Source: Microcaldota archaeon (lineage in GTDB: Archaea; Micrarchaeota; Micrarchaeia; Norongarragalinales; UBA8480). From it: DNA of 64,000 nt. A model generated the notes under the pieces. That model was given only the letters and a program-made list of their open reading frames with translations. It was not told the origin of the DNA and did not search any database. The stretch is from NCBI GenBank assembly GCA_023247085.1, contig JAHFHC010000003.1, forward strand, positions 7,800 through 71,799, written 5' to 3'. The position numbers and the translations under genes were made by a program. Positions 1-64,000 of the stretch are shown one piece after another. Numbering within the stretch: position 1 is the stretch's first letter; each line of letters starts with the position of its first letter.

Positions 1-2
1 TA

Positions 3-74
3 TTGCCATTAGCGCTAGTAGCCGTTGCTTATTTTGGCAGCGATAAATTCTTAAAAACGGTTGAAAAGTTATGA
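3..74 (+). CDS. C-terminal end of a membrane protein (partial)
   Basis: The open frame enters from the left edge and ends at a TGA. The visible 23 residues are a hydrophobic stretch rich in Leu, Ala and Val, followed by a short Lys-rich tail, as expected at the end of a membrane helix. The stop overlaps the next start as ATGA, so the two genes are probably translationally coupled. Too little is present to name a family. Confidence 0.55.
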   Translation: MPLALVAVAYFGSDKFLKTVEKL

Positions 75-574
75 CAATGAAAAATAACAAAGTACAAACA
101 ATCAAAGAAATAAAAGCGGCAATGACAAAAGCTGCGTTAGCAAAGACAAAGGCAGCGCCAGCTTCAGGTCCGGCAGATGTAAAGAAGACTTACATGACCA
201 TACCATATTACACGCCATCTGACAATGTAGATATCAACAACTTAACCGAAGCACAGAAAAAGAAGTTAATTCAACAAGGAAAACTCATGGGTAGCGGAGA
301 CCCAATAACCATTGCTAAAATAGATAACCGTAAAAATACCTTGAACGCTTGGTGGGATGCAAGTGACTTCACTTACGACGCCGGAACGTCATACAAAGCA
401 TGGACATACACTTGGGCGTATCTCGCATTAACAATAATTTCTTACGTATTCATACACCCACTCGCAGCAATCCCATTTGCCTGGAAAGTTGGGCACAATT
501 GGAGCCAATACGTCGGCGGATTAGTATTCGGAAAAGAAGACATGAAAGGAAAGACACTATACCACACAGTATAA
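71..574 (+). CDS. small membrane-anchored protein, unknown function
   Basis: A 167-residue protein. The first 40 residues are Lys/Ala-rich, a soluble part follows, and a hydrophobic stretch at about residues 115-140 looks like one or two membrane passes before a short polar tail. The start overlaps the preceding stop as ATGA, and an 18-base gap separates it from the next small membrane protein, so all belong to one transcription unit. I do not recognise the family. The Trp/Tyr-rich segment before the helix would suit a membrane-surface subunit of a complex; that is inference. Confidence 0.6.
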   Translation: MTMKNNKVQTIKEIKAAMTKAALAKTKAAPASGPADVKKTYMTIPYYTPSDNVDINNLTEAQKKKLIQQGKLMGSGDPITIAKIDNRKNTLNAWWDASDFTYDAGTSYKAWTYTWAYLALTIISYVFIHPLAAIPFAWKVGHNWSQYVGGLVFGKEDMKGKTLYHTV

Positions 575-592
575 GAAAGAGGTTGATGAAAA

Positions 593-898
593 ATGACTGA
601 AAACATTCCAAAAGCATATGACAAGCTCATCAGAGCCACCACAGTAGGATCAGAACAGCCTATTGCGCTCCAAGCAACAAACCGTTGGGCCTACATGGAA
701 AAGTACATGAACGATTTTGAAGACATGTTAGCATTCGATGTAAACCAATGGATACTAGCAGGAATAGGCGCAGTGCTCTTACTAATGGGAAACGTACTCG
801 GGGTAATAGCACTAGCGGGCGCTACATATTACAGAATTCAATATAAGCACCGTTATGGCCAAGTAAACTCATCTCGTAGACTAATACTTGGAAACTAA
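593..898 (+). CDS. small membrane protein, unknown function
   Basis: A 101-residue protein with one long hydrophobic stretch (about residues 53-78, rich in Gly, Ala, Leu and Val) between a polar N-terminal half and a basic C-terminal tail. It lies in a run of co-directional genes that each encode a short membrane protein. A GAGG stretch just before the start is a plausible ribosome binding site. No family recognised; the clustering suggests a subunit of a small membrane complex. Confidence 0.6.
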   Translation: MTENIPKAYDKLIRATTVGSEQPIALQATNRWAYMEKYMNDFEDMLAFDVNQWILAGIGAVLLLMGNVLGVIALAGATYYRIQYKHRYGQVNSSRRLILGN

Positions 899-918
899 AA
901 CCAAAATGAGGCGCACTT

Positions 919-1065
919 ATGTCAACTGAATTTGAATTAATCACATATGCAATCCTGGCAATTGCGCTGTTTTTACTTTTTAATCACTTTTTACCACTTC
1001 GCCGAGCCCAGAATGCAAAAGAAAAACCAATGGCAAAAATGGATCTTAATAGTAGGATAATTTAA
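919..1065 (+). CDS. 48-residue single-pass membrane protein
   Basis: A short frame from ATG to TAA with one central membrane helix (about residues 8-27) and a basic C-terminal tail. It follows the previous gene by 20 bases on the same strand and ends before a hairpin and T-run, so it is probably the last gene of the small-membrane-protein cluster. Hydrophobicity pattern and operon position support it as a real gene; there is no family assignment. Confidence 0.5.
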   Translation: MSTEFELITYAILAIALFLLFNHFLPLRRAQNAKEKPMAKMDLNSRII

Positions 1066-1068
1066 AAT

Positions 1069-1115
1069 ACCAGGCGCCATAACCGCAAAGTTGGTTTAAC
1101 CTGGCGGTGTTTTTA
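1069..1115 (+). terminator. possible terminator of the membrane-protein cluster
   Basis: CCAGG at 1070-1074 can pair with CCTGG at 1100-1104 around an inner AACC/GGTT pairing, and five T follow at about 1110. It lies between the last small membrane gene and pyrG. In archaea the T-run matters more than the stem, so the stem may be incidental. Confidence 0.35.
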
Positions 1116-1139
1116 ATCTCCTACACCTAAATTTTTAGC

Positions 1140-2732
1140 GTGAAGCGCAACTTTATTTTCGTTACTGGCGGCGTACTATCCTCCCTAGGTAAAGGCATAC
1201 TTGCATCATCTATTGGAAAAATCCTAAAGGACAAAGATGAACACAACGTTTCACTAATGAAAATAGACCCTTACCTCAATTGCGATGCAGGCACATTGAA
1301 CCCATTTGAACATGGGGAAGTCTTTGTAACACGCGATGGACAAGAATGCGATTTAGACCTAGGCAATTACGAACGCTTTTTGAACACTTTTGCAATTAAC
1401 GAACAAAACTTAATGATGGGAGACGTTTACCGCGAACTTGTTGAAAAAGAACGACGCGGAGACTATCTTGGCAAAACCGTACAATTGATTCCACACGCTA
1501 CAAATGAAATCAAAAAACGAATACGCGCATGCGGTGAAAAAACCAAGTGCGATACGCTGATAATAGAAATAGGCGGCACAGTAGGGGATATCGAAAGTGA
1601 AGTGGTATTAGAAGCGAGTAGACAAATGAAATACGAAGAAGGCAACAACGTGCTATTCATTCACTTAGCGCTACTGCCCACTATTCTAACTGGCGAAGAA
1701 AAAACTAAGCCAATGCAACACTCAGTAAAGGCATTACAAGCAAGAGGCATTACCCCCGACCTATTAATAGGAAGAACAAGCGACAGCATGGCTGCAGAGT
1801 CAAGGTCAAAACTAGCATTGCAATGCAACGTAAACGCAAGCGATATTTACTATTCACCAAACGCACCAACCATTTACAAATTGCCACTCTTATTGGAAAA
1901 ACAAGGAATCGATAAAGCAATTGGCAATAAACTGGGATTTGAAATTCTAAATGGCGAAACATTTGAACAATGGAAAAAACTAGTTGACCAACTAGAATCA
2001 GCCTCTGACGAAGTAAATATAGCTGTAATCGGCAAATATGCAACTAGTAAAGATGCTTACATGAGTTTATTCGAAGCGCTTACACACGCGGGAGTTGCAA
2101 ATAAAGTTAAAATTAAAGCGGATTTAATTGACGCAACAAAAATAGAAAAGGAAAGCGTTAAACTCAATGATTATCACGGCGTAGTGATTCCAGGCGGATA
2201 CGGCAGCCGCGCAGTTGAAGGCAAAATAAAAGCAATTCAACACAGCCGCGAAAATAACGTTCCTTTGCTCGGAATTTGTTACGGCTTTCAACTATCTATA
2301 GTTGAAATTGCACGAAACATACTTGGCTGGACGGATGCCAATACAACTGAAATCATCCCAGATACAAAACACCCCGTTATTGACTTGTTACCTGAACAAA
2401 AACAAGTCAAGGATAAAGGCGCAACCAACAGGCTCGGCGCAAAGAAAACACTAATCGAAAAAGAAACAATGGCATTTGCAATGTACAAACAAGAAAACAT
2501 ACTAAAGCGATTCCGTCACAGGTGGGAAATGAACCCAGAATATGTTCAAGTGATGCAAGATGCAGGAGTGGTTTTTTCTGGAGTTGATGAAAGTAAAACT
2601 ATTAAAAAAGTGCTTGAATTGAAAAATCACCCGTTCTTCTTTGGAGTACAATATCACCCAGAATTCGACTCTCGATTAGAAAAACCAGAAGAATCTTTTA
2701 CAAAGCTAATTGAGGCGAGCAAAAAATGCTAA
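1140..2732 (+). CDS. pyrG: CTP synthase
   Basis: Makes CTP from UTP, ATP and glutamine, the last step of de novo pyrimidine nucleotide synthesis. The 530 residues have the expected order: an N-terminal synthetase domain opening with FVTGGVLSSLGKG (the ATP-binding loop) and a C-terminal class I glutamine amidotransferase domain with the nucleophile in LGICYGFQ and a His-Glu pair in GVQYHPEF. Length is normal. The start is GTG with no clear Shine-Dalgarno. The stop overlaps the start of the next gene by 7 bases. Confidence 0.97.
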   Translation: MKRNFIFVTGGVLSSLGKGILASSIGKILKDKDEHNVSLMKIDPYLNCDAGTLNPFEHGEVFVTRDGQECDLDLGNYERFLNTFAINEQNLMMGDVYRELVEKERRGDYLGKTVQLIPHATNEIKKRIRACGEKTKCDTLIIEIGGTVGDIESEVVLEASRQMKYEEGNNVLFIHLALLPTILTGEEKTKPMQHSVKALQARGITPDLLIGRTSDSMAAESRSKLALQCNVNASDIYYSPNAPTIYKLPLLLEKQGIDKAIGNKLGFEILNGETFEQWKKLVDQLESASDEVNIAVIGKYATSKDAYMSLFEALTHAGVANKVKIKADLIDATKIEKESVKLNDYHGVVIPGGYGSRAVEGKIKAIQHSRENNVPLLGICYGFQLSIVEIARNILGWTDANTTEIIPDTKHPVIDLLPEQKQVKDKGATNRLGAKKTLIEKETMAFAMYKQENILKRFRHRWEMNPEYVQVMQDAGVVFSGVDESKTIKKVLELKNHPFFFGVQYHPEFDSRLEKPEESFTKLIEASKKC

Positions 2733-3166
2733 CTATTTACACGGACAAACACTGCGAAAAAGTTGCGCAAGCAATTGCAAGTGGCGCAAGTAACGTGGAA
2801 CACAAAATTACAAAAATTCCGGAATTCACTGAACAAAATGTATTGTGCATTGCAAAGAAGCCATTTGGAAATGAACTAAAACAAATAGCAGACAAACTGA
2901 TTGGCGCAGTGTACGTGGTGGGGGTCGGATTCTCTTTCGACAAAATGAGAAAGATGATTGAAGAATTACAAAAAGACCAGCCAAGCATAAAGGTTGAAGT
3001 GACTCTCTGCCTTAAGCGTAAAGGCACACTACCATTAGGGGGAGAAGTTACAGAAATCGAACTTGCGCGCGTATCTGCCCTTGGCGAACGAATTGCTACA
3101 ACAATAACTGGAACACGCCAACGCCCACAAAACGAAAAAAACAGAATACAAAACTACAACAAATAG
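2726..3166 (+). CDS. unknown protein coupled to pyrG
   Basis: A 146-residue soluble protein whose ATG lies inside the end of pyrG, so it is probably translated from the same message. It alternates short hydrophobic strands with helices, has a glycine-rich VYVVGVGFSF segment near the middle, and ends in a basic, disordered-looking tail. I see no catalytic motif and no family I recognise. The pyrG overlap hints at nucleotide or RNA metabolism, but that is context only. Confidence 0.6.
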   Translation: MLTIYTDKHCEKVAQAIASGASNVEHKITKIPEFTEQNVLCIAKKPFGNELKQIADKLIGAVYVVGVGFSFDKMRKMIEELQKDQPSIKVEVTLCLKRKGTLPLGGEVTEIELARVSALGERIATTITGTRQRPQNEKNRIQNYNK

Positions 3167-3186
3167 CAAAAAGTTGAGAAGATAGA

Positions 3187-3309
3187 GCGAGGTAAGGGAG
3201 TTGCACCCTTCTATTCCGCTTGCTGCACGCGGAGCGCCTATTCCGCTAAATTTTTCTTTTTAGAAAAAAACTACTGCAGGCGGATGCATAGCTGATCTGC
3301 CAACCTCGC
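3187..3309 (+). ncRNA. candidate structured RNA
   Basis: GCGAGGT at 3187-3193 is perfectly complementary to ACCTCGC at 3303-3309, closing about 110 bases. Inside are an AAGGG/CCCTT hairpin and two copies of CTATTCCGCT. There is no protein frame. It does not fit a tRNA because no T-loop sequence is present, and I could not match it to SRP RNA or RNase P RNA. Strand is assumed to be that of pyrG. Confidence 0.3.
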
Positions 3310-3327
3310 AAATTTCAAAGGCAAAAA

Positions 3328-3475
3328 AGCATTAGGACTAGTCGGTAATTAATACCTTTTTTTGTTTTCTAAAAGAACACAGAGGCCAAGTCTCTCCAAG
3401 CAATTTTAATTAGAAACTTGGAAGCCAACATTGGCGCACCTGCGTTCAACCCACCTTTTTACAGAATCCGATGCT
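3328..3475 (+). ncRNA. second candidate structured RNA element
   Basis: AGCATTAGGA at 3328-3337 can pair with TCCGATGCT at 3467-3475 apart from one bulge. Enclosed are a CCAAG/CTTGG hairpin (3396-3421) and a GCCA/TGGC hairpin near 3424-3435. ACAGAATCCG at 3461-3470 resembles the conserved 3' block of RNase P RNA, but no matching 5' block is found. With 3187-3309 this fills most of the gap between the pyrG partner gene and tRNA-Lys. Confidence 0.25.
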
Positions 3476-3525
3476 AAAAGTAAAGAAAAAAGTGCCAATA
3501 TAAGCGTTCCGGATAAGAATAAAAG

Positions 3526-3750
3526 CGGGCTCGGTGGGATTTTCAAGCAAAAACCGTTCTTTTTACAAAAAACAAAAGAAAAAAAGACGCTGCGTGTTCT
3601 TTTTTAGAAATAAAATGTTTGTTGTCAAAGAAAGGTGTTGTCTTTGAACCCACGACCCTTCGGTTAAGAGCCGAATGCTCTAGCCATTCCAGGAATTTTG
3701 CCGCTACTATTATTATAGTTATGGCATAATTCAACCTGAGCTACGAGCCC
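3526..3750 (-). tRNA. tRNA-Lys(CTT) with D-loop and T-loop introns
   Basis: On the minus strand the acceptor arms GGGCTCG and CGAGCCC pair perfectly, with G as discriminator base. The anticodon arm is TTCGG-CTCTTAA-CCGAA, anticodon CTT (Lys). The D-arm GCTC/GAGC is interrupted by about 45 nt (near 3688-3732), flanked by CAGG/CCTG and AATT/AATT pairings typical of the archaeal bulge-helix-bulge. The T-arm is interrupted by 103 nt (3540-3642) after TTCAAA of the loop; TTCA and TGAA can form the central helix. Removing both leaves about 77 nt with a canonical GTGGG-TTCAAAT-CCCAC T-arm. Intron ends are inferred to within a base or two. Confidence 0.9.
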
Positions 3751-3815
3751 ACAAAAAACAAAAAAAATGTATTTGCTAGTTTAGAGGAGCGAATAGTTAT
3801 TTAAAATATCTCTGC

Positions 3816-3825
3816 GTATATAAAG
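3816..3825 (+). promoter_or_regulatory. TATA box of tfe
   Basis: GTATATAAAG is a good archaeal TATA element. Transcription would begin near 3845, giving a leader of about 65 bases before the tfe ATG. Confidence 0.5.
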
Positions 3826-3865
3826 TTAGTAAAACAGCACAATGCTTTAGGCATCGTAGCTAAAT

Positions 3866-3886
3866 TACAACATTTCGAACGTTGTA
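3866..3886. promoter_or_regulatory. imperfect palindrome in the tfe leader
   Basis: TACAAC and GTTGTA are inverted around a centre containing TTCGAA, about 25 bases before the tfe start codon and downstream of its TATA box. It could be an operator or an RNA hairpin in the leader. No partner protein can be named. Confidence 0.3.
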
Positions 3887-3910
3887 TTCAACCTTTTGAA
3901 TGGTTTGAAA

Positions 3911-4507
3911 ATGGTAAAAAAAATTCCTGCAAAGGCTGAAGTGAACAACACCAGTAAAATGGTGAGTCCTACAAAGCAATTAGCTGGGGAATTAACTCTT
4001 TTTATAAAGGAACTTGCTGGCGAAGAAGGCGTTCAAATAATCTCGTGTATTGGCGACAGTGGAACAACTGACGATAAGATTGAAGAAGTTACAAAAATGA
4101 AAATCGCAGAGATACGCTCTGTGTTAAACCACTTGCATAGCTATGGACTAGTAGAATACACTAGGGAGAAAAATTTGCAGACGGGGTGGTTCACTTACAC
4201 TTGGCGGCTAAATGCAAACCGTGCATTGCAAAACTTCTTAGTTTTAAAGAGACGCGAATACGAAAAATTACGCACAAAGCTGAGCAGTGGGGATGGCGTT
4301 CAGTTATACCGTTGTCAAAAAAGCTGTAATTGTTTAGAGTTTGAAAAAGCAATTGAACTCGGTTTCCGCTGTCCGGGTTGCCGCGGTAAATTAAATGTAG
4401 TGGATCAAGAAGAAGAATTATTAAAACTTGAACGAAAGATAACTTCATTAACAAGTGTAACTCAACTGTCAACCTCGGATTTTTCAAGCCGCGTATTACA
4501 AAGTTAA
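3911..4507 (+). CDS. tfe: transcription factor E, alpha subunit
   Basis: Helps RNA polymerase open the promoter, together with TBP and TFB; the archaeal relative of TFIIE-alpha. The protein has an N-terminal winged-helix domain (about residues 20-100, with EIRSVLNHLHSYGLVEYTRE as the recognition and wing part) and a C-terminal zinc ribbon with C-x3-C-x-C and CPGC clusters at about residues 135-160, the normal TFE order and length. I chose the ATG at 3911; an in-frame TTG at 3896 is less likely. Confidence 0.92.
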   Translation: MVKKIPAKAEVNNTSKMVSPTKQLAGELTLFIKELAGEEGVQIISCIGDSGTTDDKIEEVTKMKIAEIRSVLNHLHSYGLVEYTREKNLQTGWFTYTWRLNANRALQNFLVLKRREYEKLRTKLSSGDGVQLYRCQKSCNCLEFEKAIELGFRCPGCRGKLNVVDQEEELLKLERKITSLTSVTQLSTSDFSSRVLQS

Positions 4508-4595
4508 AACAATTTAAGACGGGTTTTGTAAAGTTAAATAAACGCATAGCCTTTTTAAGTTTAAAAAAGACAAATTCTTTTACGCTCCTGACTCT

Positions 4596-4821
4596 AGCGG
4601 GGTAACAAACTCGTTTCTCTTTAATTAGATATTAGTTTGACCCAAGGGTAGCCAGGAGTGCCCGCTGGTCCGACCAACGGCTAATTCATACAAATAGCAG
4701 CTGGTTAGGGCGAAGCTCATAACCCGGAGACCGGTGGTTCAAAAACCGCTTTTCTTTTAGGAAAAGAAAAGTGTGTGGGAAAAGAAAAACTTCTTCTTTT
4801 TCGAAAATCCACCCCCCGCTA
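4596..4821 (+). tRNA. initiator tRNA-Met(CAT) with three introns
   Basis: AGCGGGG at the 5' end pairs with CCCCGCT before discriminator A, the hallmark acceptor of archaeal initiator tRNA. Three insertions break it. One lies before the D-stem (about 4605-4645), with AAACT/AGTTT and GGGT/ACCC pairings. One of 46 nt lies at the 5' side of the anticodon stem (4669-4714), with CGCT/GGCG as the central helix. One of 64 nt lies in the T-loop after TTCAAA (4744-4807). The joined 75 nt give CTGGG-CTCATAA-CCCGG and GGTGG-TTCAAAT-CCACC. The T-loop intron contains a perfect 10-bp hairpin around AGG. Exact ends are inferred from bulge-helix-bulge geometry. Confidence 0.9.
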
Positions 4822-4868
4822 TTTTTCATAACCACTAATTTTTATTCTCCGAAAAATTAAGAAGTTCG

Positions 4869-6062
4869 ATGAAAACACTATTAGTTACATTGGACGGCGT
4901 TGCTGACCGGCCTTGCGTGCAGTTAGGAAACAAAACTCCGCTTGAAGCTGCAAAAAAACCAAATTTAAATAGATTGGCACAAAATTCTGTTTTGTTTAAT
5001 ACCTGCATTGCGGGCGAAATTGCTCCAGAGTCTGACGTGGGGGTACTTTCTCTGCTGGGGATTAACCCTTTTCAAAAGCATGTTGGACGTGCAATTTTTG
5101 AATGGCTTTCAACTGGAAGGCGTTTTGAAAACGGCTGGCTTGCACTTCGAGCTAATTTCGCAACAGTTGATAAACGTGGAAAAATCCTGGACCGCCGCGC
5201 TGGCAGGAGTTTATCGCGTTTTGAAGCAAAACAATTGGAACAAGAGATCAATGCAATAAAATTAGGCACTCCTTTTGAATTCGTTGCAACTTCTGGCCAC
5301 CGGGGGGTGGTTGTGTTCAAAGGAGATTTTTCCAAGCACATTCAAAATACTGACCCGGCATACCAAAAAAACAAAAAGGGAATAAGCAACGCTAAGCACA
5401 AGTTCGCCTCAAGAGTTGCCCGGTGCACCCCCTTGTCCTCTGATTCGAAAAGTAAAAAAACCGCTGCACTTGTAAATGCCTTCACTCAGGTAGTCAATGC
5501 TGTGCTTGAAAAAAGTGAAGTGAACCAGCACAGGAAGAAGCGCGGCCAATTAGCGGCAACGGCGTTATTGCTAAGAGATGGCGAAACAAAATCGCCTAGA
5601 GAAAATTATTCAGAGTGGACAATAGTTGCAGGCATGCCATTAGAGATTGGAATTGGAAAAGCATTTCAAATGAACATGGTGAAAATAGCAGAGGGAGATT
5701 ACAAAAAAATTGCGGCAATTGTTGGCAGCGAAATTAAAAAACGGAATGTCTACGTTCACTTAAAGGGCCCGGATGAGTATGGGCACGACGGGGATGTTTT
5801 TGGAAAAAAAAGAAGCATTGAAGCAATCGACCACCTTTTTTTTGGCAATTTAAACGTGGATTTAAGCAAAACTAGAATTGTTGTAACTGGCGATCATGCT
5901 ACGCCGTGTGAATTAAAAGCACATTCAAATGACGCCGTGCCTGCACTTATTGCAGGAGGAAAACTAAAAGGGCAAAAAAACGGTTTTGATGAACCAAGCG
6001 CAAATAAGCAAAAAACCATTGTAGCATGGAAATTGCTTAGAACCGCGGCTTTGCTAACTTAA
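4869..6062 (+). CDS. apgM: 2,3-bisphosphoglycerate-independent phosphoglycerate mutase (archaeal type)
   Basis: Interconverts 3- and 2-phosphoglycerate. The 397 residues match the archaeal ApgM branch of the alkaline phosphatase superfamily: the N-terminal LVTLDGVADRP carries the first metal-binding Asp, ESDVGVLSLLG follows with the catalytic-region Ser/Asp, and HLKGPDEYGHDGD and VTGDHATPCELKAHSNDAVP give the remaining Asp/His metal ligands. Its 3' end overlaps that of enolase, encoded on the other strand, which takes the next glycolytic step. Confidence 0.95.
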   Translation: MKTLLVTLDGVADRPCVQLGNKTPLEAAKKPNLNRLAQNSVLFNTCIAGEIAPESDVGVLSLLGINPFQKHVGRAIFEWLSTGRRFENGWLALRANFATVDKRGKILDRRAGRSLSRFEAKQLEQEINAIKLGTPFEFVATSGHRGVVVFKGDFSKHIQNTDPAYQKNKKGISNAKHKFASRVARCTPLSSDSKSKKTAALVNAFTQVVNAVLEKSEVNQHRKKRGQLAATALLLRDGETKSPRENYSEWTIVAGMPLEIGIGKAFQMNMVKIAEGDYKKIAAIVGSEIKKRNVYVHLKGPDEYGHDGDVFGKKRSIEAIDHLFFGNLNVDLSKTRIVVTGDHATPCELKAHSNDAVPALIAGGKLKGQKNGFDEPSANKQKTIVAWKLLRTAALLT

Positions 6063-7335
6063 GCCCGTATAATTCCTCAATCATTAGCAAACGGTTATAT
6101 TTTGCGGTTCGTTCGCCTCTTGCTGGTGCGCCGATTTTCGCAAATTGACAGTCGAGTCCAACTGCAAAATCTGCTAAAAAAGAATCTTCGCTGTCGCCGG
6201 ATCGATGAGAGGCAACTAGATTCCAATTTGCAGCTTGCGCTATTTGGGCGGCTTCAATTGTCTCAGTAACTGTACCAATTTGATTTGGCTTTAGTATTAC
6301 TGCATTGCATGCTTCGGAGATTACGCCCCGCATTATTCGACCGGAATTAGTAACCAGTAAATCATCACCCACTACTTGCGTGTGTTGTTTTTTGGCTACT
6401 GAAGTGAATTCTGTAAAACTGTGCCAGTCGTTTTGATCAAACGGATCTTCAATTGAAAATATGTCGAAATCGTGCATTAGCGAAAGATAAACGTCGGTTA
6501 ATTTACTTGAAGAAAGCGGTTTACCTTCAAAGTTGTACTTGCTGGTTTTTGAATTATAAAATTCGCTTGCGGCACAGTCAAGTGCCAACTTAACTTTTTT
6601 TGAATGTCCTGCTCGGTCAATTACGGATTGAATTAATTCGAGCGCTTGAATAGAAGATTTTACGTGCGGCGTAAAACCCCCTTCGTAACCAACGCTTGTT
6701 CCCCCTGCTCCGAATTTTTTTATAATTAATTCACGGAGTGCAAAATCAATTTCAGTTACTAGCTCAACGCATTCAAAAAACGATTTGGCACCAATTGGAA
6801 CAACCATAAACTCCTGTATTGCGGTGTTTGCTGCGCCGTGTTTGCCACCGTTTATTAAATTAGACATTGGAATCGGCAAGCGCATTGCGTTTGGCGCTGA
6901 ATGCGCTAGTTGTGAAATATATTGAAATAATTCTAGGTTTTTTTGTGCTGCTGCCGCCTTTGCTGCAACTAAACTAATGGCAAGCAGCGTATTTGCGCCG
7001 AGTTTGGATTTGTTTGGGGTTGAATCAATAGCAAGTAAAAAGGAATCTAGCTTTTCTTGGTTTAAGTAAAAAGTTGATAAATTTAGTTTTTCAGCGATTC
7101 TGCTGATGTTGTGGCATGCTTTTGAAACCCCTTTGCCATTAAATGCTTTTCCCCCGTCTCTCAGTTCAACTGCTTCAAAAACTCCGCTGCTTGTGCCGGC
7201 AGGGACGGTTGCGGTAAACGTGTTGGTTTTTGTCTTCAAAACCGCCGTGATTGTGGGTATTCCGCGCGAGTCTAGTGTTTGAAATGCGAATAACTTCTGT
7301 TTTAAAGAGGGACTCCCCTTAGTTCCAGTAATCAT
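6037..7335 (-). CDS. eno: enolase
   Basis: Converts 2-phosphoglycerate to phosphoenolpyruvate with Mg2+. Family marks are SRGIPTI near the N-terminus, PAGTSSGVFEAVELRDG (mobile loop), GGKHGAANTAIQEFMVVP, the metal ligands in LALDCAASEF, SIEDPFDQNDW and VVGDDL, and a C-terminal SHRSGDSEDSFLADFAVG in place of the usual SHRSGET. About 432 residues, normal length. I chose the ATG at 7335 over an upstream TTG. It converges with apgM, with a 26-base overlap of coding ends. Confidence 0.95.
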   Translation of the reverse strand: MITGTKGSPSLKQKLFAFQTLDSRGIPTITAVLKTKTNTFTATVPAGTSSGVFEAVELRDGGKAFNGKGVSKACHNISRIAEKLNLSTFYLNQEKLDSFLLAIDSTPNKSKLGANTLLAISLVAAKAAAAQKNLELFQYISQLAHSAPNAMRLPIPMSNLINGGKHGAANTAIQEFMVVPIGAKSFFECVELVTEIDFALRELIIKKFGAGGTSVGYEGGFTPHVKSSIQALELIQSVIDRAGHSKKVKLALDCAASEFYNSKTSKYNFEGKPLSSSKLTDVYLSLMHDFDIFSIEDPFDQNDWHSFTEFTSVAKKQHTQVVGDDLLVTNSGRIMRGVISEACNAVILKPNQIGTVTETIEAAQIAQAANWNLVASHRSGDSEDSFLADFAVGLDCQFAKIGAPARGERTAKYNRLLMIEELYGLKLAKPRF

Positions 7336-7420
7336 AATCAAGCTAGGTTGCCTGTGTTTAAAAAACCGAGTTGGACATAAGTAAATTAAAGTGGCTTGAA
7401 GTTAAGGTTAGTGATTCGCA

Positions 7421-7951
7421 ATGATGCTTAGCCACAATGAAATATTAAAAGAAATAGAAAAAGGAAATATCAAAATAACTCCTTTTGAATTAGAAAACGT
7501 TGGTCCTTGTTCTGTTGACTTGAGATTAGGGTATGAATTTAGAAAATTTAATAAAAAAGCAATAAATGAAAAAATAACAACAGTAAAAGTAACAAACGAA
7601 ACTGATTCAAGTGATTTTTCAACTTTAATTAAATTAAGAAAAAATGAAGTTTATATTTTAAAACCAAACGAATTAGTTTTAGGAGTTACTTTAGAAAAAT
7701 TAAAATTATCAAATAAAATTTGTGCTAAATTAGATGGAAGAAGCCGGTTTGCTAGGCTTGGTTTAACTGTTCATGTTAGTTCTAGTTTAATTCAACCCGG
7801 AGTAAACAACGTTCAAGTGCTGGAAATTAGTAACTTATCTCCTTTCAATTTAGCTATTTCTCCTGGTTTAAAAATTTGTCAAATAACTTTTCATGAGCTT
7901 ACAAGCAGTGCTCAATATACTGGGCAATTCAAAAATCAAACGTTGCCTTAA
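7421..7951 (+). CDS. dcd: dCTP deaminase / dUTPase-family protein
   Basis: Removes the amino group from dCTP, and in some members also hydrolyses dUTP, to supply dUMP for thymidylate synthesis. The 176 residues show the trimeric dUTPase fold: SVDLRLG near residue 30, the conserved DGRSRFARLGLTVHVSS block with the phosphate-binding Ser/Arg, then IQPGVNNVQVLEISN with the catalytic-type Glu. The gene is visibly A/T-richer than its neighbours and uses AGA, TTA and AAT heavily, which may mean it arrived by transfer. Two ATG codons lie in tandem at the start. Confidence 0.85.
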   Translation: MMLSHNEILKEIEKGNIKITPFELENVGPCSVDLRLGYEFRKFNKKAINEKITTVKVTNETDSSDFSTLIKLRKNEVYILKPNELVLGVTLEKLKLSNKICAKLDGRSRFARLGLTVHVSSSLIQPGVNNVQVLEISNLSPFNLAISPGLKICQITFHELTSSAQYTGQFKNQTLP

Positions 7952-8013
7952 ATTTTTAAAACGCGGCGCAGTAAGCTCAAAAATAACCAGAATAGTGGAA
8001 CTGGGGGGTCCCC

Positions 8014-8499
8014 GTGTCAAATATTGAAAACGAAAAAGAATTAACTCAAAACAACGCCGTTTCAACCGATGTCGCGCCAGTAGAACCATCAATTTCTACA
8101 AAACCCACAAAACGCACCGGCAAAACCCGAGAACACTATCAACAGCAAAAAAATCAGCAATTTGCGCATTTTCGCATTAACAAAGAAGATTTGCCGAAGC
8201 TAGAGTCAATGCAGTTCAATATTTATGATTTTATATCCGCTAGCTTTGCTTTTTCCCAACCAAAAAAAGAACTAGCAATTGGGGTGCTAAATGCCTTGAA
8301 ACAAGAGTCAAAGCCATTTAGTCAGCTGGAAAAAGAGTTGAATGCAAAGAAAAGTTCGCTGTTTCTTGTTTGCCTTTCATTAGAGCGCGCGGGTTTAATT
8401 GAGCGCAAAGCAAAAGGAGAGCCGTATTCGCTTAGCACTTCCTTTTCAAACACAATAATTGCTTACGCTAATTGGTGGAAATCCTGGGCTAGTCACTAA
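8014..8499 (+). CDS. winged-helix protein with disordered N-terminus
   Basis: A 161-residue protein starting at GTG. The first 50 residues are polar and low in complexity (Thr, Pro, Lys, Gln). The C-terminal 80 residues look like a winged helix-turn-helix: LAIGVLNALKQESKPFSQLE, then a second helix and LVCLSLERAGLIERKAKGEP, which reads as recognition helix plus wing. It is probably a DNA-binding regulator or small chromatin protein. No specific family is recognised. Confidence 0.6.
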   Translation: MSNIENEKELTQNNAVSTDVAPVEPSISTKPTKRTGKTREHYQQQKNQQFAHFRINKEDLPKLESMQFNIYDFISASFAFSQPKKELAIGVLNALKQESKPFSQLEKELNAKKSSLFLVCLSLERAGLIERKAKGEPYSLSTSFSNTIIAYANWWKSWASH

Positions 8500-8663
8500 A
8501 CCGCGCGTCCAACAGCCTTTAACTCTTCAAACGGGTTAATTTCATGAATTGCCTTTACTAACTTATGCATCGGCTTCTTCTTCAAACCGAACTAAAGCGC
8601 TAGTTGTTTAAATCTTTATGTCCTTAATTATTTTGTCCTTTTTCAATTTTTTAAAAGGTAATT

Positions 8664-9074
8664 ATGCTTATGGCTTTATTTGAACTCTTTGGCAAAAAAC
8701 CAGCGCCCAATTTAACTGTTCCTTTTGACTTAACTTTTACTTTTCACCCGCTTAGAATCGCAGCTTTTAAACCAGATTATGTTGAGTTGGTTTTAACCCT
8801 ACGTAATACGTCCGGTGAAGAACAACTAACTTCATTTATTATAACCGTACCGCATGGGCTTGGGTTTGAACAAACGGGGTTAAGTCAAGAAAAGGAGCTC
8901 CGCATGGGTTTTCTAAAAGCCGGCGAAGAAAAGAAGTTCAAAATAAACGTTTATGGAAACACACGCACGCGACCAGGAGATTATACTGTAAAAATGTATG
9001 CTGCGGCACATTACCGGAACTATGGTTACGTTCAAAATGAGTTAAGGAAGACTTTTTCACTACGCGTTGTGTAA
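8664..9074 (+). CDS. beta-sandwich protein, unknown function
   Basis: A 136-residue protein made almost wholly of predicted beta strands, with a pattern typical of an immunoglobulin-like or NEW3-like sandwich: VELVLTLRNTSGEEQ, then ITVPHGLGFE, and KAGEEKKFKINVYGNTRTRPGDY. There is no signal peptide, so it is probably cytoplasmic or bound to a partner. AAAAGGT lies 8 bases before the start. It heads a group of three small genes ahead of the ubiquitin-like locus; a link to that locus is only positional. Confidence 0.6.
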   Translation: MLMALFELFGKKPAPNLTVPFDLTFTFHPLRIAAFKPDYVELVLTLRNTSGEEQLTSFIITVPHGLGFEQTGLSQEKELRMGFLKAGEEKKFKINVYGNTRTRPGDYTVKMYAAAHYRNYGYVQNELRKTFSLRVV

Positions 9075-9134
9075 AAGGGTTTAAAAATTAACGCGTATAA
9101 TTAATTACTAAAGTTTTTTTGAGGGATTTTGCAT

Positions 9135-9455
9135 ATGACTATCAGGTTATCTCAGTTAATTGGATTAGATGTTTACAGCGACGGCGCTACCTTTATTGGT
9201 AAAGTATACGACATTATTTTAGATTTAGAAAAAGGTGAAGTCGTACGTTTAACCCTTGAGCCAATTCGTGCTTCAAGCAGGGACGACGCCAAGCGCATAT
9301 TTAAGGACAAAACTGTGCTTTACAAGTCAGTAAAAGCAGTTGAAAAAATTATTATTGTTTCACCAAATACGGTTGTTGAACCAGAGCAAGAGCCAGAAAA
9401 GCCAGCTTTTGAATCAAAACACATGCCTTACTCTTACAGGTACAGGCGCCAGTAA
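9135..9455 (+). CDS. PRC-barrel domain protein
   Basis: PRC-barrel proteins are small all-beta adaptors often found in RNA processing or membrane assembly. The first 80 residues fit: RLSQLIGLDVYSDGATFIG, VYDIILDLEKGEVVRL, then TVLYKSVKAVEKIIIV. The C-terminal 30 residues are Pro/Glu-rich and end in a basic Tyr/Arg patch. I chose the ATG at 9135; an in-frame TTG lies two codons upstream. A second PRC-barrel gene is at 30782. Confidence 0.8.
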   Translation: MTIRLSQLIGLDVYSDGATFIGKVYDIILDLEKGEVVRLTLEPIRASSRDDAKRIFKDKTVLYKSVKAVEKIIIVSPNTVVEPEQEPEKPAFESKHMPYSYRYRRQ

Positions 9456-9477
9456 CTTTTTTTATTAATTCTTTTTT

Positions 9478-9810
9478 ATGGATTCCTATCAGTGTAAGAA
9501 CTGCAAGCTAGAATTTGAAGCAAACGAAGCCGCCCAGTGCCCGCGTTGTTCAAGTGCACAAATTCACCGAAAACCAAAAGACGCGCCTCTTTCTAGTGCG
9601 GCGAGTTCAACTGTTGCCCCCGCCGCTCAACCGCGCAAATTTGTTTACGGGCCAGTTATAACTGACACTAAAGAAAGTTGGAAGAATTATCACAATGCTG
9701 ACGTACAGGTTTGTTCTGCTTGTGGTGGAAAAGACTTTGAATTCATTTGGAAGAGAAAAGAAAAAGTATGCAAAAAGTGTGGCGAAATAATGCCACTACG
9801 CAGACGCTAA
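9478..9810 (+). CDS. double zinc-ribbon protein
   Basis: A 110-residue protein with a CKNC/CPRC pair at residues 6-24 and a CSAC/CKKC pair at about residues 81-101, each typical of a zinc ribbon, joined by an Ala/Ser/Pro-rich linker. The C-terminus is basic. Such proteins bind nucleic acid or act as adaptors; nothing more specific can be read. It is the last gene before the convergent E2 gene of the ubiquitin-like locus. Confidence 0.7.
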   Translation: MDSYQCKNCKLEFEANEAAQCPRCSSAQIHRKPKDAPLSSAASSTVAPAAQPRKFVYGPVITDTKESWKNYHNADVQVCSACGGKDFEFIWKRKEKVCKKCGEIMPLRRR

Positions 9811-9821
9811 TTATTTAGTTC

Positions 9822-9880
9822 TTTTTTTCTCCTTATTTTTTTATTATTTTTCTATTTTTTTCGGCATATAGCTGTAAATA
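9822..9880. terminator. T-rich terminator region
   Basis: Several runs of 4-7 T follow the zinc-ribbon gene, ahead of the 3' end of the convergent E2 gene. T-runs are the usual archaeal termination signal. The region serves the plus-strand gene. Confidence 0.5.
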
Positions 9881-9947
9881 ATAGCGTTTTCTGCTGGCGG
9901 TCTTCTTTTTTTCTTGTTTTTTTCAACTATGCTGATTATTTTTGGTT

Positions 9948-10430
9948 TCAAGGTACCACTCTCGGTTTTCCTTGAATTTTCTTTTGTGGGATGAAGTTGG
10001 CAAAGTATTTTGCTGCTTCGCTGTTTAGCGGCGAATACGGATTTGGGTTTTCTAGCATTTGCAGTAGCGCTTCGGCAATGCTTGACAGCGTTTGTGATTC
10101 AGTCCAGGAATTTAGCACTTGAATGCAAACTCGACCGTCTTTTGGCCGGATATTTGGGTGAAATATGTCACTGTCCCAAATTACTTCAATTCCGCCGGCG
10201 TACGGGTATTCGCGGGTTAAGTAAATTGAAATGTTGTGGCTGTTGATTGGCACAACTGCGTCGCCGTTTTTAGTGTAGCCGCGCCCATTTAGCTTAAAGT
10301 GGTACTCGGTTTTATCCAGGTTAACTTCTAAGTCGGAAATGTGGTTGTTCTTTGAAAGCGAGGCAAATTCGTTGTCTAGCCTGCGCTTCCAAACCCCTTC
10401 AGGTAGCTTTGGCATAAGTGTTGGCTTCAA
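9948..10430 (-). CDS. ubiquitin-conjugating enzyme E2-like protein
   Basis: Takes an activated ubiquitin-like protein from E1 onto a cysteine and passes it to a target, usually with an E3. The 160 residues carry the whole UBC core: an N-terminal helix (VWKRRLDNEFASL), strands ending in LTREYPYAGGIEVIW, the HPN motif at 91-93, the catalytic Cys102 in GRVCIQVLNSW, then a helix and ENPNPYSPLNSEAAKYF, all close to eukaryotic E2s. Its TTG start shares TTGA with the Ubl stop, so the two are coupled; an ATG five codons later is an alternative start. Membership of the E2 family is clear; activity is inferred. Confidence 0.93.
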   Translation of the reverse strand: MKPTLMPKLPEGVWKRRLDNEFASLSKNNHISDLEVNLDKTEYHFKLNGRGYTKNGDAVVPINSHNISIYLTREYPYAGGIEVIWDSDIFHPNIRPKDGRVCIQVLNSWTESQTLSSIAEALLQMLENPNPYSPLNSEAAKYFANFIPQKKIQGKPRVVP

Positions 10431-10672
10431 CCTCCTGTTGGGTCTGGCATTAGTAAGAGGGTTTCGCCTTCAGTTACGCCCGCATCTTTAAGCTGTACTT
10501 CTGGAGACAAAATTTTATTGTCTGATGCCTTTGCTAGCACGAACCGGTCTTTTAATTGAAGCGAATCAACCAGCACATCTAGTACAGCTTGAACTGTGAA
10601 TTCGGGTTCAACTGCTAGTGTGATTTCTTTTCCGCTTGTTGTGTGTGAAACCTTTATGTTAAATTCAGCCAT
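10427..10672 (-). CDS. ubiquitin-like modifier ending in Gly-Gly
   Basis: An 81-residue beta-grasp protein: a beta hairpin (FNIKVSHTTSGKEITLAV), a helix (TVQAVLDVLVDSLQL), two further strands, ITEGET-like turn GVTEGET, and LLLMPDPTGG at the very C-terminus. The last two codons encode Gly-Gly, the residues joined to targets in ubiquitin. There is no extra tail, so no processing is needed before activation. It is divergent from the plus-strand operon and directly precedes the E2, overlapping it by 4 bases. The assignment rests on fold pattern, exact Gly-Gly end and neighbours. Confidence 0.85.
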   Translation of the reverse strand: MAEFNIKVSHTTSGKEITLAVEPEFTVQAVLDVLVDSLQLKDRFVLAKASDNKILSPEVQLKDAGVTEGETLLLMPDPTGG

Positions 10673-10757
10673 TTTCTTTCAATAAACGTTTACGGCGCAA
10701 AAGTTTATTATGCTTAGCGACCAGTCTTTTTAACTTATGTGCAGTTGTTACTTAATT

Positions 10758-11027
10758 ATGTCAAAGCCACGCATTTTAGATGTAAAGAAACCCGAAAAAA
10801 AACCAACTGTAGTTAATATTGAAGAAGACGACTATTCGCGCATTTTAACGCCAGTTGACCCCGTTACACAAAAGTTGCGTGAAGGACAACTAAAAGACGC
10901 TATTCCACAACAACCCGCATTTTCTCCGCTTGGCCTTGATCCAGAAGTTAGAAAAAAAATTGAAGAAGACCGAAAAAAGAGGCGAGGGTTAGTGGGAGAA
11001 GTCAAAGACGCGTTTGGGGTTAAGTGA
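10758..11027 (+). CDS. small charged protein, first gene of the kinase-like/JAMM/RING operon
   Basis: An 89-residue protein rich in Lys, Glu, Asp and Pro with little hydrophobic core, so likely disordered or a binding peptide. It includes PVDPVTQKLREGQLKDAIPQ and a helical EVRKKIEEDRKKRRGLVGEV. It starts the plus-strand operon divergent from the Ubl and E2 genes, and ends 3 bases before the kinase-like gene. I prefer the ATG at 10758; an ATG at 10737 would add seven residues. The family is unknown. Confidence 0.6.
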   Translation: MSKPRILDVKKPEKKPTVVNIEEDDYSRILTPVDPVTQKLREGQLKDAIPQQPAFSPLGLDPEVRKKIEEDRKKRRGLVGEVKDAFGVK

Positions 11028-11030
11028 GAG

Positions 11031-11792
11031 ATGCCGCTTGAATGGAAAACAACCAAATTGCTTACGCTGAACGGGCGCGTAACTGTCACTCACTGGAAAA
11101 AGCACTCACCACGTGCCTTGCTTGCTGCACTTGAAAGTGAACCATTAAAAAAATTTCCCAGATCCACTCCGCCTGTTTGGTTTCATAAGTTTGCTGGTCA
11201 AACCGTTGTCGTCCGAGCTACTGCGCCGCACGGATTATCTCACCCAATTCTCGGTGGTACAGAAATTGAATGTATGCCGCCAAAGCAAATTTTTGAAATT
11301 CTTAAGGAGTTAGCAGAAAAAAAAGCAGCGTTTGTTGAAGTGCCTGTTGCTTTGATTGAGGGAAAAACCTTTCACGCGGTAGTTACTCTTGCTAAGCCGC
11401 ACCGCGCTTCGCTTCAAGAGGTATTATCCGCTGACGATGTTTCTGAATTTAAAAAACAGGCGTTGGCAGTAAAAGCGATTAAGTTGTTTGCCCGTTTAAA
11501 CGCGCTTGGGTATAAACATAATCATCCCGACCCGGTAAATGTAGTTGTTATGAAGAATGACGGAGTTAGGTTAATTGATCCAACTTTACTTGAGCGCTTT
11601 CCAAAGGAGGGGCCGTGGCGTATAGAAAGTATAGATTCTCGCGCAAGATTGTTGCAACCATTTATGAACATTTGGCTTAGAAACCACCCTGGGCAGGATT
11701 ATCCAATAGAACATTTGCATGGCTTAATACGTGAGCTGGATTCAGCGTACCATACCGAATTTAAGCGGGTTAAGGCGAAACAACGTGTTTGA
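11031..11792 (+). CDS. kinase-like protein in the ubiquitin-like locus
   Basis: A 253-residue protein whose C-terminal half resembles the catalytic lobe of the protein/lipopolysaccharide kinase superfamily: LFARLNALGYKHNHPDPVN gives an HxDxxN-like loop (His165, Asp167, Asn170), and VRLIDPTLL supplies a possible metal Asp183 in place of DFG. The N-terminal half has beta strands but no clear glycine loop. It may be an atypical kinase or a pseudokinase. Its end overlaps the JAMM start by 8 bases, so the two products are made together. Confidence 0.6.
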   Translation: MPLEWKTTKLLTLNGRVTVTHWKKHSPRALLAALESEPLKKFPRSTPPVWFHKFAGQTVVVRATAPHGLSHPILGGTEIECMPPKQIFEILKELAEKKAAFVEVPVALIEGKTFHAVVTLAKPHRASLQEVLSADDVSEFKKQALAVKAIKLFARLNALGYKHNHPDPVNVVVMKNDGVRLIDPTLLERFPKEGPWRIESIDSRARLLQPFMNIWLRNHPGQDYPIEHLHGLIRELDSAYHTEFKRVKAKQRV

Positions 11793-12258
11793 CATTTACA
11801 TTCATGCTAGTGCAGTGCAAAAAGCTGAAGAGTACTTTTCTGTGTTAGCGGCTTCAAAATTAGAGGGGTTAGGGCTCTTGGTCGGCAGCAATTTCGAATA
11901 CGAGGATGCTAATTATTTGCAAATAGTCGATTTTATAACTGGCGAGACAAACTCTTCGGCTGTTTCAGTGAGTTTTTCCAAACACGCATTTGAGAAACTA
12001 GCCGGCGACTTAAAAGAACGTGATGAAATTGTGGTTGGCTGGTGTCATTCTCACCCAACTTATGGTTGCTTTTTATCCGCCACTGATGTAAATGCGCAGC
12101 GTAGTTTTTTTAATGAAGATTTTCATGTTGCCGGCGTGTTTGACCCAATGCGCAAAGAAGATTTCGGCAGCGTAAATGCAATGGCGAAGCGTTTTTACAG
12201 GTTGACTGATAAGGGGTATAGGGAAGTTTCGTTTGCGGTGGTAAAAGATGTCAAGTGA
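11785..12258 (+). CDS. JAMM (MPN+) metallopeptidase, Rpn11-like deubiquitinase
   Basis: Cleaves the isopeptide bond between a ubiquitin-like protein and its target, using zinc. From a GTG start the 157 residues contain the JAMM set: Glu28 in KLEGLGLLVG and the HxHPx6Sx2D motif His88, His90, Ser98, Asp101 in GWCHSHPTYGCFLSATDV, which follows the proteasome lid peptidase Rpn11 closely. The GTG at 11785 overlaps the upstream stop as GTGTTTGA; upstream in-frame residues do not look like the family. The 3' end overlaps the RING-type gene by 11 bases. Confidence 0.92.
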   Translation: MFDIYIHASAVQKAEEYFSVLAASKLEGLGLLVGSNFEYEDANYLQIVDFITGETNSSAVSVSFSKHAFEKLAGDLKERDEIVVGWCHSHPTYGCFLSATDVNAQRSFFNEDFHVAGVFDPMRKEDFGSVNAMAKRFYRLTDKGYREVSFAVVKDVK

Positions 12259-13219
12259 GTTACAAACTATAAATTCCAATAAGCCCAATGCCGTAAAGTC
12301 GGTTGGAGAAAAGGAAAAACAAAGTACAGCCAAGCCAATTTCAACGACCCCGTCGGCGCAATCCACCGCTGAAGAAAAACCTATTTCAACAGAGAAAAAG
12401 AAGCGCGGCCGCAAACCAGTTTTTAAGCCAACTCAGTTTGACTTGGATTTAATTCATTTAATTCGCGAAGGGGCAACTTCAACTGATGAGTTATTGTATG
12501 GTTTAGGAGTAGCGCGTTCTGAATTAATTCAACGTTTAGATTTATTAAAAACGGAAAATTTAGTGGCAGAAGAAAAAGACGGTGCAAATTTGCAGTTTGG
12601 GTTAACTGTAAACGGGTATAATTTTTATGCTTCTAAAGGGGCGAAAAAAGTCGGCCTCAAAAAATCTTTTTCTGGCGAAGTAAAGTTATACAAGCATAAA
12701 CAAATTGAAAAGCACGACGCGATGCCAGTGCAGGGGCAGAAGCACGTTAATGATTTTCTTTCGTCAACTGAGGTGGTTGACCTTGGGGGAAAATTAGGTA
12801 GGATGGATTTAGAGGAAATAATAAAACGCTATGGCCCGTCAAGCGAACAAAAAGATAAGTTCTTGCGTCAAAAAGCAACCGAGATCAACCAGGAAAAAAA
12901 GCAGGTTCAACCACAAATCCAGCGCCCAGTTCAGCAACCGACGCTTGCAAGTCCAATTGCTGCCGCGCAACCAGTTGCAGGCAATGTAAATTCTTCCGAC
13001 ATTTGTGATTTGTGCAAATCGGATTTCAAGATGTCGATGAATAATCCCGAGCTAGCAAAATACGGGCATTGTTTTTGCGGTGCAGCTTACCACAAGGAAT
13101 GTTACGATTCGCTTCTTTCAGATAACGCCAAGTGTATTCGTTGTGGCAAAAAATTATTTTTGATTGTAGATAAACAAAGTCGAGAGGCAATAAGTGGGTT
13201 AAGGGACGCGTTTGAATAG
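12248..13219 (+). CDS. winged-helix plus RING-type zinc finger protein, candidate E3
   Basis: A 323-residue protein: a polar N-terminus with an AT-hook-like KKRGRKP, a winged-helix region at about residues 60-130 (FDLDLIHLIREGATSTDELL), a Gln/Pro linker, and a C-terminal zinc finger with Cys253, Cys256, Cys275, Cys277, His282, Cys285, Cys296 and Cys299. That C4HC3 order fits RING-CH/PHD-like cross-brace fingers. In a cluster with E1, E2, Ubl and JAMM the natural reading is an E3, comparable to the small RING protein of the Caldiarchaeum ubiquitin operon. The winged helix suggests targets on DNA or chromatin. The E3 role is inferred. Confidence 0.75.
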   Translation: MSSELQTINSNKPNAVKSVGEKEKQSTAKPISTTPSAQSTAEEKPISTEKKKRGRKPVFKPTQFDLDLIHLIREGATSTDELLYGLGVARSELIQRLDLLKTENLVAEEKDGANLQFGLTVNGYNFYASKGAKKVGLKKSFSGEVKLYKHKQIEKHDAMPVQGQKHVNDFLSSTEVVDLGGKLGRMDLEEIIKRYGPSSEQKDKFLRQKATEINQEKKQVQPQIQRPVQQPTLASPIAAAQPVAGNVNSSDICDLCKSDFKMSMNNPELAKYGHCFCGAAYHKECYDSLLSDNAKCIRCGKKLFLIVDKQSREAISGLRDAFE

Positions 13220-13288
13220 AAGTGCTTAATTCAGGTTTTCATTCTTATGCCCGAAAGCCTTTTTATTTAAAAAAGGTGTTGCACTTAC

Positions 13289-13762
13289 ATGGTTTCAAAA
13301 ATTTCAAGGTTATCTGCAATTAGAAAAGCAATCCGCTGGACTAGAAATGGAGTTGACTGGCATTTTCACTTATTATCCCCTGGCTGTTTGTATAACTCAA
13401 CTCGCGAGCATGAATTGTTCCTAGAGTCGAAGTTTGGGGCATTTGTTGCGCGCTCTTGGCGCTCGTTGGTAACAATTGCAAAACATTTGCTTCATTTATT
13501 AGAAAAACGAAATGTGAAACGAGTTTCTGCTTCTTCTGCACTTGGAATAGGGAAAGTTTTACTTCAAGCAAAGCATTTGAATGACAAGAAAATCCGCTGG
13601 CACCACCATTTGCTTTACCCACATTGTGTGCTGAACAAAAAGCGCGGCAAATGGGCTATTATTTTTGAAGACCCGCTGAACAACAAAGTTACTGAATTAT
13701 TTTACTCCAGTTATCCCGGCAAAGATTTGAATAAATTAGAGTTACTTTTTTACAAGCAATAA
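13289..13762 (+). CDS. protein with duplicated WHxHLLxPxC motif, unknown function
   Basis: A 157-residue basic protein with an internal duplication 80 residues apart: W24-H-x-H-L-L-x-P-x-C33 and W104-H-x-H-L-L-x-P-x-C113, each followed by a hydrophobic residue and Asn. The His and Cys spacing would suit metal binding. A good Shine-Dalgarno AGGTG (13274-13278) sits 10 bases before the ATG. It lies between the RING-type gene and the convergent E1 gene, within the ubiquitin-like locus. I cannot assign a family. Confidence 0.65.
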   Translation: MVSKISRLSAIRKAIRWTRNGVDWHFHLLSPGCLYNSTREHELFLESKFGAFVARSWRSLVTIAKHLLHLLEKRNVKRVSASSALGIGKVLLQAKHLNDKKIRWHHHLLYPHCVLNKKRGKWAIIFEDPLNNKVTELFYSSYPGKDLNKLELLFYKQ

Positions 13763-13774
13763 TTTTAGTATTAG

Positions 13775-14530
13775 CTAATGCACGGGGCAACTGTTTCTCT
13801 TTTCAATTGTGAATATGTTTGTTTGTCCAGTTAGCCCGTTGTAAAATGTGTATTTTCCAGCCAAAGTCGTTCCAGTTTTTAGTATTAGTTTAACGAATTC
13901 ATTTACTTGCATGCCTGCAATGACGCTTGTTGTTGTTGGCAACGCTGGCATTTTTGGGTCTATAATATCGAGCATTTCTCCTACGCACGAGTATTTTTTC
14001 CATAGCAAACCATAGTCTTGTTTTGACAATCCACATTCGAGACAAGCGGCTGGTGCTTGCACTACTTGCAATTTACCGAGAAACCCGCTTGTGCCGCCGT
14101 CAATTAAGATGACTTTGCCATAACAATTTGCATTAACGTGCAGCCGCGCCCCTAAATTATCTAGACAGCCGAATACAGCATCAAAACCAGAGAAAAATTT
14201 ATCGTCAAGTGCCTCAACGTTTTTTATAATTGGGGTTACAACCGCCGCTGGATTGAGTTTTTTAGCTGCGAGACTGAGCGCTTCGGCTTTTAGTGCCTTG
14301 TTTTCTGCATCGTTTTGTGTAAATAACAGGCAGCGGTTTAAATTTGCTTTGACAACTGTGTCGAAGTCAATAACAGTAAGCTGGCAAACGCCTAGTTGCA
14401 GCAAATTCTTAGTCACTTCATTGCCTAATGCGCCAGCGCCGACAATACAAACCTTGGCACTCGCGATTTTTTCTTGATTCCAACCCGCAACGCGCTTTTG
14501 CCGATCAAACTGGTCATCATCTACATTCAT
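13775..14530 (-). CDS. E1-like (ThiF family) ubiquitin-activating enzyme
   Basis: Adenylates the C-terminal Gly of a ubiquitin-like protein and, in true E1s, holds it as a thioester. The 251 residues show the ThiF Rossmann fold: GAGALG at 31-36, DFD at 55-57 with NLNR66, and the ATP-site Asp124-Asn125 and Arg129. Zinc ligands appear as CLEC (163/166) and CPVH (248/251). Cys182 in KYSCVG, ahead of MPALPTTTSVIAGMQ, sits where the E1/UBA3 catalytic Cys lies. It is much shorter than eukaryotic E1 and lacks a C-terminal Ubl-fold domain. It follows nreA by 24 bases. Confidence 0.9.
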   Translation of the reverse strand: MNVDDDQFDRQKRVAGWNQEKIASAKVCIVGAGALGNEVTKNLLQLGVCQLTVIDFDTVVKANLNRCLLFTQNDAENKALKAEALSLAAKKLNPAAVVTPIIKNVEALDDKFFSGFDAVFGCLDNLGARLHVNANCYGKVILIDGGTSGFLGKLQVVQAPAACLECGLSKQDYGLLWKKYSCVGEMLDIIDPKMPALPTTTSVIAGMQVNEFVKLILKTGTTLAGKYTFYNGLTGQTNIFTIEKRNSCPVH

Positions 14531-14554
14531 GTTAAACGATTTAATGCAGTAAAG

Positions 14555-15706
14555 TTAAAAATCCGTCAACTTGCGCTGTGAAAGTACTCTGCTTGTTGTG
14601 GTGTATTGTTCAATTGGTCGCTTTAATCGCTTTTTTAGTTCCTCTATTAATTCATCGCGCGTTTCAAACGTCCTTGGCTTATTCTTTAGCGCAGCGCGGC
14701 AATTTTCACGAACCTGGAAAACGCCCAAGGGTACTTGGTATTCGTCGCTTATTTCACGTAGAACGATTGTTCGCGCTTGGCGTTGTATTTTGTACAGGTG
14801 TTCAACGCAGGCTATTCTTCCAGCGTAGTACCCGCCGCCTTCTCGCGTTGCATAGGTTGTTCTTCCTTCAAAGGGTTCGTACTCGTACTCCATTTGTTTT
14901 GCTTTAGCTGCCCAGAAGCTGTTTGGTTCCCATGATTCAAATTGTTCAAATTCCCAAGTGCCGGGAATAAATACGATTTCAAAGTGGTTGCCCATCCATG
15001 TGTTACTGTGAAGTTCGATGTCACTAATTGTCCGAAATTCGCGTACATCAGTTAATAGTTGTTTTGCAATTAAGTCGTCTGCGGCAGTTATTGACCAGCG
15101 CGTTGGTACTAGTTTTTTTTCAATGCCGAGTGCGCCACTTGACAATGCTCTTTGTAAGTAATATGTGTCTCCAAAAAATTGAAACCCTTCGTGTACTGCG
15201 GTTGCCACGGTTATTTTTTCTTGTACAAGTGAAATTACTTTTCGCGGGATTGACGGGTTATCTGCCAGGGTGAATTTTTCCATTTTGCCGCTCGCGCCCA
15301 TTGGCGGCAAGTACGTGGAAAAATTAACTTGCTGGAATGGCTCCCTTTCAAAGAAAACCTCCATGTCAATTGGCTTTAGTGAAAGCGCAGTGTCTTGCAA
15401 ATCAAGTGACATTCGGTTATTTGAATTTTTAACATTCAAAACAGACTCGCCACGCGCTAATGACAGTCGATGTTCAACTATTTTTTCCAAGCTAAGCCCA
15501 TACCATTTTCCAGGCGAGTCGCTGTCGGTTATCTGCTCGCTTATGCCGACCATTGGGCCAGCGAATACGTTTGGGTAATTGTATTTGCCTATGAAAACGC
15601 TTGAAGGAGATTTGCCAAACACGTTCTTCGGAATACGCTTTGAAAACAACGGCTTCAAATTAGCTTCAATTTGTTTGTACAGTGGTGTTGAATTCAAGGT
15701 ATTCAT
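14555..15706 (-). CDS. nreA: NreA-family DNA repair protein with PIP box
   Basis: Nre proteins are archaeal factors in DNA damage tolerance that bind PCNA. The 383 residues carry family segments such as SVFIGKYNYPNVFAGP, TDSDSPGKWYGLSLEKIVEHR and MGNHFEIVFIPGTWEFE. The final residues QRKLTDF (377-383) form a PCNA-interaction box of the QxxLxxF type. The usual N-terminal Cys cluster is not evident. It lies directly upstream of the E1-like gene on the same strand, so co-transcription is likely. Confidence 0.88.
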   Translation of the reverse strand: MNTLNSTPLYKQIEANLKPLFSKRIPKNVFGKSPSSVFIGKYNYPNVFAGPMVGISEQITDSDSPGKWYGLSLEKIVEHRLSLARGESVLNVKNSNNRMSLDLQDTALSLKPIDMEVFFEREPFQQVNFSTYLPPMGASGKMEKFTLADNPSIPRKVISLVQEKITVATAVHEGFQFFGDTYYLQRALSSGALGIEKKLVPTRWSITAADDLIAKQLLTDVREFRTISDIELHSNTWMGNHFEIVFIPGTWEFEQFESWEPNSFWAAKAKQMEYEYEPFEGRTTYATREGGGYYAGRIACVEHLYKIQRQARTIVLREISDEYQVPLGVFQVRENCRAALKNKPRTFETRDELIEELKKRLKRPIEQYTTTSRVLSQRKLTDF

Positions 15707-15802
15707 GCTATTGTGATTATTTTGTGCGCCTAGTTCTTTTTAATTTAAGTGAAACAACGCGGTTCACTCTGAAGCCCAAACCTTTTAGCCGCATTATGCG
15801 CG

Positions 15803-15856
15803 TCTTTTACGTGCCTCTTATATGGCTTTTACGAATCTTTTACATGTCACTTATAG
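15803..15856. repeat. two direct copies of a 21-bp element
   Basis: Copies at 15803-15823 and 15836-15856 share the form TCTTTTAC-TG-C-CTTATA, with about four differences and a 33-base period. They lie in the 230-base gap between divergent nreA and the AAA+ ATPase gene. Placement suggests tandem binding sites for a regulator; that is inference. Confidence 0.35.
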
Positions 15857-15936
15857 TTAGTAGTGCCCAAAGTCGCAGTTGGCGCAAGCCTTTTAAAGGT
15901 CTTTTATGTAATGTTTGACCCTTGAGTGTTTAAGAA

Positions 15937-17091
15937 ATGGAAGACGTTTTTATTGCAAAGGAAAAAATGCTTTCTACTTTAGGTTGGAACGAAAACCCCT
16001 TTGTAAAAGACTTGCGTTTAAGCGAAAAAGGCGAATTCCTTAAATATTACTGCCCGCTAGATGCGGCTAAGGTATTGGAGAAACTAGCGTTTGATGCTAA
16101 AGCTTGTCTTTTACTTGGGCCAAAGGGAGTTGGTAAAACTTCGGCACTTTACTACATTTGTTATTCGCTTCCAGAAACATTTGAAAAAGTAATGTTCAAG
16201 GAGCCGCCAGCTGACTTAAACGAATTAGCTGACCAGCTTGGGTTTAACCGCACAACCGGAATAGCATTTATCCCTTTTCTTTCACATAAGCGTGACGTGT
16301 CGCGCCAAGAGCTTTCTCGTTTTCTACGTGGAAAAACCAGCGAGAAGAAAATGGTTATGTTCATTGATGAAGCTCAACTTGGCCCAGAAATGTACATGGA
16401 ATTCAAATACTTGCTTGATGATGTTCCAAACTTGCGCATTGTATTCTCTGCACTTGACAAAAGCAAGTTTCCGGATTCGTTGCTTCATTTAATTGGTACA
16501 AGCAATGTGTTCAGTCGTGCTAAATTCACTTGTGATGAAATGACTGAGATAATTAGACACCGCATAGTGTCAGTTGGCGGAAAAAATTTACAGCCATTTG
16601 CAGATAAAGTTTTGAAAACCGTTTTATCTGAACAAAACTTGTTGTCTCCGCGGTACGTATTTGATGAGCTAAACACGCATCTCGCTAAACTGGCACTTGG
16701 CGAAGAAAAAACCGCACCATATGCAGATGACCTGCTTATTCAAAGTGCTATTCAACGTAGTCGCGAACAGCCGCAATTAACTGATTATAGTTTTACAACT
16801 AGTCATGCTCCGTGGTGGATGATGTTATCTCCCTCTCAAAAAGCAATTTTATCGCAATTGATAAGTGGAGAGGGTATGTCTTTATCTGATTTAATGACTC
16901 GAACCGGCTTAACGCAGAACACTGTGTTCAATGCATTGTACCAGTTGCGCGGCGACGATGATGCTGAAAAAGAACGTAAGCCAGAAGTCCCTTTTCCACT
17001 TGTAATGGCAAAACAGCAGTTTGTTGGAAAAAGAAAAAAAAACTTGTATTTTTTGAATAACAAAATTAAGAATTTATTAACGACGCATTGA
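15937..17091 (+). CDS. AAA+ ATPase with C-terminal winged helix
   Basis: A 384-residue ATPase: Walker A GPKGVGKTS (about residue 62), Walker B MVMFIDEAQ (about 140) and a sensor-1-like LRIVFSALDKS, followed by a lid and a winged-helix segment MMLSPSQKAILSQLISGEGMS. The layout is that of Orc1/Cdc6-like and related DNA-binding AAA ATPases, but I cannot place it as a replication initiator. It is followed by a small gene and a histone on the same strand. Start is ATG without a visible Shine-Dalgarno. Confidence 0.75.
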   Translation: MEDVFIAKEKMLSTLGWNENPFVKDLRLSEKGEFLKYYCPLDAAKVLEKLAFDAKACLLLGPKGVGKTSALYYICYSLPETFEKVMFKEPPADLNELADQLGFNRTTGIAFIPFLSHKRDVSRQELSRFLRGKTSEKKMVMFIDEAQLGPEMYMEFKYLLDDVPNLRIVFSALDKSKFPDSLLHLIGTSNVFSRAKFTCDEMTEIIRHRIVSVGGKNLQPFADKVLKTVLSEQNLLSPRYVFDELNTHLAKLALGEEKTAPYADDLLIQSAIQRSREQPQLTDYSFTTSHAPWWMMLSPSQKAILSQLISGEGMSLSDLMTRTGLTQNTVFNALYQLRGDDDAEKERKPEVPFPLVMAKQQFVGKRKKNLYFLNNKIKNLLTTH

Positions 17092-17117
17092 GTGTGGAAT
17101 TGTAGGGGGGATAATGA

Positions 17118-17258
17118 ATGAAAAGTGGAAATTTAACATTTTTTGAATTGTTTGAAGTGTTTCGCAAAACACGTACAGCTATAAAGTTTGAAACAAGACA
17201 AGGTGAAACTTTTGTCGGGGTGGACAAAAGCGGAACTTTGATGGTTTCAAGAAAATAA
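17118..17258 (+). CDS. 46-residue basic protein, unknown
   Basis: A short frame between the ATPase and histone genes. It encodes LTFFELFEVFRKTRTAIKFE followed by a beta-like GETFVGVDKSGTLMVSRK. The preceding GGGGGG run may act as ribosome binding site. The two-strand ending recalls a fragment of an Sm-like or SH3-like barrel, but it is too short to assign. The coding signal is modest. Confidence 0.4.
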   Translation: MKSGNLTFFELFEVFRKTRTAIKFETRQGETFVGVDKSGTLMVSRK

Positions 17259-17333
17259 TTTTTTAAGCAACGTATGCCGGAAATCAGGGGTGGTTTCTGC
17301 ATTTGTGTGCATATATATTTAGGGGGGAAAAAT

Positions 17334-17561
17334 ATGGTGGGTATCGATAATGATAGGTTTTCGTTGTTCGACATGGATAATATCCTTCGAACAGCCGGTG
17401 CAGAGCGAATAGATGAGCGCGCTAGCAAGAAATTACGCGAATTACTAGAGGATTCAGCTTCAGATATAACTCTAAAAGCAAAGATACTTTCAAGGCATGC
17501 TGGACGCAACAACGTTACGCCTGAAGACATTCGGTTAGCCGCACAACAAATCAGGACATAG
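17334..17561 (+). CDS. archaeal histone
   Basis: A 75-residue histone-fold protein that dimerises and wraps DNA. Family marks are NILRTAGAERI (first helix and loop), ASDITLKAKILSRHAGRNNVT and the final helix PEDIRLAAQQI; RHAGR with the following TxxDI is the DNA-contact and dimer region. The N-terminus before the first helix is about 15 residues, slightly longer than in classic HMf proteins. I chose the ATG at 17334, since upstream in-frame residues do not fit the family. A second histone is at 32978. Confidence 0.93.
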   Translation: MVGIDNDRFSLFDMDNILRTAGAERIDERASKKLRELLEDSASDITLKAKILSRHAGRNNVTPEDIRLAAQQIRT

Positions 17562-17566
17562 GCATT

Positions 17567-17830
17567 ATGAAAATAGAGAAAAAAGTTTGGCCTCAGTATT
17601 TCAATTTGATATTGAGCGGTGCAAAGAAGCTTGATATTAGGGTGGCTGATTTTGAAGCGAATATTGGCGATGTGCTGATATTACGCGAGTGGGATCCGGA
17701 GACAAAGCAGTATACTGGCCGAAGTTTAGAAAAGAAAATCACCTACGTAATACGCACAAAAAACCTAGATAAAATGTACAGGCAAGCGGATATTGAAAAG
17801 TATGGATTTGTTGTAATGCAGTTTGAGTGA
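17567..17830 (+). CDS. ASCH-domain protein (DUF3850-like)
   Basis: ASCH domains are small beta barrels related to PUA and probably bind RNA or modified nucleotides. The 87 residues show WPQYFNLILSGAKKLDIRVAD, with the Lys and Arg typical of DUF3850, then GDVLILREWD and a C-terminal YGFVVMQFE strand. It follows the histone by 5 bases and probably shares its transcript. The converging DHH gene ends 8 bases beyond. Confidence 0.8.
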   Translation: MKIEKKVWPQYFNLILSGAKKLDIRVADFEANIGDVLILREWDPETKQYTGRSLEKKITYVIRTKNLDKMYRQADIEKYGFVVMQFE

Positions 17831-17837
17831 TTAAGTA

Positions 17838-19277
17838 TTAGTCTAGCTTTACTTCTTCGCCTGAGAGTTGCTTGTGGATAATACCTGCGCATTTTAGTAG
17901 AAATTCATTTAGCGATCTTTTTTCAACACTTGCGCCTGCTGCAACTTTGTGCCCGCCACCAGTGCTTTTGCCAAGGTCTTTGCATGCTATTCTAAGCATT
18001 TGGTTTAAATCTAATCCCTTTTCAATGAGTTCATTTGTTCCTCTAGCTGATATTTTTAACATTTCGTGATCATCTTCGTCAAGCGAAAGCGCGATTATGG
18101 GCTTAGTTGACTGAACTAAGTTCGCTAGTGTTGCGCCTGCAACTGTGCCAATTATACTGTCCTTCACTTGGCCGCGTAAATCTAGCAAGTAAAATTCGCC
18201 TGCGTCGCTTAGCTTATGTTTGGCAAGCGTCATTCCGCTGCGTAAGTTTTGTCTATGTGCTTGCATTATTTCCATTGCTTTTTTGCGGCTATCCGGATTT
18301 TTGAGGCAAGCCCCAACCCCGGTTTGTGCTTCGTTGTTTCTACCGCATGCATTCATAACCACTGAAAATTCATGGCTGTCAAAAAAGGGGGTGCCTGGTT
18401 GTTCGTTATTGAATAAGTAAACGTCACCGATCATTTTGTCAACTGCTTTTTCCGCCATTCCGTTTGCCAAACAATGTTCGATTAATGCGCTTGAGAGCCG
18501 CTTGCGGTCGTCTTCTTGTAATTCATAATAAGAAACGTACTTGTCGTTTTGCTTGTATGGGATTTCATTTTCAGCTAAGAACTGCGCGCAGTTTTTGTCG
18601 TTGCCAGTTAAGCCCGGTAAAAATGGGTCACTTGCATAGCTTAGAAACCCAATTAAGCTTCGGCTACTTCTACCGAAAATGCGCAAGTCTTTTTTTACAG
18701 TTGTTATTCCTGCGTCAACTGAGTCTTTCAAAATAAGTTTGTTTACTCCAATTAACCCCGCGCGGTCTTGCATGTCCCCCACTGTTGAAACAAGCGCAAG
18801 TTGTGATAGCTCTGGAAATTCTCTGAAACAAAGATAGGATGTTCCACCGCCGCATGCTTCGTTGCCACCATCTATGCCAAAATCGTGCGGATTGACAATA
18901 GTTATGTTGCTGTCAGCTGGTCGTTGGTTAACTGGTGTTTCGGGCTCGTGGTGGTCGAGAATAATGATTTCTCTATCTGGCAACGCTTCTGCTAATTTGG
19001 AAGTGTACCCTGCCCCAAGGTCACAAAAAACTATTTGCTTGAACGTAGTTTCTTTTAGTTTTTGCAAGTATTCTGGAGTAGTTTTCTTCCAGCATTGCAT
19101 AGCTGGAGCAATTCCGTTACGGTACATTGCGCTGAAAACAATTGAACCAGCTGGTATCCCATCTGCGTCAAAATGGTGCACGATCACAGCATCGTCGAAC
19201 TCACGTATCCGCTTCCCTGCAACTATGCATGCTTTGAAAAAGCCAGTTTCGTCTCGTTGCTTTTCAATCTCAGTCAT
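17838..19277 (-). CDS. RecJ-like DHH-family phosphoesterase
   Basis: DHH phosphoesterases of this type are single-strand 5' exonucleases or GINS-associated nucleases in archaea. The 479 residues start with VIVHHFDADGIPAGSIV (motif I Asp), then IIILDHHEP (DHH motif), and end with the DHHA1 signature GKSTGGGHKVAAGAS. Two catalytic Asp and the DHH histidines are present. It converges with the ASCH gene. A second, more divergent DHH protein is encoded at 55517. Confidence 0.88.
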   Translation of the reverse strand: MTEIEKQRDETGFFKACIVAGKRIREFDDAVIVHHFDADGIPAGSIVFSAMYRNGIAPAMQCWKKTTPEYLQKLKETTFKQIVFCDLGAGYTSKLAEALPDREIIILDHHEPETPVNQRPADSNITIVNPHDFGIDGGNEACGGGTSYLCFREFPELSQLALVSTVGDMQDRAGLIGVNKLILKDSVDAGITTVKKDLRIFGRSSRSLIGFLSYASDPFLPGLTGNDKNCAQFLAENEIPYKQNDKYVSYYELQEDDRKRLSSALIEHCLANGMAEKAVDKMIGDVYLFNNEQPGTPFFDSHEFSVVMNACGRNNEAQTGVGACLKNPDSRKKAMEIMQAHRQNLRSGMTLAKHKLSDAGEFYLLDLRGQVKDSIIGTVAGATLANLVQSTKPIIALSLDEDDHEMLKISARGTNELIEKGLDLNQMLRIACKDLGKSTGGGHKVAAGASVEKRSLNEFLLKCAGIIHKQLSGEEVKLD

Positions 19278-19335
19278 ATGAGTTGTTTTGAATCTATGTT
19301 AGTTTTATATCTATTTCTATGCTTATCCCTTTATT

Positions 19336-20544
19336 ATGAAACAAAGCCCCCCAGAGAAACCGACGCGTAAGAAAGTAGTTGTGCTTCACACTGGCGGAAC
19401 CATTTTCATGTACCGAACTGAACGCGGTCTTGATACTCGTGAGCTAATTATTCCTGTAGATAAAAAAAATGACGTGTCTGACCATATAGATTTCACTGTT
19501 GAGGATCTATTTGGCAAAGGCGGAATTGACTCGTCAAAAATGACTTTAGCGCAGTCGCGCAAATTAGCAGAGCGTATTGTTGAGCTTCAAAACGATCCAA
19601 CTGTGCACGGGGTAGTTGTTACGCATGGCACAGATACAATGGCTGAAACAGCGCTTGAGCTTTCTTATGCATTGAAAAATTTACATAAGCCAGTTGTATT
19701 TACTGGCGCGCAAATTCCATCTTCTGAAAAAACTTCTGATGGCCCGCGTAATTTCTTTCGCTCTGTTTACTTAGCCGCACATGCTAACAAGGGATTCGCG
19801 CGAGTGGTTATTTGTTTTGGCTACAGGCGTGGAAGTAGCTCTCCCTCTGCTTCACCTAATTTAGTTTTAGACGCTAGAAACGCCGAAAAGTCACATATGA
19901 CTGATCAAGCGGCCTTTCTGCATCCTGATTCAAAATCGCTTGGTAGCGTTTCTATTAACGGTGGTGTGAAAGTATTTGGAAACACGCCTGTGCCAACTGG
20001 CCCAACCACGCTTCATTTTGGTTTTAGCAGTTTAGTAAAACGTGCAGTGATTCAACGACATTCAGCTAGCCTTCCTTGGATAGCTTCCGGGCTTGTTGTA
20101 GACACTTATGGAAGCGGCAATGCACCGGACAGCGTGATAGCTGCAATGCGCAGGCGAGTTAAATTCTTTCCAATTGTTGCAGCGTCACAAGCTCGTGGAA
20201 ACATCGACATGACGGCATATGCTGCTGGCAGACCCGCGCTTGAAGCGGGGGTACTTCCATCTGGAGGATTAACTCCGGTTTCTGCATCTAAACGATTAGC
20301 CTATTTAGTTAGTCATAAGCGTGAAATAAGTAAATACGCTCGCAAGCGCAAAGTTCCTTATCGTGCGTTGTTAAACACTCTTTATTTATCTGGCGGCAAA
20401 TTCAACTCAAAGAAGATAAAAGAAGAACACGCGCGTATTCTTAATGTGCCAATAATAGGCCAGGACTTGCTAGTCCAAATTCCTTTTCGCCAAGCGCTCA
20501 GGCACGCAGTTAGGGAACTTAAAGGATTTACTGAACCACATTAA
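19336..20544 (+). CDS. L-asparaginase family protein
   Basis: Hydrolyses asparagine, or as GatD supplies ammonia for Gln-tRNA formation. The 402 residues contain both asparaginase signatures: VVVLHTGGTIF with the first nucleophilic Thr, and VVVTHGTDTMAETALELSYA with Thr-Asp. TGAQIPSSEKTSDGPRN follows. It is longer than bacterial asparaginases (about 330) but lacks the N-terminal barrel of GatD, and no gatE is nearby. I favour asparaginase; GatD-like use remains possible. Confidence 0.8.
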   Translation: MKQSPPEKPTRKKVVVLHTGGTIFMYRTERGLDTRELIIPVDKKNDVSDHIDFTVEDLFGKGGIDSSKMTLAQSRKLAERIVELQNDPTVHGVVVTHGTDTMAETALELSYALKNLHKPVVFTGAQIPSSEKTSDGPRNFFRSVYLAAHANKGFARVVICFGYRRGSSSPSASPNLVLDARNAEKSHMTDQAAFLHPDSKSLGSVSINGGVKVFGNTPVPTGPTTLHFGFSSLVKRAVIQRHSASLPWIASGLVVDTYGSGNAPDSVIAAMRRRVKFFPIVAASQARGNIDMTAYAAGRPALEAGVLPSGGLTPVSASKRLAYLVSHKREISKYARKRKVPYRALLNTLYLSGGKFNSKKIKEEHARILNVPIIGQDLLVQIPFRQALRHAVRELKGFTEPH

Positions 20545-20568
20545 TTTGCGCGAACATTAGCATAGGTG

Positions 20569-21867
20569 CTACAATTGAACTTTTTCGCTTAAGTGCGGGA
20601 CAATTGTCTTTACTCCCGTTGCGCGGTGAATTTGCTTTGCTAATCTAATCCCTTTTTCTCGCTCGCAGTGAACAACGAACACTTGCTTTAGCCCTTTAAC
20701 GCTTTTAGCGAGTCGCACTAATTCAGGCGAGTCACTGTGTCCAGAAAACGGTGCAACTTCCACGCGGCAGCACACGTCTGCCATTTTTCCGCCAACTTCG
20801 AGCATACGAACACCCTCTTTAAGTAAACGTCCCGGCGTGTCATTAGCTTGATAACCAACTAGAATAACCGTATTTTTTTCAACTGGTGCAAGTTTTTGGA
20901 AGTAGCCAACTGATGCGCCGCCTATAAGCATGCCGCTTGGTGCAACAATTATTGACTTACTAGTTTCATAAACTTCTTTTTTCGACCTAGTGGTTGGTTC
21001 CCTATAGAATTCGCTTTTGAACGGGTCGCTATCACTTGTAAGTATTTGTAGTTGCAATTCGCGTTTTAAGAAATTTGCATTGTGCCTGTGTATTTTTGTA
21101 ATTTTTTTAACCATGCCATCAAGAAAAATAGGGCAAACTGGCAACGCTTTTGACTTCATGTAGCTTTCAAGCGTAAGCAATACTTCTTGCCCGCGGCCAA
21201 TTGCAAATGTGGGCACGAGTACTTTGCCATTTTTTTTCAGCGTTTGACTAACGTGATTGATAAACGTATTAATTGTCTTTTTAGTTGCTTGCCTTACCTC
21301 TCCGCCATAAGTGCCTTCAATTATCAAAGTATCAGCTTCAAGGTCAGTTGTATCAGCACCATCTAGCAATCGAGTTGGCCGTAAGTTAACGTCTCCAGTG
21401 TACAACACGCGGTGGTCGTTTGTGTCGAGAATAGGCATAGCGCTTCCAAGAATGTGGCCGGCGTCTCTTAATTCTATTCCTCCACTTGGCTTGCGATAAT
21501 CAAGAAACTTCATGTGGCCCAACGTTTTTTCAATACTGTGCTTGTTGAAAAAACGGTCTCCTTGTATCTTCAATGCATCTGCAAATAACACTTCTGCAAT
21601 ATCGCGCGAAGGTTTTGTAAGCAGCGTTTTTCCACTAAAACCGTTCTGATAAAGCGCTGGTAAGTAGCCAACGTGGTCTAAATGTGCGTGGCTGATGACA
21701 ACTTGATCAATTGAATTACTCTGGTGCTTTACGTCAAATAGCGGCGGGACAGGCGTTCGGCCTTCTAGCTTGATCCCGCAGTCTAGCATAGTAGTTTCAT
21801 TTGATTCAATCACAAAGCAACTTCTGCCTACTTCACTTGCTGCACCGTAAAAAGTTATGCTGTCCAT
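20569..21867 (-). CDS. metallo-beta-lactamase/beta-CASP ribonuclease (aCPSF2-like)
   Basis: An RNA-processing nuclease related to CPSF73. The 432 residues have the zinc motif SHAHLDHVGYLPAL, an isolated metal Asp in VLYTGDVNLRP, the beta-CASP region with VPTFAIGRGQE, and the terminal histidines in FSGHSDS and VVHCEREKG. KH domains are absent, so it matches the shorter aCPSF2 group rather than aCPSF1. It is divergent from the transglutaminase-like gene. Confidence 0.9.
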   Translation of the reverse strand: MDSITFYGAASEVGRSCFVIESNETTMLDCGIKLEGRTPVPPLFDVKHQSNSIDQVVISHAHLDHVGYLPALYQNGFSGKTLLTKPSRDIAEVLFADALKIQGDRFFNKHSIEKTLGHMKFLDYRKPSGGIELRDAGHILGSAMPILDTNDHRVLYTGDVNLRPTRLLDGADTTDLEADTLIIEGTYGGEVRQATKKTINTFINHVSQTLKKNGKVLVPTFAIGRGQEVLLTLESYMKSKALPVCPIFLDGMVKKITKIHRHNANFLKRELQLQILTSDSDPFKSEFYREPTTRSKKEVYETSKSIIVAPSGMLIGGASVGYFQKLAPVEKNTVILVGYQANDTPGRLLKEGVRMLEVGGKMADVCCRVEVAPFSGHSDSPELVRLAKSVKGLKQVFVVHCEREKGIRLAKQIHRATGVKTIVPHLSEKVQL

Positions 21868-21903
21868 TAACTTGATATACGCTTACTTGCCCTATTAATC
21901 TAT

Positions 21904-22521
21904 ATGGCAGAGGGCGAAGGACCTAAAATCGACCGCGACAAACACTTGATTCAACTTAAAGCCCTTCGCAAAATAATCGACAAGTACGCCGATGAAATAA
22001 ATTCTTTTGAAGTTAAGACGATTCCCGAGCTAAAGGCATTTATCAATCCAAGCGATGCCGCTGTCAAAAAAGTAGTTGCTAAATTAAAAGAAGAGTTCGA
22101 ACGCAAAAGTGGAAAACTTTATTCCATCGACTATAATACCACGCTTTGGCTTGCGGCTTTTCACTTTGTTTCCAGTTTAGACACAATTGAAATGGACTTG
22201 CCAGTTTCGTTTTGGTTTACCCCCTCTGATGTTATGGAACTCGGTGCAGCTGACGCTTTTGACCGCGCCATTTTTTTAGCTTCTCTAATGGCTGAACTCG
22301 GAGCACCTGCAAAAGTACACGTGCTTGAAACTGACGGAGGCATAAGGCACCCCGTAGTAATCGTAAATAGCGACAAGTGTTATTTGTTTGACGCTTACCC
22401 TTCCGCAAGCTTCTTAACAGGGCATACGCAAAACGAGGTACTAGCCAACTTTTCACTGGCAGGCAAGAGGTACACGCGCTCTTTGTTTGAATTTAGCCAA
22501 AACCACTACGAAGAATTTTAA
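21904..22521 (+). CDS. transglutaminase-like fold protein lacking the catalytic Cys
   Basis: A 205-residue protein. The C-terminal part fits the transglutaminase core: AADAFDRAIFLASLMAELG, where the usual Cys-centred helix begins, then a strand with GGIRHPVVIV (His) and CYLFDAYPS (Asp). The position of the nucleophilic Cys holds Ala. The fold therefore seems kept without the triad, suggesting a binding role. The N-terminal 90 residues are helical and charged. No partner is clear from the neighbours. Confidence 0.55.
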   Translation: MAEGEGPKIDRDKHLIQLKALRKIIDKYADEINSFEVKTIPELKAFINPSDAAVKKVVAKLKEEFERKSGKLYSIDYNTTLWLAAFHFVSSLDTIEMDLPVSFWFTPSDVMELGAADAFDRAIFLASLMAELGAPAKVHVLETDGGIRHPVVIVNSDKCYLFDAYPSASFLTGHTQNEVLANFSLAGKRYTRSLFEFSQNHYEEF

Positions 22522-22619
22522 GTGCCCCCCAACCATAAGGGTTAAAAGCTGCTTTTGGCGCTATTAATACGCTAGTTTTCTAGTTTTATCAGAAAAAGGA
22601 GTTTGATCGATAATTTAAA

Positions 22620-22835
22620 ATGCCTAAACCAGAAGTTTTCATCACTAAATACGAACAAGCACGCCTAGTTGGCTCACGAGCATTGCAACTCGCAATGGGT
22701 GCGCCACCACTAGTTGACATTGACAAGTTGAAAAAACAATTCCCAGCAAAGTACTTCTCGCCAGTTGACCTTGCAAAGCTAGAATTTGAAGACGGCGTAA
22801 TCCCAATGCAAGTCATGCGCAAAACAGTTTTCTAG
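22620..22835 (+). CDS. rpoK: RNA polymerase subunit Rpo6 (RpoK, omega/RPB6 homologue)
   Basis: Stabilises the RNA polymerase clamp. The 71 residues include the family core TKYEQARLVGSRALQLAMGA and the closing region LEFEDGVIPMQVMRKT. Length is normal for archaeal Rpo6. AAAAGGAG lies about 20 bases upstream of the ATG. A strong T-rich stretch follows the gene. Confidence 0.93.
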   Translation: MPKPEVFITKYEQARLVGSRALQLAMGAPPLVDIDKLKKQFPAKYFSPVDLAKLEFEDGVIPMQVMRKTVF

Positions 22836-22839
22836 TTAA

Positions 22840-22960
22840 ATTATTTGTTTTTTTATTTTTTAAATTATTTTTCCTTCTTTTTTTACTTTAATTTTTTTCG
22901 CTTTTCTGAACTTAATTTCCTTTATCTTTTTGTTCCTTTTTTTCGCCTTATTTCTTTAAC
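22840..22960 (+). terminator. T-rich terminator after rpoK
   Basis: Over about 110 bases the plus strand is almost all T with runs of 5-7, immediately after the rpoK stop and before a surface-protein gene. This is the strongest such tract in the window and should end rpoK transcription. Confidence 0.6.
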
Positions 22961-22989
22961 AATGCGCCATCACACTTTCTTTTCTAATT

Positions 22990-25053
22990 ATGCTGCTTTT
23001 AGCAATTGCTTTTGTGCAATTATCTTCAATGCTATTTCAGTCAACAAACATGGCTTGCTGGGCAACTTCTAATTTCCAGGAGTCACAGCCGCTTTCTATT
23101 ACTGTCAACATTCCGCAAAATGCCTCTCAAGTGTTTTTATTAACCGATCGCGGCAGAGGAGATGCTAATTCAGTAAGTGTGCGGCAATGCACATACGCTC
23201 AATGTAGTACCTATCAAAATTACAATGCTATTTGCCCAAGGATTGCCACAACTAGCTATGGCTTGGCAGATGTTACTAGTGTCTTGCCAAAAGGGCAATA
23301 CCAATTAACTCTAGATTCGTTTTCCAGTTCTGCTTCAACTGAAATTTTAAGCGCGCAAGTGAACGTCTCTTTTCCAATTTTTATTTACAATGCAACCGAC
23401 AAACATTGCAATTACACAAATGACAAAACCACTTGCATTTCAAATATATATGTCAGCGGCACTGGGTTATGTTTTTACAATTCAACCGGCAACGTTTCAA
23501 TAAGGCTAAGTTCAAGCAACACTGATCCAATGAGTGTAAATTATTCGCGCCAAAATAATACAGTAACTTGGAATTGTTCCAATAACAATTATACTCTTAG
23601 CTCTGAATTTCTTCCACTAGTGTATAGTGAGTCAAAATATTTTGTTGACTCTGATCTGTACGTTCAAACAATAGCACATTCGTTAACTGTATTTAATCCA
23701 AACAATGAAGCGGTGCCGGATGTTGATTTTGGTTTAAACTATACTTCAATCATTGCGGCAAACGAGTCAAAAACACGCGACCACATTTATTCAAGTCAAG
23801 CAATTCAATTCAACACTACCTTTTCTCCTCTTTTTTATAATTTTTCATCGGCTTTTCTCACTGCCCACCTTTTTGTAACTAATAACGCGTCAATTCCATT
23901 TACTTTCAACACATCGCGCCTAAACTTCTCCTACTTAAGCTGCGAAGAAAAATTAATTGAAATAAATGAATCGGCTGAATTTGACGTTAATTGTCTTGCT
24001 AATATTTCGCACGACTTTTTCAATTGGACTGTTTTCAATGCCACGCTTGTAAGTGTCGACTTAGTGACGAGTCCAACTTCTTATGGGCTAGTTGTACAAA
24101 ATACATCTGCGGTGTTTAGCAAATTATTCTCTAAAAAGATAAGCACAAATGACTCATTTGCGTATGTCAATGTGACGCGGCTTTTTCTCGTTGGACAATT
24201 TGTAGAAATAAACGAGTCCATGATTGACGGAGATTCGGTTAAAATAAATGTTGAACTCACGGCAAATTATTCTATTAATGAATCTCTAATTTTTCCAATC
24301 AAACTCGACTATTCGCGTTTTGAATCAATTCAACTCGCAAGCAACCACTCATGCCCGGGTGTTTGTATTGTCAATAAGACAGTTTCAGCTAATGTGTCAA
24401 ATTATTTGTATTTCACTTTAACTGCTAAACCTTTTTTACAGCCAGTGCAACCGATGGTAGAATCAGTTTCAACTTCTCAATCGGGCTCGTCAGCACCAAT
24501 TATTTTTTCGGCTTCTAAACTAAATACTTCGCTAGGTGATGAATCAAATCAAACAATGTTGAACGAATCTGATTTAAGGGAAACAAATGACGACATACTT
24601 GCTTCTACGGTAGTTAATGCTTCGACCGATATTAATAACAATGAAACGGGGGAAATTGAGCCAGTTGTAAGCCACATATCTGGTAGATTTACTGATAGTG
24701 TATCTTCGTTTGTTTACGCTATTCCTATCTTACTTACTATATTTGGACTTTACTTTTTGAAGAAACAGCCAAAACGAATTACTTGCGTGCGAAAAAATAA
24801 AACGACGACTATCACTGTGCACAATTTTGGAAAAACGCCATTTGTAAAATTAATATTGGTTGAGCTTTTGCCCAGTGGCGCCAAGTCGTCTAGAAAAGCA
24901 ACGAAAACCGTTCTTGGCCGGGCGTTACAATGGAAGAAAAACCAATTAAAGCCAGCTGAAAAGTGGATTATAACTTATAACTCGTCATCCGCTGCAAAAA
25001 AAGGCAAGTTAGCTTATGTTTGTAATAACAAAAAACAAGAAGAATTATTTTAA
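22990..25053 (+). CDS. large membrane-anchored surface glycoprotein
   Basis: A 687-residue protein with a hydrophobic N-terminal signal segment (residues 1-20), a long Ser/Thr/Asn-rich beta-type ectodomain with dozens of N-x-S/T sequons, a single membrane helix near residue 580 (FVYAIPILLTIFGLYFL), and a basic cytoplasmic tail of about 90 residues. Two Cys-bearing segments lie in the first 200 residues. This is the plan of an archaeal S-layer or adhesion-type protein held by a C-terminal anchor. The family is not recognised. Confidence 0.7.
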   Translation: MLLLAIAFVQLSSMLFQSTNMACWATSNFQESQPLSITVNIPQNASQVFLLTDRGRGDANSVSVRQCTYAQCSTYQNYNAICPRIATTSYGLADVTSVLPKGQYQLTLDSFSSSASTEILSAQVNVSFPIFIYNATDKHCNYTNDKTTCISNIYVSGTGLCFYNSTGNVSIRLSSSNTDPMSVNYSRQNNTVTWNCSNNNYTLSSEFLPLVYSESKYFVDSDLYVQTIAHSLTVFNPNNEAVPDVDFGLNYTSIIAANESKTRDHIYSSQAIQFNTTFSPLFYNFSSAFLTAHLFVTNNASIPFTFNTSRLNFSYLSCEEKLIEINESAEFDVNCLANISHDFFNWTVFNATLVSVDLVTSPTSYGLVVQNTSAVFSKLFSKKISTNDSFAYVNVTRLFLVGQFVEINESMIDGDSVKINVELTANYSINESLIFPIKLDYSRFESIQLASNHSCPGVCIVNKTVSANVSNYLYFTLTAKPFLQPVQPMVESVSTSQSGSSAPIIFSASKLNTSLGDESNQTMLNESDLRETNDDILASTVVNASTDINNNETGEIEPVVSHISGRFTDSVSSFVYAIPILLTIFGLYFLKKQPKRITCVRKNKTTTITVHNFGKTPFVKLILVELLPSGAKSSRKATKTVLGRALQWKKNQLKPAEKWIITYNSSSAAKKGKLAYVCNNKKQEELF

Positions 25054-25099
25054 GTGCTATTGAAGCAACTTGGTGCATTAGTCAAACGAAGTAAAGTTA

Positions 25100-25678
25100 T
25101 TAGTATTCGTTTTCATCGCGCTTTGGGGCTTTTGTAAACAAGTAGTATTTGCTGTCTCCCCGCATTTCTTCAATTACTCGTTGAGTGAAAACTTCGTCAA
25201 TGCTAGTTACGTGTGCTACGCGTGAATGGAAATCTGCAAAACTTGCAAATGGTTTTTCAGTTCTACTGGCGATAATAGCATCCAAGTGCTTTTTGCCAAT
25301 TCCAGGTAATAATTCCAGCATGTGGCTGCGTATGCTAATTGGGCCAGCGCGGTTGAGAAATGCGACGAATTCCGGTTCCCTTGCTAATACTATTGTGTGA
25401 ACTGAGTCGTGTAAATAGTTTTGGCTTCCGGTTGTTAAATCCGCGTAAGTGATTCTTCCTTTAATGTGGTCAACTTCTTTGCGCTCTTCTTTACCAATAT
25501 AAGTGCGTTGTCCGCGGCTAAGTGAAGTTCCTGGCCGAGTGACGATTTCGAGTAGAGTAAAGTTAAGCTCTCCAAGTACTTGTGCAACTGGTTCCTTCGT
25601 TGCTTCGCTTGATTTGCCGTGGGGCAAAAAGTCCAACACGATTACAAATTCTTCTTTCCTTGGAAACATATTCGACAC
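25100..25678 (-). CDS. DUF655 protein, helix-hairpin-helix RNA/DNA-binding
   Basis: A conserved archaeal protein of unknown role, normally encoded after rpl21e and rpoF, as here. The 192 residues contain EEFVIVLDFLPHGKSSE at the N-terminus, a beta region, and a helix-hairpin-helix LELLPGIGKKHLDAIIASR near residue 125. The neighbours point to a function in transcription or translation. Confidence 0.85.
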   Translation of the reverse strand: MSNMFPRKEEFVIVLDFLPHGKSSEATKEPVAQVLGELNFTLLEIVTRPGTSLSRGQRTYIGKEERKEVDHIKGRITYADLTTGSQNYLHDSVHTIVLAREPEFVAFLNRAGPISIRSHMLELLPGIGKKHLDAIIASRTEKPFASFADFHSRVAHVTSIDEVFTQRVIEEMRGDSKYYLFTKAPKRDENEY

Positions 25679-25733
25679 TCTTCTTGTTGGTTTTATCTAT
25701 TTTTTTACGATCCGAATGCATATAACGGTTTTC

Positions 25734-26195
25734 TCACTCTGTTTTTTCGTCTGTTGTATCTTCAGCGGCATCTGCGGTTTTTTGTTTTTCGCTTTCGCCA
25801 TCTGCATCTTGTGGTTTTTCAACTTCTTTTGGAGCAGGTTCAACTTTCTTAGTTTTAGCTGGTTCCTTTGCGTCTTTCTTGTAACTCTTTACAATTTCAA
25901 ATGCTTTTTTCAATACGCTGTCTTCAATAGCCCCGCTTCCTGCAAGTACGATTTTCAATTCTTCTTCCTTTTTCGGCAATAAATCAGTTGCTTTAACCGC
26001 CTGCCATTCAGTAAACCCAATTCCTTTTAGTTCCTTCACCATTTTGTCGCTGTCTTTGTCATCTAGTTTAACTAAATCTTCCAAGTAATTCAATGTATTT
26101 TGTTGTTCGTATGAAAGATTGCCTTGTTTTTGACGGTCTTTCAAAAGTCCGTGTGCTTCATTTACTGTGATTATGCGTTCAGTAGTTACTTGCAT
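25734..26195 (-). CDS. rpoF: RNA polymerase subunit Rpo4 (RpoF)
   Basis: Forms the polymerase stalk with Rpo7. The first 105 residues follow the family: ERIITVNEAHGLLKDRQKQG, YEQQNTLNYLEDLVKL, and a helical domain ending near EIVKSY. About 45 further residues are Lys/Glu/Pro-rich and then acidic; such a tail is not usual in Rpo4. The order L21e-rpoF-DUF655 is conserved across archaea and confirms the call. Confidence 0.88.
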   Translation of the reverse strand: MQVTTERIITVNEAHGLLKDRQKQGNLSYEQQNTLNYLEDLVKLDDKDSDKMVKELKGIGFTEWQAVKATDLLPKKEEELKIVLAGSGAIEDSVLKKAFEIVKSYKKDAKEPAKTKKVEPAPKEVEKPQDADGESEKQKTADAAEDTTDEKTE

Positions 26196-26219
26196 TTTTT
26201 GTCAACCCTCGCTAATATT

Positions 26220-26486
26220 TCAAATTGTTTCCAAATGAATTGGCGCAACAACCAGTCGTTTAACTGCATTTAAGTCGCGAAATTCAATTATGTAGCCTTT
26301 ACCTTGTCTTGCAATTACTTTAGCGGTTCTGCCATTAAACCTAAGTGGCAAAGCTCCCTTGCTGCCGTCTACGCGAAGCCTAACTCCTGATCCGATCTCG
26401 AAAGTGCGGAGCATTGTAGTTATGCCTCTACGCTTCTTTGTAATTTTGCGGCTGCGCTTAGAATAAAATCCATGACTACGTTTCAT
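26220..26486 (-). CDS. rpl21e: ribosomal protein L21e
   Basis: A large-subunit protein of archaea and eukaryotes. The 88 residues begin with the conserved basic MKRSHGFYSKRSRKITKK, followed by GSGVRLRVDGSKGALPLRFNG and a KGYIIEFRD strand. I chose the ATG at 26486; the in-frame extension upstream does not resemble the family. It heads the L21e-rpoF-DUF655 operon. Confidence 0.93.
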   Translation of the reverse strand: MKRSHGFYSKRSRKITKKRRGITTMLRTFEIGSGVRLRVDGSKGALPLRFNGRTAKVIARQGKGYIIEFRDLNAVKRLVVAPIHLETI

Positions 26487-26654
26487 TTTGTTCAATAACA
26501 CCTTTTTTTCAAGAAGTAGTGAGGAAATAGACACGCGATCGTATAAAAACCATTCTAAACGCGCGATAAATGATCAAATCAACCATATTGCGACTTAAAA
26601 CGCACACCAAAACCAATAAAAACGAGTTTATCACTACTATTCAGTGGTATTATT

Positions 26655-26984
26655 ATGAGTGGAGCTTCTGCGGGTACTGATCCTGTAAATATTATGCTTG
26701 GCTTTTTAGTATTCATCGCAGTTTTAACCGAATTGCATGGCTATTCAGTTGGCTCTGCTATATTCGCATTACCCATTATAATTTTTAGTAGCTTGCTATT
26801 ATTTTTATCCCACTTGCTTGGGCTATTAACTGGATTTTTCATAAACGGGCTATCTGGTGGCATATTTGGCTTGCTATTGCTTGGAATTGCATTAGTGTGG
26901 ACGCGAAAATCACTAGTTGGTTTCTCAGCAGCTAATTTTATGCTAATAGCCATATTCTTGGTAATGGTACTGTTAGTAGTTTAA
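26655..26984 (+). CDS. small polytopic membrane protein, unknown
   Basis: A 109-residue, very hydrophobic protein with three or four predicted membrane helices (about residues 12-30, 34-60, 65-82 and 90-108), joined by very short loops with few charges. It is divergent from L21e and upstream of the TBP-like gene. No family recognised. Confidence 0.65.
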   Translation: MSGASAGTDPVNIMLGFLVFIAVLTELHGYSVGSAIFALPIIIFSSLLLFLSHLLGLLTGFFINGLSGGIFGLLLLGIALVWTRKSLVGFSAANFMLIAIFLVMVLLVV

Positions 26985-27003
26985 AGCCGGTCTCGGCGAA
27001 ATG

Positions 27004-27053
27004 CTTTTATACCCCCTTTAAATACTCTTACTTACTTATTTTAGAAAAAGGTG
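27004..27053 (+). promoter_or_regulatory. promoter and Shine-Dalgarno of the TBP-like gene
   Basis: CTTTTATAC at 27004-27012 and TTTAAATAC at about 27017-27025 are TATA-like. AGGTG at 27049-27053 is complementary to the archaeal 16S 3' end (CACCT) and lies 10 bases before the ATG at 27064. Confidence 0.5.
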
Positions 27054-27063
27054 TTAAAATTAT

Positions 27064-27372
27064 ATGGCAGCTAAAAAACCACTACCTAGGATAAATATGT
27101 CTTTTAAAGTGGAAAACATAGTCGCTTCGGCGAACCTCAATGTGGAACTTGATCTCTTCAATATTGCTATGGAAGTTGACAACGTTGAATATGAACCAGA
27201 ACAATTCCCCGGCGCAATCATGAGATTAAAGGAACTTGGTACAACTTTGCTGTTGTTCAAGAATGGCAAAGTCATATGTTCTGGTGCAAAAAGCGAAAAA
27301 CAAATCGCACAAAGCATTAAACGCGCAGTTGAACTACTAAGAAAATACATGATGGCCAGACCATCTGCATAA
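27064..27372 (+). CDS. tbp: single-repeat TATA-binding protein (half-length TBP)
   Basis: TBP bends DNA at the TATA box to recruit TFB and polymerase. Normal archaeal TBP has about 180-190 residues and two similar repeats in one saddle. This protein has 102 residues and only one: FKVENIVASANLNVELDL (like the start of repeat 1), then VEYEPEQFPGAIMRLKE and GKVICSGAKSEKQI (closest to repeat 2). It ends at a clean TAA, and nothing TBP-like follows in any frame, so it is not a frameshift of a full copy. To bind DNA it would need to dimerise. A full-length tbp elsewhere cannot be excluded. Confidence 0.9.
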   Translation: MAAKKPLPRINMSFKVENIVASANLNVELDLFNIAMEVDNVEYEPEQFPGAIMRLKELGTTLLLFKNGKVICSGAKSEKQIAQSIKRAVELLRKYMMARPSA

Positions 27373-27389
27373 AGTTCAAAAATCGGTTT

Positions 27390-27435
27390 TCGTACTTTTT
27401 TATTTTACTTCTTTTTTAATTATATTTTTTTAACG
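27390..27435 (+). terminator. T-rich terminator after the TBP-like gene
   Basis: Runs of 5-7 T (CTTTTTTA, CTTCTTTTTTAA, ATTTTTTT) fill the 45 bases beginning about 18 bases after the stop. This is a typical archaeal intrinsic terminator. Confidence 0.5.
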
Positions 27436-27479
27436 AAGGTAGCGTAGCCTATAAAAGAGTTGTTGGATTAATTGTGGTT

Positions 27480-27692
27480 ATGGCCGCGAATCAACGAAAC
27501 GTAATTCAAGTTACATTTAAGCCACTTGAACCAAAGCGTTTAGTAATTAAGCACTAGGATTTGCATCCCGAAGTAAAACAAAAAGTCAAAGAACTACTAG
27601 CTGCAAGGAAAAAACGAATAAATAGCCTGACAAAAGCACAACAAACGTTTCTAAAACACGTTGTCCCCGGAAGATACCGCGCACATTTATAA
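27480..27692 (+). pseudogene. 70-codon gene interrupted by an in-frame TAG
   Basis: From ATG at 27480 the frame runs 25 codons to TAG at 27555, then continues in the same frame for 44 codons to TAA at 27690. Both halves look coding: VIQVTFKPLEPKRLVIKH, then VKQKVKELLAARKKRI and KHVVPGRYRAHL. CCTATAAAAG near 27449 is a good TATA box. TAG is an ordinary stop elsewhere in the window, so this is more likely a nonsense mutation, a sequencing error, or two coupled pieces (a TTG follows the TAG) than recoding. The family is unknown. Confidence 0.5.
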
Positions 27693-27910
27693 CTTCCGAA
27701 AAAAAGAGTTATTTTCTAGTTAATTTACTTCTTTCTTTTTCTTCCCATCTTTCTATTCTTTTTCTGCCTAATTCTTTCCACTGTTTATATTTGCAGTCAT
27801 AGCTTTTTTGTTATTCTTACTATTTTAGGTAAGTACTTTCTAAGCAAATCGAAGTTCCTGAAACTTGTTAAAACTCCCTTGATTCCCATTTCAATTGAAG
27901 CGCGGTAACG

Positions 27911-27919
27911 TTTTTATAC
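27911..27919 (+). promoter_or_regulatory. TATA box of 5S rRNA
   Basis: TTTTTATAC is centred 25 bases before the first base of the 5S rRNA, the expected distance in archaea. It shows that the 5S gene has its own promoter. Confidence 0.65.
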
Positions 27920-27939
27920 TCTTTTCCTTCTCGTTAATA

Positions 27940-28058
27940 GCGATAGCGGCCATAGGAGAGTGGAAATACCCAGTCCCATTTCGAACCTGGAAGTCAAGCA
28001 CTCTAACGGCACTCCCAGTACTGTTGTGATCAACGGGAACAGAAGCTGCTGCTATCAC
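27940..28058 (+). rRNA. rrf: 5S ribosomal RNA
   Basis: About 119 nt. The ends GATAGC and GCTATC form helix I. Conserved blocks are GCGGCCATAG, CCCAGTCCCATTTCGAACCTGGAAGTCAAGC (loops B and C, given by position 27969-27999) and the CAGTACTG-type loop E/helix IV region. There is no 16S, 23S or tRNA beside it, so it is a stand-alone 5S gene with its own TATA box. The trm5 gene converges on it. Confidence 0.95.
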
Positions 28059-28082
28059 TCTTTACTATAAAACTTCTAGTGG

Positions 28083-28919
28083 CTACTTTACCGCGAAATC
28101 AATAACAACTTGTACGCTGAACGGAGAATAGGGGCGTACAACGCGTTTGAAAATTATCTTACATTTTCTCTTCTTTTTTCTACACTCGGTTTTAATTTTT
28201 TTCTCCAATACCCTAAATGGGTTGGTTTTCTTTTTAGTTTTTTCATTGCGGTGTGACCCAAATCCATAAAGGTGAACTATTCCACCAACCGCCGTCGCGT
28301 CGATTATTTGTGGTAAAAATTTGTATGCAGTATGAGGCAGCGGCGTAATAACTCTATCCGCCCACTTCTTTTTTTGTTTTAGCAATTTCTTTGCGTCGCC
28401 TTTATTTACAACAACAATTTCGCTTACTTTATTTAATGCAATATTCTGTTGCATATATTTTACCGCAACTGGGTTCAACTCATTTGCAATAATGTCTGCA
28501 GTTTTTTGCTGAGTTTTTAGTTTTTTGGCAATTATAATTGGAAACGGCCCAACTCCCGCAAACAACGCAAGCACTTTTTCTCCAGTTTCCACTTGTGCAG
28601 CTATTCGGCTGCGTTCAAATGCAAGGCGTGGAGAAAAGTACACTCTTGCTACATCAAGTTCAAAAAAACAATCGCTTTCTCTGTAAGTTGTTTTAGTACT
28701 TTTCTTTCCAGCTAAATGACGCAACTTCCACACACGATATTCTCCATGCATTGCGCCCCTTTTTTCGTAAACGGACTGCAAGTGTTTATTAGCTGCTAAG
28801 ATTTCTTGAGCGAGTTGCTTGGCGTTTTTTTTCTGTTCAACGGGAATTTCAGTAATTGCAATTGTGCCAATAGTGTCTAGCGGCAATGTAGTTGCGGGGT
28901 TTGCTTTCAGATCTTTCAT
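28083..28919 (-). CDS. trm5: tRNA (guanine37-N1)-methyltransferase Trm5-type
   Basis: Methylates G37 beside the anticodon, or acts in the related wyosine pathway. The 278 residues fit the Trm5/Taw2 fold: a small N-terminal domain with KLRHLAGKKSTKTTYRESDC, then VYFSPRLAFERSRIA and the SAM motif VLALFAGVGPFPIIIAKKL, ADIIANELNPVAV and an LPHTAYKFLP segment in the place of the usual NLP motif. Very Lys-rich C-terminal insert. Trm5 is clear; the subtype is not certain. Confidence 0.85.
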   Translation of the reverse strand: MKDLKANPATTLPLDTIGTIAITEIPVEQKKNAKQLAQEILAANKHLQSVYEKRGAMHGEYRVWKLRHLAGKKSTKTTYRESDCFFELDVARVYFSPRLAFERSRIAAQVETGEKVLALFAGVGPFPIIIAKKLKTQQKTADIIANELNPVAVKYMQQNIALNKVSEIVVVNKGDAKKLLKQKKKWADRVITPLPHTAYKFLPQIIDATAVGGIVHLYGFGSHRNEKTKKKTNPFRVLEKKIKTECRKKKRKCKIIFKRVVRPYSPFSVQVVIDFAVK

Positions 28920-28987
28920 ATCGATTTCCTGTTGTGAATTACTTTGAAATCCAAGCGTTATTATGTTTCGCTTTAAATAAAATTTGT

Positions 28988-29812
28988 ATGAGTGATTTCA
29001 TTTCCGGATTCATTGACGAGTATTTTATGAATCCAATTAAGTATCAGGACAAATATGCCCCTTACAACTTAGTAAATACGATTACGTTTGCGGTCATAGC
29101 AATTATTGCAGTTTATTTGATTTACAAACTGTTAAACAAGTATGGGATAACGACGGATGAAAAGTTCTACTGGGCTATTATCCCGTACATATTTCTTGGC
29201 AGCATTGTGCGAGTTCTAAGTGACGCCAATATTTTGTCTAGGGGCGTTGACCTAATGGGCATAACGTTGTACCCCTTTATAACGCCTCAAGTGTACGTTC
29301 TAGTTTTTGCAGTAACCATGTGCTTGCTTTTCTTTTGTAAAAAATTCTTCACTGATTGGCAAAGCGTTTTTTACAAAGCAGGTTGGCTTCTTGCTATAAT
29401 CTCACTTTTGCCACTTGTGCCTTTGTTCAAAAACTTCGCTTTGTTCAGTGCCATTTTTGCAATTGCTGCGGCGTTTTGGTTGATACTGCATTTTTCGCCG
29501 TGGAAAATGACAAACATTGAAAAAGCAGTAATCCTAGCACAGGGGTTTGATGGAGCGGCCACTTTCGTTGGCGTACAATTCGGTGGATATAGTGAACAAC
29601 ACGTTATTGGTAACGCTATTTTTTCAACATTTGGTGGGCCGTGGGCGTTTCTAGTTATCAAATTTGTATTCGCTTTGCTAGTTGTTTACATGTTGAGAAA
29701 AGAAGCAGGAAAAGCGAAACCAGAAGAAATTGCATTTGTCTCGCTTATCCTAACAATCTTTGGCTTAGCGCCTGGACTGCGCGATGCACTGCGGTTACTT
29801 GCGGGTGTGTAG
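28988..29812 (+). CDS. DUF63 family multi-pass membrane protein
   Basis: A conserved archaeal membrane protein of unknown function. The 274 residues contain about eight membrane helices, with the family-type segments DEKFYWAIIPYIFLGSIVRVLSDA, given here by position (about residues 56-80), and ILAQGFDGAATFVGVQ. I chose the ATG at 28988; the longer in-frame extension overlaps the divergent trm5 start and looks non-coding. Confidence 0.85.
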   Translation: MSDFISGFIDEYFMNPIKYQDKYAPYNLVNTITFAVIAIIAVYLIYKLLNKYGITTDEKFYWAIIPYIFLGSIVRVLSDANILSRGVDLMGITLYPFITPQVYVLVFAVTMCLLFFCKKFFTDWQSVFYKAGWLLAIISLLPLVPLFKNFALFSAIFAIAAAFWLILHFSPWKMTNIEKAVILAQGFDGAATFVGVQFGGYSEQHVIGNAIFSTFGGPWAFLVIKFVFALLVVYMLRKEAGKAKPEEIAFVSLILTIFGLAPGLRDALRLLAGV

Positions 29813-29838
29813 CTGTTTAAGCGGTTTAATTAGGGAAA

Positions 29839-30090
29839 TTATTGTGGCTCTTCTGCTTGTCCTTGCGGTTGACCAACTGGAATTTCAACGAATCGCACTT
29901 GTTCATCTCCACTTGAATAAATTACCCGAACTACGCCTGAAACGAGGTTATTGTCGTTTAATTTATCCATGAACGCCAATGTAGTGTCCTCTTTTACTCC
30001 AACTGCCCCTTCGAAAACAGCGTCTACTGGAGTAAAACCGGCGCTTTTTAATGCGTCAATTACTTTTAATACTTCTTCTTTTACTTTCAT
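29839..30090 (-). CDS. small soluble protein, unknown function
   Basis: An 83-residue protein: a helix MKVKEEVLKVIDALKSAG, a short linker with FEGAVGVKEDTTLAFMDKL that could be the second part of a small helical domain, then two strands VSGVVRVIYSS and VRFVEIPV and a Gln/Pro/Glu tail. I start at 30090 rather than 30102. It converges with DUF63. No family recognised. Confidence 0.6.
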   Translation of the reverse strand: MKVKEEVLKVIDALKSAGFTPVDAVFEGAVGVKEDTTLAFMDKLNDNNLVSGVVRVIYSSGDEQVRFVEIPVGQPQGQAEEPQ

Positions 30091-30206
30091 TTTAATCACC
30101 AATTCGGTTTCAATTACTCTCTTTGCTCGGCTTAAATTGTTCGCATAGCTCGTTACCGAAACGATATTTAAATAGCTATCCTAAATAACAACTCGGAAGA
30201 ATTTTT

Positions 30207-30710
30207 ATGTCAAAGAAATCGAGTAAATTGGAGAAAGCTGGAAATAAAGGCACAAAGGCACAAGTGCATAAAGTCCAAGACTTAGGCGCTAAACTCACTA
30301 AAGTTGATTCAATGGTTAAAGCAGAGGGAGAGGTAGATGTAGGCGCTCCCAAACTTGCTTTGTGCCCCCGTTGTGGTTCTAGTGATTTAGCAATTAGAAA
30401 AATTGATATCCCGGGTTTTGCACCGGAAGTGCAAGTTTGTAACCGCTGTGGGTTTAGAAGCGAAAGCGCAGTTCAAGTTGACCCGCTTGAATACGTTGAA
30501 GATGTTGAAGAAGAGGCACCGCGGGTAAAAATTGAAGATATTGAAAAACGGCTTCAAAGCACGATTTTAGCTGAGAAAAAAGGCGGAAAGCAAAATGCTT
30601 CAAAAGGTTCAAAACCAGTTAAATCCGCTAAACCTGCGAAGCCAATTAAGCCAGTTGCGAAACCTGCTAAAAAGCCGGTGCAAAAGCCAAGCAAGAAGAA
30701 AAAACGCTAG
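30207..30710 (+). CDS. zinc-ribbon protein with long Lys/Pro tail
   Basis: A 167-residue protein. CPRCGSSDLAIRKIDIPGF with a second CNRCGF gives one zinc ribbon at about residues 53-80, similar to those of ZPR1-type and archaeal ribosome-associated proteins. The last 60 residues are repeats of Lys, Pro and Ala and look disordered and nucleic-acid binding. It is followed at 72 bases by a PRC-barrel gene, as zinc ribbon and PRC-barrel genes are also neighbours at 9.1-9.8 kb. Confidence 0.65.
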   Translation: MSKKSSKLEKAGNKGTKAQVHKVQDLGAKLTKVDSMVKAEGEVDVGAPKLALCPRCGSSDLAIRKIDIPGFAPEVQVCNRCGFRSESAVQVDPLEYVEDVEEEAPRVKIEDIEKRLQSTILAEKKGGKQNASKGSKPVKSAKPAKPIKPVAKPAKKPVQKPSKKKKR

Positions 30711-30781
30711 TAAGATATTGTTTTTAAACTTTGCAGTGCTTTGTTATAACATAATTAAGGTTATCGAGGTAGATTTTCAAT

Positions 30782-31045
30782 ATGGCTAAATACGCAATTG
30801 CAAAACAACTAGCAGGAAAAAGAATAATCACGACTGACGGCGAAGAGCTTGGCCGAATCGTTGATTTATACGTAAATGAACTAAACGGCAAACTCGACAG
30901 TGTAATCGTTGAACCAAATCCAGACTCTTCAATGGCAATGAAAGCAGGGCCAGAGGGAGTTGTTACGATTCCTTACAGTGCTGTGCTTGATGTTAAAGAC
31001 GTTATGGTAGTTGACCGAAGAGGGTTAGCTGCTCAAACCGCTTAA
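30782..31045 (+). CDS. PRC-barrel domain protein
   Basis: An 87-residue beta-barrel protein: AKQLAGKRIITTDGEELGRI, VDLYVNELNGKLDSVIVEP, then VTIPYSAVLDVKDVMVVD. This is the standard archaeal PRC-barrel pattern, close in length to ribosome-maturation and membrane-linked members. It converges with the NFACT gene, the stops being 2 bases apart. Confidence 0.85.
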   Translation: MAKYAIAKQLAGKRIITTDGEELGRIVDLYVNELNGKLDSVIVEPNPDSSMAMKAGPEGVVTIPYSAVLDVKDVMVVDRRGLAAQTA

Positions 31046-31047
31046 AT

Positions 31048-32181
31048 TTAAGCGGTAATTTCTATTTTTCCGTTTTTTACCTTTATTTCAACTTTTGTTT
31101 CAATTTCCGCTTTTTGCTTTTTTACTAAATCAATTAAGTGTTTTTCGATTTCAGTTTCACTTGCTTTTCGGCTAATGAGTTGTGACGTTATGTTTAGCAC
31201 TTCGTTAAAAAATTCGTAATTAGTAGTTAAGTAGTTTGCAATTTTGCTAGTTTCACTGTCGCGCTGCGTGTATTCAGCCGCTGCTTTATGTTGTGCTTCT
31301 AGCCTAGTGGTGTTTTTGTCAACTTTTGTTGGCTTTGAATTTGTTTTTACAGTTACATCCTCTACTATGTTGTTGTAATAATATTCAAGACAAGTTGAAA
31401 ATGAATTGAATTTTTGTGCTTCAATTTCACTGTATTTCTTTAATTCAGTAAATGCAAATGCAATTGGCTTGCTATCTTTCAAATAAACAACTGGAGAATA
31501 CTCTTGCCTGATGCGTTTTAGTTCATTTATTATTTTGGTTTTGTCGCTTTCACTTAACTCCGAAACATTTGGCGAACAATTGGTTCTACTAACCGCTTCT
31601 TCAACGTATAACGGCGGCACATTTACAACGCTAGCAATGGCAGAAACTGTGTTGCCAGCTAGTTTGAAGTCGACAGTGGCTAAGTTTTCAATATCTTTTT
31701 TTGACGGCGGGGCAATGTAAGGTTCTCTTTGTTTTAATTTTCTGTCGGCGTATTCTTCTCGCTTTAATACGTCGACGATTTTCTTTTCTTTGTTAAGTAG
31801 TATCGTGTTTCCTTTTGCGAATAATTCAAACACCAGATAGAACTTGCCTTCTTTTGCGTCGAATTCAAAACTAATAAGTCGGTCGCTGTTTATTTGTTCA
31901 ACTTTAGTAAGTATTGCATTATTCAGCCACTTGCGCACCACCATTGCGAACTGAGGTGGCGTCTCCAAAGTTTCGGGCATTTGCTGCACAATATGCAAAC
32001 GGCCAGCTTCTGCAATTATATTCACTGCGCCACTTTTCCTTAATTTTAACAAATTCGATTTATGGCTACTATTATTCTCATTGCTATTTGTACCGATGTA
32101 AAATTTGTCGAACCTAGCGCCGACCATGCTTTGTAATTCAGTTACAATTACTCCATAATCCCAGTTGCCCATTGATTGCAT
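31048..32181 (-). CDS. NFACT-N domain protein (Rqc2/RqcH-like), shortened
   Basis: Rqc2/NEMF/RqcH proteins recognise stalled large ribosomal subunits and tag the nascent chain; the NFACT-N domain opens with the segment seen here (DYGVIVTELQSMVGARFDKFY) and continues through RLISFEFDAKEGKFYLVFELF. A helical region follows. Full proteins have about 600-700 residues and a C-terminal NFACT-R domain; this one stops at 377 residues with no NFACT-R, and nothing like it follows. It may use a separate NFACT-R protein or be a degraded form. The family call is firm, the function less so. Confidence 0.8.
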   Translation of the reverse strand: MQSMGNWDYGVIVTELQSMVGARFDKFYIGTNSNENNSSHKSNLLKLRKSGAVNIIAEAGRLHIVQQMPETLETPPQFAMVVRKWLNNAILTKVEQINSDRLISFEFDAKEGKFYLVFELFAKGNTILLNKEKKIVDVLKREEYADRKLKQREPYIAPPSKKDIENLATVDFKLAGNTVSAIASVVNVPPLYVEEAVSRTNCSPNVSELSESDKTKIINELKRIRQEYSPVVYLKDSKPIAFAFTELKKYSEIEAQKFNSFSTCLEYYYNNIVEDVTVKTNSKPTKVDKNTTRLEAQHKAAAEYTQRDSETSKIANYLTTNYEFFNEVLNITSQLISRKASETEIEKHLIDLVKKQKAEIETKVEIKVKNGKIEITA

Positions 32182-32224
32182 TTTTTGTTCGCCGTTTTTT
32201 TACTTGACCGCATATGGGTCAATA

Positions 32225-32923
32225 TTAGGAACGCTTACTTGCGTGTTCGTCTTTTAGTTCTCTCAGTACTTCAAGCATTTTCGGATGTTTCACTTTAGTA
32301 AGCAGTCTTGTTATTGCTTCGCTTTCGCTTATTCCGGTTATTATGTGTAGTTGACTTAGGACGTAATGCGTGCTTCTTTTTGCCATTACTAATTTTAGTT
32401 CGTTAGTTAGCATCCATTCCATTTGTGCAAAGTGGTCAAAGTCATGTGTGATGAACTTCCCGCCACTAGCATTTGGAACAAAACCAATTGAATCATCACT
32501 AGGTGCATAACCCGCGTTATATATTTTTGCAATGTGATTGAAGAACGCTTCAGCACGTTCCGTATTTATTTCATGTTCCCAAGGTATGATTTTTGATCCC
32601 CGGGTGGCGTTTCCAAATAACTCAGAAACCTGCACCCATTTTCCGTCGTGCCGTATGACTCTAGTTTTAGGTATATTTACGCCTGCATTGTGTAACTTTT
32701 CTATAGCAGTATTGTAGTGCGAAGCATCGGCTTCATTTTCTGGTTGCCGATGCTCATGAAATTCTTTCACAAGGACTCTTTTTGGTTTTTCTCCTTTGAA
32801 TTTAATGCGCGCATAATAAACAATTCCGAACGACCCTGTGCCTATTGTCCTGCTACTTCTCTTTAGCCATTCTAAGTCTGCTTCTGTTTTCCACGGTTGC
32901 TTTTGGCGTTCAGTTTCGGTCAT
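32225..32923 (-). CDS. divergent protein-kinase-like protein
   Basis: A 232-residue protein with kinase-like landmarks: a glycine loop RTIGTGSFGIVYYARI, a candidate Lys in RVLVKEFHEHRQ, and FITHDFDHF as a DFG-like metal Asp. The catalytic loop HRD is not recognisable; GYAPSDDSIGFV may take its place. It is shorter than full kinases and could be an atypical kinase or pseudokinase. It is divergent from nothing obvious and lies beside a histone gene on the same strand. Confidence 0.55.
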   Translation of the reverse strand: MTETERQKQPWKTEADLEWLKRSSRTIGTGSFGIVYYARIKFKGEKPKRVLVKEFHEHRQPENEADASHYNTAIEKLHNAGVNIPKTRVIRHDGKWVQVSELFGNATRGSKIIPWEHEINTERAEAFFNHIAKIYNAGYAPSDDSIGFVPNASGGKFITHDFDHFAQMEWMLTNELKLVMAKRSTHYVLSQLHIITGISESEAITRLLTKVKHPKMLEVLRELKDEHASKRS

Positions 32924-32977
32924 CTTCTGCTCACGTGTTGAAGTTTCGTTTTTTCATTTTCTTTTTTCAAGCATTTT

Positions 32978-33190
32978 TTACTGCCTCGCTGCGAGTTTAA
33001 TGTCTTGTGCGGTTACTGTTTTTCTTCCTGCGTGTCGTGCAAGTTGAGCTGCTTTTTGTGCTAAGTCAAGTGCGTAGTTTTCAAGAACGTCTCCAAGTGC
33101 TTCAGCTGCATCTGGTGAGACTCGCTCCGCTCCTGCTTTTCTAATCAACCGTTCAACTGGTGCAACGGGTAGATTTGCTTTTGTTTCCAT
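32978..33190 (-). CDS. archaeal histone
   Basis: A 70-residue histone with the classic layout: [20 protein letters not shown], then [15 protein letters not shown]-like central helix ([19 protein letters not shown]) and [19 protein letters not shown]. Compared with the histone at 17334 it is closer to the HMf type. It is divergent from the Lrp-type regulator gene at 33324. Confidence 0.95.
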
Positions 33191-33323
33191 AGAAAACCAC
33201 CTTTAATGGTTTAAATGAATGAATTAAGGCTTATAATAGCTGCGTTTTGCGTTTCGTGACTTAATGTCGGTTTGTTAAGCGAAGTCGAACAAATGCGGGC
33301 TTTAACAACTTATTTATATTTGA

Positions 33324-33776
33324 ATGGCCGACAATTGGTATATGGATGACAAAGATAGTCGAATTTTAGATGAATTAAGTCGTAATAGTAGACAATCCAC
33401 CGCGCTTATTTCAAGAAGCACGGGTATTCCAAGAGTAACTGTACACGATCGATTGGATAAACTGAAAAAGAACGGTGTGATTAAGCGCTTTACGGTGGAG
33501 CTTGACTATGCTAAGTTGGGTTTACCCGTAACTGCATTAGCGCTTGTTACTTATGATCGTTCAGCTAACTTGGATCAACATGAAGTTGCAAGAAAAATAG
33601 TTGGATTATCTGGGGTTTATGAAGTACAGATTATTTCTGGTCAATGGGATTTCTTAGTCAAAATTCGTGCTGCTTCTATAAACGATGTAGGCATGTTGAT
33701 AATTGATAATATTCGTAAACTTGAAGGGGTTAACCAAACCCTCACAATGGCCGTTTTTGAAACAATAAAAGAATAA
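33324..33776 (+). CDS. Lrp/AsnC-family transcription regulator
   Basis: A 150-residue regulator: an N-terminal helix-turn-helix (DSRILDELSRNSRQSTALIS, then GIPRVTVHDRLDKLKKNGVI) and a C-terminal RAM domain (ALALVTYD, VYEVQIISGQWDFLVKI). RAM domains bind amino acids and assemble octamers. An ATG six codons in is an alternative start. It is upstream of the Hef helicase gene by 64 bases, and divergent from a histone. Confidence 0.9.
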   Translation: MADNWYMDDKDSRILDELSRNSRQSTALISRSTGIPRVTVHDRLDKLKKNGVIKRFTVELDYAKLGLPVTALALVTYDRSANLDQHEVARKIVGLSGVYEVQIISGQWDFLVKIRAASINDVGMLIIDNIRKLEGVNQTLTMAVFETIKE

Positions 33777-33840
33777 CTCGGCCACTGCTCAAAGCCTTTT
33801 GCTTGTTTATTTATTTGTACTATGCCTATGTATTACTGAA

Positions 33841-35376
33841 ATGCTCGATTTGCTTGATCTTAAATTAAATGGCTTTGAACCCAGAAAGTACCAACTTGAT
33901 GCTGCGTGTTCTGTAATAGAAAAAGGCAACACGCTGGTTGTAATGCCAACTGCGCTTGGAAAAACTTATGTTGCGATGTTAGTATTGGCTGAAGTGTTGC
34001 GTCGCAATCAAAATAACCGCGCTTTATTTTTAGCGCCGACAAAGCCATTGGCAGACCAACAGTTTAAAAAAATTCAAGAAACGCTTCAACTTGGGGACAA
34101 TGCTTGTCTGTTAACTGGGGAATTATCTCCAGAAAAACGTTTGCCGTTACTATCTTCAGTGAAAGTTATTTGCGCTACTCCCCAAGCAATTGAAAACGAT
34201 GTGCTTTCATCGCGAGTAGATCTAAAAGATTTTGCGCTAATTGTATTTGACGAAGTGCACCGCGCAGTTGGTGAATATTCTTATTCATTCATAGCACAAC
34301 AGGCGATGCGAGTAAAGCCTTCGCCTTTGTTACTTGGTTTAACCGCCTCTCCTTCTTCTGAAAAAGAAAAGATAAAAGAGATCTGTAAAAACCTAGGTGT
34401 AACTAATTTATTTGTCAGAAGCGAGTCTGATTCCGATGTGAGCAAATATATTCAGCCAGTTGGGGTTGAATGGGAGTTTATCCCGCTTCCGCAAGAGATG
34501 AAACAAGCACGCGATTTGCTAACTGACATTTTGCGTGATTCACTTCAAGAGTTAAAGCGCAGTGGATTTTTAGGATCTGCAGATGCAAATCAAGTCAACA
34601 AACGCGACTTGTTGGCTCTGCGTGCAACTATTTTGCGTGGTTTATCAAAAAACTCTGCAGGTTATCGCGCATTAACTGTACAAGCAAAAACGCTGTCGAT
34701 TTTGCACGCATTAGATGTACTTGATTCTCAGGGGGTTTCTTCACTTCTATCTTTCCTTAAATCACTTTACGGCCGCGACAAGCCAAGTAAAGCGGCTAAA
34801 GAATTAACGAGTGATTTTCGATTACAAAAAGTAATTACCGTGGCTGAAAATTTAATTAAAGCCGGCGTTGACCACCCGAAATTTGGCGTGTTACAAGATC
34901 TAGCAAAGCATGCTGTTGAAAACAATCAAAGTGTTATCGTCTTTGCACATTTTCGCGATTCAGTTGAAAAAATTGTTTCTCTATTGAATGAAAAAAGCCT
35001 GGGTGCAAAATCGCTAGTTGGCAGGAGTATAAAAAACGGTTCTGGAATGACGCAGAAAAAACAATTGGCGGTTGTTGAACAATTCAAGAGTAGAGAATTT
35101 CCAATACTCGTTTGTACCAGCGTGGGTGAAGAAGGTTTAGATTTGACAACTGTTGATCTCGTTGTATTTTTTGAGGCGGTTCCATCTGAAATTCGTTTAA
35201 TTCAACGCCGTGGCCGTGCAGGAAGAACAAAAAGTGGCAAAGTGATTGTACTTGTTGCAAAAGGGACAAAGGACGAGGCCTTTCACTGGATTTCTCGACG
35301 CAAAGAAAAGAAAATGAATGATACTTTAAAAAACTTGCCGCAATTAACAATGCAAGATTTCAGTAACGGTGAATAA
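33841..35376 (+). CDS. Hef-type helicase (SF2), without nuclease domain
   Basis: Archaeal Hef, a FANCM/XPF relative, remodels stalled forks. The 511 residues hold the SF2 helicase motifs: VVMPTALGKTYVAMLV (Walker A), LIVFDEVHRAVGEYSY (DEVH box), LLGLTASPSS (motif III), and in the second domain VCTSVGEEGLDLTTVDLVVF and LIQRRGRAGRT (motif VI). The nuclease half of Hef is missing here and is the next gene. I chose ATG 33841, since the upstream in-frame part is a hydrophobic stretch unlike Hef. Confidence 0.9.
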   Translation: MLDLLDLKLNGFEPRKYQLDAACSVIEKGNTLVVMPTALGKTYVAMLVLAEVLRRNQNNRALFLAPTKPLADQQFKKIQETLQLGDNACLLTGELSPEKRLPLLSSVKVICATPQAIENDVLSSRVDLKDFALIVFDEVHRAVGEYSYSFIAQQAMRVKPSPLLLGLTASPSSEKEKIKEICKNLGVTNLFVRSESDSDVSKYIQPVGVEWEFIPLPQEMKQARDLLTDILRDSLQELKRSGFLGSADANQVNKRDLLALRATILRGLSKNSAGYRALTVQAKTLSILHALDVLDSQGVSSLLSFLKSLYGRDKPSKAAKELTSDFRLQKVITVAENLIKAGVDHPKFGVLQDLAKHAVENNQSVIVFAHFRDSVEKIVSLLNEKSLGAKSLVGRSIKNGSGMTQKKQLAVVEQFKSREFPILVCTSVGEEGLDLTTVDLVVFFEAVPSEIRLIQRRGRAGRTKSGKVIVLVAKGTKDEAFHWISRRKEKKMNDTLKNLPQLTMQDFSNGE

Positions 35377-35381
35377 ATATT

Positions 35382-36083
35382 TTGAACAACGTAGTTGAAT
35401 TCGATTTAGAAGCGATTAGAAAGACCGGCAAGCCACTTATTTTCGTAGATGACCGTGAATTAAAAAGTGAAGCAGCAAAAACCTTGTTTCTCATGGGTGC
35501 TTCGCTTAAGCCACAGCGGCTTGAAGTTTCTGATTTTATTTTATCACCCAGAGTTGCAATTGAACGAAAAACTGCTAATGATTTTGAAGCCAGTGTTTTA
35601 GATGGAAGACTATTCGAACAAGTGAAAAATCTTCTTGAAAACGTAGAACGACCATTGCTGTGCGTCATTGGCCGAGAATTTTTTCGACTTGGTGAAAAGG
35701 CGATGCGAGGGGTATTGATTTCGCTTGTTGTGGACTTTGGCTTACCGGTTTTATTTTTTGACAACGAAAAACAACTCGGGGAATTTTTGTTTCATTTGGC
35801 TGAACGTGAACAAATTAAAGAACACAAGGAACAAAAACTCCGTTTCGGCAAAAAAGGATTTACTTTATCACAACGGCAACAATTCATTGTAGAAAGTTTA
35901 CCTATGATTGGTCCAAATGCGGCAAAGAAGTTGCTCGAACATTTTGGCAGCGTTGAAGCGATTTTCAAGGCAGATGAAAAAGCCCTTCAAGAAGTGAACT
36001 TGATTGGCAAAGAAAAAGCAAAGGAACTGAGAAACATAATCTGCACCAAGTATAAAAACGAATTAAGTGAATCAGAACAATAG
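35382..36083 (+). CDS. XPF/Mus81-type nuclease with helix-hairpin-helix
   Basis: A structure-specific nuclease of 233 residues. The ERCC4 domain has FVDDRELKSE and AIERKTANDFEASVLDGRLFEQ, giving the ERKxxxD catalytic motif. A tandem helix-hairpin-helix follows (LPMIGPNAAKKLLEHFGSVEAI, given by position about residues 172-193). It begins at TTG 5 bases after the Hef-type helicase stop. Together the two genes make up what is one Hef polypeptide in many euryarchaea. Confidence 0.9.
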   Translation: MNNVVEFDLEAIRKTGKPLIFVDDRELKSEAAKTLFLMGASLKPQRLEVSDFILSPRVAIERKTANDFEASVLDGRLFEQVKNLLENVERPLLCVIGREFFRLGEKAMRGVLISLVVDFGLPVLFFDNEKQLGEFLFHLAEREQIKEHKEQKLRFGKKGFTLSQRQQFIVESLPMIGPNAAKKLLEHFGSVEAIFKADEKALQEVNLIGKEKAKELRNIICTKYKNELSESEQ

Positions 36084-36140
36084 CTACTGTTGATTCGCTC
36101 ACCTGAACCAATAAATACGATTTTGTCTTACTAATTGTAT

Positions 36141-37427
36141 ATGAAAAAAAGACCGGATGATATAGAGTTAGGATATTTCGACGTATCAAATGAACAAGCA
36201 GTGCGTTTGCATAACCTTCAAGATGCTGTACATAACTACCTTGAGCAGTCAAAAGCGCGTTATCCAAATTTAATTAATCGTATTTTAAAAGGAAATAAAG
36301 CAATAGAAGAAGTGTTGCATAGGGACTTCGCGGAGTTGAAGCGAGAGTTACACCGGAGACAAATTCGCACAACTCGAGAAGAACTTACTCGCGCTTTTCG
36401 TAACCAAATAGAAACTGAAACTACTTCATTTCGCAACAGACCAGATTTACGGTCTAAACTTTTCTATAATATGTTTGGAGTATTTCACAAAATAATCCAC
36501 GGAGACCCTGGGCTCAAATATCTTTACCCGCGACGCGAAGTAACTGACAATCGCCATTTAGTGCGCCACGGTCCAGTTGAACCTGGGATACTCGCTCAAA
36601 TAGCAACAGAGGCAGCTACGCGAGAATTGAAGCGTCAAGAAGAAGAATTGAAGTTCGACACCGGGCCAGAAGATCCTGCAGCTGAATTGAGATTTGCTCT
36701 TCGCACTGGCGCTAGTGCTGTATTTGACGCTCTTGAAACCCACGAAGTGCTTCCATCGCGCGCAGAATTAATGCGACTTGTTGATGGGGTTAGAATGCTT
36801 GTTGACCGTGACTTGAAGCAAATCTCCCCCCATCATGCGCGTTTACTTCCTGCGCCGCGTACTACTCCAATGCACGCTCGCCAAATGCTAGCGGAGTTAG
36901 ATGACCGTGTAGCAGATCATCGTGATGCGCTTACTGCCAAGGCGGTTAGGTTTTTACCTGCATCAACTGCTACTGATCGTGTTTTGGAAACGCTCAAATC
37001 ACTAGGTGTGCCTGAAAAAGCCGCGCCTGAATTCGCAAAGCATTTGCACGCACTCGGTTCACCCGGCGATGCCGTTCATGCTCTTAAAAATAGTCAAAGA
37101 GTTGCTTTGTTTTTACATAAGACTGCAAATCATTGGATGGGTACTCTTGAACCACATGAATTTGGCAAAAGAGTACGTGCATTAACTAGTTTCGTAGTTA
37201 AGCAGCCTTATCATGCGGTTACTGAAAGTGTATTAACGGATTTACGTAAAGAGGCGGATGTAGCTGCAGAAAGAGAAGTAAGACGATTACATAAGCCTGG
37301 CATGAGCTACGAGGAGTTATATGCTTCACACCCTAAAGTCGGGGCACTAAAAGACTATGCTGCAGTGCTTCACCTTGCAACTGCTGAACTAGCAGAAGAA
37401 CGAGCAAGACAACGGCCACACGGCTGA
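36141..37427 (+). CDS. large helical protein, unknown function
   Basis: A 428-residue, mostly helical protein rich in Arg, Ala, Glu, His and Leu, with no membrane segment and no Cys-rich part. Several His/Arg-rich stretches occur (RHGPVEPG, SPHHARLLPAPRTTPMHARQ). Its base composition is a little higher in G+C than the neighbours. I found no catalytic signature. It stands between the XPF-type nuclease gene and convergent scpB. Confidence 0.6.
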   Translation: MKKRPDDIELGYFDVSNEQAVRLHNLQDAVHNYLEQSKARYPNLINRILKGNKAIEEVLHRDFAELKRELHRRQIRTTREELTRAFRNQIETETTSFRNRPDLRSKLFYNMFGVFHKIIHGDPGLKYLYPRREVTDNRHLVRHGPVEPGILAQIATEAATRELKRQEEELKFDTGPEDPAAELRFALRTGASAVFDALETHEVLPSRAELMRLVDGVRMLVDRDLKQISPHHARLLPAPRTTPMHARQMLAELDDRVADHRDALTAKAVRFLPASTATDRVLETLKSLGVPEKAAPEFAKHLHALGSPGDAVHALKNSQRVALFLHKTANHWMGTLEPHEFGKRVRALTSFVVKQPYHAVTESVLTDLRKEADVAAEREVRRLHKPGMSYEELYASHPKVGALKDYAAVLHLATAELAEERARQRPHG

Positions 37428-37431
37428 TCTT

Positions 37432-38019
37432 TCAACTATTTTTTTCTTCGCCACTTTCAGCAGTAGCGGCGGGTTCGTTTTCACTTTTCTCTTCAACTAG
37501 TTCCGGAATATGTGTTTCTTCTGCAATTGTTATTTGAAACTCTTCGTGGAACTTCTTTGTTGGTTTTAATTTCCAAGAGTGGCCAACCTTGTGCCGTTCA
37601 ATATACCCTTTTTCGCGTAGCTCGCCAACATACTCGTAAATATCGCCCTTGAAATATTTGCGCAAGTCACTTTGCAATAATTCTTTTTTCTTAGCAATTA
37701 AAGCAAGCATCTTCATTGACTTTTTATGTAATTCAATTTTACCCGCAAGTTGTGCAACACTCGCCAACCACTTTGCTTTAACTTGAATTGCAGCAGTTCG
37801 CATTTCTGTGTTAATTACAATTTCAATTGCGTGATCATTTTGCTCATATGCTGATTGCAATGCCTCTAATCCGGCCACGACTACTGCTTCGTCAGCGATG
37901 TTTGCTAATCTAGCAAGTTCTTCAAACGAAACGCTTCTGTTTGCCATAAATAACGAAGCTTCTAATACGCGTTGTGCTTTGTAATTACTTTCCTGTTCTT
38001 CAAATCGTTGCTGTACCAT
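37432..38019 (-). CDS. scpB: ScpB-like condensin-associated protein
   Basis: ScpB is a winged-helix (kite) subunit of SMC-ScpAB complexes that organise chromosomes. The 195 residues contain two winged-helix units: KAQRVLEASLFMANRSVSFE with LARLANI, and KSMKMLALIAKKKELLQSD with LREKGYIERHKVG. An acidic disordered tail follows. ScpA and SMC are not in the window. Next to it lies a ParB-like gene on the same strand, consistent with a role in chromosome maintenance. Confidence 0.8.
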   Translation of the reverse strand: MVQQRFEEQESNYKAQRVLEASLFMANRSVSFEELARLANIADEAVVVAGLEALQSAYEQNDHAIEIVINTEMRTAAIQVKAKWLASVAQLAGKIELHKKSMKMLALIAKKKELLQSDLRKYFKGDIYEYVGELREKGYIERHKVGHSWKLKPTKKFHEEFQITIAEETHIPELVEEKSENEPAATAESGEEKNS

Positions 38020-38120
38020 ATAGTTCTCAACTGCGATACTATTATACGCCGCCAGTTTTTAACTCTTTTAGAATAAGCAATTTTAAACGAAAGGCTGAAA
38101 GTTCAGCGGCTACGTTGCCC

Positions 38121-39032
38121 TTAGGTGTTGTTAAATGGCACGTCAAAGGTTTCACTTTCGATAGTCACTTTAACTACTTTTTTTCGTGGATTTATATTGA
38201 CCGCCGCAGTTAATTCATTTGAGAAGTAATCCTTCATTAGCGGTGGCCTTGGCATTGAAATTAAGTTTATGAAGTTAGTTTGAATCGCCGTAGGTACGTC
38301 TTGAATGTTAACTATACGTTGTAATAACACCGGCGCATGCGTTATTCCGAGTGAACGAAGCACATAGAGCCTATGAAATCCATTGTTAAGCACTAGCCGG
38401 TTACCCATTGCTAATACGTTTGCAATCGGAAGCCCATAACCGACCAGGGTAATTAGGCACCTCACAGGAATGCCGGTCATGACTTCGTTTGGCAAAGTAA
38501 CTGTTTCTATTGGTTGCGAGAAGCTTCCAATAACGCGTAGATCCGAACTGTCAGACGAGTAAATGACTTGGTTATCTGCATTTTTTAGCCTAGATATTGG
38601 CGCGTAGTCCTTTTTTAGAGAAATCGTAAAATCAACCAAAGCGTCTTCAGTTAATTTCTGCGGTAATTTATTCTTAAGTTTTTCAATAAAATCTAAATAA
38701 ACGCCATTTTGTAACGTTATCAATTTATCGATTTCCACGATTTTGAATTCCCAGTTTGTTTTACTATACGTATTTTGAAAAATTGAACTTTCTTGCACTG
38801 GTTTTAGTTTACGCGCGATACTCTCGCTTACTGGTAAAACTTGAATTGAATCCGCAACTCGACTTTCAGTTGACTGCATTGTTTCAAAAATTCGCGCTAC
38901 TTTTTCCCAGTCTTGAACGAGTTTATCGGTGTGCTTTATGTCCTCTTCAGTGCACTTAGTTTGAATATACTCGATAAAGTACGCTTTTGTAAACCCGTGC
39001 AAAATAAGTTTTTGCTTTTGGAAGATTGTCAT
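38121..39032 (-). CDS. ParB-like-domain protein, unknown role
   Basis: A 303-residue protein. The segment LVLNNGFHRLYVLRSLGITH with PVLLQRI resembles the ParB/sulfiredoxin-type GHHRLxALxxLG loop. The N-terminal 120 residues are helical and not recognised. Position upstream of scpB on the same strand suggests a link to chromosome segregation, but a nucleotide-binding or nuclease role is equally open. There is an isolated palindrome and the S2 gene on its other side. Confidence 0.5.
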   Translation of the reverse strand: MTIFQKQKLILHGFTKAYFIEYIQTKCTEEDIKHTDKLVQDWEKVARIFETMQSTESRVADSIQVLPVSESIARKLKPVQESSIFQNTYSKTNWEFKIVEIDKLITLQNGVYLDFIEKLKNKLPQKLTEDALVDFTISLKKDYAPISRLKNADNQVIYSSDSSDLRVIGSFSQPIETVTLPNEVMTGIPVRCLITLVGYGLPIANVLAMGNRLVLNNGFHRLYVLRSLGITHAPVLLQRIVNIQDVPTAIQTNFINLISMPRPPLMKDYFSNELTAAVNINPRKKVVKVTIESETFDVPFNNT

Positions 39033-39173
39033 AATATAGTTTATTTATGGATCTATAAGTTTTAACACCTTTTGCGAGCAAGCCAAACCGTTTTATACCC
39101 CGCCTGCTCTTTTTATCTCCTGGCAGCTTCGCGCTATTTAAGTTGAAGTTGTACTGAACTGCTCAACGGCAGA

Positions 39174-39199
39174 TTGAATTGAAATTTAAATCAATTCAA
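39174..39199. promoter_or_regulatory. 9-bp inverted repeat upstream of rps2
   Basis: TTGAATTGA (39174-39182) and TCAATTCAA (39191-39199) are perfect inverted repeats around an AATTTAAA centre, 42 bases before the rps2 ATG. The TTTAAA centre may itself serve as TATA element, which would make this an operator overlapping a promoter. AGGTG at 39224-39228 is the Shine-Dalgarno of rps2. Confidence 0.45.
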
Positions 39200-39240
39200 A
39201 TCTCACAGCGGGCAAATAAATTAAGGTGTAATATTAGTCA

Positions 39241-39828
39241 ATGGATTTTTTAGTACCACAAGAAAAATACTTAGAAGCAGGTGCACACATCGGCACACGC
39301 ACAAAGAATGGTGCAATGCGTCGCTTTATTTACAAAGCACGTGAAGACGGCTTACATGTACTTGACTTGAAAAAAACTAATGAGCGAATTTACAACGCAG
39401 CTTGTTTTATTGCCAAGTACCCGATGGAAAAGTTTTACATTGTAGGCAACAAGGAAAATGCCAAAAAAGCAATTGAAAAATTCGGCGAATTAACTGGCAG
39501 CAAAGCACTCTCGACTCGCTTTACGCCTGGGCGGTTTACAAACCCAGCGCGCACTGACTTCGTTGAACCAGAACTATTAATGGTAGTTGACCCTGCCGTT
39601 GACAAACAATCAGTTAAAGAAGCATTTGAAATAAATGTCCCAATCGTCGCGATTTGTGACACCAACAACTCGCTTAAATGCGTTGACTTAGTAATTCCGG
39701 CTAATAACAAAGGAAGAAAATCAATTGCACTATTATTCTGGATACTAGCGCGCGAAGTACTTAAACAACAAGGCAAAATAACCGGCGACGAACAGTACAC
39801 TACTACAATAGAAGAATTTGAAGCTTAA
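39241..39828 (+). CDS. rps2: ribosomal protein S2
   Basis: A small-subunit protein. The 195 residues show EKYLEAGAHIGTRTKNGAMR at the start, the tract FYIVGNKENAKKAIEKFGEL, TRFTPGRFTNPARTDFVEPE and VPIVAICDTNNSLKCVDLVI, all diagnostic for archaeal S2. It is followed by a non-coding region with a toxin-gene remnant. Confidence 0.96.
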   Translation: MDFLVPQEKYLEAGAHIGTRTKNGAMRRFIYKAREDGLHVLDLKKTNERIYNAACFIAKYPMEKFYIVGNKENAKKAIEKFGELTGSKALSTRFTPGRFTNPARTDFVEPELLMVVDPAVDKQSVKEAFEINVPIVAICDTNNSLKCVDLVIPANNKGRKSIALLFWILAREVLKQQGKITGDEQYTTTIEEFEA

Positions 39829-39831
39829 GCT

Positions 39832-39923
39832 TCAAAGAATTTCTACGTTTTCAAGCCCGCGGAAATCGTTATCTGCGGTAATTAGCTTAACTTTGTTTAG
39901 CTTTGCGGTTGCGATTAAAAAGA
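39832..39923 (-). pseudogene. C-terminal remnant of a VapC/PIN toxin gene
   Basis: On the minus strand an open stretch of about 30 codons ends at TGA and encodes LIATAKLNKVKLITADNDF and a short end, the last part of a PIN domain (Ala-rich helix, Thr-Ala-Asp-x-Asp-Phe). A stop lies directly upstream in frame and no N-terminal part or antitoxin gene is found. The rest of 39924-40405 is A/T-rich with no supported gene; a 64-codon frame at 39930-40124 looks accidental. Confidence 0.55.
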
Positions 39924-40405
39924 ATTAGCTTATTGGAGTCGTAGGGGGTGACGTGCTGGCTTTTTTGAGTGCTTGTTTTTTTGAAATCGCTTTTCTTTCA
40001 TCGAAAGGACGCGAATCCGAATGATTTTATACCAAAGGCCGAAACACAATTGTTGAAGGCATAACCGCCTGTTAATGGGTTGGCTTGGATCACTCACAAA
40101 CACATTACTGTTTCCAGCACGCAACGCACTGTTTCTTTTCCTACGTTTCTTTTTCTATTAATGTGCTTTTCTAGCACCTCCTGTCAACTATTATTCAATT
40201 ATAGTATAAATAGTTGTCGTTTTCTAAACAAAGTAGTGACAAAAGTGAATGTTTTTGTTTAAAATAGGACAAATTTGTTTGCCTCTGCGTTTTTTGTTTA
40301 TTTTCGAAAGGTTTTTTAAGGCAAGTTGCGTTTAATTGTACGCTCGTTTTTAGCTAACTGCGATAATTCGTAGCAAATTTCAATTATTTATATTAAAATC
40401 GTCGG

Positions 40406-41116
40406 GTGTTTTTGCTGGTTTATTCTATTTCAGATGCTGTTAAAGAAGTGCTCGGTGAATTAACGTTTCTTAAATCGGGCATTGATAATGATTTACTGAA
40501 TTATTCTGCAGTTGCGCGATTTATTTCTCCAGTTGTTTCAACTAAGCTTGGTTACGAAGCTGGCTTAGAAGCAGTTGCTGTTGCTGTGCGCCGGTATGTT
40601 GAGTCTAATACTTCAAAAAACAATCAATCGGCTAAATTGCTTGAATCAGTGAAGAATGCTAAGATAATTCTGCGTAGTGATTTGTGTCTATTGGTTGTCA
40701 AGCAATGGCTAGATGTGAATTTTTTGCAAGAGGTAAATTCAGTTTTAGCGAATGTTGATTTTAGAGCTGGTGAAAAACTCTATGTGATCGTGCGCTCAAA
40801 TGACTTGGTGATTGTATGCAATTCTCGGTTTTTGCCTGTTTTTGAATCTAAGTTGCGTCTTCCAGCAAAGTTGTCAACGAGGTTGACTGACTTGTCCTTA
40901 ATAACTGTTAATCTTCAAGCAACTGCTTTTGAAATTCCCGGTCTCTTGCAATTTTTCAGCCAACAATTTGATGCAGCTGGAATAAATGTTGAAGAAGTGT
41001 TTTCAACTCGTGGCAAAATTACGTTTGTATTTGCCCAGCGAGATGCGGCTAGAGCTTACGAAAAGATAAGCGAATCAATCGAAGCAATTAAACTAATGCC
41101 TTTAAAGCAAAAGTGA
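40406..41116 (+). CDS. ACT-domain protein
   Basis: A 236-residue protein with a helical N-terminal half and two beta-alpha-beta units at the C-terminus resembling paired ACT domains of aspartokinase type: SLITVNLQATAFEIPGLLQF and FFSQQFDAAGINVEEVFSTR then KITFVFAQRDAARAYEKI. ACT domains bind amino acids. No enzyme domain is fused to it. The GTG at 40406 is a plausible start; TTTATATTA just upstream is a TATA-like element, which leaves the true start unsure. Confidence 0.7.
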   Translation: MFLLVYSISDAVKEVLGELTFLKSGIDNDLLNYSAVARFISPVVSTKLGYEAGLEAVAVAVRRYVESNTSKNNQSAKLLESVKNAKIILRSDLCLLVVKQWLDVNFLQEVNSVLANVDFRAGEKLYVIVRSNDLVIVCNSRFLPVFESKLRLPAKLSTRLTDLSLITVNLQATAFEIPGLLQFFSQQFDAAGINVEEVFSTRGKITFVFAQRDAARAYEKISESIEAIKLMPLKQK

Positions 41117-41213
41117 TAAACTCTGCTTGTTTTAAAACCGCTTTCGCCTTATCAATATTGGCATATCCTGTAGCTATGGTATGCTACAAAACGATTTGAA
41201 AAGGTGAGTGTTT

Positions 41214-41597
41214 ATGAACCCGAAACTAGCTGAAGTTGTTGCGTATTTGAAAAGAGGCAAGTCAAAGCCTGCAATTGCGCTAATTGAAAAACACGGATTG
41301 CACGAAAATGAAATTGCTGCGTATTTGAAAAGAGGCAAGTCAAAGCCTGCAATTGCGCTAATTGAAAAACACGGATTGCACGAAAAAGGGGCCGAACTTC
41401 TTGAGCGTGGAGGCTGGCCTGGCCCTGCTGGTGATCATTATCTACGCGCAGCAAACTTAGAGGCCAGTAAAGCAAAGATTGATCATGACAAATACCGGAG
41501 ATTGTTAGCTAAAGCCGGAACTGCATATACTAATGCTGGACTGGGCGGTCAGGCTGAAGATGTCGTAAAAAGGCTTAGAATTTTGGCTTCAAGGTGA
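41214..41597 (+). CDS. small helical protein with internal tandem duplication
   Basis: A 127-residue protein. A 26-residue unit, with AAYLKRGKSKPAIALIEKHG as its core, is repeated twice in tandem, followed by a helical region with alternating Ala (GDHYLRAANLEASKAK and AGTAYTNAGL), which looks like a TPR- or HEAT-type helical pair. The duplication is nearly perfect at DNA level, so recent. AGGTG at 41202-41206 supports the ATG at 41214. Its end overlaps the prenyl synthase start by 4 bases. Confidence 0.7.
   Translation: MNPKLAEVVAYLKRGKSKPAIALIEKHGLHENEIAAYLKRGKSKPAIALIEKHGLHEKGAELLERGGWPGPAGDHYLRAANLEASKAKIDHDKYRRLLAKAGTAYTNAGLGGQAEDVVKRLRILASR
41241..41386 (+). repeat. 68-bp perfect tandem repeat inside a coding region
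   Basis: Bases 41241-41308 and 41319-41386 are identical, with a 78-base period that keeps the reading frame (26 codons). Perfect identity at silent sites implies a very recent duplication or an assembly artefact. Confidence 0.9.
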
Positions 41598-42670
41598 ACT
41601 CAGTGGTTGTTGATATTAAGGGGTTTTTAGAAGGGCAAAGAGATGAAATCGACGCGAAAATAGAGAGTTTAATCCCAAAAAAGTTAACAAAAGCGAATAT
41701 TGAAAAAATATGCGGCAAGCCGCGTTATGCTTATGATGTTGAAACTGCTTCTAAAGCAGTGAATGAGCCGATTTGGGATTTACTTTCTCGCGGTGGAAAA
41801 CGTTGGCGGCCAGCGCTTTTCTTATTATCCCACGAGGCGTTTGGTGGCGATAGCAAAAAAGTTTTTGATTTTGTTGTAATTCCAGAAGTAGTTCATAATG
41901 GCACATTGATGGTTGACGATATTGAAGACAATTCAGATCTTAGGCGTGGTAAACCCTGCGTTCACAAAATTTACGGCGTTGATGTGGCAATTAATGCTGG
42001 TAATGCCATGTATTATCTTCCTCTGTTATCGCTGATGAGAGCCAAGGGAAAATTTCCTGACGCAATGTTGCTGCGTGCTTATGAAATCTATTCTCAGGAA
42101 ATGATACAGTTGTCTTATGGCCAAGGCATGGATATCTGGTGGCATAAAGGAGAAAAGTACAGCGTAAGTGAAGATGAATATTTGCAAATGTGCGCCTACA
42201 AGACTGGAACGCTTGCGCGAATGAGTGCAAAACTTGGTGCTTTGTTTGCAAATGCTTCTGAAAAAGAAATTGAGGCAATTGGGAAATTTGCCGAGAGCAT
42301 CGGCGTTGCTTTTCAAATTCAAGATGATATTTTGAACCTTGTAGGTGAACAGTTTTCAAAAGGCAAGGGTGTTGGTGAAGATATTCGTGAAGGCAAGCGT
42401 TCATTAATTATTATTCATTCGCTTAAACGTGCTGACAAAAAAGACGGTGATCGGCTACGTGCAATTTTACTATCGCGCCCAACTGACCAAAAAGTAGTTG
42501 ATGAGGCAATTGCAATTGTCAAGAAATATGATTCAATTCAATATTCCGCCACTCGTGCGAAAGAAATAGTTTACGATGCTTGGAAAGAATTAGCGCCTTT
42601 GCTTAAGCCATCAAAAGCAAAAGATACTTTGAAAGCTTTTGCTGATTATTTGGTTGAACGGAGCATTTGA
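41594..42670 (+). CDS. polyprenyl (geranylgeranyl) diphosphate synthase
   Basis: Builds C15-C20 isoprenoid diphosphates for archaeal lipids from IPP and allylic primers. The 358 residues have the first Asp-rich motif in LMVDDIEDNSDLRRG, a second Asp-rich motif FQIQDDILNLVG, and conserved GGKRWRPALFLLS near residue 60. The start GTG overlaps the preceding stop as GTGA. Product chain length cannot be read from the sequence alone. gltX follows 45 bases on. Confidence 0.92.
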   Translation: MNSVVVDIKGFLEGQRDEIDAKIESLIPKKLTKANIEKICGKPRYAYDVETASKAVNEPIWDLLSRGGKRWRPALFLLSHEAFGGDSKKVFDFVVIPEVVHNGTLMVDDIEDNSDLRRGKPCVHKIYGVDVAINAGNAMYYLPLLSLMRAKGKFPDAMLLRAYEIYSQEMIQLSYGQGMDIWWHKGEKYSVSEDEYLQMCAYKTGTLARMSAKLGALFANASEKEIEAIGKFAESIGVAFQIQDDILNLVGEQFSKGKGVGEDIREGKRSLIIIHSLKRADKKDGDRLRAILLSRPTDQKVVDEAIAIVKKYDSIQYSATRAKEIVYDAWKELAPLLKPSKAKDTLKAFADYLVERSI

Positions 42671-42714
42671 ATAAATTTGGATAATTGCGCTGTTTTTGTT
42701 GAGTTGATTTAATT

Positions 42715-44349
42715 ATGTCCGTTATTTTAGAAAAAGTTATTCGCAAACACGTTTTGAAAAACGCATTTGACTACGGGAAAGCACAAGCTGGCGGAGTTGT
42801 TGGAAAAGTAATTGCAGAAAACCCAGATGCAAAAAACGACATGAAAGTCACAATGCAACTTATTGGTAAAGTTGTAGCTGAAGTAAACAAGCTTTCAAAG
42901 TTAGAAATTGAAAAGCAAATGGATTCATTTACGTATGTTGAGAAAAAAGAAGAAGAGAAGCGAATTGTTTTTCCAAATGCAGAAGTTGGTAAGGTGATTG
43001 TGCGTTTACCTCCAGAGCCAAATGGCTATTCGCATATTGGGCATGCAAAGGCATTTTTCCTCTCGTGGACTGGCGCGCGCGAATATAGTGGAAAAGTTAT
43101 TTTGCGTTGGGATGACACTAACCCTGAGGCAGAGAAGCAAGAGTTTGTTGACGCGATTAAAGAGGGTATAACTTGGCTTGGAATAGATTGGGATGAAGAA
43201 GTTTATTGTTCGGATTGGATGCCGCGCTTGTATGAATTAAACGAAATGCTAATTGCGCAAGGCGATGCATATGTTTGTCAGTGTAGTCAAGATGCAATCG
43301 GCCAAGGCAGGGAAAAGAAAATCCGCTGCAAGTGTGTTGACTATTCACAAAAAGAACAGCTCGACAAATGGAAGGGGATGTTGGAGAAAAAAATAAAAAA
43401 AGGCGAGGCAGTTGTGCGATTAAAAGGGGACATGTCGAGCCTCAATACGGTTATGCGTGATCCAACTTTGTGGAGGATAATTGATTCGCCCCATTATAGG
43501 CAAGGAAAAAAGTATTGTGTTTGGCCCACTTATGACTTTCAAGGTTCAGTAATGGATTCGCTTCTTGGAGTGACTCATGCGCTTCGCAGCAAGGAATACG
43601 AGCTGCGTGACGAGCTTTACTTTTACTTACTTGACAAGCTAAACCTGCGTAAACCAACACTAATCACTATTTCTAGGTTGTCCCTTGCTAATACGCCGAT
43701 TTCAAAACGTTTACTTCGTCCACTTGTTGAAAGCGGTAAATTATGGGGGTGGGATGACCCTCGTTTGCCAACGCTTGCAGGCTTACGTCGGCGGGGCGTT
43801 ACGCCAAAGGCAATTAAAGATTTTGTACTGTCGTTTGGCATCAGCAAAGTTGAAAGTAACCCTTCGTGGGATAGACTGCTCTCGTCTAATAAAAAAGAAT
43901 TGCTTGATTCGCCACACTATTTTTTTGTTCCTGAACCAGTACAATTGAAAATTGGAAAAGAAACGATTTACATTCCAGCTTTTGATGCAGGTGAATTAAA
44001 AGTCGGGGAAGTTTTTCGGTTAAAGAATAGTTTCAATGTAAAAGTGAAAAAGAAAGATGCGAAAACTAGGGTGATTGACGGCGAAAACGTCGGCAATGCC
44101 TTACTAGGAGATACGAAAAAAGTACAGTGGGTAGGTGCAGATGGGATTAAGTGCACGCTTTATGTTCCTGGTTTGTTGTTCGATGACAAAGAATCGTTTA
44201 ATGAAAATAGTTTACAGGAAATAACTGGTTTATGTCAAAAAGAATGTGCGAGTTTGAAAGTAGGCGAAGTAGTGCAGTTCGAACGCGTTGGGTTTGCAAG
44301 GCTTGACAAGAAAACGAAAACAAAACTAGAATTTATTCAATCGACATAG
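42715..44349 (+). CDS. gltX: glutamyl-tRNA synthetase
   Basis: Charges tRNA-Glu (and tRNA-Gln if a GatDE-type amidotransferase is used). The 544 residues follow the archaeal type: RLPPEPNGYSHIGHAKAFFL (HIGH motif), RWDDTNPEAEKQEF, then ANTPISKR in place of KMSKS, and the all-beta anticodon-binding domain typical of archaeal and eukaryotic GluRS/GlnRS. The first 85 residues are the family's helical N-terminal part. Confidence 0.95.
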   Translation: MSVILEKVIRKHVLKNAFDYGKAQAGGVVGKVIAENPDAKNDMKVTMQLIGKVVAEVNKLSKLEIEKQMDSFTYVEKKEEEKRIVFPNAEVGKVIVRLPPEPNGYSHIGHAKAFFLSWTGAREYSGKVILRWDDTNPEAEKQEFVDAIKEGITWLGIDWDEEVYCSDWMPRLYELNEMLIAQGDAYVCQCSQDAIGQGREKKIRCKCVDYSQKEQLDKWKGMLEKKIKKGEAVVRLKGDMSSLNTVMRDPTLWRIIDSPHYRQGKKYCVWPTYDFQGSVMDSLLGVTHALRSKEYELRDELYFYLLDKLNLRKPTLITISRLSLANTPISKRLLRPLVESGKLWGWDDPRLPTLAGLRRRGVTPKAIKDFVLSFGISKVESNPSWDRLLSSNKKELLDSPHYFFVPEPVQLKIGKETIYIPAFDAGELKVGEVFRLKNSFNVKVKKKDAKTRVIDGENVGNALLGDTKKVQWVGADGIKCTLYVPGLLFDDKESFNENSLQEITGLCQKECASLKVGEVVQFERVGFARLDKKTKTKLEFIQST

Positions 44350-44359
44350 GGAAATCTAA

Positions 44360-44575
44360 ATGACTGTAATAAAATCTAAAACCCCGGGGTATTGGCTTTT
44401 GATAGCTAGTCCTGCTATACTTTTGGTAGCTGTAGTAGTAGCTTATGCTTATGTGATTTGGTTTAATAGTTTGAGTGCAGTTTTTAGAGTGTTAGCGCCG
44501 ATATTTGTGGTAATTCTTGGGTATGTTGGATACGTTGGAATAACCGTATTGTTGAAAAATGGTTTTCCAACTTAA
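44360..44575 (+). CDS. small two-helix membrane protein
   Basis: A 71-residue protein with two hydrophobic helices (about residues 12-32 and 40-62) and a short cytoplasmic Lys-bearing N-terminus. It follows gltX by 10 bases and may share its transcript. No family recognised. Confidence 0.6.
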   Translation: MTVIKSKTPGYWLLIASPAILLVAVVVAYAYVIWFNSLSAVFRVLAPIFVVILGYVGYVGITVLLKNGFPT

Positions 44576-44632
44576 AGCTAAGTTTTAGTCAAGCAATCGG
44601 CTAAAAAACTTTTTCTTCTTATATGTTATAAA

Positions 44633-46915
44633 ATGGTTTTCGATTTTGATTTAATTAAGTCATTTTACGCTTCTTTGCCCTCTAGAATCCAAGCCTGCAG
44701 AAAAGCAGTTGGCCGCCCGCTTACGTTAACTGAAAAAATACTTTATACTCATTTAGTTCAAGGCAACTGTACAACTGAATACGCGCGTCAAGTTGACTAT
44801 GTTGACTTTGCTCCTGACCGCGTTGCAATGCAAGATGCAACAGCACAAATGGCGCTCCTTCAATTCATGCAAGCCGGAAGAAAAAAAGTTGCGATTCCAA
44901 CAACCGTTCACTGTGATCATTTAATAGTTGCAAGTGAAGGTGGACAAAAGGACCTCTCTGCTGCGCTTGTAAAAAACAAAGAAGTGTTCGACTTTTTGTC
45001 GTCTGTTTCGAACAAGTATGGGATTGGCTTTTGGAAGCCGGGTGCTGGAATCATTCACCAAGTTATTTTAGAGAACTACGCGTTTCCTGGCGGTTTAATG
45101 ATTGGAACTGATTCGCACACTGTAAACGCAGGCGGTTTAGGAATGGTAGCCATAGGGGTAGGCGGTGCAGATGCGTGTGACGTAATGGCGGGTTTGCCGT
45201 GGGAGTTAAAATTTCCGAAACTAATTGGCATAAAATTAACTGGTAAATTAAGCGGTTGGGCTTCTGCAAAAGACGTTATTCTAAAAATTGCGAGCATACT
45301 TACAGTTAAAGGGGGAACTGATGCAATTCTTGAATATTTCGGCGACGGAGCAAACAGCGTTTCATGTACTGGCAAAGGGACAATCTGCAACATGGGTGCA
45401 GAGATTGGTGCAACAACGTCTCTTTTTGGTTATGATGAAAAAATGGCCGAGTATTTGCGCGGTACTGGAAGAAAAGAAATCGCAGACGCTGCGGATAGCG
45501 TTGCAGAGCACTTGGTCGCCGATGAAGATGTTTACAATAATCCAGAAAAGTATTTTGACCAAGTGATTGAAATCAATTTAAGTGAACTTGAACCACACAT
45601 TAATGGTCCATTTACTCCAGATCTAGCGTGGCCGGTTTCCAAATTTGCAGAAGCGGCAAAACAAAACAATTGGCCAGAGAAACTTGAAGTTGGGCTAATT
45701 GGCTCCTGTACTAATTCTTCTTACGAAGACATCACTAGATCAGCTTCAATTGCTAAAAGTGCAGCTGTAAATGGATTGCGATTCAAAAGCGAGTTTACAG
45801 TTACTCCGGGGTCAGAACAAATTCGTGCAACTGTACAGCGTGACGGGTACTTGCAGTGTTTTGAAGAAATTGGCGGGGTTGTACTTGCTAATGCTTGTGG
45901 CCCTTGCATTGGTCAATGGGCGCGGCATTCAAATGACCCGCAACGCAAGAATTCAATTATGACTAGCTTCAACCGGAATTTTGCAAAACGAAACGATGGC
46001 AACCCCAATACGCATGCATTTGTAGCTTCACCTGAAATCACAACTGCATTTGCAATAGCCGGAAAACTAACTTTCAATCCGCTTACTGACTATTTAGAAA
46101 ACGAGCGCGGTGAAAAAGTTAAACTTGCTGAGCCACAAGGGATTGAGTTCCCACCAAATGGATTTGCCACTGGAGAAGCTGGTTATCAACCCCCTGCAAG
46201 TGATGGTTCAATGATACAACTAGTTGTTTCTCCAACTTCGGATCGCTTGCAATTACTTGCTCCGTTTCCAGCTTGGCAAGGCAGTGACTTAGTTGGCTTA
46301 AAACTATTGATAAAAGTTAAAGGTAAATGCACGACTGACCACATTTCAATGGCAGGCTCATGGTTAAAGTACCGCGGGCATTTAGATAACATTTCCAACA
46401 ACTTGTTAATTGGCGCGGTTAATTCATTTAATGACAAAACCGACAACGTCAAAAATCAACTAGAGTCAACTGAGAATAATCCTGTTTACGAAAGTGTGCC
46501 GAAGGTTCAACGTGCTTACAAAGCAGCTGGAATTGGTTCACTTGTTGTAGGTGAAGAGAATTACGGTGAAGGTTCGTCGCGCGAACACGCTGCAATGGAG
46601 CCCAGGTTTTTAGGAGTAAAGGCAATTCTAGTAAAAAGCTTCGCGAGGATTCACGAAACTAATTTAAAGAAACAAGGGATGTTAGCCTTGACATTTGTCG
46701 ATAAGTCGGATTACAATAAAATACAAGAAGACGATGAAATTGACTTGATCGGTTTAACTGAATTCGCGCCCGGCAAGCCATTGCAAGCCGTTCTTCACCA
46801 CTCCGACGGCACAATTGAAACGTTTCCAGTTAATCACACTTATAACCCGCAGCAAATAGCGTGGTTCAAAGCAGGTGGGGCGTTGAACATAATCAGGCAA
46901 AATGCATGCGATTAA
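44633..46915 (+). CDS. acnA: aconitate hydratase (mitochondrial-type)
   Basis: Isomerises citrate and isocitrate with a [4Fe-4S] cluster. The 760 residues carry the three cluster ligands Cys359 ([11 protein letters not shown]), Cys422 and Cys425 ([10 protein letters not shown]), the substrate region [20 protein letters not shown], and a C-terminal swivel domain with [19 protein letters not shown]. Length and sequence follow the mitochondrial/mAcn branch rather than the leuC-like or AcnB types. No other TCA-cycle gene is in the window. Transfer from bacteria is plausible. Confidence 0.93.
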
Positions 46916-47074
46916 TTGCCGAATATTTTATTCAGTTACCTTCCGCATGTTATTTATACCTTCTTCTCACTATTTTGTAAGCAAAGCACAGGATTCTGTT
47001 TTCAGTTTTTCATGACTGTGTGTTTGTATGTTAATAAAAAACCAATGAGAGTAATTTGAGGTGTAGATTGTATT

Positions 47075-47452
47075 ATGGCTAAATCTTTTGTTAAATTCCA
47101 AACCCCTGCAGATGCACAAGCCAAGGCATTACAGGTAATTGAAGCTGCCAAAGCAGTGAATGCTTGTCGAAAAGGCACTAATGAAGCAACCAAGGCAATT
47201 GAACGCGGAGAAGCGAAGCTAGTTATAATCGCTGAAGATGTTGACCCAGAAGAAATCGTAATGCACTTACCTTCTATTTGTACTGAGCGAGCAATTGCTT
47301 TCCTCTATGTAGCTTCTAAAAAAGATTTAGGCAATGCCGCTGGATTAAAAGTAGGCACAGCTGCAGTTGCAGTTACTGCTGCTGGCAATGCTGAAAGCAC
47401 TTTGAAAGAGTTAACAACTAAATTTGCTCCTGGAAAAGTTGAAAAGAGTTGA
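47075..47452 (+). CDS. rpl7ae: ribosomal protein L7Ae
   Basis: Binds kink-turns in 23S rRNA and in box C/D and H/ACA RNAs and RNase P. The 125 residues include the family core RKGTNEATKAIERGEAKLVI, IAEDVDPEEIVMHLPSICTE and GNAAGLKVGTAAVAV. AGGTG at 47059-47063 is the Shine-Dalgarno. It heads an L7Ae-S28e-L24e operon conserved in archaea. Confidence 0.96.
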   Translation: MAKSFVKFQTPADAQAKALQVIEAAKAVNACRKGTNEATKAIERGEAKLVIIAEDVDPEEIVMHLPSICTERAIAFLYVASKKDLGNAAGLKVGTAAVAVTAAGNAESTLKELTTKFAPGKVEKS

Positions 47453-47462
47453 AAATCATTAA

Positions 47463-47930
47463 ATGATAACTGAAAATTCAGTAGTTACAAACCAAGAACC
47501 TCAAGATAGCCCTGCAGAGGCAAATTCAGTTGAAAAACCCCTTGAAAAGCCAACTGCACATAAAGTTGAAAAACCACAATCGCATAAAACGGATAAATCT
47601 GACAAGCCAGTTGCCAAAACCACTAGTGGCGACAAATCTGCTAATAAGTCTTCTGATTCACAAGCTCCACAGCCTCAAGCGCAGGCACCTGTTATTGAAA
47701 TTGAAGGGGTTGTATCGCAAGTTATTGAAATCGTTGGCAAAACTGGGGTTTTTGGTGAAGTTAATCAAGTGCTATGCAAAGTGCTTTCTGGCAGGGATAA
47801 AGGTCGAATTTTGCGCCGTAATGTCAAAGGGCCAGTTCGAGTAGATGATTATTTAGTGTTATCAGAAAGCGAACGTGAAGCGCGTCCGCTTAGACAAAAG
47901 AAAAAACCGCTTACTGCGACTAGCAGATAA
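47463..47930 (+). CDS. rps28e: ribosomal protein S28e with long N-terminal extension
   Basis: The last 75 residues are S28e: [40 protein letters not shown] and [19 protein letters not shown]. Archaeal S28e is normally about 70-80 residues; here 75 residues rich in Lys, Ser, Pro and Gln precede it. No internal start with a Shine-Dalgarno stands out, so the extension is probably translated. It lies between L7Ae and L24e as in other archaea. Confidence 0.92.
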
Positions 47931-47956
47931 GTGATTTGAAGGCGAGATTGTTTAAT

Positions 47957-48121
47957 ATGGTAAAATGTTCATTTTGTTCAAACGAAACTGCAGTTGGGCG
48001 AGGTATTCGAATATTCAAGCGAGATGGCTCTTCTAACTTTTTTTGTTCAAAGAAATGTGAACGCAATTTCGATTTGAATCGCAAACCATCTAAACTAAAG
48101 TGGACAAATAAGTCTAAGTAA
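47957..48121 (+). CDS. rpl24e: ribosomal protein L24e
   Basis: A 54-residue zinc-finger protein of the large subunit: CSFCSNETAVGRGIRIFKRD with CSKKCERNF gives the C-x2-C...C-x3-C finger, and RKPSKLKWTNKSK is the usual end. I chose the ATG at 47957. It follows S28e closely and valS comes next. Confidence 0.94.
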   Translation: MVKCSFCSNETAVGRGIRIFKRDGSSNFFCSKKCERNFDLNRKPSKLKWTNKSK

Positions 48122-48145
48122 TTTTTGGGGCGTCTATTAATTCAA

Positions 48146-50614
48146 ATGGCTCTTTCTCAACGTCCTGATTCAATTGCCCTTCAAAAAAAGTGGACAAAGA
48201 AATGGGACGAGGCTGAAATTTACAAGTACGATAGCCGCAGCAAAGCGCCTGTTTTTTCAATTGACTCTCCTCCGCCTTTTACTTCGGGCGCATTGCATAT
48301 GGGGCACGTGTTGTCTTACTCGTTTTTTGATTTTGCAGCGCGTTTTAAGCGAATGACTGGCTTCAATGTTTTTTACCCGCAGGGTTGGGATTGCCAAGGT
48401 TTTCCAACTGAAGTGAAAGTTGAAAAATTGCAAAGCAAAGACAATAAAGACGGCAAGGAAAGCAAAGGTGCAAAAGACGGTAAGAGTGGAAAAGATGATA
48501 AAAGCGGAAAGCCGAAGTTAACGCGCCAAGAGTTCAAAAAGAAATGCATTGAATTTACGCTTGAAAATATTGATAAGATGAAGATGCAAATGATTCGCAT
48601 GGGCTTTTCGCCTGACTGGAGTCAAGAATATCGCACGATTGACCCTTCTTATCACAAGAAAGTACAGCTTTCAGTTTTGCAAATGTACGAAAAAGGTTTA
48701 GTTTACCGCCAGAAGCACCCGGTGCTTTTCTGTATTCATTGTCAAAGTGCAATTGCAAAAGCAGAAACAGAGGATTTACAGCGTGAAACTAAATTAAATT
48801 ACATAAACTTTTCAGTTGAAGGGGCGCCGTTGTCAGTTGCAACGACTCGGCCAGAATTACTTCATGCTTGTGTTGCTGTTCTAGTAAATCCAAGTGATGA
48901 GCGATTCAAAAAATTAGTTGGCAAAAAGGCAATTACGCCATTGTACAACAAAGAAGTGCCTATAATTTCCGACAATGAGGTTGACCAGACTTTTGGAACT
49001 GGTGTTGTTATGGTGTGTACGTTTGGAGATAAGACTGACGTAGCGTGGATGTACCGGCACTCGCTGCCGTTTATTGAAGCTTTTGATAACCGCGGCAAAT
49101 TGCTGAATGCCGAAGAATTTACTGGCGTAAAAATTGTTGAAGCGCGAGAGAAGATAATTGAAAAACTTAAGGCACTTGAGCTAGTTACGCGCCAGGAGTC
49201 AACGCAACAAGTGGTAAAGCTCCATGATCGTTGCAATAAGCCTGCTGAATTTATTTCAAGTGTGCAGTGGTTCATGAAATTACGCGATTGGCAGGATAAG
49301 ATTAAGCGTGCAGCTACTGAAGATATGCAGTGGTTCCCGCAATTTTCTGTTCAGTATTTAATTGACTGGGCTAATTTTGTTGAATATGATTGGGTGATTT
49401 CACGACAGCGTATTTACGGTACTCCGCTTCCATTTTGGTACTGTGAAGGGTGCGGTGCAATTTATACTCCAAAAGAATCAGAGCTCCCAGTTGACCCTGC
49501 ATTGCATGAATATAATAAAAAGAAATGTGATTGCGGTGGGCAAATAATTGGCGAGTCATCGGTTTGCGATTGTTGGATTGACTCCAGCATAACTCCACTC
49601 GTTATTGCCGGTTGGCCTGACGGAGATTATGAAAAACTTTACCCCGCTACTCTGCGGCCACAAGGGCTAGAAATTATCCGAACTTGGGCATTTTATTCCA
49701 TTTACCGTTGTCTAGCACTTACTGGCAAATCGCCATTTAAAGAAGTATTGATCAACGGAAGTGTACTTGGTACAGATGGCAAGAAGATGAGTAAAAGCCT
49801 CGGTAATTTTGAAGACCCAGAAGCGCTTCTTGCTAAGTTTCCAGCTGATTCATTGCGTCAATGGGCGGCATTGTCAGGCGCATTAGCAAAAGACCGGCCA
49901 TTTTCTTATAAGGATATTGAATATGCCAATTCGTTTGTTACAAAATTATGGAATGCAGCTAATTTTGTTGACAAGGCACTTGAAGGCTACAAGCCTGAAA
50001 AAAGCAACAAAGCACACAATTTTTCAATAACCGACAAGTGGATACTCGCGGAGCTTGACAAGACAATTGAAGTCGTTACTCGGTCAATGCACGAGTATGA
50101 TTACTATGCGGCTATTAGTGCAATTCATTCTTTCTTCCGCTTGTCTTTCTGCGACTACTATTTAGAGGATGTAAAATACCGCATTTATGAAGAAGCGGAA
50201 AATAAAGCCGAAGCGCAATACTGCCTGAAAACAGTTCTAGGAGCAACATTAAAACTCATCGCTCCATTCGCTCCATTTATATCAGAAGAGTTGTTCCACG
50301 AGTTAGGTTTTGCTAAAGAAGAAAAAGTTGAGTCAATACACGTTTCAAAGTGGCCAACGCCAACTGGTTTTGAAATCGACGAAGAAACCGGCAAACTCGC
50401 TTCGCTATTACATGACTTAATCAGCCAGTCAAGAAAATTTCGAAGTTCCAAACAAATTGGGCTAAATGAACCCATCGAAAGCCTTGAAATTGGGCTTCCC
50501 GAAGAGCTTATAAGCAACTTTAGTGACATAAAATTAGACTTGTCTAAAATAGCTAGGATTAAAACCCTTGATGTTTCAAGTAAAAAAGAACTAACTACGC
50601 AGTTCAAAGTTTAA
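48146..50614 (+). CDS. valS: valyl-tRNA synthetase
   Basis: Charges tRNA-Val and edits mis-charged Thr. The 822 residues show SPPPFTSGALHMGHVLSYSF (HIGH at 51-54), YPQGWDCQGFPTEVKVEK, the editing-domain ATTRPELL, ADSLRQWAALSG and GKKMSKSLGN (KMSKS), with the class Ia anticodon domain at the end. An unusual Lys/Gly/Asp-rich insert lies at about residues 97-122, just after the first catalytic block. I chose ATG 48146, since the upstream in-frame part is not family-like. Confidence 0.94.
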   Translation: MALSQRPDSIALQKKWTKKWDEAEIYKYDSRSKAPVFSIDSPPPFTSGALHMGHVLSYSFFDFAARFKRMTGFNVFYPQGWDCQGFPTEVKVEKLQSKDNKDGKESKGAKDGKSGKDDKSGKPKLTRQEFKKKCIEFTLENIDKMKMQMIRMGFSPDWSQEYRTIDPSYHKKVQLSVLQMYEKGLVYRQKHPVLFCIHCQSAIAKAETEDLQRETKLNYINFSVEGAPLSVATTRPELLHACVAVLVNPSDERFKKLVGKKAITPLYNKEVPIISDNEVDQTFGTGVVMVCTFGDKTDVAWMYRHSLPFIEAFDNRGKLLNAEEFTGVKIVEAREKIIEKLKALELVTRQESTQQVVKLHDRCNKPAEFISSVQWFMKLRDWQDKIKRAATEDMQWFPQFSVQYLIDWANFVEYDWVISRQRIYGTPLPFWYCEGCGAIYTPKESELPVDPALHEYNKKKCDCGGQIIGESSVCDCWIDSSITPLVIAGWPDGDYEKLYPATLRPQGLEIIRTWAFYSIYRCLALTGKSPFKEVLINGSVLGTDGKKMSKSLGNFEDPEALLAKFPADSLRQWAALSGALAKDRPFSYKDIEYANSFVTKLWNAANFVDKALEGYKPEKSNKAHNFSITDKWILAELDKTIEVVTRSMHEYDYYAAISAIHSFFRLSFCDYYLEDVKYRIYEEAENKAEAQYCLKTVLGATLKLIAPFAPFISEELFHELGFAKEEKVESIHVSKWPTPTGFEIDEETGKLASLLHDLISQSRKFRSSKQIGLNEPIESLEIGLPEELISNFSDIKLDLSKIARIKTLDVSSKKELTTQFKV

Positions 50615-50631
50615 AGAGAATTGATATTTAA

Positions 50632-51084
50632 ATGGCTAGACTACATACGCACAAACGGGGCAAATCCCGTTCACACAAACCAACAAACAGCAACGCAGCT
50701 AAATGGGTTGACTACTCTGAAGATGAGATAATTGGCTTTGTCGAACAATTTGCAAAACAAGGTAAAACAGAAGCAGAAATCGGTCTTCTTTTACGTGATC
50801 AATACGGATTAGCTAGTGTAAAGCTATTAACCGGCAAGACGATTTCACAAATCCTAAAAGCAAAGAACTTAACCCCAAAGTACCCCTCTGACTTAATTGC
50901 GCTTCTCAAAAAAGCAGTTAATTTAATGGAACACTTAAAAACAAACCACGGTGACAAATCAAACCGCATTAAGCTAAGCCACGTTGAGTCAAAAATCAAA
51001 CGCTTAGTCAAGTATTACCGCGGAAAACAACTACCGGCAAAGTGGAAGTACGATCCAGAAACCGCTGCGCTAATCGTTAAGTAG
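50632..51084 (+). CDS. rps15: ribosomal protein S15
   Basis: A small-subunit protein. The 150 residues open with MARLHTHKRGKSRSHKP, then an S13/S15-type N-terminal domain and HLKTNHGDKSNRIKLSHVES with LVKYYRGKQLPAKWKYDP, the archaeal S15 ending. It follows valS by 17 bases and precedes S3Ae. Confidence 0.96.
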   Translation: MARLHTHKRGKSRSHKPTNSNAAKWVDYSEDEIIGFVEQFAKQGKTEAEIGLLLRDQYGLASVKLLTGKTISQILKAKNLTPKYPSDLIALLKKAVNLMEHLKTNHGDKSNRIKLSHVESKIKRLVKYYRGKQLPAKWKYDPETAALIVK

Positions 51085-51095
51085 CATAATGTATG

Positions 51096-51125
51096 TTTCA
51101 TATTTAGTTATTTTTTTTTATTTTT
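51096..51125 (+). terminator. T-run between rps15 and rps3ae
   Basis: TTATTTTTTTTTTATTTTTACG, within 30 bases of the rps15 stop (about 51105-51127), is a clear T-run terminator. It may end or attenuate transcription between the two ribosomal genes. Confidence 0.5.
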
Positions 51126-51153
51126 ACGTTTATCATGAGTGTGATTATAGAAA

Positions 51154-51870
51154 ATGGCAGTTAAGAAAAAAGCAATTGACACGTGGAAAACAAAGCAATG
51201 GTTTTCACTAGTAGCGCCAAAGCTATTCAACGAAGCAGAAGTAGCGCAAGTTCCAGCACAAGATCCACAACACTTACTAAACCGTATAATTGAACTTCCA
51301 CTAAAAGAAATCACAAAAGAACTCGCACACATGTATATCAACGTTAAATTGCGTGTAGAAGACGTGCGTGGAAAAAACGCTTACACTAAATTCATTGGCC
51401 ACGCGTTGGCAAGAGAACACGTGCAAGCATTAGGGCGGAGAAACCGTTCCATGCTGTATCTAGTTCTTTCCACTAAATCTGCAGATGGAGTTGAATTTTC
51501 AGTAAAAGCATTAGTTGTTACAAACGGCAAAGCAAGTGCAGCTCAACGCCAATCCCTGCGCCAAACCCTTCGCGAATACTTATCTCAAAAGATCGCCAAG
51601 CAAGACTTCGGCAAATTCATTCAAGAAGTACTGTACGGCAAAGTGAGCTCTGAACTAAACGGCGTCTTAAAGAAAATCTATCCAATTAAACGCGTTGAAC
51701 TATACAAAACACAGTTAGTTGAGGTATTCGACGTTGAAAACGTTGAAGAATCAGAACAACACGCTGCACCAGCACAAACTGAAGCAACGCAAGCAGAAGA
51801 AACTCAAACGCAAAACGAATCTACAACTATGCCAGAAGAAAGCGAAATACCAGCAGAAAATACAGCTTAA
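51154..51870 (+). CDS. rps3ae: ribosomal protein S3Ae
   Basis: A small-subunit protein of archaea and eukaryotes. The 238 residues include DTWKTKQWFSLVAPKLFNEA, the tract VRGKNAYTKFIGHALAREHV and ALGRRNRSMLYLVLSTKSADG given by position, and IYPIKRVELYKTQLVEVFD near the end. The last 35 residues are a low-complexity Glu/Thr/Gln tail not usual for the family. T-runs follow the stop. Confidence 0.95.
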   Translation: MAVKKKAIDTWKTKQWFSLVAPKLFNEAEVAQVPAQDPQHLLNRIIELPLKEITKELAHMYINVKLRVEDVRGKNAYTKFIGHALAREHVQALGRRNRSMLYLVLSTKSADGVEFSVKALVVTNGKASAAQRQSLRQTLREYLSQKIAKQDFGKFIQEVLYGKVSSELNGVLKKIYPIKRVELYKTQLVEVFDVENVEESEQHAAPAQTEATQAEETQTQNESTTMPEESEIPAENTA

Positions 51871-51938
51871 TTTCTCTATTTTTTAATTTTTTGCTTCTAA
51901 CTCTCTTACTTTTTAAAATGAGTCTAAATTCTTTGAAA

Positions 51939-52748
51939 TTACTTATTCATTAACTGTTTCAAAGTTTGCGTGACGTGTGGATTCTTTAGCCATAACCCGA
52001 CTTCGTCGTCTGGGTGGGTTTGTTCGTTTGTTAAAAAGAGTAACGCTTGGTCATCAGCTAATACGAATCGGGTTGGTAATGCTGTTGAGCTAGTTGTGTG
52101 TGCTAGGGTTGTTACTTCTGGAGCCATTTTAGGCGATACTATGTGTATTTTTGCGCCGCGTTGCTTTGCCTCTTGTAGTAATGCGCCGTGGGCTTTCATT
52201 TTTTGTTGTAGCCCAGTTTGACTTGAGCTGATTACGATATGTTGTTTTGCGTCGGCTAACATTGAAGCTAATTTAGAATTAATTGCATCTTTGCCTTTTA
52301 GTGTCCAGACATTATCTTCAATTGCATAGCCTTCAACAAGCGAACCTGCTTTGATTTTTGTTTGCATTGCTTTGCTTAAATCATCAAAGTGAAGGAATTG
52401 TTTGTCAAGTTCTGCACGCTTTTGTTTTTTAAGCGTGTCAATGGCTTCTCTAATTGGCAGCGCAGAGTACTTAACCGGTCTACCTGGCCGAAGCACTACG
52501 AATCCTTGATCCTGCAAGCTTGTTAAGACGTCATATACTCTTGGTCTAGGTAATGCTGCGCGGTTAGCTAGTTCTCCTGCGGTGCAAGTTGTAGATGCAG
52601 CTAGTGCATAGTATGCCTTTGCTTCATATTCGTTTAAGCCCAGGCTACGTAAATGAGAAATTACGTCGGTGTTCTTAGAGATGATTGGCATTGCACTCCC
52701 ACTAGTATTAGTTTTGGAGGCTTTTAAACTATCTGCATCGGCGGTCAT
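51939..52748 (-). CDS. TrmB-family transcription regulator
   Basis: TrmB regulators sense sugars or other ligands and bind DNA through an N-terminal winged helix. The 269 residues contain HLRSLGLNEYEAKAYYAL, then CTAGELANRAALPRPRVYDV (recognition helix) and QDQGFVVLRPGRPVKYSAL, and a C-terminal PLD-like domain (QHIVISSSQTGLQ). It is divergent from a secreted protein gene whose promoter holds an 8-bp inverted repeat, a natural target. A second in-frame ATG at about codon 20 could be the true start. Confidence 0.88.
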   Translation of the reverse strand: MTADADSLKASKTNTSGSAMPIISKNTDVISHLRSLGLNEYEAKAYYALAASTTCTAGELANRAALPRPRVYDVLTSLQDQGFVVLRPGRPVKYSALPIREAIDTLKKQKRAELDKQFLHFDDLSKAMQTKIKAGSLVEGYAIEDNVWTLKGKDAINSKLASMLADAKQHIVISSSQTGLQQKMKAHGALLQEAKQRGAKIHIVSPKMAPEVTTLAHTTSSTALPTRFVLADDQALLFLTNEQTHPDDEVGLWLKNPHVTQTLKQLMNK

Positions 52749-52904
52749 CAGCTGATCACTTTTTGTTTTACATCGATTTTATATTTTTTTTGCATTTATT
52801 TTTGCATCTTTCTTTTTTTGTTTTTCTTCTTTTATTTATTTTTTTAATTTTTTCAATTTTTGTTTTTCATTTGTGTTTGAGTATATTATCTTCTACCGAC
52901 ACAA

Positions 52905-52914
52905 CTATATAAAT
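52905..52914 (+). promoter_or_regulatory. distal TATA-like element
   Basis: CTATATAAAT is a strong TATA-like sequence 76 bases before the ATG of the secreted protein gene. It may serve as an alternative upstream promoter of that gene. Confidence 0.35.
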
Positions 52915-52947
52915 GTATTCACTATGGGGGAGTAACAAAACATAAGG

Positions 52948-52955
52948 TTTAAATA
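52948..52955 (+). promoter_or_regulatory. TATA box of the secreted protein gene
   Basis: TTTAAATA, about 31 bases before the ATG at 52986, would place transcription start near 52978, so the message would have almost no leader. Confidence 0.5.
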
Positions 52956-52975
52956 CAAGTTATCACCAACTTGTA
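52954..52975. promoter_or_regulatory. 8-bp inverted repeat, candidate TrmB-family operator
   Basis: TACAAGTT (52954-52961) and AACTTGTA (52968-52975) are perfect inverted repeats with a 6-base spacer. They lie between TATA box and start site, where a repressor would block polymerase. The divergent neighbour is a TrmB-family regulator, the obvious candidate binder. The binding itself is inferred. Confidence 0.5.
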
Positions 52976-52985
52976 GTGACACATT

Positions 52986-54458
52986 ATGAAATTGTTTGGA
53001 TTTTTGGCAGCGCTTGTCGTATTGACTAGCTTCGTGGCTGGCCAGACGTTGTTCTCAGCGTCTAACCATGTTGACGTAACTAGCAATAGGGATGGGCAAC
53101 TCACACTCTGGTTCACACCAAGTGAATCGGGCAACTATGCTGTAAACACTGAAGGAAACATTGCAACACGCGTTACTCCTTCGTTTGGAACCATGGACGC
53201 AGGCGCTGTCAAATCTTTTACAGTTATCTTTTTACCACAATTATGTTCAAAAGGGCTATTTTACACAACTATTAATCTTGATACTGTCACCGCTGCAGGT
53301 ATAAGCCAACGAACTTCAAAAACAATTGAAGTAAACGTGCTGCAGTCCACTGATTGCTCGCCAGTTGTTCAAAACAGTTTGCCACAAGATGTTTTAAGCC
53401 AAGCCAATGCTTTTGGTAGCACTTTATCGCTTTCAAGTCAATTTGATGCAAGTGATGTCAATGTCTTAATTTATGCTCCGGAAGGTCAAACCGACATTGC
53501 AAATGGTGAAACCCGCCAAATAAACTTGGATATTGTAAACCGTGGCGCTACTGGAGAATTTCTTTTATCTGCAATTGGGGACGTCAAGCTAAACCCAATT
53601 CTTAATGATTATGCATTTGTATTGCAAAGAGGGGAATCTAAGGGGGTTACGCTAACTGTTTCTCCGCGCGACTTGCAAGGAACTCAATGGGTTTCAATTC
53701 AAGTAACTAGGAGTGGACAAGTAGCTGCTGTTAAAGATATTTTCTTTGAAGTTAGCAAGACACATTTTGTTGAACTTGTAATGCCTCAAGTTGTAAACAC
53801 AAAGAACTGCGGCATTGTCACAATTGCTGGAAGGATTAAAAATCCTGGAAGCGCAGTTGAAACCCTAACTGTTTCAATCCCATCTTTGTTTGTATCTTCA
53901 AACGCATTGACACTTGCTCCTCGTTCAGAGCAAAACTTCGTGCTTAATTTGGACTTGTCAAGCTTATCAGCACAAAATAGGATAATCGATATTGTTGCGG
54001 CAAACCAATATGTTTCTTCAAAGCAACCGGTGCAGTTCAATATTGGACAATGTGATTCAACTGGAGCAGTTTCGTATGTGGTTCAAGTTGATAACCCTTC
54101 AAACCAAACCCTTGTTGGGGTTTATGCAACTGTTATAGATGTTCCAAACAACTGGAAGGTTTCAACGCCTATGCCAATTGACATTCCTACAAATTCTTCA
54201 AAGAATTTGACTGCTTCAATTCAACCAGTGGGGAGTGTAACGAGTGAAATTACGCCGACTCTTTTAGTTCGCGATGCAAATGGTAATGTGCTAAAAACAC
54301 AAACGTTATCGCCAGTTAAACCAAGTTCAACAACTGGGTTATTCTTAGCCGGCTTGCTGAACTTAAGTGGATTAGAATGGATTGGTGCAATTGTTTTCGT
54401 TGCATTGATAATTGCGATATTCTCAGCAAAAGCAACGCTGCGAAGAAGCACTGCTTAA
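52986..54458 (+). CDS. secreted beta-sandwich surface protein with C-terminal anchor
   Basis: A 490-residue protein: signal peptide at residues 1-19 (LFGFLAALVVLTSFVAG), several NEW3/CARDB-like beta-sandwich repeats (for example ETRQINLDIVNRGATGEFLL and TIAGRIKNPGSAVETLTV), Cys pairs, a few N-x-S/T sites, and a single membrane helix near residue 465 (WIGAIVFVALIIAIF) with a short basic tail. It fits a cell-surface or envelope protein held by its C-terminus. The promoter carries an operator-like repeat facing a TrmB-type regulator. Confidence 0.75.
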   Translation: MKLFGFLAALVVLTSFVAGQTLFSASNHVDVTSNRDGQLTLWFTPSESGNYAVNTEGNIATRVTPSFGTMDAGAVKSFTVIFLPQLCSKGLFYTTINLDTVTAAGISQRTSKTIEVNVLQSTDCSPVVQNSLPQDVLSQANAFGSTLSLSSQFDASDVNVLIYAPEGQTDIANGETRQINLDIVNRGATGEFLLSAIGDVKLNPILNDYAFVLQRGESKGVTLTVSPRDLQGTQWVSIQVTRSGQVAAVKDIFFEVSKTHFVELVMPQVVNTKNCGIVTIAGRIKNPGSAVETLTVSIPSLFVSSNALTLAPRSEQNFVLNLDLSSLSAQNRIIDIVAANQYVSSKQPVQFNIGQCDSTGAVSYVVQVDNPSNQTLVGVYATVIDVPNNWKVSTPMPIDIPTNSSKNLTASIQPVGSVTSEITPTLLVRDANGNVLKTQTLSPVKPSSTTGLFLAGLLNLSGLEWIGAIVFVALIIAIFSAKATLRRSTA

Positions 54459-54466
54459 TCCTATTT

Positions 54467-55045
54467 CTAGACTTTTTGATATTTTAACTTTAATTTTTTG
54501 CTTAATTCTGACGTTGTTTTCCAGTGTTCTAAATCATAGATTCCCAAGTACGCGCGGGTTATTGGCCTGCTTTGAAAGTCCACTGGCTCTATTCCATTTG
54601 CTCTCAAAATGCGGTAAATATAATCTACTTCTCCCGGCTTGCGGTTAAAGTATAGTTTGGCTCTTCGTTTTCCATAGGGGAATCTAATTTGCCGGTAAAA
54701 AACAACGTGGTCTCCGTCTTTGTGCAGGTGAGCGGCAACTGGCTCTTCAACAACAACGTTCGGCATTTTCAATCCTATTACAAAGCGAGCTAGCCGCGCT
54801 TCAGATAAAGGGGTTAATCTTGTTAATTGGCGGTTATCTCTAGCGCGTGTTTTTGCCATTAGTAACAATGGATAGCTCGCGATAGTGCGCGGTTGTTTTT
54901 TAACTTCAACTATTGTGACGCGTTCGCGAATGTTTTTTACAATTTTTAAATTGTCGGGGTGGAAGTGTTCTGGAGTAAACTCATTGCCGGGAAAGACAAC
55001 TATTCTCGACCCGTTTGGTAAACGTTTAGCTGCTAGTTTTTTCAT
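54467..55045 (-). CDS. basic protein, unknown function
   Basis: A 192-residue basic protein with mixed alpha/beta pattern (RIVVFPGNEFTPEHF, RVTIVEVKKQPRTIASYPLL, VVFYRQIRFPYGKRRAKLYF). It ends with Lys-rich residues. It is the last gene of a minus-strand run after the Whirly-like and DHH genes, with 8 bases to its upstream neighbour, so a role in nucleic-acid metabolism is plausible. No family recognised. Confidence 0.6.
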   Translation of the reverse strand: MKKLAAKRLPNGSRIVVFPGNEFTPEHFHPDNLKIVKNIRERVTIVEVKKQPRTIASYPLLLMAKTRARDNRQLTRLTPLSEARLARFVIGLKMPNVVVEEPVAAHLHKDGDHVVFYRQIRFPYGKRRAKLYFNRKPGEVDYIYRILRANGIEPVDFQSRPITRAYLGIYDLEHWKTTSELSKKLKLKYQKV

Positions 55046-55053
55046 TTAAATTT

Positions 55054-55533
55054 TTACCAGTTAAAACTTTTTTCAATTGCTTTTTCTAACAATATTTTCA
55101 ACACCATTGCTTCATCTTCGCTTATTGGAATAGCTATTGACACAACTTGCCCTTTTTGATCTTGCGTTGACAGCTTAAAATAATACCCTGTTGCCATTTT
55201 TGAAAAGCTTACGGTTGAGTTCCGCGTATCTGCAGAAATAGCGTATCCCCCTTTTGACGGGTCGTGAAACAGTTCTGCGTTGGCAGCTTTGCCGCTTAAT
55301 ACAATTAGCAGTTTAGCCATGTCAACTATTGCCATTTTGAAAGTTAGTTTATCCGACCACCCGAATGCTTGTGGTCCAGTTTGCTTTGCTGCTTCAACAA
55401 AAACACTTTTCTTTTCTGCATTAAAGTCAAATTGAACTGCTGAACCTGTGCCGGTTTTGTTCGGCTTGTAAACTTTAAATTTGTTTTCGAATTTATTTTC
55501 AAATTTACTTTCGCTTTTAGCTACATTGTCCAT
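55054..55533 (-). CDS. Whirly/MRP-like single-strand nucleic-acid-binding protein (tentative)
   Basis: A 159-residue protein: a polar Lys/Asn-rich N-terminus, then a beta-rich part with KSVFVEAAKQTGP, WSDKLTFKMAIVDMAKLLIV, an AELFHDPSKGGYAIS turn and FKLSTQDQKGQVVSIAIPIS, ending in a helix. The strand-helix order and the FKM-x3-D-x2-K-L segment recall Whirly and trypanosome MRP proteins, which bind single-stranded nucleic acid. Its start overlaps the end of the DHH gene by 17 bases. The family call is tentative. Confidence 0.5.
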   Translation of the reverse strand: MDNVAKSESKFENKFENKFKVYKPNKTGTGSAVQFDFNAEKKSVFVEAAKQTGPQAFGWSDKLTFKMAIVDMAKLLIVLSGKAANAELFHDPSKGGYAISADTRNSTVSFSKMATGYYFKLSTQDQKGQVVSIAIPISEDEAMVLKILLEKAIEKSFNW

Positions 55534-56857
55534 TTTGCATCACCAGGTTAATTGCGGTTGTAATTATTTGTTTTGCGTATTCTTTTGGAAAACGACTTGA
55601 AGACGCCACGTCGTGGCCACCGCCTGTAAAACCGCTTTTGCCGTACGTTTCTTTCAAAGCTTTAATTACGAAATGAGCAGAGAAGCCAAGGTCAGCGGCA
55701 CTGCGATTTGCACGAAATGACAAGCTATCTCCAGTATAAACTAGGCTGGCTGTTGGGCCCTTTTCAGCGAAGTGGAATTGAAGTGCGTTGTGCAACTTGC
55801 TTATAGACGGGTAGCTATTCTTTTTTGCAATGCCAGTTACATCGCAAGTTACTAGTGTATATTTGCCAGTGTATGTTTTTGCTTTGTGAATTGCCTTTTC
55901 TAATGCGCGTTGAGTTTTTAGCTTCTCTTCACGGTATAATTCACCAACTAAATGTTTGTCGCTAAGCGTCTTGTCGTAGAATTCCAGCGAATACGGGTCA
56001 ATTGAACTTACTGCTAAGTAATCTATGACAACTCCTTCTGGGAAAAATGTACTTTCACGAAATGAACTGGTGTCGGTTTGCATTGAATACCTGCAAAAGC
56101 GCAGAAATTCTGGCTCTAATTCTGGGCAAATACGCCTAGCGATTTCAAATGCAAGTAAGCCAGTGTTGTAACTAGATGGTTCAATTGGGTTTTTCAATTG
56201 AAATGGGGAGACGAAATGGTCAATGCATGGCTCAATTGCTGGAGGGTGATGGTCAACTACCATTATCTCAAAGTTTTTTGCTGACCGACACAAGTTTTCC
56301 TTGCTTTCTTGGTTTGCTCCATGATCCAACAATACTAGGAGGCTGCCTTCTGCTAATCCCTTGTCTTCTTCACAATCTTTTTCACTGTAAACTGCACTAT
56401 ACGATTCTTGTGTGCGAAGCAAAAGCGGGACTTTCTTGTCTTTAGCAAATTTTTCAAGGCATTTTTTCAAAATAATGCCAGAGGAGATGCCATCGCCGTC
56501 TCCATCGTAGCGGATCTTAATTGTGCGCAGCTCCAACACTGCTTTTGTAAGCGTAACTGCCGCGTCGTTAAATAGTTCTTTCATCTCAATTAACAACGGT
56601 GCCTTGACGACTTCCTTAACTGTAGCTGGTTGAAAAAATAGGAATTGTTTTACTGATGCTTCGAGTTTCTTGTCAGTTTTTTGTTCTGCGGCTTCAACTC
56701 TAAAAGTGTAGTTAGTATATTTGCCAATTAATTCGTATATTTTTTCTGGCTTTAACTCGCATTCGCTTTTTATAACTATAAATTCTTGGCCATTGCAGCC
56801 ATAGTACTTTTCAGGGTCAAAAACGTCTTTTTTAACTATATATAGGGTGGTTTTCAT
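55517..56857 (-). CDS. DHH-family phosphoesterase, RecJ-like
   Basis: A 446-residue DHH protein: IKIRYDGDGDGISSGIILKK supplies motif I with two acidic residues, VLLDHGA and MVVDHHPPAIE give the DHH motif, and SGFTGGGHDVASSS is the DHHA1 GGGH motif. The N-terminal 110 residues are specific to this subgroup. I start at ATG 56857. More divergent than the DHH protein at 17838, it overlaps a Whirly-like protein gene, which suggests work on single-stranded nucleic acid. Confidence 0.82.
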   Translation of the reverse strand: MKTTLYIVKKDVFDPEKYYGCNGQEFIVIKSECELKPEKIYELIGKYTNYTFRVEAAEQKTDKKLEASVKQFLFFQPATVKEVVKAPLLIEMKELFNDAAVTLTKAVLELRTIKIRYDGDGDGISSGIILKKCLEKFAKDKKVPLLLRTQESYSAVYSEKDCEEDKGLAEGSLLVLLDHGANQESKENLCRSAKNFEIMVVDHHPPAIEPCIDHFVSPFQLKNPIEPSSYNTGLLAFEIARRICPELEPEFLRFCRYSMQTDTSSFRESTFFPEGVVIDYLAVSSIDPYSLEFYDKTLSDKHLVGELYREEKLKTQRALEKAIHKAKTYTGKYTLVTCDVTGIAKKNSYPSISKLHNALQFHFAEKGPTASLVYTGDSLSFRANRSAADLGFSAHFVIKALKETYGKSGFTGGGHDVASSSRFPKEYAKQIITTAINLVMQNGQCS

Positions 56858-56939
56858 GGGGGCGTATAGCACCAACGCGGTTTATAAATTTTGAAGTAAC
56901 TGTTAATTATCAATTATTTTAGCGAGGTTTTACTATTAA

Positions 56940-57197
56940 ATGGATGCAATTATTGAAAACTACAGGCGAGGACGACACACTGAATACGGCGACCAGTTTA
57001 TAGTTGTCGTTGACGCATGCGAATCAAGCGAAAAGGCAAAAGCTTTTGTAGGTAAATCAGTTTCTTGGAAAACTCCTTCTGGCAAGGAAATCAAAGGCAA
57101 AGTAGCTTCTACTCATGGCAACAGCGGTAAACTCCGTGTTGTAATGGAAAAAGGGTTACCTGGCCAAGCAGTTGGTACCAAAATTGAAATCGCTTAA
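56940..57197 (+). CDS. rpl35ae: ribosomal protein L35Ae
   Basis: A large-subunit protein. The 85 residues contain IIENYRRGRHTEYGDQFIVV, AKAFVGKSVSWKTPSGKEIK and STHGNSGKLRVVMEKGLPGQ, the L35Ae core and typical ending. trm1 follows 24 bases later. Confidence 0.93.
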   Translation: MDAIIENYRRGRHTEYGDQFIVVVDACESSEKAKAFVGKSVSWKTPSGKEIKGKVASTHGNSGKLRVVMEKGLPGQAVGTKIEIA

Positions 57198-57221
57198 AAA
57201 TATTCGAGCTTGCTTTTGAAT

Positions 57222-58364
57222 ATGGCTAAGCTACAGACAACGAAAATAACTGAAGGCGACTCCTGTTTTTCGGTTCCAAAACAAAGCTTTTCAGACCCAC
57301 ACCACTGTCCAGTTTTTTACAACCCAGAAATGCAGTTCAACCGCGATTTATCTACCATATTTCTAAAAACTTGTATTGAACACTGCAAAATAACAAAACC
57401 GCGATTATTCGATGGCTATACTGGCACCGGAATACGCGGGATCCGCTACTTAAAAGAAAGCGACATTGACACTGCCGTATTATGCGATGCTGGCGATGCT
57501 TCTATACCTTTTATTAAAAAAAATATTCTCCTTAACAAAGTTTCAAAACGCGCCGCTGTCATGCACATGGACGTAAACCAAGCGCTTTCTACTTCGCCAT
57601 TATTTGATGTAATTGAAATGGATCCATTTGGTTCACCAATTCAAAACATAGACTCAGCTTTTCGCCGTGGCAAAAAGAAATTCATCTTATCACTTACTTT
57701 TACTGACCTAGCAAATTTATGCGGTGGCCACAAGGACGCGTGCAAGCGTTTTTATAATGCACAATCAATTAACTGTGCTTTTTGTCATGAGTTAGCAATG
57801 CGCATAATCATTGGCCACGTTGCCAATATCGCAAGTTTACACGAATTTGGCGTCACTCCCTTAGTTTCATGGTATCAAGGGCACTATGTTAAAACGTTTT
57901 TATTATGCGAAAGCGGTGCACTAAAAGCAGATGCAAATTTTGACAAACTCGGCTACGCTTGGCTATGCAAAAAATGTGGCAACAGAGGAACAAGTGTCGA
58001 GATGCTAAGCAAATGCGATTGTGGAGAAAAATTGAATGTTGCAGGCCCACTTTGGCTGGACAAATTTTCAAGCAAAGAAGTGCTAAAAAAAGCTGCTGTT
58101 AATCTGGCCGAACAAAAGTTTTATGCAGAGGCACAGCAAGCTAAACTAGTCAAATTTATGGGTTTACTATTTGAAGAAAGTGAAGCCCCTTTGTTCTATT
58201 CCCTTTCTGAACTTTGCTCGCAAGCTAAACTTCACGTCCCTAAACTAGTTGACTTCATGAATAAACTACAGTCAAACGGTTTTGAAGTAACTGCAACTCA
58301 CTTTGCGCCTGGTTGCTTCAAAACCAATGCGACAATTAAAAACATTCTCGCACTATTGAAATAG
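57222..58364 (+). CDS. trm1: tRNA (guanine26-N2)-dimethyltransferase
   Basis: Methylates G26 of tRNA twice using SAM. The 380 residues include VFYNPEMQFNRDLSTIFLKT, the SAM loop FDGYTGTGIRGIRYLKE, the catalytic-type VIEMDPFGSP, and a zinc-binding region CKKCGNRG with CDCGE near residue 250. I chose ATG 57222. It follows L35Ae on the same strand. Confidence 0.94.
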   Translation: MAKLQTTKITEGDSCFSVPKQSFSDPHHCPVFYNPEMQFNRDLSTIFLKTCIEHCKITKPRLFDGYTGTGIRGIRYLKESDIDTAVLCDAGDASIPFIKKNILLNKVSKRAAVMHMDVNQALSTSPLFDVIEMDPFGSPIQNIDSAFRRGKKKFILSLTFTDLANLCGGHKDACKRFYNAQSINCAFCHELAMRIIIGHVANIASLHEFGVTPLVSWYQGHYVKTFLLCESGALKADANFDKLGYAWLCKKCGNRGTSVEMLSKCDCGEKLNVAGPLWLDKFSSKEVLKKAAVNLAEQKFYAEAQQAKLVKFMGLLFEESEAPLFYSLSELCSQAKLHVPKLVDFMNKLQSNGFEVTATHFAPGCFKTNATIKNILALLK

Positions 58365-58371
58365 ATAGCCT

Positions 58372-59124
58372 ATGCTTCACGAACTAAGGAGAAAATTGCG
58401 ACCAGTTTATGGACATTACGCTGATGCAGTCATTTCTCTTATTGGAAATGAGCCCGTACCTTCGGTGCTTAACTCAGCTAAACGTGGGGATTTAAGTGAG
58501 GCGCATGCTAACCAAATCGCAGCTCATCGTGTTGATGATCCTGAACGCGAGCCATTTACTGGCTGGTATGAACACCCTGCTGCAGTTCCTGTTCCTTCGT
58601 GGTTTTCAAAACCGCTAAAACCAATTCCACCTAAGTTACCTAAACTAGAAGTGCGCGTTGATTTGCGTCATTTGCCTGGAAGTGAACCGACTGAGAGCCT
58701 AGTTAGATTTTTTGGTTTGTTAAAAGATAGTAAACTTCTCGCCGGAAGTGCTAGTTTTAGGCTTCATACAATTGGCGGACAACAAGTTATGCTTGTAGAT
58801 TTTCTTGAACAACATACGAAGCAAGTGCGCACGAAATTATCTCGTCAGCTTGAAGGTTGGAAAAACGCAGCTATGTTGCATCTAGAAGAAATAGCTAGGA
58901 AGCAAGGATGTTCGTCTGTGTTATTTAGTACTGGTAAGACGCATTCAGAGTCTAATAATACAGCGCACCCAATTCACGTTGAGTTACTTGAAACGTACGG
59001 CAGGCTGCCAATGCAACATGGTTATAAATTGCGAATAATGCAAGGAAGCCGCGCTTCAGCGGATTTACCTTTTGTGCCTAAGACAAGGGAATTATGGTGG
59101 GTAAAAGCAATAAAAAAAACTTAG
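58372..59124 (+). CDS. unknown soluble protein
   Basis: A 250-residue protein. An N-terminal helical part is followed by a Pro-rich linker (PPKLPKLEVRVDLRHLPG) and an alpha/beta C-terminal part with VMLVDFLEQHTKQVR and SSVLFSTGKTHSES. It starts 7 bases after trm1. Codon use looks slightly more G+C-rich than trm1. No motif allows a family call. Confidence 0.6.
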   Translation: MLHELRRKLRPVYGHYADAVISLIGNEPVPSVLNSAKRGDLSEAHANQIAAHRVDDPEREPFTGWYEHPAAVPVPSWFSKPLKPIPPKLPKLEVRVDLRHLPGSEPTESLVRFFGLLKDSKLLAGSASFRLHTIGGQQVMLVDFLEQHTKQVRTKLSRQLEGWKNAAMLHLEEIARKQGCSSVLFSTGKTHSESNNTAHPIHVELLETYGRLPMQHGYKLRIMQGSRASADLPFVPKTRELWWVKAIKKT

Positions 59125-59273
59125 TTCTTTGTTGCTTCTTTTTCTAAGATTTTGTTGCAATTTCTTTTACGTAGTAGAAAGCTTAACGCTAGGTGGAAAT
59201 AAAAAACGAAACAAAAAAGAAAAATAAAAAGAAAGTAAAAAAAGTTGAAAAGAAGCGAACTACGTTTTTGTAT

Positions 59274-60173
59274 CTAGATGCTTACTTTTAACCCAAGTGC
59301 TTTCTTTAGCTCGCGGTATCGATTGCGTATTGTAACTTCAGTTACGCCAGCTACATCTGCAACTTCTTTTTGTGTCCTGCGTTCACCAGTCATTACACTT
59401 GCAATGTAAACTGTTGCAGCTGCGACTCCCATTGGGCCACGTCCGCTGATTAAACCGCGTTTTAATGCCTCGTCTAGGATTTCAATTGCTTTTGTCTGCG
59501 TGTCTCCACTTAATTTAAGTGCAGTGACGAAACGGTTGATGTAAAAACGCGGGTTCGTTAATGGTACCTTGAGTTCCAATTCTTGTGTAATCAAACGGTA
59601 TGTGCGGCCAATTTCTTTTTTCGGAATTTCAGCAACATTTGAGATCTCATCAAGCGTGCGCGGAATGCCGTATTGCCTGCAGATTGCGTATATAACTGCA
59701 CTGACCACGCTTTCAATTTGTCTTCCGCGAATTAATCCGCGTTCAACGCATTTCCTGTAAAGCAATGCACTTGACTCGCGAATACTTTCAGTTAAACCCA
59801 AATGGCTTGCCACTCGATTTAATTCTGTGAGTGCAATGGCGAGGTTGCGTTCAATGCTGTTTGAAATTGAAGCGCGTTTGTGCCATTTGCGCATGCGGTA
59901 AAGCTGAGCTTGTTGTGAAGGTGCGATTTTTCCACCGCGTACGTCTCGGTTATACTGGTCAATTTCAGTTACTAGTCCCTTGTTTGGAGACATGTATTTT
60001 AATGGCGCTCCAGTGTGGGCACGAGCGTTGCGTTGTTCAGTGTCAAAAGCTCTCCATTCCGGGCCTTCTTGAACTATATTTTCTTCAAGTACTAATCCAC
60101 ACGAATTGCAAACTAGTTCTCCACGTTCAGAGTCTTTTTTCAACGATTGTCCTTGGCATTCTGGGCACTTCAT
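59274..60173 (-). CDS. tfb: transcription initiation factor TFB
   Basis: Bridges TBP-DNA and RNA polymerase. The 299 residues have the N-terminal zinc ribbon (KCPECQGQSLKKDSERGELV with CNSCGLVLEE), the B-finger GPEWRAFD, and two cyclin repeats, the second ending in AATVYIASVMTGERRTQKEV with a helix-turn-helix GVTEVTIRNRYRELKKALG. Length is normal. gar1 lies one base upstream on the same strand. Confidence 0.96.
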   Translation of the reverse strand: MKCPECQGQSLKKDSERGELVCNSCGLVLEENIVQEGPEWRAFDTEQRNARAHTGAPLKYMSPNKGLVTEIDQYNRDVRGGKIAPSQQAQLYRMRKWHKRASISNSIERNLAIALTELNRVASHLGLTESIRESSALLYRKCVERGLIRGRQIESVVSAVIYAICRQYGIPRTLDEISNVAEIPKKEIGRTYRLITQELELKVPLTNPRFYINRFVTALKLSGDTQTKAIEILDEALKRGLISGRGPMGVAAATVYIASVMTGERRTQKEVADVAGVTEVTIRNRYRELKKALGLKVSI

Positions 60174-60174
60174 T

Positions 60175-60405
60175 TTATTTCTTTCCTCCTGTTTCGAGTA
60201 TCTTTCCGGTTATTTCAATGTCAGCAAATGGTTTAGCTAAGTAAAGGGGATTATCTACACTTGCTATTGTGTCGAAGATCTCCACTGCTTTTTTTCCATT
60301 TAACACTAGAATAGTTTTCTTTGCAATTGGCTGCTTATGACCGACGGGCTCAAGTAATACATTTCCATTTGCGGTTAGATGTATAGCCTTAAACTTAAAC
60401 GACAT
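60175..60405 (-). CDS. gar1: H/ACA RNP protein Gar1
   Basis: A subunit of the H/ACA pseudouridylation complex. The 76 residues form a small beta barrel: NVLLEPVGHKQPIAKKTI, VEIFDTIASVDNPLYLAKP and ITGKILETGG, in which the IFDTIGxVxxPY-type block is diagnostic. I start at 60405; the hydrophobic in-frame extension upstream is not part of Gar1. It sits beside tfb, as in many archaea. Confidence 0.85.
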   Translation of the reverse strand: MSFKFKAIHLTANGNVLLEPVGHKQPIAKKTILVLNGKKAVEIFDTIASVDNPLYLAKPFADIEITGKILETGGKK

Positions 60406-60516
60406 AAGAAAACCAATCAAAAGTAAAAACAAAGCAAGCACTAGCTTTATAAAGATTCCGGTAGGCTGTGCGGTGCACTCATGAATTGTTTTTTTTATTT
60501 TTTTTAATGGTGCGTG

Positions 60517-60906
60517 CTACTTAATTGGCACTGCGTTGATTACTCCGTCTTGGCCTGGGCGATTAGTTACGCGTGCTTTGCCTGCTTCAGTTTCAATTAT
60601 GGCACCTTTGATAATAATGTTTTCGCGGGCGTAGTGCTTGTTTGAAGGTGTTTCAACCACGTTGATGATTTTGACTTTTTGATTTTTGCCATTTACAACT
60701 AAGTTTGCAAATGAAACTGCTTTTGGCTTAACTTTAATGCTTCCGCCTTTTGTTTTAGTTACATCGCGGTGTTCTTTGCCTTCTTTGTTTAATCTCGTCA
60801 TTGCCTGGAACCCGCCGTAGTGATGCAAGCGTTTGTCTTGGCTAGCGCGTCGTCTTCCACCTGAACCACTTGCTTTGCGTTTGATTGGCTTATTGTACAA
60901 TACCAT
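60517..60906 (-). CDS. rps8e: ribosomal protein S8e
   Basis: A small-subunit protein. The 129 residues contain KRKASGSGGRRRASQDKRLH at the N-terminal side, VKPKAVSFANLVVNGKNQKV, and IIIKGAIIETEAGKARVTNR with a GQDGVINAV ending, all family typical. ATG 60906 is preferred; an ATG 15 bases upstream is possible. Confidence 0.93.
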   Translation of the reverse strand: MVLYNKPIKRKASGSGGRRRASQDKRLHHYGGFQAMTRLNKEGKEHRDVTKTKGGSIKVKPKAVSFANLVVNGKNQKVKIINVVETPSNKHYARENIIIKGAIIETEAGKARVTNRPGQDGVINAVPIK

Positions 60907-60948
60907 ATTAACTAATTTCAACTCCTATACTTTCTTGTTGTTTTCTAT

Positions 60949-61422
60949 ATGTTTTCGATTTACTCACTTGAACTAATTGCTCCTATTGAAGAAGTGTTGA
61001 AGTACAAGCCGAGCAGCAACGCTGCGTTTATAGTTATAAATAACGAATACGCGGCAGTGCCTCGCTTTGTACAATATGCGTTTCTACAAGCATATAAATC
61101 TTACGCGGGTGGAAAAAACGTAGCGAATACACTTTCGCTCGAGTGGTTGTGCAAAATAGCTTTGACAACTAATGTTTCCAACGCAGCTGAGTTCACTAAA
61201 CCCATACTTCCGCTGGTTTGTCTAGCTGCAGTTAATTGTTTTGATGCTGCCGACAAAACCGAATTACGTGCAATCGGAAAACTGCATGTGCCACAAAAAG
61301 CGTTTTTGAAAAACGCAGAACAGTCACTTTGCAAGAAATATAGTTTAACTGAAAAAGCATTGTCGGTTTACGCGTTTGAAGACTTGTTAATTGAAAAAGC
61401 AGCTGTTGAAAATTTAATATAA
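60949..61422 (+). CDS. Cgi121-like KEOPS subunit (tentative)
   Basis: Cgi121 is the tRNA-binding subunit of the KEOPS complex that makes t6A37. The 157 residues resemble it in pattern: a beta start, FVQYAFLQAYKSYAGGKNVA where the family has its His/Ala and KNxA helix, and LSLEWLCKIALTTNVSNAAE in place of the LSxExLxYxxxxxxIxxA helix. The remainder is helical. No other KEOPS gene is in the window. Moderate support only. Confidence 0.55.
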   Translation: MFSIYSLELIAPIEEVLKYKPSSNAAFIVINNEYAAVPRFVQYAFLQAYKSYAGGKNVANTLSLEWLCKIALTTNVSNAAEFTKPILPLVCLAAVNCFDAADKTELRAIGKLHVPQKAFLKNAEQSLCKKYSLTEKALSVYAFEDLLIEKAAVENLI

Positions 61423-61442
61423 GTGATTATGCTGTTGTTTTT

Positions 61443-62108
61443 TTAAAATTCAGCAAGTCCGGTTTGTTTTGATTTTATTTTTAAGTTTTTTATAGTTGCC
61501 CATTCATGCCGCATGTAGTCTTGCACTATTTGGTCGTTGTGTCGCCTGCGTAGAAAGTCAATTGTTTTAGGGTCTGCTGAGTAGCCCGAGCCGAAATCTT
61601 CGCCAACTATTTTTTTAATGTGCTGAATTTCCTTGTCGCGTTCAACTTTGGCAATAATGCTTGCGGCGCTTGCGACGGGGTAGTTTACATCTGCTTTGTT
61701 TTCCGAAATCAATTCGGCTTTGCCGTGATAATACTGCCGTATTCGAGTTGCATACTTAGTTGGTTCTGGGTCTGGCGAGTCAATGTAGGCGCGGTAAAAA
61801 CTTGTTTTTGTTTCAAGCTCATTCAACAATTCTCCAGCCACTTTTGCTTCTAGTTCGTTCAGCGAAATTTTTTTTTGCATCGCAATTGTGAGCTCAATTG
61901 CAGTTATGTGCCGTACTACGTAAGTGCCTTTTGATAATTTGTTATAAAGTTGCTCGCGTGTTGATGGGGAGAGCATTTTAGAGTCTTTGACTCCAGATTT
62001 TTTCAATTCTTGTGAATCATCTTCGGCTATGGAATAAGCGCATATGACTAATGGACCAATAGCTGGCCCCCTGCCCGCTTCGTCGATGCCGACAATTATT
62101 TTTTTCAT
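61443..62108 (-). CDS. rnhB: ribonuclease HII with C-terminal PIP box
   Basis: Removes ribonucleotides and RNA primers from DNA. The 221 residues hold IIVGIDEAGRGPAIGPLVIC (catalytic Asp-Glu), GVKDSKMLSP, RAYIDSPDPEP (Asp) and VASAASIIAKVERDKEI (Asp/Lys region). The last seven residues QTGLAEF fit a QxxLxxF PCNA-interaction box. Its start overlaps the stop of the gene upstream by 4 bases. Confidence 0.95.
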   Translation of the reverse strand: MKKIIVGIDEAGRGPAIGPLVICAYSIAEDDSQELKKSGVKDSKMLSPSTREQLYNKLSKGTYVVRHITAIELTIAMQKKISLNELEAKVAGELLNELETKTSFYRAYIDSPDPEPTKYATRIRQYYHGKAELISENKADVNYPVASAASIIAKVERDKEIQHIKKIVGEDFGSGYSADPKTIDFLRRRHNDQIVQDYMRHEWATIKNLKIKSKQTGLAEF

Positions 62109-62821
62109 TCTTGTGCCTCGGCTAATTCTCTAATTAGTGCATTAAATTTAGCTGCATGGATTTTTCTAAAGTGTTCAAGCGATTTTGCGGTAATTACCTC
62201 TTTTGTTAAATAGCTTAAACTAAGTTGGCCGTGTTGAACATCTTGTCTATCGTCAATTTTGCCGTCTTCCTTTGGCTTTCCCAGGAATTTATATTCCACT
62301 AATACTTCGCGTGGGTGTTGTGCTAAGCTTTCTTCATCATCTTCTACGGCGACCATAAATGTTTTGCTTAACGGCAAATTTTCAATTGCATGGTGAATAC
62401 CCTCGGGTGCTTTTTTTTGTATAAAAACTACTAATCTGCCGGTATCAAAGCCAGATGGGTTTCCATGTAGGTTAACAACTGGCGCAGTGACTCGGTTTCT
62501 CTCCAATAAGTGAATTAAATCCTCATCAAAAGGAACGCCTCTTGCTTTTTGGTTAGCTATTCTTGACAATTTTCGAGGTGTTTTTTTGATTTGTTTTGCT
62601 ATTTGTTTCATTTCATGCCAAAACCCATGGGGTGTCCAACTGGCAGGGATAAGTACAGTTACTGCGCCGTGTTTTTCCCATTCTTCGTGATGGCGAATTG
62701 CTATATTTCTACTTCCTTCGTTTAAGTGCCTGCCTGCAAGTATAACGACTCGCCTTTGATGTAGTGGGAGTGTTGAAATTCCTCTGACAAACTCCTCTTT
62801 AGTGCGCGGTGCAAGTAACAT
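62105..62821 (-). CDS. unknown protein upstream of rnhB
   Basis: A 238-residue soluble alpha/beta protein with strand-turn elements such as RRVVILAGRHLNEGSRNIAI and TAPVVNLHGNPSGFDTGRLV, and VTVLIPASWTPHGFWHEMK. The His-Gly-Asn and His-rich N-terminal motif recall hydrolases of the carboxypeptidase/AstE-like type only loosely. It overlaps rnhB by 4 bases. I would not assign a function. Confidence 0.55.
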   Translation of the reverse strand: MLLAPRTKEEFVRGISTLPLHQRRVVILAGRHLNEGSRNIAIRHHEEWEKHGAVTVLIPASWTPHGFWHEMKQIAKQIKKTPRKLSRIANQKARGVPFDEDLIHLLERNRVTAPVVNLHGNPSGFDTGRLVVFIQKKAPEGIHHAIENLPLSKTFMVAVEDDEESLAQHPREVLVEYKFLGKPKEDGKIDDRQDVQHGQLSLSYLTKEVITAKSLEHFRKIHAAKFNALIRELAEAQE

Positions 62822-62895
62822 GTTTTTGGTTATCCTAGGTGTATTACACCAAATGGCTTTTTAGCCAATTCGTTGCTTATAGTTTAGTCAAAAAT

Positions 62896-63095
62896 GGGGT
62901 TATAGTACAACCTGGCAGTATGTTAGGCTCCAGTCACATGGAGCGAAGAGGTTAAGCGAAAACTCGTTTATCCGATGATTATCTGTTTTGAAGAAACCTA
63001 AGGATCGGGGTTCAAAGAGCCTTTTCTTTTTTAAAAAAAGAAAAATCTCACGGAAAAGAAAAACCGTGAAACGCTGGAAAATCCCCGTGACCCCA
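62896..63095 (+). tRNA. tRNA-Trp(CCA) with anticodon-loop and T-loop introns
   Basis: GGGGTTA at the 5' end pairs with TGACCCC before discriminator A, and D-stem GTAC/GTAT is intact. The anticodon arm reads TTAGG-CTCCAG, then about 62 nt of intron (62934-62995), then A-CCTAA, a canonical 37/38 intron with anticodon CCA. A second intron of 65 nt (63017-63081) splits the T-loop after TTCAAA, with CGGGG and CCCCG as the T-stem. The joined molecule is 73 nt. An extra hairpin GCTCCA/TGGAGC at the start of the anticodon intron could compete with splicing. Confidence 0.88.
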
Positions 63096-63188
63096 TTTTT
63101 ACTCCTTCTGTAGCTTTTTGTTCCATTTTACTTCGGGGCTTTTAAATCCCCAACCTTTAAATACTTGTCACTATCGAGTAGTAACGGG

Positions 63189-64000
63189 ATGTTTATGAAT
63201 AAGTTGATGTATTTTGCAGCAGGGGCTTTGCTTTTACTTGCCGCTGGTTTAGTTCGGGCAGATTTTGCTTCAGGAACCGGAACTGGCGTGAGTGTAAGTG
63301 TCTCTGTGTCAACTGGTTTTCCTACGGTTTATTCACATTATTGTTATTATGACGCTTATGGTTTCTATGTTTGCTCGCCGTATTCAGCTAGTTTTGGTGC
63401 ATACTGTGATCCATTTGACCCATTTTATTCGCGCTACTGTTACCCATATGTAAGCACTTATTACCCGACTTATGTAGTTAATCCAGGTACGGTTGTTTAT
63501 GCTGCGCCATCAACTGGATCAGCTTGCGTAGATGGAACTCCTTCTGGAATGTGTTCAAGCGACTATCCTAAATATTGTTTTAATGGGGCATTAATTGACA
63601 AAGCAACTATGTGTGGTTGTCCAGCTGGTCAAACTCAAGACCCAAATAACCGAAACCGCTGTATAGCTCAAACTTGTAGTGATGGCACTGCACTCAATGC
63701 TTGTTCTTCTTCAAGGCCACAGTTTTGTACTAGTGCTGGTAATTTAGTTGATCGGCCAACTCAATGTGGTTGTCCATCTGGAACCAAGCTCGAAGGCGGC
63801 GTGTGTGCTCCGCTTAACCCAATTTGTTTTGTTTCAAGCGTTACCCCCTCGCCTGTTCGTGCAGGTGAAAATGCAGCAGTTGCAGTTTCATATAGTGACG
63901 TGGAAAGCGCAAGTGGTTATGTAAGCTGTGGAAATGGCGAAGTAGCTTCACTTGCTTGTAGTGGTGGTTCAACTGGGACGTGTATCGCTTCATGTTCATA
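63189..64000 (+). CDS. Cys-rich secreted surface protein (partial, runs off the end)
   Basis: The frame is open from ATG at 63189 to the right edge, about 270 residues with no stop. It begins with a signal peptide (MNKLMYFAAGALLLLAAGLV from the second ATG), then a Tyr/Ser-rich region, then repeated Cys-rich units such as CSDGTALNACSSSRPQFC and QCGCPSGTKLEGGVC. The repeat spacing suggests small disulphide-bonded extracellular modules. The C-terminal part lies beyond the window. Confidence 0.75.
   Translation, partial: MFMNKLMYFAAGALLLLAAGLVRADFASGTGTGVSVSVSVSTGFPTVYSHYCYYDAYGFYVCSPYSASFGAYCDPFDPFYSRYCYPYVSTYYPTYVVNPGTVVYAAPSTGSACVDGTPSGMCSSDYPKYCFNGALIDKATMCGCPAGQTQDPNNRNRCIAQTCSDGTALNACSSSRPQFCTSAGNLVDRPTQCGCPSGTKLEGGVCAPLNPICFVSSVTPSPVRAGENAAVAVSYSDVESASGYVSCGNGEVASLACSGGSTGTCIASCS

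Follow-up and report, generated by a model that had tools for sequence, protein, structure and literature searches.

Positions 9844–14530 of the window, as we call the whole 64,000-nucleotide stretch of DNA analysed here, encode a ubiquitin-like protein (Ubl), an E2, a JAMM metalloprotease, a winged-helix/RING protein, an E1 and small companion genes, which very probably form a complete minimal cascade for ubiquitin-type conjugation and deconjugation (E1–E2–RING–DUB, like that of Caldiarchaeum), a reading for which there is no biochemistry. The host organism is a Micrarchaeon (DPANN), in line with a preliminary description of this DNA that had called the organism DPANN-like. The features of the locus, with starts corrected for the JAMM gene (GTG at 11785) and for the ORF upstream of it, earlier given as '96-aa' (start at 10758), are as follows.

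9844–9951, minus strand: X2 microprotein, 35 aa; N-terminal KPKIISI; TTG start overlaps the E2 stop
9948–10430, minus strand: E2 of predicted UBC fold (PF00179); HPN, Cys102 and a C-terminal KPRVV tail
10427–10672, minus strand: Ubl, 81 aa, C-terminus ...MPDPTGG-stop; assigned from modelled fold and orthologue alignment
10758–11027, plus strand: p96-type disordered companion, 89 aa; N-terminal MSKPRILDV, middle KLREGQLKDAIP, C-terminal EVKDAFGVK
11031–11792, plus strand: inserted gene (earlier 'kinase-like'), non-conserved at the locus
11785–12258, plus strand: JAMM metalloprotease of Rpn11 type (PF01398), GTG start; predicted DUB and Ubl maturase
12248–13219, plus strand: RING protein (candidate E3); N-terminal winged helix, linker and C-terminal C4HC3 RING-like finger
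13289–13762, plus strand: 157-aa protein, function unknown; restricted to the genus and duplicated in the sister genome (two copies)
13775–14530, minus strand: E1, single-domain adenylating enzyme, 251 aa (PF00899); Cys182 and a CCCH zinc site

The E2 starts either at TTG 10430, overlapping the Ubl stop, or at ATG 10415. Two divergent units (Ubl–E2 and kinase-like–JAMM–RING) with a convergent E1 had been proposed for this locus: the order held, E2 and Ubl reading one way, JAMM and RING the other and E1 back towards them in an arrangement kept in synteny order-wide, but the small protein-kinase-like gene did not hold as a member. It is a local insertion missing from the sister genome's locus, with paralogues 73% and 51% identical elsewhere in the genome (contigs C36 and C31), and was rejected as part of the pathway; no significant Pfam, NCBIfam or PDB match was found (PDB WbdD only at E = 0.72), leaving the kinase label unsupported by any family. 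The 157-aa gene, being genus-restricted, probably lies outside the core system. Among the ORF clusters of the neighbourhood comparison, F17, F18, F12, F13 and many others appear to be shadow ORFs antisense to real genes, and were ignored.

The five core proteins

At the sequence level the Ubl resembles ubiquitin weakly, its single-sequence Pfam matches lying below threshold (ubiquitin, 6.5e-3). Its AlphaFold (AF2) model (pLDDT 80) is matched by Foldseek to ubiquitin, including that of Caldiarchaeum, with a probability of 1.00 and a TM of about 0.80–0.85, and on the strength of this model the protein is assigned to the beta-grasp fold. The terminal GG is invariant in 24 orthologues and sequence conservation ends there; most genomes encode the Ubl already GG-terminated, and six orthologues carry variable tails of 1–18 aa past the GG. 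The E2 matches PF00179 (E = 5.8e-18), with UBE2H as its best PDB profile match (1.4e-18), and its HPN motif and catalytic Cys are invariant in 26 orthologues (H86, P87, N88 and C97 numbered from the ATG, this Cys being residue 102 from the TTG start). In loop 4, GG, PG or similar replaces the usual PP. Profile, HPN and active-site Cys identify a predicted UBC-type conjugating enzyme, for which thioester formation is inferred. The preliminary description, which had recognised both the Gly-Gly-ending Ubl and the E2 with HPN and Cys102, named as grounds for refutation a placement of the 81-residue protein outside the beta-grasp fold or of the E2 outside the UBC fold, and neither was met.

Its further readings of a JAMM peptidase with the full motif in Rpn11-like surroundings, a winged-helix protein with an eight-ligand C4HC3 finger and an E1-like ThiF protein with adenylation residues and Cys182 were likewise borne out. 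The JAMM protein matches PF01398 (3.1e-10) and, among solved structures, is closest to Rpn11 (4.8e-22), followed by CsRpn11 (2.1e-19), CSN5 (1.2e-18) and AMSH (3e-9); residues E26, H87, H89, S97 and D100 of the motif ExnHxHPx6Sx2D are invariant in 23 orthologues. Motif and context place it in the Rpn11/CSN5 type, with DUB activity predicted from them. The RING protein carries a winged helix N-terminal to the finger, a low-complexity linker with a DLxExxxxGxP motif, and eight C4HC3 ligands invariant in 21 orthologues. Pfam matches to the finger are weak (best zf-RING_2, 0.0021 over 21 members; C1_1, 2.9e-4 in one member) and its AlphaFold model is modest (pLDDT 70); the top Foldseek matches are RINGs (best E 3.7e-3, best Z 5.5), and the structural matches comprise only RING/U-box and similar zinc fingers, so that another treble clef (PHD, C1) is not excluded. 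This is the weakest of the five assignments, and the protein remains a candidate E3 whose activity is inferred.

The E1 matches PF00899 (3.1e-47), with GxGxxG (G31–G36), D55, N63–R66, K81, D124 and C182 invariant in 20 orthologues, and its PDB-profile matches run from Uba1/Uba3 (about 1e-34) through MoeB (6.8e-26) to UBA5 (8.6e-20). Canonical Uba1/Uba3-type E1s recruit E2 through a C-terminal ubiquitin-fold domain and also possess a pseudo-adenylation partner domain. The orthologues aligned here (244–282 aa) have one adenylation domain each, with neither the ubiquitin-fold domain nor the inactive half-domain, and the protein is therefore E1-like rather than a canonical E1, and E1–E2 transfer must work differently. 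A single-adenylation-domain E1 of similar size also acts with a UBC-fold E2 in the eukaryotic UFM1 pathway (UBA5–UFC1), but the Micrarchaeota E1 profile favours Uba1/Uba3 over UBA5, and E3 and protease differ.

In size and zinc layout the single domain agrees with MoeB/UbaA/Uba5-type enzymes, and ThiF/MoeB models lead the NCBIfam single-sequence scores, none of which comes near its cut-off; both would also suit a dual system of SAMP/Urm1 kind, in which the Ubl serves mainly as sulfur carrier for tRNA or cofactor thiolation with conjugation on the side, and the E2 and RING protein are otherwise employed. The haloarchaeal SAMP/UbaA/HvJAMM1 system shares an archaeal beta-grasp modifier, a MoeB-sized E1 and a JAMM protease with the present one, but SAMP conjugation proceeds without E2 and RING (PMC4895103). 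Here three components are always present, a true E2 with its active-site Cys, a RING-like protein, and a JAMM of Rpn11 rather than desampylase type; the E1 is nearer in profile to Uba1/Uba3 than to MoeB, a rhodanese domain is absent, and several genomes, including that of the window (G000, contig C16), retain a separate ordinary ThiF/MoeB. We consider the sulfur-carrier alternative very unlikely.

In the conjugation cascade that we favour, the E1 would use ATP to adenylate the Ubl at its C-terminal Gly and then hold the Ubl as a thioester on Cys182, from which it would pass to Cys102 of the E2; the winged-helix/RING protein may bind E2~Ubl and direct transfer to target lysines. The JAMM protease is predicted to trim tailed Ubl precursors at the GG, a step unneeded in the window's genome, and also to take the Ubl off its targets. 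These transfers, the targets and the fate of tagged proteins are inferred. That the genes act as a single pathway is also inference, much strengthened by strict co-occurrence, synteny and the variable tails (1–18 residues) beyond an invariant GG.

Distribution and descent within the order

We surveyed 301 Micrarchaeota genomes, 29 from the window's order and 272 from outside it. Within the order, E2, Ubl and RING protein were each found in 26 genomes, JAMM in 27 and E1 in 25. The 272 other genomes yielded neither Ubl nor RING protein, and their E1-profile matches did not exceed about 100 bits; they contained a single marginal E2 fragment (9.8e-4) broken by internal stops, one lone Rpn11-like JAMM and ordinary MoeB/ThiF proteins. 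E1-profile scores lie at 385–441 bits in the 25 genomes, and the remaining ThiF proteins of Micrarchaeota score about 100 or lower. A search for the same neighbourhood in relatives, suggested by the preliminary description, found it conserved in about 25 related genomes, in most of which the five genes are syntenic, and the set is complete even where unlinked (G008, G012 and G019). Co-occurrence and synteny of five families in one order is more than chance. A scan of named genomes revealed one related locus (JAUYPK010000005.1, 'Candidatus Micrarchaeota archaeon'). Genomes of the order measure roughly 0.7–1.4 Mb. All 60 genomes tested have 20S proteasome genes, whether or not they carry the system, and the presence of these genes is therefore uninformative.

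The five-gene tree follows host families, requiring 5 changes against a minimum of 4 and a shuffled mean of 11.8. Together with order-wide synteny, this indicates that the system is old and apparently vertically inherited within the order, on trees without Asgard, Caldiarchaeum, eukaryote or bacterial homologues. Such descent also bears on whether the lineage acquired a bacterial-type E1/E2/JAB antiviral module (Bil or CBASS-associated), since modules of this kind pair E1, E2, JAB and Ubl genes, and PADLOC E1–E2 and JAB models do match, if weakly (E1 3.3e-14, JAB 1.1e-5, E2 0.0021). Defence genes tend to be mobile and patchily distributed; this system, by contrast, is present in nearly every genome of the order at a fixed site in a housekeeping neighbourhood (NreA, AAA-ATPase, histone and RecJ genes), its canonical E1, E2 and Rpn11 matches are far stronger than those to PADLOC, and no relative was found in the viral contigs scanned. 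A defence identity was rejected on these grounds and seems to us highly improbable.

Companion proteins and a shared motif

Two small proteins are true, previously unrecognised members of the system. A p96-type gene lies immediately upstream of JAMM in 23 of 23 loci (22 of 22 other loci with context), and in 24 of 26 genomes E2 is followed directly by an X2-type microgene. Both proteins are tiny and partly disordered, often with an amphipathic C-terminal helix, and typically start KP[RK][IV][IV]xV, the same motif that ends every E2 (26/26 tails). Across 2131 neighbourhood ORFs, C-terminal cases of KP[RK][IV][IV] are almost all E2, and of 18 N-terminal cases 17 belong to p96 or X2. Searching the order with a strict DNA pattern for this motif at the N-terminus gave 11 matches, nearly all p96/X2 genes (G012:C6 being an exception).

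Because the motif is common to all three, E2, p96 and X2 probably dock on one common partner; this docking-like role is inferred, and no binding partner is known. As the E1 lacks a ubiquitin-fold domain, we tentatively suggest that the E2 is recruited via its C-terminal tail, with p96 and X2 competing for or extending the docking site, whether they act as a scaffold, a membrane tether or a reader of the Ubl. Such an arrangement would have been fixed in this DPANN order from its last common ancestor onwards. In this full form the idea is speculative and may well prove wrong. We know of no such ordering principle in eukaryotic, Asgard or bacterial ubiquitin systems. The motif is short, its partner unknown and both companions low-complexity, and it might be unrelated to the cascade (e.g. 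a generic archaeal hub-binding motif), with p96 and X2 mere neighbours. This is possible, if on the unlikely side, given its near-restriction to E2, p96 and X2 and the adjacency, often overlapping, of these genes to E2 and JAMM at nearly all loci.

Relation to known archaeal systems

Co-encoded Ub, E1, E2, RING and Rpn11 constitute a Caldiarchaeum/Asgard-type gene set, which does not imply common ancestry with those E1s and E2s. In Caldiarchaeum subterraneum (Aigarchaeota) the same five parts are clustered in an operon and have been reconstituted as E1/E2/RING/Rpn11 (PMC5654768; PMC6043591). There, Rpn11 matures Ub to its GG, a step needed in only some Micrarchaeota orthologues, whose Ubl mostly ends in GG as made; models of the E1 include both a catalytic-Cys domain and a C-terminal UBL domain, whereas that of Micrarchaeota is one 250-aa domain; and a small RING protein takes the place of the 230–380 aa winged-helix protein bearing a RING with C4HC3 ligands. 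Phylum and gene order also differ, and Micrarchaeota add the two KPRIV proteins. The preliminary description was thus right that gene order departs from Caldiarchaeum, but wrong in its kinase-like extra member, and had overlooked p96 and X2. Asgard Ub/ESCRT clusters also hold Ub, E1, E2, RING and JAMM-type genes co-resident and partly clustered (PMC9192718); the Micrarchaeota clusters, in contrast, are a minimal one-copy set without ESCRT genes, and not Asgard. No report of this system was found in the open-access papers searched, and two Micrarchaeota genome papers describing Norongarragalinales, Anstonellales and other orders make no mention of ubiquitin.

Most likely, then, the system is a novel form of a known archaeal ubiquitin-type cascade, found in a new lineage. 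To our knowledge, discussion of full archaeal E1–E2–RING–Rpn11 systems has centred almost entirely on Aigarchaeota and Asgard archaea, and these systems have been used in arguments on eukaryote origin. One Micrarchaeota order carries the full tagging kit, its E3 being the RING-type candidate. Ubiquitin-like chemistry therefore extends beyond the archaea commonly tied to that origin, and the presence of the system across a whole DPANN order widens the known distribution of archaeal ubiquitin systems. The order offers some 25 naturally occurring versions of a minimal cascade, each with a single E1 domain, E2, RING protein and DUB, and hand-over of the Ubl from a single-domain E1 to E2 without the usual recruiting domain becomes testable. 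Through the KPRIV proteins, regulators of minimal ubiquitin systems may come to light that had escaped notice owing to their small size and disorder.

Gene families at the locus

The preliminary description had claimed a compact, apparently complete ubiquitin-like conjugation locus; its open reading frame positions were confirmed. The features discussed here are:

9844–9951 (−), X2, microprotein
9948–10430 (−), E2
10427–10672 (−), ubiquitin-like protein (Ubl), 81 aa
10758–11027 (+), p96, disordered companion protein
11031–11792 (+), gene first described as small protein-kinase-like
11785–12258 (+), JAMM peptidase
12248–13219 (+), RING protein: Lrp/AsnC-type winged helix, disordered linker, C-terminal C4HC3 finger
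13289–13762 (+), 157-aa protein
13775–14530 (−), E1
14555–19277, order-wide neighbours: NreA-like protein and, as inferred from sequence reading, AAA-ATPase, histone and RecJ-like protein

Ubl and E2 share a four-base overlap (TTGA), as do E2 and the X2 microgene; JAMM starts at GTG 11785, overlapping the stop of the preceding gene.

Profile and structure searches supported the enzyme families predicted previously. The E2 matched Pfam UQ_con (5.8e-18) and, among solved structures, best UBE2H and UBE2A; its HPN, catalytic Cys, W104 and PNP-type motifs are conserved, with the loop-4 PP replaced by GG, PG or similar. The JAMM protein (Pfam JAB, 3.1e-10) appears Rpn11-like, as claimed, matching Rpn11 (4.8e-22) and Caldiarchaeum Rpn11 (2.1e-19) far better than AMSH (3e-9). 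The putative E1 (Pfam ThiF, 3.1e-47) is a single domain of 244–282 aa across orthologues, closest to Uba1 (6.3e-35) and Uba3 (8e-34), then MoeB (6.8e-26) and UBA5 (8.6e-20), with the predicted catalytic Cys182 and a CCCH zinc site invariant.

Pfam matches of the Ubl were sub-threshold only (YukD, 2.3e-4; ubiquitin, 6.5e-3), and the proposed beta-grasp fold rests on an AF2 model (pLDDT 80) resembling both ubiquitin and Caldiarchaeum ubiquitin (TM about 0.80–0.85). Across 24 orthologues GG is invariant and conservation extends up to it; 18, like the window's reading frame, end exactly there, and the other six run on for 1, 1, 2, 8, 14 and 18 residues, a pattern typical of a processed modifier. 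The longest tails, in the Ubl genes of orthologous loci L035 (10278–10547; 8 residues), L045 (3020–3316; 18) and L029 (921–1205; 14), may provide natural substrates for tests of JAMM maturation, itself inferred.

For the RING protein, the winged helix and eight-ligand finger described initially both stood, with all eight ligands invariant in 21 members and a conserved DLxExxxxGxP element in the linker. Support for a RING fold is not decisive: Pfam gave the window protein only a sub-threshold 0.18, zf-RING_2 was the most frequent match (15/21 members, best 0.0021), and the AF2 model (pLDDT 70), whose top structure matches were RINGs (HRD1, 3.7e-3; VIA, Z 5.5), is supportive only.

Companion proteins and a shared motif

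In the window and in all 22 other loci with context, a low-complexity, p96-type protein lies directly upstream of JAMM. Most of these proteins start M.KP[RK][IV][IV].V; they have in common an RxQASRDIxP-like element in the middle and a C-terminus that is basic and amphipathic. X2, directly downstream of E2 in 24 of 26 genomes (33–65 aa, once 146 aa), begins with the same KP[RK][IV][IV] motif followed by ER.PPSExEYxF, often with an amphipathic end resembling that of p96. The motif also forms the C-terminal end of 26/26 E2s. Among 2131 neighbourhood ORFs it occurred within the last 12 residues of 28, nearly all E2, and near the N-terminus of 18, of which 17 were p96 or X2. Judged from these sequence patterns, p96 and X2 are two system members overlooked in the preliminary description. 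The simplest reading is a single inferred docking site serving E2, p96 and X2, on a partner not yet identified. A site on E1 is an attractive inference because this E1 lacks an E2-recruiting domain; alternatively, the motif could bind Ubl in a SIM-like role.

Two neighbouring genes were rejected as members. The 11031–11792 gene, supposedly kinase-like, has paralogues on contigs C36 and C31 (73% and 51% identity), is absent at the corresponding locus of the sister genome and found no kinase family match in Pfam, NCBIfam or PDB searches, so its proposed membership was not borne out; it is a lineage-specific multicopy gene without recognisable family that landed inside the JAMM operon. The 157-aa gene was detected in its genus alone. 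It is single-copy here and a tandem pair in the sister genome (L029:3763–4835); two similar stretches (HWHFHLLSPGC/RWHHHLLYPHC) suggest internal duplication.

Distribution and inheritance

For the host genome (893 kb, 92% complete) the sole named relative found is a Candidatus Micrarchaeota MAG (E2 identity 69%); the host is therefore a DPANN archaeon, as first suspected. Profiles of the five proteins were run over 301 Micrarchaeota genomes. Within the window's order, matches were found in 26/29 genomes for E2, Ubl and RING, 27/29 for JAMM and 25/29 for E1; the two genomes lacking all five are 61% and 79% complete. In the remaining Micrarchaeota genomes the profiles found no Ubl or RING, and only one junk E2 fragment (9.8e-4, internal stops); ThiF/MoeB proteins there were ordinary (about 100 bits or less, against 385–441 for the system E1). 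UQ_con matched none of 14 well-known control genomes. The one JAMM outside the order, Rpn11-like (1.9e-22) and in a 1029-aa frame, belongs to another order of the class (G033, contig C5:7065–7430); its genome is 100% complete and yielded no match to Ubl, E2 or RING.

In wide loci from 25 genomes, most retain the block <-E2 <-Ubl / JAMM-> RING-> / <-E1; among the exceptions, G008, G012 and G019 have the genes dispersed but still carry them. Flanking genes look housekeeping or informational; in other families the neighbourhood gains an Lhr-like helicase and DtdA-like protein, names that partly come from reading the sequence. Elsewhere in the window, a 5S rRNA gene (27942–28057, 78.8 bits) was the sole Rfam match at gathering threshold. 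A concatenated five-protein tree tracks host families: it needs 5 label changes, where the minimum is 4 and shuffled labels average 11.8. This is consistent with a system already present in the ancestor of the order and passed on vertically.

A putative conjugation cascade in Micrarchaeota

Given the families involved and the reconstituted Caldiarchaeum cascade (PMC5654768, PMC6043591), and without measurements on these proteins, we infer that E1 would adenylate Ubl using ATP and form a thioester with it, that Ubl would pass to E2 by transthiolation and then, with RING assistance, to targets, and that JAMM would both mature and remove it. Degradation of tagged proteins is possible but not indicated, because the proteasome is present equally in relatives without the system. 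The open-access full texts searched describe ubiquitin systems for Aigarchaeota and Asgard archaea, and none was found there for DPANN or Micrarchaeota; the search covered these texts only, and prior mention is not excluded. This is a known kind of system in a new lineage, set apart by the single domain of its E1, the winged helix of its RING protein and two new companion proteins.

Follow-up and report, generated by a model that had tools for sequence, protein, structure and literature searches.

TATA-binding protein (TBP) ranks among the most highly conserved archaeal and eukaryotic proteins and is, to our knowledge, described throughout as a two-repeat protein; an ancestral TBP homodimer has hitherto been a hypothesis. 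The 64,000-nucleotide stretch analysed here (the window) carries a gene for a TBP of only 102 residues. The locus raises the question of whether a single repeat can serve an archaeon as its TBP and, if so, how it would act and where it came from.

The 102-residue TBP and its fold

The genes of the window that bear on this question, and the elements of the TBP itself, are as follows.

3896..4507 (+): TFE (alpha subunit)-like protein; NF004910 111 bits and TIGR00373 98 bits, both under the curated cut-offs
25100..25678 (-): presumably a DUF655-like protein; synteny, with no NCBIfam assignment over cut-off
25734..26195 (-): RNA polymerase subunit Rpo4 (RpoF); PF03874 at 24.6 bits, just under the cut-off of 25.6, and synteny
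26220..26486 (-): ribosomal protein L21e; Pfam PF01157, a conserved neighbour of TBP
27064..27372 (+): one-repeat TBP; intact open reading frame (ORF), ATG start, TAA stop, 102 residues
59274..60173 (-): TFB; PF00382 twice in one ORF, NF001658 436 bits against a cut-off of 384

Residues 13-95: TBP repeat
Residues 19-24: strand S1
Residues 31-37: helix
Residues 43-50: stirrup, YEPEQFPG
Residues 51-55, 60-64 and 69-75: strands
Residues 78-98: long helix

The Pfam TBP profile PF00352 matches the protein once and over its full length (profile positions 1-85 of 85, 99.6 bits, E = 9e-29), bearing out the single repeat that the preliminary description had seen, and NCBIfam models of full-length TBP reach 59-89 bits against cut-offs of 181-347. 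No second TBP repeat lies 3' of the gene, as had also been claimed; the next gene is a 5S rRNA at 27942-28057 (+), followed by unrelated genes. The whole 892,562-base assembly (92% complete), searched with the profile in all six frames, yielded no other TBP, the remaining first-look candidates all falling under threshold; the same profile recovered the canonical TBP in 4 of 4 archaeal control genomes. Since the short length and the single repeat recur in the relatives, the data rule out, to the extent that they can, both findings that the preliminary description named as refuting it, a normal tbp elsewhere in the genome and an assembly error. That the gene is such an error, a truncation or a pseudogene could be suspected from the draft state of the assembly (36 contigs), but the ORF is intact and lies well inside a 71.8-kb contig, and a gene of similar length, with one repeat and at the same locus, recurs in more than 60 other genomes, one of them a single contig. 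We consider an artefact next to impossible.

The AlphaFold model of the monomer (mean pLDDT 82.7) shows the strand-helix-strands-helix order of one TBP repeat. By Foldseek, it matches the human TBP core 1c9b with a TM-score of 0.76 (query) and an rmsd of 0.9 Å over 81 columns, and some 80 residues superpose at about 0.9-1.2 Å on a single half of TBPs from humans, plants and archaea, with 40-46% identity to the canonical repeat. All matches with E ≤ 0.001 are TBPs or TBP complexes, and the closest solved relatives are all two-repeat TBPs. Canonical TBPs, in which PF00352 occurs twice (S. acidocaldarius 1mp9, P. woesei 1ais, M. jannaschii 2z8u), thus share with the window protein the repeat fold, the intercalating Phe pair and the stirrup motif, and both come from genomes with a normal TFB; they differ in having two repeats per polypeptide. 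By repeat sequence and fold, then, the product of 27064-27372 is a TBP; by the number of repeats in its chain, it is not a TBP of the usual kind. The N-terminal domain of bacterial RNase HIII also has a TBP-like fold in single copy and is a weak fold match (TM-score 0.32, E = 0.1). That domain is part of a nuclease, not a transcription factor, and is without the TATA-contact and TFB-contact motifs.

Conservation among one-repeat TBPs falls on the functional surfaces of the fold. Across 134 one-repeat domains, N18, Y43, E44, P45, Q47, F48, P49, G50, F65 and G68 are invariant, and V20 and E46 are at 99%. Included here are the minor-groove and kinking residues, an asparagine, a valine and two phenylalanines (N18, F48 and F65 at 100%, V20 at 99%), and the TFB/TFIIB-binding stirrup YEPEQFPG, which is of the repeat 2 type and conserved at 99-100% at each position. 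The stirrup is as constant here as in canonical second repeats (R2); of the canonical first repeats (R1), by contrast, just 44% carry Glu at position 44. Strong conservation extends to the first strand, the one by which a canonical TBP repeat pairs with its partner, and Ala51, Lys66 and Asn67, rare or absent in canonical repeats, are fixed. Judged by these positions, the 102-residue TBP retains the residue sets that would bind and bend TATA DNA and recruit TFB.

One-repeat and two-repeat TBPs among relatives

The close named relatives of the protein come from Candidatus Micrarchaeota MAGs (one labelled Marsarchaeota and one an unlabelled archaeon) and from two Diapherotrites-labelled MAGs. Of the 29 genomes in the window's order, the window's own included, 26 have a TBP match, and all 26 have exactly one full repeat; an additional match in G008, of 31 positions only and within a 1340-residue ORF, was left aside. 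A survey of the phylum (251 genomes, all of one class) gave a TBP match in 237. One one-repeat gene per matched genome is found in families f1-f7 (f6 without a match), f9, f11, f17, f19 and f26, and one or more in f12 and f14, while f10 nearly always has two, unlinked. G155, a single contig of 771,545 bases from another family, has one one-repeat gene as its only TBP. Two-repeat ORFs of about 185-264 residues occur in families f8, f13, f15, f16, f18, f20, f24 and f25. In the Diapherotrites-labelled sister phylum (that of L046), one-repeat genes of 88-124 residues prevail, in one to three copies, the exceptions being G271 and G272, with multi-repeat proteins, and G277, whose ORFs are longer. 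Among the best matches listed for other archaea, two-repeat TBPs are the norm; G360 has a one-repeat TBP of 90 residues, and the seeming single-repeat TBPs of G495, G479 and G069 were discounted on account of their position at contig ends. The one-repeat TBP is therefore common to the whole order, to most of the class (Ca. Micrarchaeota) and to the sister phylum, and a recombination private to this genome, as the preliminary description had entertained, does not account for it.

The genomic position of the gene is equally widespread. L21e is the first gene of an L21e-Rpo4-DUF655-like cluster that runs divergently from TBP and marks the TBP locus across the phylum; this arrangement holds in the window and at most one-repeat loci, in the phylum's two-repeat members and at most loci of the sister phylum. 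Because they occupy the same locus, the one-repeat and two-repeat forms are orthologous. The two-repeat TBPs of other Micrarchaeota (L085-L091, L201-L209) share both this locus and the sequence type of the window protein and differ in carrying two repeats per chain, both of the one-repeat type.

Two trees bear on the direction of change. In a tree of 117 repeats (only 85 columns, with many unresolved forks), a branch supported at 100/95 separates canonical R1 and R2 from all one-repeat domains and from the halves, first and second alike, of two-repeat TBPs in the group, canonical R2 forming one group (100/94); the two halves of L158 pair together, as do those of L203. Halves of the group's two-repeat TBPs are 49-81% identical to each other (mean 67), compared with 39-55% (mean 48) in canonical TBPs. 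In a tree of the neighbouring L21e, Rpo4 and DUF655 genes (79 loci, 372 columns), with G360 and nine one-repeat loci from the sister phylum as the root, all 16 two-repeat loci fall in one clade nested among one-repeat loci; the clade's support of 94/90 falls slightly under the 95/80 mark, and it includes a one-repeat family (L010, L028). This nesting makes the two-repeat TBPs here most simply re-duplications of a one-repeat gene, and within Micrarchaeota and the sister group they look derived. Concerted evolution could also have made the halves similar, yet alone it does not account for outgroups that have one repeat at this locus. Fusion to two repeats arose inside Micrarchaeota, and two sister-phylum genomes (L158, L159) have it too. 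G152 holds an apparently very recent duplication, an in-frame tandem that is identical at 99 of 105 nt and whose first copy is cut by the contig end.

Family f10 and parts of f14 hold two unlinked one-repeat paralogs (for example L075/L076, L077/L078 and L081/L082). Paralog A shares E17 and A61 with canonical R1, and paralog B shares Q17 and V61 with canonical R2. With B nested among one-repeat sequences, this echo of R1 and R2 looks like parallel evolution, and the A/B pair may be a step towards a heterodimeric TBP.

Several further TBP genes depart from these patterns. A 96-residue one-repeat TBP (L106/L223, in G068) occurs in the otherwise two-repeat family f16, on a large contig and with no second repeat after it, and looks like a reversal. 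G272 encodes an unusual 679-residue reading frame with four divergent TBP repeats (L199, G272:C8:8800-11500) as well as L158, a two-repeat TBP of 377 residues whose long tail is rich in Lys, Ala and Pro. At L215 (G138:C12) and L200 (G244:C3), single TBP-like domains that are very divergent (41-42 bits) stand beside ordinary one-repeat TBPs. G252, of family f10, has a canonical-looking 185-residue two-repeat TBP (L048, G252:C43) in addition to two one-repeat genes; it is among the canonical rows of the tree and was not used as evidence, as contamination or transfer is possible.

Origin of the one-repeat state

On these trees, one repeat is the ancestral state for Micrarchaeota and its sister phylum, and the remaining question is how that ancestor came by it. 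The preliminary description had the protein begin like repeat 1 and continue like repeat 2. Position-wise log-odds against 29 canonical first and 33 canonical second repeats instead gave a mosaic with no single switch point, and mean identity is equal, at 41% to R1 and 41% to R2. An origin by crossover from R1 to R2 was rejected on these grounds.

The phylogeny of TBP repeats proposed in that description was run as well, and it gave the one-repeat domains a group of their own beside R1 and R2. In the free tree, their neighbours are some of the canonical R1 sequences (95/87), which suits a derived form; a topology in which R1 is held together, with the one-repeat domains outside it, is not rejected by the AU test (p 0.398), and loss and an ancestral-like state are not separated by it. 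That result, the equal distance to R1 and R2 and the separate grouping would all suit a primitive TBP, from before the duplication, kept in the Micrarchaeota/Diapherotrites lineage and compatible with a homodimer. The position of DPANN archaea near the archaeal root in some published trees would suit it too. Besides the placement beside some R1, the other small-genome archaea of the survey speak against this: L153, L154, L161 and L164 are canonical R1-R2 TBPs, so a primitive state would need the duplication to postdate the split of Micrarchaeota and its sister from these lineages. A primitive origin is in our view unlikely, and so, to the same degree, is its corollary that two-repeat TBPs arose independently here and in other Archaea and Eukarya. 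Because small-genome archaea in the same survey also carry canonical TBP, loss is favoured, and the one-repeat state probably arose by loss of a repeat from a canonical TBP.

Mode of action and significance

Known TBP structures show the first strands joining the two repeats and TFB/TFIIB holding the stirrup of the second repeat. The window encodes what is a genuine one-repeat TBP, the sole TBP found, together with TFB and a TFE-like protein, so the protein most plausibly acts as a homodimer. We put at about three in four the probability that it is the housekeeping TBP, that a homodimer rebuilds the saddle and that the gene probably goes back to the loss of a repeat; the single repeat, the lack of a further TBP match, the distribution, the conserved motifs, the common locus and the derived placement of the two-repeat forms are observed, and dimerisation, strand pairing, the source of directionality and loss as the origin are what we infer. 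The TFB at 59274-60173, the only one in the genome and with two normal cyclin repeats, is the predicted partner of the dimer. The preliminary description had counted both TFB and TFE among the genes encoded here: the TFB scores above its NF001658 cut-off, and the other gene is TFE-like only, under its cut-offs.

In the proposed mechanism, each subunit would form one half-saddle, a concave sheet that presents Asn18 and Val20 to the centre of the TATA box, and its Phe48/Phe65 pair would wedge open one end of the box. Two subunits would pair by their first strands, as R1 and R2 do in ordinary TBP, giving a saddle of true two-fold symmetry. Each subunit would supply a TFB-binding stirrup (YEPEQFPG), and a TFB site would lie on either side. 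Because both stirrups are equivalent, such a TBP could not itself set direction, which would instead come from a single, normal TFB, through its contacts with flanking DNA, and from the promoter sequence. The one-repeat state would have been present in the common ancestor of Micrarchaeota and the sister phylum, probably after loss of a repeat; some descendants would then have gained two separate genes, candidates for heterodimers, and others a new, fused two-repeat TBP.

Promoters were compared by a motif search upstream of tRNA genes. TATA-like TTTTTAAA boxes, A/T-rich, lie about 30-36 bases upstream of tRNA genes in the one-repeat genome G155. Across the five genomes searched, the dyad symmetry of such boxes is no higher in one-repeat than in canonical genomes; the set from the window's genome (12 sequences) was too small to yield a TATA motif. 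In that genome (92% complete), only 11 tRNA matches (L248-L258) out of 97 first-look candidates are over threshold, and several of them span 108-141 bases; its tRNA genes are likely to be rich in introns or split. The 5S rRNA gene directly 3' of the TBP gene stands alone, with a TTTTTATA box about 30 bases upstream. Elsewhere in the window, a small ORF (41208-41597, +) contains a stretch of about 22 residues (AYLKRGKSKPAIALIEKHGLHE) that is repeated in tandem almost exactly.

Two other modes of action were weighed. In keeping with the one gene and one repeat of the genome, a single subunit might sit alone as a half-saddle on half a TATA box while TFB, which is complete and could take over more of promoter recognition, holds the rest of the promoter. 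The strongly conserved first strand would then stay open, though, and neither the fusions in Micrarchaeota and two genomes of the sister phylum nor the near fixation of paired paralogs in f10 would be expected if one unit sufficed. The repeated fusion of two copies is the best indirect sign, and argues, that the working unit is two repeats; we think a lone subunit distinctly unlikely. The other mode assumes a heterodimer in every species, the partner being another TBP-fold protein so divergent that it escaped the profile. The two unlinked A and B paralogs of f10 and parts of f14 lend this some colour, as do the divergent TBP-like domains of G138 and G244. It sits poorly with the profile's success in all four control genomes and with the one full repeat per matched genome throughout the window's order, the other candidates in the window's own genome being under threshold; we hold it to be very unlikely. 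The homodimer remains the reading that we prefer.

For a TBP made of two chains, the poxviral VITF-3 was considered as a precedent and rejected, since it is a TBP/TFIIB pair and not two TBP halves (PMC12917281). TBP has been described as two repeats (PMC7289017), and in DPANN archaea it has merely been counted as present (PMC8407392). The open-access literature, to which our search was confined (subscription papers lay outside it), yielded no report of a one-repeat archaeal TBP. Curated full-length TBP models miss these proteins in annotation.

One-repeat TBPs that apparently work span a phylum-level lineage. With it come living intermediates, from one gene through two paralogous genes to fresh tandem fusions at the same locus, and re-fusion in some relatives would replay the duplication thought to have created TBP. 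Both the origin of TBP by duplication and the assembly of a directional complex from what would be a symmetric TBP are now open to direct experiment.
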